The position numbers were made by a program, and so were the translations under genes. From Spirochaetaceae bacterium (GTDB lineage Bacteria > Spirochaetota > Spirochaetia > DSM-27196 > PWMO01): 14,571 nucleotides of DNA. The notes beneath the pieces were generated by a model that saw only the letters and a program-made list of their open reading frames with translations, was not told where the DNA came from and did no database searches. The stretch lies in the NCBI GenBank assembly GCA_003558175.1, contig PWMO01000334.1, forward strand, positions 1 to 14,571, in the 5' to 3' direction. Positions 1 to 14,571 of this stretch are shown piece by piece. Position 1 is the first letter of the stretch. Each line of letters opens with the position of its first letter.

Positions 1-350
1 ACCGTGAGCAGCACGCGGATTTGACCCGGTTTGAGGGTCTGCCGATCGGCTGCGGAGTAGAAGTGGTGGAGCGCTCGGCACTCGAGCAGGCGGTGGCCGA
101 AGGGACGGACCGCTACGACGAGGAACACGTGACCGCTCATCTCTACCGGCACGCAGCCGGCTTTCGCGTGCAACGGATCGATGCACCGCAGCGGTTTTGC
201 TGTCCGGACTGCAGGGTAACCCTTGATACTGAGAACGACTACCAAAGATTGCAGCAACTCTTCGCGGAGCGTTATCGCGGGGAACCGATGGAGGTAGAAG
301 AAATTATCCAATGGTGCAACAGAGAGACCGAGCGGGCGGTGTGCCCATGA
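1..350 (+). CDS. Partial SpsF/NeuA-type cytidylyltransferase (C-terminal end)
   Basis: The gene enters from the left edge. The frame is open from base 3 with no stop upstream, so the TTG at 21 is not a real start; about 116 C-terminal residues are visible. They show the C-terminal pattern of the SpsF/acylneuraminate cytidylyltransferase-like family: a GCGVEVVE segment followed by ALEQA, then EEHVTAHLYRH (compare the family's 'REHVTP' region), and a late VTLDTEND motif (compare 'TVDTPED'). These enzymes activate a sugar acid or sugar with CTP for surface glycan synthesis. The catalytic N-terminal half (GxG nucleotide loop) lies outside the window, so activity and substrate cannot be judged. 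The TGA stop overlaps the ATG of the next gene (ATGA at 347-350), which implies translational coupling with the PseG-like/methyltransferase fusion. Family call is fairly secure; substrate is unknown. Confidence 0.75.
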   Translation, partial: REQHADLTRFEGLPIGCGVEVVERSALEQAVAEGTDRYDEEHVTAHLYRHAAGFRVQRIDAPQRFCCPDCRVTLDTENDYQRLQQLFAERYRGEPMEVEEIIQWCNRETERAVCP

Positions 351-2098
351 GCATACTGCTGGTGCCGGAGACCGGAGTTGGAGCCGGAACGGGACACGTA
401 CGGCGCTGCGTTGGACTCCATAAGCGGTTTGCTCCTGCGGCGGCTGTCTATCTGCCGGCGGGGGCACGTGAAGAACTGGTACGGGCGATCACCGATGAAC
501 TGGGAACGGCAGCCATAGAACGCAGCGAGGACGCTTTCTCGCGCTACAACGTGATCGTATACGACCGTCCGGTGGTACAGCAGCGTGAGCTCGCACCGAT
601 GCTGGACAGCGCGCTGGTGATCGGGCTCGATATCGGCGGCAGCGGACGTGAGTTCGTGAACTACGCCATCGATATCATCCCGCGTTTGCGTGACAACGAG
701 CAGACCAATCTGAGGGACCTCGGATTTCTGGAACTCCCGCGGGCCGTTAGACCTACCGCGGTCACCCAGTACGTCAGGGCGCTGGTTTCGTTTGGGGGTG
801 AAGACCCCGGCAACCTGACGCCAAGGATGGTGCGCGCGCTGTTGAGTAGCGGCGGATTCGAGCGGCAGAACATCACCGTGGTGCGTGGACCACTGGCGCA
901 GTGGCAGATACCCGACGACCTGCGCGTACTCGACCGACCGTCAAATCTCAAGGACGTGCTGAAAGAGTACGACATCGTGTTTACTTCGTTTGGCCTGACT
1001 GCGTTTGAGGCGGCCGCCGCCGGGGCCGCGGTGGTATTGCTCAACCCAACCCGCTATCACGCCCGGTTGGGCCGAAAGGTGGGGTTCCCGGAGGTGGGTG
1101 TCGGCTCGCCGAGACGGCTTCGCCTGCGCAGAGTGCTGCAGGACCCGCTGCTCGCGCGTCGCAGCGCCCAGGTGCTCAACGGCAGCCGCGCGACCGATCT
1201 CGCCCGGACCTTACAGCAGCTCAGTGCGGTTGAGCAATGGGGATGCCCGGTCTGCGGACGGCGCGGCAGTCGTGCGGTGCTTCGTGACGCGCAACGTACG
1301 TTCTACCGTTGTCGCGGCTGCGGCACGGTCTACCGTGACGCGTTCTGCGACAGCGGCATCCGGTACAATGAGCAATACTTCTTTGAAGAGTACCGGAAGC
1401 AGTACGGCAGGACCTACCTCGAAGACTACCAGTCTATCCGCAAAGTCGGTCTGCGGCGTGCACGGCGGATGTTAAAACTGTTGCGTCCACGGGGCACGCG
1501 GAAGGATTCTCGGGGGCATCCACGGCTGCTGGATGTCGGCTGCGCCTACGGCCCGTTCATGGACGCCGCGCGCAGAACCGGGTTTCGTGTCATGGGGGTA
1601 GACGTTGCGTCTGCCGCCGTTGGTTACGTTCGGAACACGCTCCGGTTCCCCGCAATCCAGGGATCGATTGAAGACGCGGCGTTGCGGGGACGCTGGAAGT
1701 CGGCCTCCCTCGACGGAGTAGCCATGTGGTACGTGATCGAACACCTCGATGAGGTGCGCACGGTGCTCCGTTGGGTAGCTGAAGTGGTACGACCCGGTGG
1801 GGTGCTGGCCTTTGCGACACCCAACGGACGCGGCATCTCCGCACTGAAGGACCGGCGCGCCTTTCTGCGCAACAGTCCCGCGGATCACGTTACCGTTTGG
1901 ACACCGCTCGTGACGCGCCGGGTGCTGCGGCGTTTTGGATTTCGCACCGTCCGCACGGTGGTGACCGGTCATCATCCGGAGCGGTTTCCCGGTTGTGCCG
2001 GGGTCCGTCGCCGCAGCCTGCTCTATCGGGTTCTATTGGGGATCAGTCGCATGCTGCGACTGGGAGATACGTTTGAGGTGTACGCACGGCGGGTATGA
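347..2098 (+). CDS. PseG/MurG-like GT-B protein fused to a zinc-ribbon SAM methyltransferase
   Basis: A 583-residue two-part protein. Residues 1 to about 290 look like the GT-B fold of PseG (UDP-sugar hydrolase of pseudaminic acid synthesis) and MurG-like transferases: N-terminal GAGTGHVRRC (His17), SFGGEDPGNLT near 148-158, and FTSFGLTAFEAAAAG near 212-226, the usual nucleotide-diphosphate binding area. A likely zinc ribbon follows (Cys300, 303, 322, 325). Residues from about 330 are a class I SAM methyltransferase: LLDVGCAYG at 394-402 is the SAM loop, GVDVAS carries the acidic residue of strand 2, and MWYVIEHLDE near 460-469 is motif IV. Ribbon-plus-methyltransferase modules are common in O-antigen and sugar clusters. 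The ATG at 347 is chosen because it lies in an ATGA overlap with the preceding stop; starts upstream at 311 run deep into the previous gene. It could be a hydrolase or a glycosyltransferase; the methyl acceptor is unknown. Confidence 0.8.
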   Translation: MSILLVPETGVGAGTGHVRRCVGLHKRFAPAAAVYLPAGAREELVRAITDELGTAAIERSEDAFSRYNVIVYDRPVVQQRELAPMLDSALVIGLDIGGSGREFVNYAIDIIPRLRDNEQTNLRDLGFLELPRAVRPTAVTQYVRALVSFGGEDPGNLTPRMVRALLSSGGFERQNITVVRGPLAQWQIPDDLRVLDRPSNLKDVLKEYDIVFTSFGLTAFEAAAAGAAVVLLNPTRYHARLGRKVGFPEVGVGSPRRLRLRRVLQDPLLARRSAQVLNGSRATDLARTLQQLSAVEQWGCPVCGRRGSRAVLRDAQRTFYRCRGCGTVYRDAFCDSGIRYNEQYFFEEYRKQYGRTYLEDYQSIRKVGLRRARRMLKLLRPRGTRKDSRGHPRLLDVGCAYGPFMDAARRTGFRVMGVDVASAAVGYVRNTLRFPAIQGSIEDAALRGRWKSASLDGVAMWYVIEHLDEVRTVLRWVAEVVRPGGVLAFATPNGRGISALKDRRAFLRNSPADHVTVWTPLVTRRVLRRFGFRTVRTVVTGHHPERFPGCAGVRRRSLLYRVLLGISRMLRLGDTFEVYARRV

Positions 2099-3687
2099 GT
2101 CGCACGGTATTGATTCTCGGCGCCGGCGTGATGCAGCTGCCTGCGCTGCGTCTGGCAAAAGAAGAGGGATGGCACGTCCTGGTAGCCGACGGGAATCCGG
2201 CGGCCGTGGGTCGAGACCTGGCCGATGAGTTCGTCCAGATAGACCTGCGAGACCGCGACGGGCTGTTGCGCTACGCGACGGAACGGCGAGACCGAGCGGG
2301 ACTGGATGGAGTCTTTACCGCGGGCACCGACTTCTCCACCTCCGTTGCGTGGGTTGCGGAACGGCTTGGTCTGCCGGGGATTGATTACCAGACCGCGTTG
2401 TACGCCAGTGACAAGGAGCTGATGCGGCAACGGTTGCTTGCGGCAGGTGTAGCGGTACCACAGTTCACGGTTCTGCGCGCAGTTCCGTCGGCCGCTGAAA
2501 GCGAGGAGATTTGCGGAGAGCTCGGGTCACCCCTTGTAGTCAAGCCGGTTGACAGCATGGGTGCCCGCGGCGTGCGCAGAATTGATCAGTCTGCCGAGTT
2601 GCCGTCGGCAGTTGACGCGGCGTTGAGTCACAGCGGCAGCGGACGCGTTATTGTTGAGCAAATGATCGACGGCCCAGAGTTCAGCGCGGACGCGGTGGTA
2701 TGGCGGGGAGAGATACACTTCTGCGGATTCGCTGATCGCGATATCCGGTTTGCCCCGTGGTTTATCGAAGTAGGGCACACGATGCCGACCGCTGCGTCGA
2801 AGCGTGTTGTGGCCAGTCTGCGGGAACTGTTTGCAGCTGCGATCAAGGCGGTAGGTATTGAGAACGGCGCAGCCAAAGGCGATCTCTTCATTGGAAGCGA
2901 CGGCCCGGTAGTCGGAGAGATAGCCGCGCGTCTGTCCGGCGGCTATATGTCCGGTTGGACGTACCCGTTTGCGAGCGGCGCCGAGCCGACGCGCTCCGCG
3001 CTGCGTGTCGCAGTGGGAGAACCTCCGGGAGACCTGACGCCGAGCAGCCGCCTGGTGAGTTGCGAGCGGGCCGTGATATCCATTCCGGGGCAAGTCGCTG
3101 CAGTGCGAGGGTTTGAGGCAGCTGCAGCGCTCCGTCACGTGCGTCAGTTGTTCCGGCGTTGCAACACGGGAGACCAGGTGGTTTTTCCGCGCAATAACGT
3201 TGAAAAGTGCGGTAACGTAATCACCGCGGCGGCTACGCGGGAGGCTGCAACCGCGGCTGCCGAAGAGGCGCTGCAGCGGATAGAGATTGTACTTGCAGCC
3301 GGAGATCCGGAAACCTTGCGATTCCTGCTGCAAGACGGTTCCGGGCTGTACGGCGACGCAATCGCGGCCTATCCCGCGTTGATGAATACACTGCGATTGA
3401 GGGCGCGAAGAACGGATAGCAGCCGCTGGGCAGCCGTTCCCGAGGTTGGCCCGGCAGGGTTGGAGCGACTGGGGGCGGACGCGGGCGAAGCCGACTGGAA
3501 CGGCAGGACCTTGGCGCAGACGGTACGGCTGCTCGCATCTCGCCTGCGGAAAGAGGACTGGAACCTCCGCGCAGTCGACTTATCTACCCGCTCCTTGATG
3601 TGGCGAGCGGTAGCAAAAGGCGGACTTCAGGGTGGTCGGTTTTTTCTCGATACTATGAAAGAGACACCAGAGCTTTTGAGAGGATAG
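2095..3687 (+). CDS. ATP-grasp carboxylate-amine ligase family protein
   Basis: 530 residues. The N-terminus is a pre-ATP-grasp Rossmann-like domain (VLILGAGVMQLPALRLAKEEGW, here cut to VLILGAG at 5-11) as in PurK and carbamoyl-phosphate synthetase relatives. VVKPVDSMGARGV (148-160) is the ATP-binding lysine strand plus glycine-rich loop, VEQMIDGPEFSAD (187-199) is the large-loop region, and GEIAARLSGGYMSG (274-287) carries the metal-binding acidic residue and catalytic arginine typical of the fold. ATP-grasp enzymes form acyl-phosphates and join a carboxylate to an amine, thiol or similar nucleophile. Residues from about 420 to 530 form a helical-looking tail that I cannot assign. The start is fixed by an ATGA overlap with the preceding stop (2095-2098). 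The cluster suggests amide formation on a sugar or sugar acid, but the substrate is not visible. It is not clearly PurK, PurT, D-Ala-D-Ala ligase or biotin carboxylase. Confidence 0.8.
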   Translation: MSRTVLILGAGVMQLPALRLAKEEGWHVLVADGNPAAVGRDLADEFVQIDLRDRDGLLRYATERRDRAGLDGVFTAGTDFSTSVAWVAERLGLPGIDYQTALYASDKELMRQRLLAAGVAVPQFTVLRAVPSAAESEEICGELGSPLVVKPVDSMGARGVRRIDQSAELPSAVDAALSHSGSGRVIVEQMIDGPEFSADAVVWRGEIHFCGFADRDIRFAPWFIEVGHTMPTAASKRVVASLRELFAAAIKAVGIENGAAKGDLFIGSDGPVVGEIAARLSGGYMSGWTYPFASGAEPTRSALRVAVGEPPGDLTPSSRLVSCERAVISIPGQVAAVRGFEAAAALRHVRQLFRRCNTGDQVVFPRNNVEKCGNVITAAATREAATAAAEEALQRIEIVLAAGDPETLRFLLQDGSGLYGDAIAAYPALMNTLRLRARRTDSSRWAAVPEVGPAGLERLGADAGEADWNGRTLAQTVRLLASRLRKEDWNLRAVDLSTRSLMWRAVAKGGLQGGRFFLDTMKETPELLRG

Positions 3688-3691
3688 CGGG

Positions 3692-4714
3692 TTGATACGG
3701 CGCGTCGGCGCAGCACTTATTTTGCTCGTTCTCATTTCCGCAGCGGGCACCGCCGCGGACGGAGGCTCGGTGTCGGTCGAGGAGATCATCTCAACCAGTG
3801 GCGCTCGCCTGCAATGGGACGCGTCGCGACAGATGGGCACGTTGTGGAAGGGCTACACGAGCATTGGATTCCGTCCGGGACGTGATTATGCCGTTGTCAA
3901 CGGCCACGAGATTGTCGATATCGGGCCGGTTGTCGGCAACAGTGGCAGCATCCGGTTCTCTGAGCACGGGGCGCAAGAGGTGGTGCGGCTGCTGGCACGT
4001 GTCGCTGGTGAGGAGCAGCGGCGCATCGCGGCTATACTGATAGATCCCGGCCACGGTGGGCGTGATCCCGGGACAATCGGACGACACCGGGTCGGAGACG
4101 AACTGTTTGAGATCCAGGAAAAGGACATCGTACTCGATGTCTCGCTTCGCTTGCGACGGCTGCTCGAGGCAACCTACCCTGACCGCCAGATCGTCATGTC
4201 GCGTGAAGACGATACTTACCTGACGCTCGAGCAACGCACCGATCTGGCGAACGCCATAGAGATTGGGAAGCACGAAGCGGTGCTGTTTGTATCGGTGCAC
4301 GCAAATGCGTCGCTGAACAGCCGCGCACGCGGGGTCGAAGTGTGGTATTTGACTCCCGAGTTTCGCAGACCCGATCTGCTCGACCCGGAGCAGGTGGGTG
4401 TGTCGGACCCGGACGTGCTGTCCATCCTGAACACGATGCGCGAGGAGGAGCTCACCATAGAGAGTGTGCTTCTTGCGCGCAATATACTCTCGGGCATTCA
4501 CAGCGAGGTTGGGGACGTATCGCCCAATCGGGGCCTGAAGAAAGAGGCGTGGTACGTGGTTCGCGAAGCAAAAATGCCGTCGGTACTCGTCGAGCTCGGA
4601 TTTGTGACCAACCGTGACGAAGCGCTTCTGCTCGGTGACCCGCGCTACTTGCAAAGCCTGGCCGAGGGTATCTATAATGGCATCGTGACATTCGTCGCCG
4701 GCTTCGAACAGTGA
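3692..4714 (+). CDS. Secreted N-acetylmuramoyl-L-alanine amidase (Amidase_3)
   Basis: 340 residues. A signal peptide is evident: MIRR, hydrophobic core at 5-18, likely cleavage near AGTAA-D (22-23). Residues 25-110 are a small beta-rich stalk-like domain that is not clearly AMIN. The Amidase_3 catalytic domain runs from about 112 to the end. The zinc ligands are His121 in IDPGHGGRDPG, Glu143 in QEKDIVLD and His203 in SVHANA, and the catalytic glutamate is Glu301 in VLVELGFVTN. It cleaves the bond between MurNAc and L-alanine in periplasmic peptidoglycan. A longer segment (about 222-285) between the second zinc histidine and the catalytic Glu could be a regulatory insertion as in AmiC-type enzymes. 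The start is TTG at 3692, supported by GAGAGGA at 3678-3684, which abuts the previous stop. It lies 4 bases after the ATP-grasp gene and two genes upstream of flaA, suggesting wall remodelling linked to periplasmic flagella. Confidence 0.92.
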   Translation: MIRRVGAALILLVLISAAGTAADGGSVSVEEIISTSGARLQWDASRQMGTLWKGYTSIGFRPGRDYAVVNGHEIVDIGPVVGNSGSIRFSEHGAQEVVRLLARVAGEEQRRIAAILIDPGHGGRDPGTIGRHRVGDELFEIQEKDIVLDVSLRLRRLLEATYPDRQIVMSREDDTYLTLEQRTDLANAIEIGKHEAVLFVSVHANASLNSRARGVEVWYLTPEFRRPDLLDPEQVGVSDPDVLSILNTMREEELTIESVLLARNILSGIHSEVGDVSPNRGLKKEAWYVVREAKMPSVLVELGFVTNRDEALLLGDPRYLQSLAEGIYNGIVTFVAGFEQ

Positions 4715-4805
4715 AGTCGGATGTGGAGTGCCGCGGCCGTTGCAGGTCTGGAGCTCCGCGTTCGTTGCTGTGTGCTTCGGCGGCAGATACGAGGAAAGAG
4801 CCGGC

Positions 4806-5315
4806 GTGGAACTGAATCGCAACAGGCCGCTGTACGTGGCCCTGATACTCCTTGGAACCGCACTTCTGATCTCCGTGACCTGGATGCTGGTTGAGAACCA
4901 CGGCCGGGCGGAACGGGTGCTGTTTTTCCCCGGACATATTGACGTCGAGCTGAGGGGTGAAGCTCGTGTGGTACCGCGCCATCGCGAGCTGGAGCCGGAC
5001 GTCGCGGTGCTGGTAAACGAGATTCTGCTCGGACCGGTGGATCTTGCCAAGTCACGGATTCTGCCCATGGAAGCTGAAGTTCGCAGTCTGATGGTGAGAG
5101 ATCGCACCGTTTACCTCGACTTCGCTCCAAATATACTGTTTCTCCAGGAACGCCTCGGTATCAGCCTTGATGAAGCGTTCGATGCGGTCCGGAGAACCGT
5201 GCTGTACAATTTTCGCGGTATCAGGCGGGTGGTAATCACGGTAAACGGACAGCTTCCGAACCAACCTCATTTTGAGGTCAAAAATACGTTGACAAACAAG
5301 TTAGCTTCCATATAA
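4806..5315 (+). CDS. Membrane-anchored GerMN-domain protein
   Basis: 169 residues from a GTG at 4806. That start follows a purine-rich GAGGAAAGAG at 4791-4800 and puts a transmembrane anchor directly at the N-terminus (residues 9-29, PLYVALILLGTALLISVTWM). The frame opens at 4728 (GTG), but I see no ribosome site there and the extra 26 residues look uncharacteristic. Residues 37-150 fit the GerMN fold: VLFFPGHIDVELRGEARVVP opens the domain, LVNEILLGPVD (69-79) is the characteristic 'L..GP' element, and VRDRTVYLDFAPN (97-109) matches the late 'v.dg.ayvdls' strand. GerMN domains occur on spore and cell-wall proteins, often beside amidases, and are thought to bind wall or protein partners extracytoplasmically. 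Pairing with the amidase directly upstream of flaA is, from memory, also seen in Treponema. Its stop codon lies inside the flaA -10 box. Molecular function unknown. Confidence 0.75.
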   Translation: MELNRNRPLYVALILLGTALLISVTWMLVENHGRAERVLFFPGHIDVELRGEARVVPRHRELEPDVAVLVNEILLGPVDLAKSRILPMEAEVRSLMVRDRTVYLDFAPNILFLQERLGISLDEAFDAVRRTVLYNFRGIRRVVITVNGQLPNQPHFEVKNTLTNKLASI

Positions 5316-5316
5316 T
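5289..5316 (+). promoter_or_regulatory. Sigma-70 promoter of flaA
   Basis: A perfect TTGACA (5289-5294) and perfect TATAAT (5311-5316) are separated by 16 bases. The -10 box contains the TAA stop of the GerMN gene (5313-5315). Transcription would start near 5323, giving a leader of about 48 bases before the flaA ATG at 5371. In other spirochaetes flaA is reported to use the housekeeping sigma factor rather than sigma-28, which fits. Confidence 0.85.
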
Positions 5317-5356
5317 TTGAGTTGGCGTACTTTTGAGAAAACTACGGCTTTTGTAG

Positions 5357-5364
5357 AAAAGGAG
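5357..5364 (+). promoter_or_regulatory. Ribosome binding site deciding the flaA start
   Basis: AAAAGGAG ends 6 bases before the ATG at 5371. The frame is open back to a TTG at 5317, but only the ATG at 5371 has this site and begins a clean signal peptide. An ATG at 5366 is out of frame. Confidence 0.8.
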
Positions 5365-5370
5365 CATGGA

Positions 5371-6372
5371 ATGAGAAGGCTTTTCATTCTTGTTGTCAGC
5401 CTGCTGGTATTGGTGAGTTTCGCTGCGGTGGCTGAGCAAGCAGTTTTAATCGATTTCTCTCAGCTGATCGCGGATTGGCCGGCAGACAATCCCGTCAACA
5501 ACGAAGCAACGATCTTCGACTACAGCGAGCAGGCCGGTACCGGTTTCTCCGAAGAAGAACGCTTGATGATGCGTACCTCGTTGGCCATCGATAACTGGGA
5601 AGTGCTTCTGGCACCGTCGTCACGCTATGTGCGGCTGCAGGCTGAGAGCATGGCCCGCCAGGCGTTTGTCCGTGAAGGCGCAACCCGCTTTGCCGGTGAA
5701 GGCGTGCTCGGCGTTCGGGTGAGCTTCCCAACGGGGCGCTTCAACTCGTGGGCACTGGTTCAGCCCCCGTTTGAAATCCCGGCGTATGAAGACGTCACCG
5801 TAATTGAGGGAGACGGTACCATCTCCGTTCCACAGGACGAAGAAGGACGGGGGCGGAAGTTCGACAACTTTGGTGTCGTAAAGAACATCGGTACCTTGCG
5901 GTCGCTCTCCATGAACGTGCACGGCCTGAACTTCCCGCACGGAATCAGCGTAATCCTGCAGGATGAGAACTTCCGGGAACAGGAGATCTTTCTGGGCTAT
6001 CTGAACTTCGACGGCTGGCGGACGCTCGAGTGGCGCAATCCTAACTATGTCACCGACGTACGGCAGCGTGATCTCCGCCCGGCGCCGCTGTATCCCAATC
6101 TGGCTCCGATGCGCAAGCTGGTCGGCATACGCATCTACCGCGATGCCGAGATGACCGGCGGAGATTTCATCACGTACATCAAAGACATCAACGTCACCTT
6201 TGACCGCGCCGTGCTCGAGCTTGAGCGCGACATAGATGACGAAGCGGTCTGGGGTATTCTGCAGCAGCGTGAAGCCGCGCGGCGCCGCGCCGAGATGCAG
6301 CGTGTCGGTAACGTGCAAGTTCTGCGCTACCTCGAACAGCAGCGAATGTTTGAGAATGAGAACGACCTCTAA
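5371..6372 (+). CDS. flaA: Flagellar filament outer layer (sheath) protein FlaA
   Basis: 333 residues, normal for spirochaete FlaA (about 320-350). Signal peptide MRRLFILVVSLLVLVSFAAVA with cleavage after Ala21 (AVA-EQ), consistent with export to the periplasm where spirochaete flagella rotate. Family landmarks: VLIDFSQL near the mature N-terminus, RFAGEGVLGVRVSFP (106-120), NSWALVQPPFEIPAYE (125-140), FGVVKNIGTLRS (168-179), FPHGISVILQDEN (188-200), LGYLNFDGWRTLEWRNPNY (208-226) and GGDFITYIKDINVTFDRAVL (263-282). FlaA coats the FlaB core of the filament and affects its shape and stiffness. The C-terminus from about 296 is a charged, Arg/Glu/Gln-rich helix (QQREAARRRAEMQ), perhaps a coiled coil. 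The gene has its own sigma-70 promoter and a strong terminator, so it can be expressed apart from its upstream neighbours. Confidence 0.93.
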   Translation: MRRLFILVVSLLVLVSFAAVAEQAVLIDFSQLIADWPADNPVNNEATIFDYSEQAGTGFSEEERLMMRTSLAIDNWEVLLAPSSRYVRLQAESMARQAFVREGATRFAGEGVLGVRVSFPTGRFNSWALVQPPFEIPAYEDVTVIEGDGTISVPQDEEGRGRKFDNFGVVKNIGTLRSLSMNVHGLNFPHGISVILQDENFREQEIFLGYLNFDGWRTLEWRNPNYVTDVRQRDLRPAPLYPNLAPMRKLVGIRIYRDAEMTGGDFITYIKDINVTFDRAVLELERDIDDEAVWGILQQREAARRRAEMQRVGNVQVLRYLEQQRMFENENDL

Positions 6373-6500
6373 GCGGAGTGCGTGAGTAGTATCGGCGGAA
6401 GAGAGCTGCCTGGGCAGTTTTCCCAGGGCGAGAATGGCGGCGGCCACGCCTTCCGTCAATTTGCCCGCAACGGAAACGGGTAAGAGATCTTGAAGCGGGT
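6373..6500 (+). other. Structured flaA 3' UTR with a possible 33-codon ORF
   Basis: About 128 bases separate the flaA stop from its terminator, long for a simple 3' UTR. It contains two hairpin candidates: CCTGGG (6409-6414) with CCCAGG (6422-6427), and TTCCGT (6451-6456) with ACGGAA (6470-6475). A GTG-initiated ORF of 33 codons runs 6382-6483; it is Gly/Arg/Gln-rich and its nearest purine-rich site (GCGGAG, 6373-6378) is only 3 bases away, so translation is doubtful. Could be only a UTR. Confidence 0.35.
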
Positions 6501-6538
6501 GCTCTGCCGTCGGCTTTGCCGGCGGCAGAGCCTTTTTT
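6501..6538 (+). terminator. Rho-independent terminator of flaA
   Basis: A 14-bp stem (6501-6514 with 6518-6531, one T-G wobble) closes on a TTT loop and is followed by C and six T residues (6533-6538). It is the strongest hairpin near flaA. On the minus strand no T-run follows it, so it should act only on plus-strand transcripts. Confidence 0.9.
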
Positions 6539-6614
6539 GTGCGCTGAGAGAGAAGCGTGCCCAGAGAGCAGCGGTGCGCTTGTCGGCGGTGCGTCTGCTG
6601 TTTTGTTTGGGATA

Positions 6615-6658
6615 GGTGCGGGGCGCCGCGAATAGCCAGGTGCGGCGCCGCGAATAGC
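6615..6658. repeat. Short tandem repeat with palindromic GGCGCC core
   Basis: Two adjacent near-identical units, 6615-6636 (22 bases) and 6639-6658 (20 bases), both begin GGTGCGG and end CGCCGCGAATAGC; the first has two extra G. The second contains the perfect palindrome GCGGCGCCGC. They lie in the roughly 165-base gap between the flaA terminator and the 3' end of the minus-strand barrel operon. No T-run follows, so they are not evident terminators. Function unknown. Confidence 0.6.
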
Positions 6659-6702
6659 ACAGAATAACCTCGTGCTGACGGCGCCGGCGCGCTGCTGCCG
6701 GC

Positions 6703-7614
6703 TCAGGAGTGCGGTGGAGAAACCGCCCAGGTGAACCCGGTTGTGGCACGGAAGAGAAAGTTACCCCCGAGATCGTCTCCTAACAGCTCGTTGCGACCAA
6801 AGGCGTAAAGCGATGCGTCCAGTCCGCCGTAAACCGAGAAACCGGGCCTGAGGTCCACGGTAACTCCCGCGGAAGATACGATAGCACCGAACGCGTGGGT
6901 AAGCCCCGCAGCCTGAAAGAGACGTTCGTAGTCGTGGAAGCCGAAGGCGAGATCTACCCGATATGGCACGTTCTTCTGAAACACGTGCGCACGGACTTCG
7001 TAGGCGCGGAACCGGTCCGCGATGAGGTCGGCATCGGTCAGTTCGTCATAGCGAAAGTCACCGGTGTAGAGCGAAAGCACCACGTTCGGCAGGTAGATGC
7101 CAAGCTCGTACTCTTCCGTCGACTGACGGTAGTCGCCGACGTCTTCCAGTGAATGGTGCAACGGGGCGCGCGCCGCGAGGGAGACAAATCCGAACGTTCC
7201 AAAATTGACCGTCAGATCCGCCAACACACCCGGGCGTGCGAGAAACGGCTTGTCCTGATTGTTGAGAAGACCGACTGTCGGGCCGACACCCAGGGCGATC
7301 CAGTCTGCGTGATGCGACAGAAGGAGATCGGCGCTGTTGCCAAGAAGGTGGTGTCGTGCCAGCTCGACCTGCAGTTCAATCCTGTCGCGCAGCGGATGCC
7401 GTACGCCGAGACTGAATCCTCCGGTATAGGTGGAAGTGGGCAACCCTTCGTCGGTGGCTTCGCGGTTGCGACTGAAGCCGAGGTTGCCAATATCGAACTC
7501 GGCGTAGACTTCGGTGGCTGCGAAGGCGTCGACCGAAAGCAGAAGCAGGGCGGAGACAACGAGAATTGAACACCACACTCGTTGACGCACGTTGCGTGAC
7601 CGTGGTAACTGCAT
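6703..7614 (-). CDS. Putative outer-membrane beta-barrel protein (303 aa), unrecognised
   Basis: 303 residues from the ATG whose first base is 7614. GGAG (minus strand) lies 7 bases upstream, and the stop of the preceding minus-strand gene ends one base before it, so the pair is an operon with coupled translation. The signal peptide has a basic start (MQLPRSRNVRQR), hydrophobic core ILVVSALLLLSV and cleavage near AFA-A (about residue 32). The mature part shows alternating polar and hydrophobic residues with frequent Gly, Phe, Tyr and short turns (for example GGFSLGVRHPLRDRIELQVE and FSVYGGLDASLYAFG), as in beta-barrels. The extreme C-terminus (FTWAVSPPHS) is not a classical terminal aromatic strand. 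I do not recognise a family. It is probably a paralogue or partner of the upstream barrel; a porin-like or structural role is a guess. Confidence 0.65.
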   Translation of the reverse strand: MQLPRSRNVRQRVWCSILVVSALLLLSVDAFAATEVYAEFDIGNLGFSRNREATDEGLPTSTYTGGFSLGVRHPLRDRIELQVELARHHLLGNSADLLLSHHADWIALGVGPTVGLLNNQDKPFLARPGVLADLTVNFGTFGFVSLAARAPLHHSLEDVGDYRQSTEEYELGIYLPNVVLSLYTGDFRYDELTDADLIADRFRAYEVRAHVFQKNVPYRVDLAFGFHDYERLFQAAGLTHAFGAIVSSAGVTVDLRPGFSVYGGLDASLYAFGRNELLGDDLGGNFLFRATTGFTWAVSPPHS

Positions 7615-7615
7615 G

Positions 7616-8737
7616 TTAGAACTCCGTGCGAATTCCCAGCAGAGCTTCAAAGGACTCGAGCTGGTCGAAAGGATGAATTCTGGTGCGCAGGGCGAGATCC
7701 CAGACCGTTCCGGTGGCCGTCAGGCGCAGGAACGGCGTCACCGAGAGCTGCAGTTCTCTGTCCGCGTCCGGGTCGAGATGTACGCCGCCGTCGATGCCAC
7801 CGTAGAAACCCTCCTGCAGTGGGTTGCCGAAGAGCAGTTTAGCGTGCAGGTCCGTTCCTCCCTCGGCATCCGTCGGCTGCTGATCGTAGTAGCGCGGCTG
7901 CCAGAAGAGAGTGAAGAACAGCCCAAAAGACTCGAGTCGGAGCCTGGGCTCGACAAGGATATAGAGGCTGTCAAAGTCTATACTGTCGGAAGAATCCCAG
8001 GGAGCCCAGTAGGGCAGGCCGATCTGGGCAAAGAACTCGCCCCCGGTTCCGGTATCGAGAAACAGCAGCGCCCCCGCCCGATAAACGCCGGCCTCCGCCT
8101 CGGGAAAGGTAGCGCCGGCAAAAGCCTCGAGCTTTATCTGTGGCAAATTGAACATCGCGCGTGCGTCGCCTGAGAAGGTTCCCGGGTCGAGCCGTTCGTC
8201 CTGGTATAAGTAGAGGTCAAAGTTCCAACGATCGGAGCCGGCCGGAAACTGAAGCTGTAAACCGGTGCCGAGCACTCCGAAGATGCCGTTGTACGCGGTA
8301 GACTGCGGAAACTGCTGCACGCCGTAGAAGCGGCTGTCGAACGGCCGCGTGCCGAAGCGGCGCTCGAGCTCCGTTCCTGAAGCGAAGCGATCAATCGACC
8401 CGGTGAAATAGATAAGATTGAGCGGCCGCGAAAAGAGTTCACGCGTAATGGCGCGCGCATAGCGGAATTGCAGTACCCGGTCCTCCAGGGGTGCGGCGCT
8501 GTCCTCCACGGCCTGGTTCAGGATGCGAAAGCCGAGGTCGGCGCCAAACTTGTACCCCCCTTCAAACGCCAACTCGAAGTCGAGCGAGGTGGAGAGCCGT
8601 GGGCTGCCGTCCTCAAGAAACCCACGGGTAAACAGCTCGAGCTTGGGAGCGCGAACGTCTACCGCCTGCAGCGGCACGGTTCCCGGCGCTGCAAGCAGCA
8701 AAACCAGCGATAGTAGAATTGCGCGGAACCAGTTCAC
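7616..8737 (-). CDS. Putative outer-membrane beta-barrel protein (373 aa), unrecognised
   Basis: 373 residues from a GTG whose first base is 8737. That start is chosen because AGGAGGGG (minus strand, 8751-8744) sits just upstream and the product then begins with a textbook signal peptide (MNWFRAILLSLVLLLAAPGTVPLQA, quoted here in part: MNWFRAILLSLVLLL) with cleavage near LQA-V at residue 25. The frame opens further upstream at 8824, but that adds 29 hydrophilic residues before the signal. The mature protein is rich in amphipathic strands with Tyr, Phe, Trp and Asp-rich turns and ends LLGIRTEF; a C-terminal phenylalanine is typical of proteins inserted by BamA. It is first gene of a two-gene operon, one base ahead of the next, and its promoter region is shared divergently with cheA. 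No family recognised; a spirochaete outer-membrane porin-like protein is the most likely reading. Confidence 0.7.
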   Translation of the reverse strand: MNWFRAILLSLVLLLAAPGTVPLQAVDVRAPKLELFTRGFLEDGSPRLSTSLDFELAFEGGYKFGADLGFRILNQAVEDSAAPLEDRVLQFRYARAITRELFSRPLNLIYFTGSIDRFASGTELERRFGTRPFDSRFYGVQQFPQSTAYNGIFGVLGTGLQLQFPAGSDRWNFDLYLYQDERLDPGTFSGDARAMFNLPQIKLEAFAGATFPEAEAGVYRAGALLFLDTGTGGEFFAQIGLPYWAPWDSSDSIDFDSLYILVEPRLRLESFGLFFTLFWQPRYYDQQPTDAEGGTDLHAKLLFGNPLQEGFYGGIDGGVHLDPDADRELQLSVTPFLRLTATGTVWDLALRTRIHPFDQLESFEALLGIRTEF

Positions 8738-8743
8738 TCGACG

Positions 8744-8751
8744 CCCCTCCT
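8744..8751 (-). promoter_or_regulatory. Strong Shine-Dalgarno site deciding the GTG start at 8737
   Basis: The minus strand reads AGGAGGGG here, with 6 bases to the GTG start (8 counted from AGGAGG). It is among the best ribosome sites in the window and makes the GTG at 8737 preferable to starts further upstream. Confidence 0.75.
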
Positions 8752-8814
8752 GTCGGTCTTTACCCGTAGGCGTTGTAGATTGACTTTGCGTTTTTTGATC
8801 CACTCCTACTGGTA

Positions 8815-8842
8815 CTATCGGCATCGCAGGCCTGTCAACATA
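8815..8842 (-). promoter_or_regulatory. Candidate sigma-28 promoter for the barrel operon
   Basis: Minus strand: TATGTTGA (8842-8835), 12 bases, then GCCGATAG (8822-8815). Compared with the enterobacterial sigma-28 consensus TAAAGTTT-N11-GCCGATAA, the -10 matches 7 of 8 and the -35 about 5 of 8. A TTGACA (8838-8833) overlaps but has no good sigma-70 -10 at normal spacing. The implied leader to the GTG at 8737 is about 70 bases. Confidence 0.4.
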
Positions 8843-8887
8843 GGGAAGAGCGACGAAATTCGCCCGTTCGCGCGCTGCCTGGAACTC

Positions 8888-8915
8888 TAAACCCTACATT
8901 ATTATCGAACGATAC
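8888..8915 (+). promoter_or_regulatory. Weak candidate sigma-28 promoter for the che operon
   Basis: TAAACCCT (8888-8895), 12 bases, then AACGATAC (8908-8915): about 5 of 8 in each half against sigma-28. A start near 8922 would place AAAGGAG (8928-8934) just inside the mRNA. An alternative sigma-70 reading, TTGACT (8921-8926) N16 TATGAT (8943-8948), would begin transcription at the cheA ATG and lose the ribosome site, so I prefer the former, weakly. The inverted repeat TATCG-AA-CGATA (8903-8914) overlaps the -10 and could be an operator. Confidence 0.3.
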
Positions 8916-8927
8916 AAGACTTGACTT

Positions 8928-8961
8928 AAAGGAGTATATGTATATGATTGAGATGTCATGA
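8928..8961 (+). promoter_or_regulatory. Shine-Dalgarno plus mini-ORF overlapping the cheA start
   Basis: The only good ribosome site ahead of cheA is AAAGGAG (8928-8934), 23 bases from the cheA ATG (8958) and therefore too far. It is 9 bases from an ATG at 8944 (3 from one at 8938) that opens the peptide MIEMS (or MYMIEMS). That ORF ends in TGA at 8959-8961, overlapping the cheA ATG as ATGA. Translation of cheA may depend on termination-reinitiation from this leader. Confidence 0.5.
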
Positions 8962-11492
8962 GCGACTACCTCGACCCTGCCAATGAGGAACTGCTGAAGG
9001 ATTTCTATGTCGAGGCCGAGCTGCAGGTTGAAGCTCTCGAGAGCAACATTCTGGTGCTTGAGAACAACCCGGGGGATAGTGACGCCGTTGACGAGGTCTT
9101 TCGGGCGGCACACACCCTCAAAGGCGCGGCAGCCACCGTTCAAATGAACGAGCTCGCCGACTTTACCCACCTGGTCGAGGACGCTCTTGATGTGATACGC
9201 AGCGGCGGAGTCTCGCTGGAGAGTGAAACGGTCGATCTATTGCTGCAATCGGTTGACGTAATCAAGTCAATGCTCGATGCGCGCAGCCGTGGCGGCGTCT
9301 ATCAGCAGAACATAGACGGGTTGTGCGCTGAGCTCAAAATGGCAATGCAGCTGGCGGAGGAGGAAGGCAGCCACGAGGCCGGCTTTCCTGAGGCGGCAGA
9401 CGCCCCCAGCGGTACGGGGATTGAATCTGCCGGCGCGACCGATTCCGACGCAAACGGGGCAGATCCGGGCTCCGGCCCAGGTGCCGGCACAAACGCGGCG
9501 AACGCCGGACAGACGGCTGCGGCGGGCACTTTGTCGGAGTACGATGCCCTTGAGTTGCGTGAGGCCGCGACCGCCGGTGAAACCGTCTTCCAGATCGACG
9601 TGCATTTCAACCGTGACAACCCGATGAATACGGTCGGCGGCATTCAGGTCTTTGCGGCGCTGAAAAAAAGAGGCCGTGTTCTCCGCACGCTTCCCGAATT
9701 TGAAGCGCTGTATGAAGACAATTTCTTCCCGACGGTTACCTATTTTGTCGCGTCCGCTGAAGACGCGCCGTCGTTACAGACCGCTGCTGAGATTCCCGAC
9801 GTGACCACCGGAGTGAGTGTGCAAGCGCTCGACCAGACGGGGCAGAGCGGCGCAGCGCAGACCGCGCAGTCTGCGCCAGATACACCGGCGGCAACCACAG
9901 CGTCCAGCGCAGGCGCGGCAAGTGAAGCCGGACCGGCCGCCGCACCTGGGGAGCCCGCAGCAGCGCCTGGGGAGTCGCCGGAACCACCGACTGAGAGTCA
10001 ATCCGCGGCCGACACCAACGCCGGTCCTGAGACTGCCGGTGAAGTCACCCGTGGCGGCGGCAAGAACGGAACCGAGCTGCCCGATTCGCTCGAGCGGAAA
10101 TCGTCCGGATCGGTGCTGCGCGTTGACAGCAAGCGCATCGACAATCTGCTCAACCTGGTCAGCGAGACCGTTATCAACAAAGCCGGGTTCAACCAGCTGG
10201 TGAGCGAGTTCAGCGATGCGCTGAACCGGTTCGATTCAGCCGACCAGCAGCTGAGGGAAACTCTCAAGTCGCTGTTTGATTCGTTGCCTTCGTACCTGGA
10301 GCAGATGCACAACGGAACCTCCGTGAAGCAGGTGCGCAAGGAGCTGCTCACTCGCTTCGGCGGCCTCTATTCAGCCTACGACGAGTTTGAAAGCGGCCTG
10401 AAGACTACGGTGACACGCTTTCGCTCCAACGCTCAGAACCTGGGCCGCATTACTGGAGAACTGCAGGAAGGGGTAATGCGCATCCGCATGGTTCCGATCG
10501 CGCAGATTTTTTCGCGCTTTCCGCGACTGGTGCGGGATCTCTCGCGTTCTCTGGGAAAGAACATCGACCTGGAAATCGAGGGTGAAGAGACCGAGCTCGA
10601 CAAATCGGTGATTGAAGATTTGCTCGATCCGCTGATCCACTGTGTGCGCAACTCCATTGATCACGGAGTAGAGACTCCGTCGCAACGCCATGAGGCGGGC
10701 AAAGCGGAGCGCGGCGTTGTTGGGCTGAAGGCGAGCAATGAAGGCAATATGATCGTGATCGAGATTTCCGATGACGGCCGTGGGATTGACGTCGAGAAGG
10801 TGCGTGGCAGGGCCATCGAGCGCGGCGTCATCCAGGCCGGGAAGACGCTCACGGACGTGGAAGCGTTCAACCTCATCTTTGAACCGGGATTCTCGACCGC
10901 ATCGGCGGTAACAAACGTCTCCGGCCGTGGTGTCGGTCTGGACGTGGTAAAGCGTCAGCTTGAGAAGCTCAACGGCAGCGTGAGCGTCTGGTCGGAGCTT
11001 GGTGCCGGTACGCGGTTTACCATCAAGATTCCGCTGACGCTCGCCATTATTCAGGGCCTGCTGGTTCGCGTCGGGAAAGAGATGTACGCCATCCCCATAA
11101 CGTCGGTGATCGACAGCCATCGTATTCGCCCCGGCGAAATCAAGCGCATAGACAACTACGAAGTGTTCAACGTGCGTGACGACGTTGTTTCGCTACTGCG
11201 CCTGAATCGACTGTTCCAAATAGAAACCGACGAAGAAAAGAGCTACCACTACGTGGTCATCGTTGGGGCCGGCGACAAGAAAATGGGACTGGTTGTGGAC
11301 TCGCTGATTGGTGAAGAGGATGTGGTGATCAAGCCGTTGCGTGATCACTACACCAACGCTCCGGGAATCGCCGGTGCCAACATCACCGGCGACGGTACTG
11401 TCTGTCTGATTATCGATGTTGGACAGCTGCTGGATCTGGGACTCAAACATGAAATGGAACAAAGAAAGCGACGTGAAACAACCATCCGCTGA
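8958..11492 (+). CDS. cheA: Chemotaxis histidine kinase CheA
   Basis: 844 residues. P1/Hpt domain about 1-130 with phosphoryl-accepting His52 in AAHTLKGAAAT. A Gly/Ala-rich linker is followed by the CheY-docking P2 domain about 208-290 (FQIDVHFNRDNPMNTVGG). An Ala/Pro/Glu linker (about 291-375) carries a short internal repeat, AAAPGEPAAAPGE. P3 dimerisation runs about 385-512, much longer than usual. P4 ATPase: N box HCVRNSIDHG (561-570), G1 DDGRG (605-609), F box GFSTAS, G2 GRGVGLD (656-662). P5 regulatory CheW-like domain from about 695. CheA autophosphorylates on P1 and passes phosphate to CheY in receptor arrays at the cell pole. The ATG at 8958 is the only sensible start because TGA lies in frame at 8949. 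It is first gene of cheA-cheW/R-cheX-cheY, and its 3' end overlaps the next gene. Confidence 0.97.
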   Translation: MSDYLDPANEELLKDFYVEAELQVEALESNILVLENNPGDSDAVDEVFRAAHTLKGAAATVQMNELADFTHLVEDALDVIRSGGVSLESETVDLLLQSVDVIKSMLDARSRGGVYQQNIDGLCAELKMAMQLAEEEGSHEAGFPEAADAPSGTGIESAGATDSDANGADPGSGPGAGTNAANAGQTAAAGTLSEYDALELREAATAGETVFQIDVHFNRDNPMNTVGGIQVFAALKKRGRVLRTLPEFEALYEDNFFPTVTYFVASAEDAPSLQTAAEIPDVTTGVSVQALDQTGQSGAAQTAQSAPDTPAATTASSAGAASEAGPAAAPGEPAAAPGESPEPPTESQSAADTNAGPETAGEVTRGGGKNGTELPDSLERKSSGSVLRVDSKRIDNLLNLVSETVINKAGFNQLVSEFSDALNRFDSADQQLRETLKSLFDSLPSYLEQMHNGTSVKQVRKELLTRFGGLYSAYDEFESGLKTTVTRFRSNAQNLGRITGELQEGVMRIRMVPIAQIFSRFPRLVRDLSRSLGKNIDLEIEGEETELDKSVIEDLLDPLIHCVRNSIDHGVETPSQRHEAGKAERGVVGLKASNEGNMIVIEISDDGRGIDVEKVRGRAIERGVIQAGKTLTDVEAFNLIFEPGFSTASAVTNVSGRGVGLDVVKRQLEKLNGSVSVWSELGAGTRFTIKIPLTLAIIQGLLVRVGKEMYAIPITSVIDSHRIRPGEIKRIDNYEVFNVRDDVVSLLRLNRLFQIETDEEKSYHYVVIVGAGDKKMGLVVDSLIGEEDVVIKPLRDHYTNAPGIAGANITGDGTVCLIIDVGQLLDLGLKHEMEQRKRRETTIR

Positions 11493-12990
11493 GCGCCGAG
11501 GGAGCGCAGGGCTGGGAAGCGCGCTCGCCGAGTACCGCGGGTTCGGCATGGGTTTTGGGCGCGAGAGTGAGCGCGCGGAAGAAATCGAGAACATCGATTT
11601 CAAGATGGTCACGTTTTCTCTGGCCGGGAAAGACTACGGCATCGATATCATGAAGGTGAAGGAGATCGCCAAGTTCGGTCGGTTCACCTACGTTCCAAAC
11701 ACGCGGCCGTTCGTGACCGGTGTTTACAATCTGCGTGGCGAGATTATCTCAATCATCGACCTGCGCCTGCTGTTCAATCTGCCCGTCGAGCCTCGTGACC
11801 AAGATGAGCCTCAGGACGGACTGATTCTGCGCCTGGAAAACAACCTGATCGGTGTAGTAGTCGATCGCATCGACCGCGTTGTCGGTATATCCTCGGAATC
11901 GATTCAGCCACCGCACCCCATTTTTGCCGACATCAATATCAGCTACATCAGTGGAGTCGTTGAGCACGAAGAACGGCTGTACATCATCCTCGACGCGGAA
12001 CGCATATTCACCAAAGACAACAGAGCGACGGATCCACAGCAGCGGAGTGATCGTGGGGGTGAGCGCGCCGCCGTGGGTGAGGGATTGGCCGCTCAGCCCG
12101 GGTCAGACGTTGAGTACCGCAAACAGCCGACTGCAGAGCGTGCCGATTCCGCGGCCGGACAATCGCCCGGAGGCCTGGAATCCGGTGATTCAGATGCCGG
12201 CTCCACGGAGGTTCGGGACGCTTCCGCGACACGCGAAGCGGCGGCCGGCGATGATTCCGAGTTCGGTTTTGTTGTTGACGGACTGGCAACGTTCGGCAAG
12301 CTGCAGTACTCGGCTGTTAACCGGGACTGGTTGAAGCAGCGTTACGTGCAGTGGGCAACGGAGCGTCGCTCCGCAGGCAAGCAGGCTCAGCTCGCGGGCG
12401 AGCAGGATGCCGACGAGTTCATGCTGCCGTTCTTCTCGCCGTGTACCGCTCGGCTCTGGGAACAGACGTATGCGGAGGCAGTCCGTGCAGTGCTGCCGGA
12501 CTTTGATGCGGCTATTGTCAACGCCTGGAATCCCGGATGCGGCAAGGGCTACGAGAGCTATTCGCTTGCAGCGCTGCTGACTGAGGCGTACCAGGGGAAA
12601 CGGGTGAAGGTTTTTGCCGGCGACAATGATCTCCTCAGGATATCTACCGCACCCAGCCTTGTGCTTTCGCCGGAGGAGATACCTGCGTATCTGCAGCCGT
12701 ACTGTGCAGAGACGCGCAACGGGATAGGGTTCTCCGACCGGTTGAAGAACAGCATTCTCTTCGAGTATCACGACGTTCTTCACGAGAGCGACGTCCCCGA
12801 GACGCACGTTGTGCTCTGCCGTGACCTTATTTCGCTGCTTCCCTCCGACGAGCAGGAGCGGCTCTTGACCAAGATCTATGAAGCGCTGGTCCACGGTGGG
12901 ATATTGATAACGGGCAAGAACGAGCGGCTGGCCCACGACGGACGATGGGAAGTAGTGGGTCCTGAAGTCAGCGCGTATCGCAAAGTCTGA
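11449..12990 (+). CDS. CheW coupling protein fused to a degenerate CheR-like domain
   Basis: 513 residues from ATG 11449, which overlaps cheA by 44 bases. GTG 11473 is also possible; neither has a strong ribosome site, so coupling to cheA is likely. CheW domain about 50-185: KMVTFSLAGKDYGIDIMKVK, FVTGVYNLRGEIISIIDLR, GVVVDRIDRVVGI and YISGVVEHEERLYIILDAER. A charged low-complexity linker follows (about 190-270). A CheR-like domain covers about 275-513: WNPGCGKGYESYSL (360-373) matches the SAM loop WSAGCSTGEEPYSLA of CheR, AGDND (390-394) stands for ATDID, and CRDLISLLP (457-465) for CRNVLIYF. The CheR RNxTxFFR substrate/SAM segment is replaced by DEFMLPFFSPCTARL, so methylation may be lost. 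Spirochaete arrays studied in Treponema denticola contain such a CheW-CheR-like protein as a structural ring component. Third-party evidence of activity here is absent. Confidence 0.9.
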   Translation: MKWNKESDVKQPSAERRGSAGLGSALAEYRGFGMGFGRESERAEEIENIDFKMVTFSLAGKDYGIDIMKVKEIAKFGRFTYVPNTRPFVTGVYNLRGEIISIIDLRLLFNLPVEPRDQDEPQDGLILRLENNLIGVVVDRIDRVVGISSESIQPPHPIFADINISYISGVVEHEERLYIILDAERIFTKDNRATDPQQRSDRGGERAAVGEGLAAQPGSDVEYRKQPTAERADSAAGQSPGGLESGDSDAGSTEVRDASATREAAAGDDSEFGFVVDGLATFGKLQYSAVNRDWLKQRYVQWATERRSAGKQAQLAGEQDADEFMLPFFSPCTARLWEQTYAEAVRAVLPDFDAAIVNAWNPGCGKGYESYSLAALLTEAYQGKRVKVFAGDNDLLRISTAPSLVLSPEEIPAYLQPYCAETRNGIGFSDRLKNSILFEYHDVLHESDVPETHVVLCRDLISLLPSDEQERLLTKIYEALVHGGILITGKNERLAHDGRWEVVGPEVSAYRKV

Positions 12991-12998
12991 CAACAGCT

Positions 12999-13004
12999 GG
13001 AGGT
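12999..13004 (+). promoter_or_regulatory. Ribosome binding site of cheX
   Basis: GGAGGT ends 3 bases before the ATG at 13008, in the 17-base gap after the cheW-cheR-like stop. It is the strongest ribosome site in the che operon, hinting at high CheX output relative to the coupled upstream genes. Confidence 0.7.
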
Positions 13005-13007
13005 AGC

Positions 13008-13484
13008 ATGAGAGTTGAATACATCAATCCGTTTGTTGAATCCGCGTACAACGTGCTGAAAGAAGTGCTCAACGGTGACGTAAAACGGGGTGAGCTGTTC
13101 TTGAAGTCAACCGCGATGCCGGTGCTTGGCGTTGCGGCAATTGTCGGCCTTGCGGGCGACGTCGAAGGGCGCGTGGTATTTGACATGACGCGCGAGACCG
13201 CGGTGAATATCGCTTCCGCAATGCTGGAAGCGATGGAGATGGAACCGATCACTACGCTGAACGACATGGGTCGGGCAACTATCAACGAGCTTGCCAACAT
13301 GATAACCGGCCAGGCGGTTACCAAGCTGCACGATCTCGGGTTCAAGTTTGACCTGACACCACCGGCAATTCTCACCGGTGATAACATGGAACTGAGCGAT
13401 TCCGGAGTTGAGGCGTTGATCGTCCCAATGGAGGTTCCTCAGGGTAAAATCGAGATCAACGTGGCGATTCGCGAGCGCGCATGA
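13008..13484 (+). CDS. cheX: CheY-P phosphatase CheX
   Basis: 158 residues, normal CheX length. N-terminal YINPFVESAYNVLKEVL is the family start; the catalytic pair lies in ATINELANMITG, Glu94 and Asn97 of the ExxN motif, which positions water to dephosphorylate CheY-P. The strand GRVVFDMTRETAVNIASAML and the end VEALIVPMEVPQGKIEINVAI are also typical. In spirochaetes CheX replaces CheZ as the main terminator of the CheY signal. It lies 17 bases after the cheW fusion and 43 bases before cheY. Confidence 0.95.
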   Translation: MRVEYINPFVESAYNVLKEVLNGDVKRGELFLKSTAMPVLGVAAIVGLAGDVEGRVVFDMTRETAVNIASAMLEAMEMEPITTLNDMGRATINELANMITGQAVTKLHDLGFKFDLTPPAILTGDNMELSDSGVEALIVPMEVPQGKIEINVAIRERA

Positions 13485-13527
13485 AACGATCGTGCCGTGC
13501 ATCAACGGCAGGTGGAGCAGTAGGGCT

Positions 13528-13965
13528 ATGAAGACCAAGCAGGATTTCCCGAGCATTAACGAGCGCAAAGCAGAGGGCGTGAAGGAAGACGGAAACGGCT
13601 ATCGCGTCCTGATCGTGGACGATTCCATGTTCGTGACCAAGCAGATCAGTCAGATCCTTACCTCTGAGGGGTTTGATGTAGTTGGCATTGCCACCGACGG
13701 TGAAGAGGGGGTGGAGAAGTACAAAGAGCTGTTTCCAAACGTGGATGTGGTTACCATGGACATTACCATGCCTAAGATGGACGGCGTCACTGCCCTGGAG
13801 AAGATTCTCGAGTTCGATAAAGAGGCGCGAGTTGTGATGATCAGCGCACTCGGCAAGCAGGATCTGGTGAAAAAATCGCTGCTGCTCGGCGCGAAGAACT
13901 ACATCGTCAAACCGCTCGACCGCAAGAAGGTTCTCGAACGAATTGTAATGTCGCTCAAGCAGTAG
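13528..13965 (+). CDS. cheY: Chemotaxis response regulator CheY
   Basis: 145 residues from ATG 13528, preceded by AGTAGGG. The frame opens at GTG 13492, but starting with MKTKQDFP fits the Treponema CheY N-terminus as I remember it. A single receiver domain: acidic pair Asp31-Asp32 (LIVDDSMF), phosphorylated Asp78 (VVTMDITMPKMDG), Ser106 in MISALGK in place of the conserved Thr/Ser, Tyr125 and Lys128 in NYIVKPLD. About 25 residues precede the first strand, longer than E. coli CheY (129 residues) but found in spirochaete homologues. There is no output domain, so CheY-P is expected to bind the flagellar switch and change rotation. Last gene of the che operon; no terminator hairpin follows before the tRNA promoter. 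Confidence 0.95.
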   Translation: MKTKQDFPSINERKAEGVKEDGNGYRVLIVDDSMFVTKQISQILTSEGFDVVGIATDGEEGVEKYKELFPNVDVVTMDITMPKMDGVTALEKILEFDKEARVVMISALGKQDLVKKSLLLGAKNYIVKPLDRKKVLERIVMSLKQ

Positions 13966-13991
13966 TGTTCGCGCGGGAAGGCGGAAACCGG

Positions 13992-14024
13992 TTGACACGA
14001 TGAGTCCTTACGGCGTAGTATAAT
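13992..14024 (+). promoter_or_regulatory. Promoter of tRNA-Val with 21-base spacer
   Basis: A perfect TTGACA (13992-13997) and a perfect TATAAT (14019-14024) lie 21 bases apart, beyond the usual 16-18. A register of 18 bases would use TAGTAT (14016-14021, 4 of 6). The start near 14031 gives a precursor leader of about 49 bases before the tRNA, with a small CCGCA/TGCGG hairpin (14031-14050). Confidence 0.6.
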
Positions 14025-14079
14025 GACCGTCCGCACGCCACGCGCTGCGGGCCGGTAATTCGTTGCTTTGTATCTATTT

Positions 14080-14153
<74 letters not shown>

Positions 14154-14186
14154 GTCGCTAAACGTTTTCCTCACCAAGAGTTAAAG

Positions 14187-14216
14187 CGCCACAGGCTGTA
14201 ACTGTGGCGTTTTTTT
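14187..14216 (+). terminator. Rho-independent terminator after tRNA-Val
   Basis: An 8-bp perfect stem CGCCACAG (14187-14194)/CTGTGGCG (14202-14209) with a 7-base loop is followed by seven T residues (14210-14216). It is the first clear terminator downstream of cheY, so it may end both the tRNA transcript and any che read-through. Confidence 0.9.
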
Positions 14217-14392
14217 GTGGCCGGAGGCTTACGAAGCTGTACGCACTTCCGCAATCCCACCGCAAGTTCGACATGCCTACGTGAAGATCCGGTCTCGTGG
14301 CAACGCCGCCCTGTGCTGTCGCGAGCCCATTCTCTCCCCGTACCCATGCCGTCCGGTACGTTCCATGGTACTATAGAAGCGAGGGTGCGGTT

Positions 14393-14571
14393 ATGAGCGT
14401 GACGGGGTTTTTGAGGCGTGTGGATTCTGCGGTGTGGGAATTGCCGGCCGATGCGCGGCCGGGCATGCGGGTGCCGGTGCGGGTCTACGCCAGCAAGAGC
14501 TTGATTGAGTCCATGGAAGAGACGGTCATCGATCAGGCGGCGAACGTGGCCTGTCTGCCGGGGATTGTAGG
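14393..14571 (+). CDS. rtcB: RtcB-family RNA ligase (N-terminal part, runs off the window)
   Basis: 59 complete codons are visible from ATG 14393, preceded by GAGGG (14381-14385) at 7-base spacing. VWELPADARPGMRVPVRVYA (14-33), SLIESMEETVIDQAANVACL (37-56, partly quoted) and the closing PGIVG match the start of bacterial RtcB proteins, where the next residues normally give the 'MPDAHWGYG' metal-binding region. RtcB joins RNA 2',3'-cyclic phosphate or 3'-phosphate ends to 5'-OH ends using GTP and manganese, in RNA repair and, in some organisms, tRNA splicing. The catalytic histidine and metal ligands lie beyond the right edge, so integrity cannot be checked. I see no convincing -35/-10 pair in the 176 bases after the tRNA terminator. 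Confidence 0.8.
   Translation, partial: MSVTGFLRRVDSAVWELPADARPGMRVPVRVYASKSLIESMEETVIDQAANVACLPGIV

Follow-up and report, generated by a model that had tools for sequence, protein, structure and literature searches.

The closest described counterpart of the locus analysed here is the PseB-C-H-G-I-F pathway of Campylobacter and Helicobacter. Spirochaetes carry putative homologues of its dehydratase, aminotransferase, PseG-like domain and CMP transferase and, in congeners of the present organism, of the NeuB/PseI synthase; in both cases flagellin Ser/Thr residues are the likely targets. In contrast to that pathway, the spirochaete PseB, PseC and PseG-like proteins score below the equivalog cut-offs, the PseG-like domain is fused to a methyltransferase (in Treponema also to the CMP transferase), a putative ATP-grasp amide ligase occurs and no PseH-type acetyltransferase was found among the proteins scanned, the genes are spread over at least three loci, and a spiroSPASM protein is a partner. 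SpsF/SpsG of Bacillus represent a spore-coat legionaminic pathway, whose target is a surface coat. There, too, a cytidylyltransferase stands beside a PseG/SpsG-like protein; the pathway is not known to include an ATP-grasp protein or a methyltransferase fusion.

The FlaB glycan of Treponema denticola, reportedly described by Kurniyati et al. in 2017, is said to have a mass of 450.2 Da and to contain exactly one extended N-acyl group and one O-methyl group. The mass computed from this structure (450.185 Da) fits the reported value. In an excerpt of PMC9481697 flagellin glycosylation is stated to be essential for filament assembly and motility of T. denticola. To judge by its title, a 1998 paper reported that the flagellins of treponemes are glycosylated and the sheath proteins are not, so FlaA is probably not the glycan target. 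In Leptospira, a 2026 cryo-EM study (PMC13144727) locates putative glycans at positions between the sheath and FlaB1. No paper in the portions of the open-licence literature that were searched (the 2017 study lay outside them) names genes for making the flagellin glycan of treponemes.

The window is a whole contig of 14,571 bp, whose first gene is open at the left contig edge, so that the sequence further left is accessible only through relatives; the window features given below are on the + strand. The earlier note had described three sugar-type genes joined by two ATGA overlaps and leading, across a 4-base gap, into an amidase-GerMN-flaA region, and this arrangement can be read directly in the sequence. 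The stop/start overlaps lie at 347..350 (genes 1 and 2) and 2095..2098 (genes 2 and 3), and the gap separates the stop of gene 3 at 3687 from the TTG start of the amidase ORF at 3692. The conserved neighbours are an N-acetylmuramoyl-L-alanine amidase (3692..4714; Amidase_3, E 9.6e-48), a GerMN-domain (Germane) protein (4806..5315; PF10646, E 1.9e-8) and flaA, the gene of the flagellar filament sheath protein (5371..6372, with its ATG at 5371; PF04620, E 2.2e-70).

Gene 1 (3..350) encodes the C-terminal 115 amino acids of a cytidylyltransferase, the rest lying off the contig. In profile searches the fragment had no family match of its own. By BLAST it groups with longer relatives in a cluster of 15 proteins, of which a same-genus member (L052:8223-8909) matches CTP_transf_3 (PF02348) with an E value of 5.6e-20, which points to the C-terminal part of a CMP-sugar synthetase. 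The curated NCBIfam matches of the congener protein (spiroSPASM, KdsB-like) are far below cut-off, and a literature search for SpsF/TP0562 returned nothing useful.

Gene 2 (347..2098; likely start at 347, with another in-frame ATG at 311) encodes a fusion, in which a PseG-like domain (353..1228) and a class I SAM-dependent methyltransferase domain (1370..2095) flank the zinc-ribbon cysteines C298, C301 and C320 (1244..1321). The AlphaFold model of the product has a mean pLDDT of 90.5. Assignment of the second domain follows from the match to Methyltransf_23 (PF13489; 64.8 bits, cut-off 27) and from the SAM-binding fold. The matches listed by Foldseek and VIA-align for the two-domain model were methyltransferase-type folds, and at E<=0.001 every PDB chain matched by a full-length profile of gene 2 (A1) was of methyltransferase type. 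The three cysteines are invariant in 37 sequences; the ribbon is gone from three members of the order (L062, L066, L070).

The PseG (TIGR03590) score of gene 2, about 33.6-35.4 bits, is below the cut-off of 153.55, and six of seven alignment members match the family. This weak score would suit a GT-B glycosyltransferase that moves the CMP-sugar to flagellin, instead of a UDP-sugar hydrolase, as would the names of two relatives (spore coat polysaccharide biosynthesis for P0105 and P0112, the latter adding 'predicted glycosyltransfe', where the name breaks off) and the fact that no other transferase was found. We consider this assignment rather improbable, since the best PDB profile match of the domain is the UDP-sugar hydrolase PseG (3hbm, E 0.0068), with the GxGH motif aligned; the PseG-like domain of the window, searched by itself as a sequence, matched nothing in the PDB. 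The GxGH motif itself (H15 of the translated domain) is invariant in 37/37 sequences. A similar glycine-His motif is carried by GT-B transferases, and the motif therefore does not decide between hydrolase and GT-B.

Gene 3 (2095..3687) encodes a 530 aa ATP-grasp carboxylate-amine ligase of the L-amino-acid-ligase type. ATP-grasp_4 and LAL_C2 are both matched above their cut-offs and the fold agrees. The closest solved structure is L-amino acid ligase BL00235 (PDB 3vot), an enzyme of dipeptide synthesis in Bacillus; in contrast to it, the window protein is longer by about 125 C-terminal residues and has a different neighbourhood. In other classes an FMN_dh-family domain is fused to the ligase. 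We would put at even odds that the ATP-grasp enzyme installs the N-acyl group, and the same holds, separately, for the methyltransferase as installer of the O-methyl group. A less probable, though not negligible, alternative is a flagellin nonulosonate that differs from the T. denticola glycan, in which the ligase would couple an amino acid (or work on the sugar once it is finished) and methylation would take place at a sugar carbon or ring oxygen. The relationship to an L-amino acid ligase and the presence of nucleotide-sugar 3-C-methyltransferases among the nearest methyltransferase folds point in this direction; against this stand the reported composition and the fitting mass of the T. denticola glycan, and the substrate is not fixed by fold similarity.

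Conservation extends beyond these three genes: to the left, relatives carry xseA diverging from spiroSPASM, then a GT-A-like protein (GTx), followed by the three genes. FlaA lies 3′ of the ATP-grasp gene in 14/14 loci of the order, which were selected for long contigs, and in 45/45 named loci with room, among the best 80 of 429. The named-locus sample favours fused proteins, because the first query was the fused Treponema protein and only the best 80 of 429 were kept. The recurrence of the same order across the order and in Treponema puts the gene arrangement far beyond chance. According to PMC9481697, flaA is co-transcribed with four upstream ORFs. This co-transcription cannot be tied to the ligase, as T. 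denticola was not among the best 80 of 429 named loci, and one genome possibly of its group (G064) has no FlaA within 19.5 kb around the ATP-grasp gene.

The spiroSPASM protein (TIGR04321, NCBIfam) is encoded in the present genome on another contig (C433). The radical SAM motif CxxxCxxC is absent from this copy and from 15/15 order members tested, and radical SAM chemistry was accordingly rejected for this lineage; among 26 spiroSPASM sequences the C-x3-C-x2-C spacing is kept in L115, L116, L117 and L119. No paper on spiro-SPASM was found in the open-licence literature searched.

GTx, which had no match in a PDB sequence search, is separable from the module. It was considered as the flagellin transferase and rejected, a strong match being kept in five Borrelia-like genomes and in three flagellin-less genomes of one genus. 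In the loci examined of these genomes, it adjoins the amidase and GerMN genes.

Further genes of the pathway were found elsewhere. The present genome has a PseB/PseC-like pair on contig C294: the dehydratase matches PF02719 with 333 bits, over cut-off, and the PseB equivalog with 150.1 of 407.75 bits, and the best NCBIfam match of the aminotransferase is PseC (331 of 423.5 bits, below cut-off). A xanthine-dehydrogenase-like complex adjoins the pair. PseC is matched at E<=1e-30 in 66 of 80 panel genomes, over cut-off in only two; the count of PseB/PseC pairs omits flagellin-less genomes with matches (G267, G270, G283, G399, G421). A NeuB-family synthase (PF03102) occurs at E<1e-40 in 39/46 genomes of the order, with strong matches in the congeners G002-G006. 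The one such protein scanned (from G044) has NeuB and SAF domains and does not reach the equivalog cut-off of either NeuB or PseI. These broad families also match control genomes (NeuB 9/14; PseC 10/14, two over cut-off; PF02719 7/14). Most of the checks that the earlier note had proposed gave favourable results: NeuB was found throughout much of the order and the PseB/PseC-like pair in the organism's own genome. Its own 77%-complete assembly had no strong NeuB and yielded only a weak 641-aa relative. Upstream, the genes scanned between xseA and flaA included no LPS, capsule or teichoic signature, and a plain LPS or capsule cluster was rejected. Together with the NeuB and PseB/PseC results this supports the flagellar reading, one of the two that the note had offered.

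Co-occurrence with flagellin was surveyed in 80 hand-picked genomes enriched in negatives (87 were planned; G094, G417, G305, G426, G097, G046 and G245 were left out). Thresholds were E<=0.001 for flagellin, E<1e-40 for NeuB, E<=1e-30 for ATP-grasp and E<=1e-10 for PseG-methyltransferase. As the panel was chosen after the spiroSPASM results, its statistics are not unbiased; the names Borrelia-, T. pallidum-, Sphaerochaeta-, Brachyspira- and Leptospira-like are inferred labels. The ATP-grasp gene was present in 62/68 flagellin-bearing and 0/12 flagellin-less genomes, and the PseG-methyltransferase gene likewise in none of the 12, as expected from the proposed link to flagella. Only about three separate losses of the flagellum occurred in the panel, and such loss often accompanies genome reduction. 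One flagellin-bearing genome (G370) has NeuB and the module and no PseB/C match.

These data bear on the possibility that the nonulosonate serves another envelope polymer (an outer-membrane glycolipid, capsule or periplasmic glycan) and that the adjacency to flaA is merely historical. The amidase, GerMN and GTx genes, which are of envelope type, survive without flagellin in genus g27; flagellin-less G270 retains a strong NeuB on a contig that carries further sugar genes; and G357, in which flagellin, a strong NeuB match and the PseB/C pair are present and ATP-grasp, GTx and a full PseG-methyltransferase are missing, keeps the acceptor serine at site 1 in both flagellins and at site 2 in one of the two. 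We nevertheless regard this explanation as unlikely. A GTx match stays in 10/12 flagellin-less genomes (strong in three, at E<=1e-88, and weak in seven, at E 1e-27 to 1e-36), whereas ATP-grasp and PseG-methyltransferase are missing from all 12. Moreover, a genome resembling Treponema pallidum (a single contig of 1.14 Mb; identity inferred), a species not known to have LPS, keeps the module, and five Borrelia-like genomes, which retain flagellin, have neither the module nor NeuB, and their flagellins carry neither serine of the reported acceptor motifs.

Of the four FlaB matches in the present genome, the one examined carries VEISQL and DRIAS and so conserves the acceptor motifs reported for the T. 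denticola glycan. In the alignment (39 sequences of 40 loci; G289, with no sequence by motif, was left out) Ser was found at one or both acceptor sites in 32/32 flagellins from ATP-grasp-bearing genomes.

The gene content and its synteny, the co-occurrence of the module with flagellin and with NeuB, and the conserved acceptor serines, all of them comparative evidence, argue that the module is very probably a flagellin nonulosonate module. The block as a whole is probably part of a spirochaete CMP-nonulosonate pathway, most likely of pseudaminic type, for O-glycosylation of FlaB. The substrates and the enzyme steps are all things that we infer. The PseB/PglF-like dehydratase and the PseC-like aminotransferase on contig C294 would start and complete the route to a UDP-4-amino sugar. 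The ATP-grasp ligase would form an amide between the sugar amine and a small acid, replacing the PseH-type acetyl group, and the methyltransferase half of gene 2 would methylate the product, which the PseG-like half would free from UDP. A NeuB-family synthase encoded elsewhere would condense the sugar with phosphoenolpyruvate, the cytidylyltransferase would convert the product to the CMP-sugar, and a transferase would place it on Ser/Thr of FlaB.

More tentatively, and with somewhat less than even confidence, we propose an ancient nonulosonate pathway common to flagellated spirochaetes. In it an ATP-grasp amide ligase, not PseH, would add a methylated polyhydroxy acyl group, the methyltransferase would be fused to the PseG-like step, a SPASM/nucleotidyltransferase protein would be a partner, and FMN_dh-family and xanthine-dehydrogenase-like redox enzymes would supply the acid; Borrelia-type lineages would have lost both the pathway and the acceptor serines. 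If the proposed flagellin pathway is correct, it would provide a short, testable list of genes behind the sugar coat of spirochaete flagellins and would explain the absence of the acceptor serines from Borrelia flagellins. Amide ligation would then join the known ways of modifying bacterial sialic-acid-like sugars.

Direct reading of the sequence bore out the gene arrangement described in the earlier note: the cytidylyltransferase, PseG-methyltransferase and ATP-grasp genes are joined by ATGA overlaps at 347-350 and 2095-2098, and a 4-base gap separates the ATP-grasp gene from the amidase gene. The window is the whole of contig G000:C514 (14,571 bp), from a genome of 2.77 Mb in 550 contigs (76.6% complete), and its left edge falls within the cytidylyltransferase gene. 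The three genes are followed by amidase, GerMN, flaA, two minus-strand ORFs, cheA, a CheW/CheR-like gene and more ORFs. The minus-strand ORFs (6703-8824) overlap each other between flaA and cheA, and one has a sub-threshold beta-barrel match; relatives of each were found in 8 of 21 loci of the window's taxonomic order, the window counted.

In the order loci the conserved cluster extends beyond the window: xseA lies divergent from a series comprising spiroSPASM (TIGR04321), GTx (a neighbour gene), cytidylyltransferase, PseG-methyltransferase, ATP-grasp, amidase, GerMN and FlaA, and cheA is present in 11 of the 21. Contig C433 of the window's own genome carries xseA, spiroSPASM and a GTx start running off the contig end; it is probably the left neighbour of the window contig, with no sequence overlap between the two. 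FlaA synteny was scored wherever 4.5 kb or more of sequence lay beyond the ATP-grasp gene, FlaA being counted if it was encoded on the same strand no more than 4 kb away. FlaA was found 3′ of ATP-grasp in 14/14 qualifying order loci (window included), in 45/45 qualifying named loci (among the best 80 of 429 confirmed matches) and in 3/4 qualifying loci among twelve further loci of the class. Judging by their titles, these best 80 named matches are all from spirochaetes, Treponema vincentii, T. bryantii, T. lecithinolyticum and T. saccharophilum among them. Each of the 80 has its cytidylyltransferase and PseG-methyltransferase matches in a single ORF, a count favoured by the fused query.

SpiroSPASM matches at E<=0.001 occur in 319 of 392 genomes of the phylum, 290 of them over the cut-off; 10 of 14 control genomes gave weak matches, none over it. 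L265:213-1784 and 26 spiroSPASM sequences were examined for cysteine motifs. Four cysteines of the SPASM region are invariant in 26/26 sequences. Since the CxxxCxxC spacing is kept only in L115, L116, L117 and L119, much of the family seems, judging from sequence, to have lost radical SAM chemistry.

GTx reaches 16.9 of the 23.3 bits required for Glycos_transf_2, and its provisional label, GT-A-like, derives from this sub-threshold match and a reading of its motifs. It is present in 19 of the 21 order loci (the window and L057 begin beyond its position) and in 76 of the best 80 of 429 named loci. Despite this frequent synteny GTx is outside the co-varying set. GTx, amidase and GerMN persist without nonulosonate genes in a Borrelia-like genome (G280, L217), and also without flagellin in G281 (L218). 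They constitute a separate module, possibly a conserved spirochaete envelope unit.

Co-occurrence with flagellin was surveyed in 80 genomes picked by hand after the spiroSPASM survey, families without spiroSPASM included. Flagellin_N was found in 68 of them. The ATP-grasp gene (E<=1e-30) was present in 62/80 genomes: 62/68 with and 0/12 without flagellin. PseG-methyltransferase (E<=1e-10) was detected in 63/80, at E<1e-80 in 49 of these, and in 0/12 without flagellin. For 12 of the 17 genomes from other classes, the top match to this query spans the methyltransferase half only. Strong NeuB matches (PF03102, E<1e-40) occurred in 62/68 genomes with flagellin and 1/12 without. The Fisher values for flagellin co-occurrence (3e-10 and 1e-8) disregard kinship and the hand choice of the panel. 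The fair statistical unit is about three separate flagellin losses, in one genus of family f15, in family f17 and in one genus of f18; flagellated relatives retain the module (G339 in f15, G288 and G349 in f18). Because NeuB, PseC and PF02719 families are common outside spirochaetes (9/14, 10/14 with 2 over cut-off, and 7/14 control genomes, respectively), their mere presence proves little, and the weight of the flagellar case is carried by the fit with flagellin and with the ATP-grasp gene. Four of the 12 flagellin-less genomes have a PseC-family match and four a PF02719 match (E<=1e-30). Counting against the flagellar reading, one flagellin-less genome, G270, has strong NeuB, and the contig that bears it also holds PseC-like and PF02719 genes; these genes look like a different sugar cluster.

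Strong NeuB was found in 39 of 46 order genomes, directly after serS in 6 of 8 loci read. In the one NeuB-family protein scanned, both a NeuB and a SAF domain were recognised, and its scores fall short of the equivalog cut-offs for NeuB and PseI. The window's own genome gave no strong NeuB match, only a weak 641-aa relative; with the assembly 77% complete, this does not show that the gene is absent, and the congeners G002-G006 carry strong NeuB. PseB-like dehydratase and PseC-like aminotransferase genes are adjacent on own contig G000:C294, and the best matches to the two lie at most 400 bp apart in 40 of 62 genomes compared. Taken with the window genes and the NeuB search, the C294 pair gives the own genome homologues of dehydratase, aminotransferase, PseG-like enzyme and CMP-transferase, and no strong synthase match. 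The PseB, PseC and PseG scores are below the curated cut-offs, which counts against the pathway reading. A LoaP/NusG-like antiterminator lies 5′ of the pair in the own genome. A xanthine-dehydrogenase-like large subunit follows the pair in all nine loci read (L266 on C294, L267-L274), and [2Fe-2S] and FAD subunits follow it in both loci scanned. The only matches of this large subunit in the T. pallidum-like genome are to MoCoBD_1 and, weakly, to Ald_Xan_dh_C, making molybdenum use there doubtful. An additional NeuB with a stronger match is present in eight genomes of the order (E 1e-74 to 1e-101; G004:C35, G008:C30, G011:C241, G013:C10, G026:C347, G027:C174, G039:C104 and G044:C1:3393002). An aminotransferase-like gene lies beside it in G004 and G044, so these genes probably belong to separate surface-sugar clusters.

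Two lineages were informative. Five Borrelia-like genomes have flagellin and gave no spiroSPASM, NeuB, PseG-methyltransferase, ATP-grasp, PseB-like or PseC-like match at the thresholds used. The one Borrelia-like locus read (G280) keeps the standard gene order minus these genes: GTx, amidase, GerMN-like (35 bits), FlaA, CheA, CheW/R. G101 (single contig, 1,139,633 bp), which we take to be T. pallidum, keeps spiroSPASM, GTx, a fused cytidylyltransferase-PseG-methyltransferase, ATP-grasp, NeuB and the PseB/C pair. Three genomes count against the pattern. G357 lacks ATP-grasp but has flagellin, NeuB and the PseB/C pair, and G370 has the module with no PseB/C match, the two departing in opposite directions; G361 has PseG-methyltransferase and ATP-grasp with no clear spiroSPASM or GTx match.

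A passage of PMC7431986 on flagellin acceptor sites names interrogans FlaB4 and B. burgdorferi FlaB. We aligned 39 flagellins. Of the 32 from ATP-grasp-bearing genomes, 29 have serine at site 1 and 30 have it at site 2; none of the 32 lacks both acceptor serines. The flagellin examined from the window genome (one of four matches) has both. All five Borrelia-like flagellins have Glu and Asp at these sites. G357 speaks against a strict link between acceptor serine and ATP-grasp: it lacks the ATP-grasp gene, yet both of its flagellins keep the site 1 serine and one keeps the site 2 serine.

We take the T. denticola FlaB glycan to consist of a Pse core, one acetyl and a 2-methoxy-4,5,6-trihydroxyhexanoyl amide. 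The residue mass computed for this composition, 450.185 Da, agrees with the 450.2 Da stated in a passage of PMC9481697, which argues for the proposed methoxy and acyl chemistry. Gene fusions argue for it as well. A single protein record (P0159), possibly an artefact of gene prediction, joins methyltransferase to ATP-grasp, and in two genomes from other classes (L219, L220) the ATP-grasp protein carries an FMN_dh-family domain. FMN_dh enzymes frequently use 2-hydroxy acids, and the family has other members too; an activity of the 2-hydroxy-acid type would suit the ATP-grasp ligase. The T. pallidum-like genome carries an FMN_dh gene (L111:15341-16222) two genes beyond PseG-methyltransferase.

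A 2026 cryo-EM study of Leptospira (PMC13144727) assigns putative glycans to the space between FlaB1 and the sheath. PMC3438082 covers Leptospira nonulosonate gene clusters and their expression, and its main text does not contain the word Treponema. A flagellin transferase is not among the genes identified here, which counts against the flagellar reading. We infer the enzyme chemistry of the module genes, whose roles are predicted; the flagellar function that the earlier note had suggested for the cluster is supported by the comparative tests.
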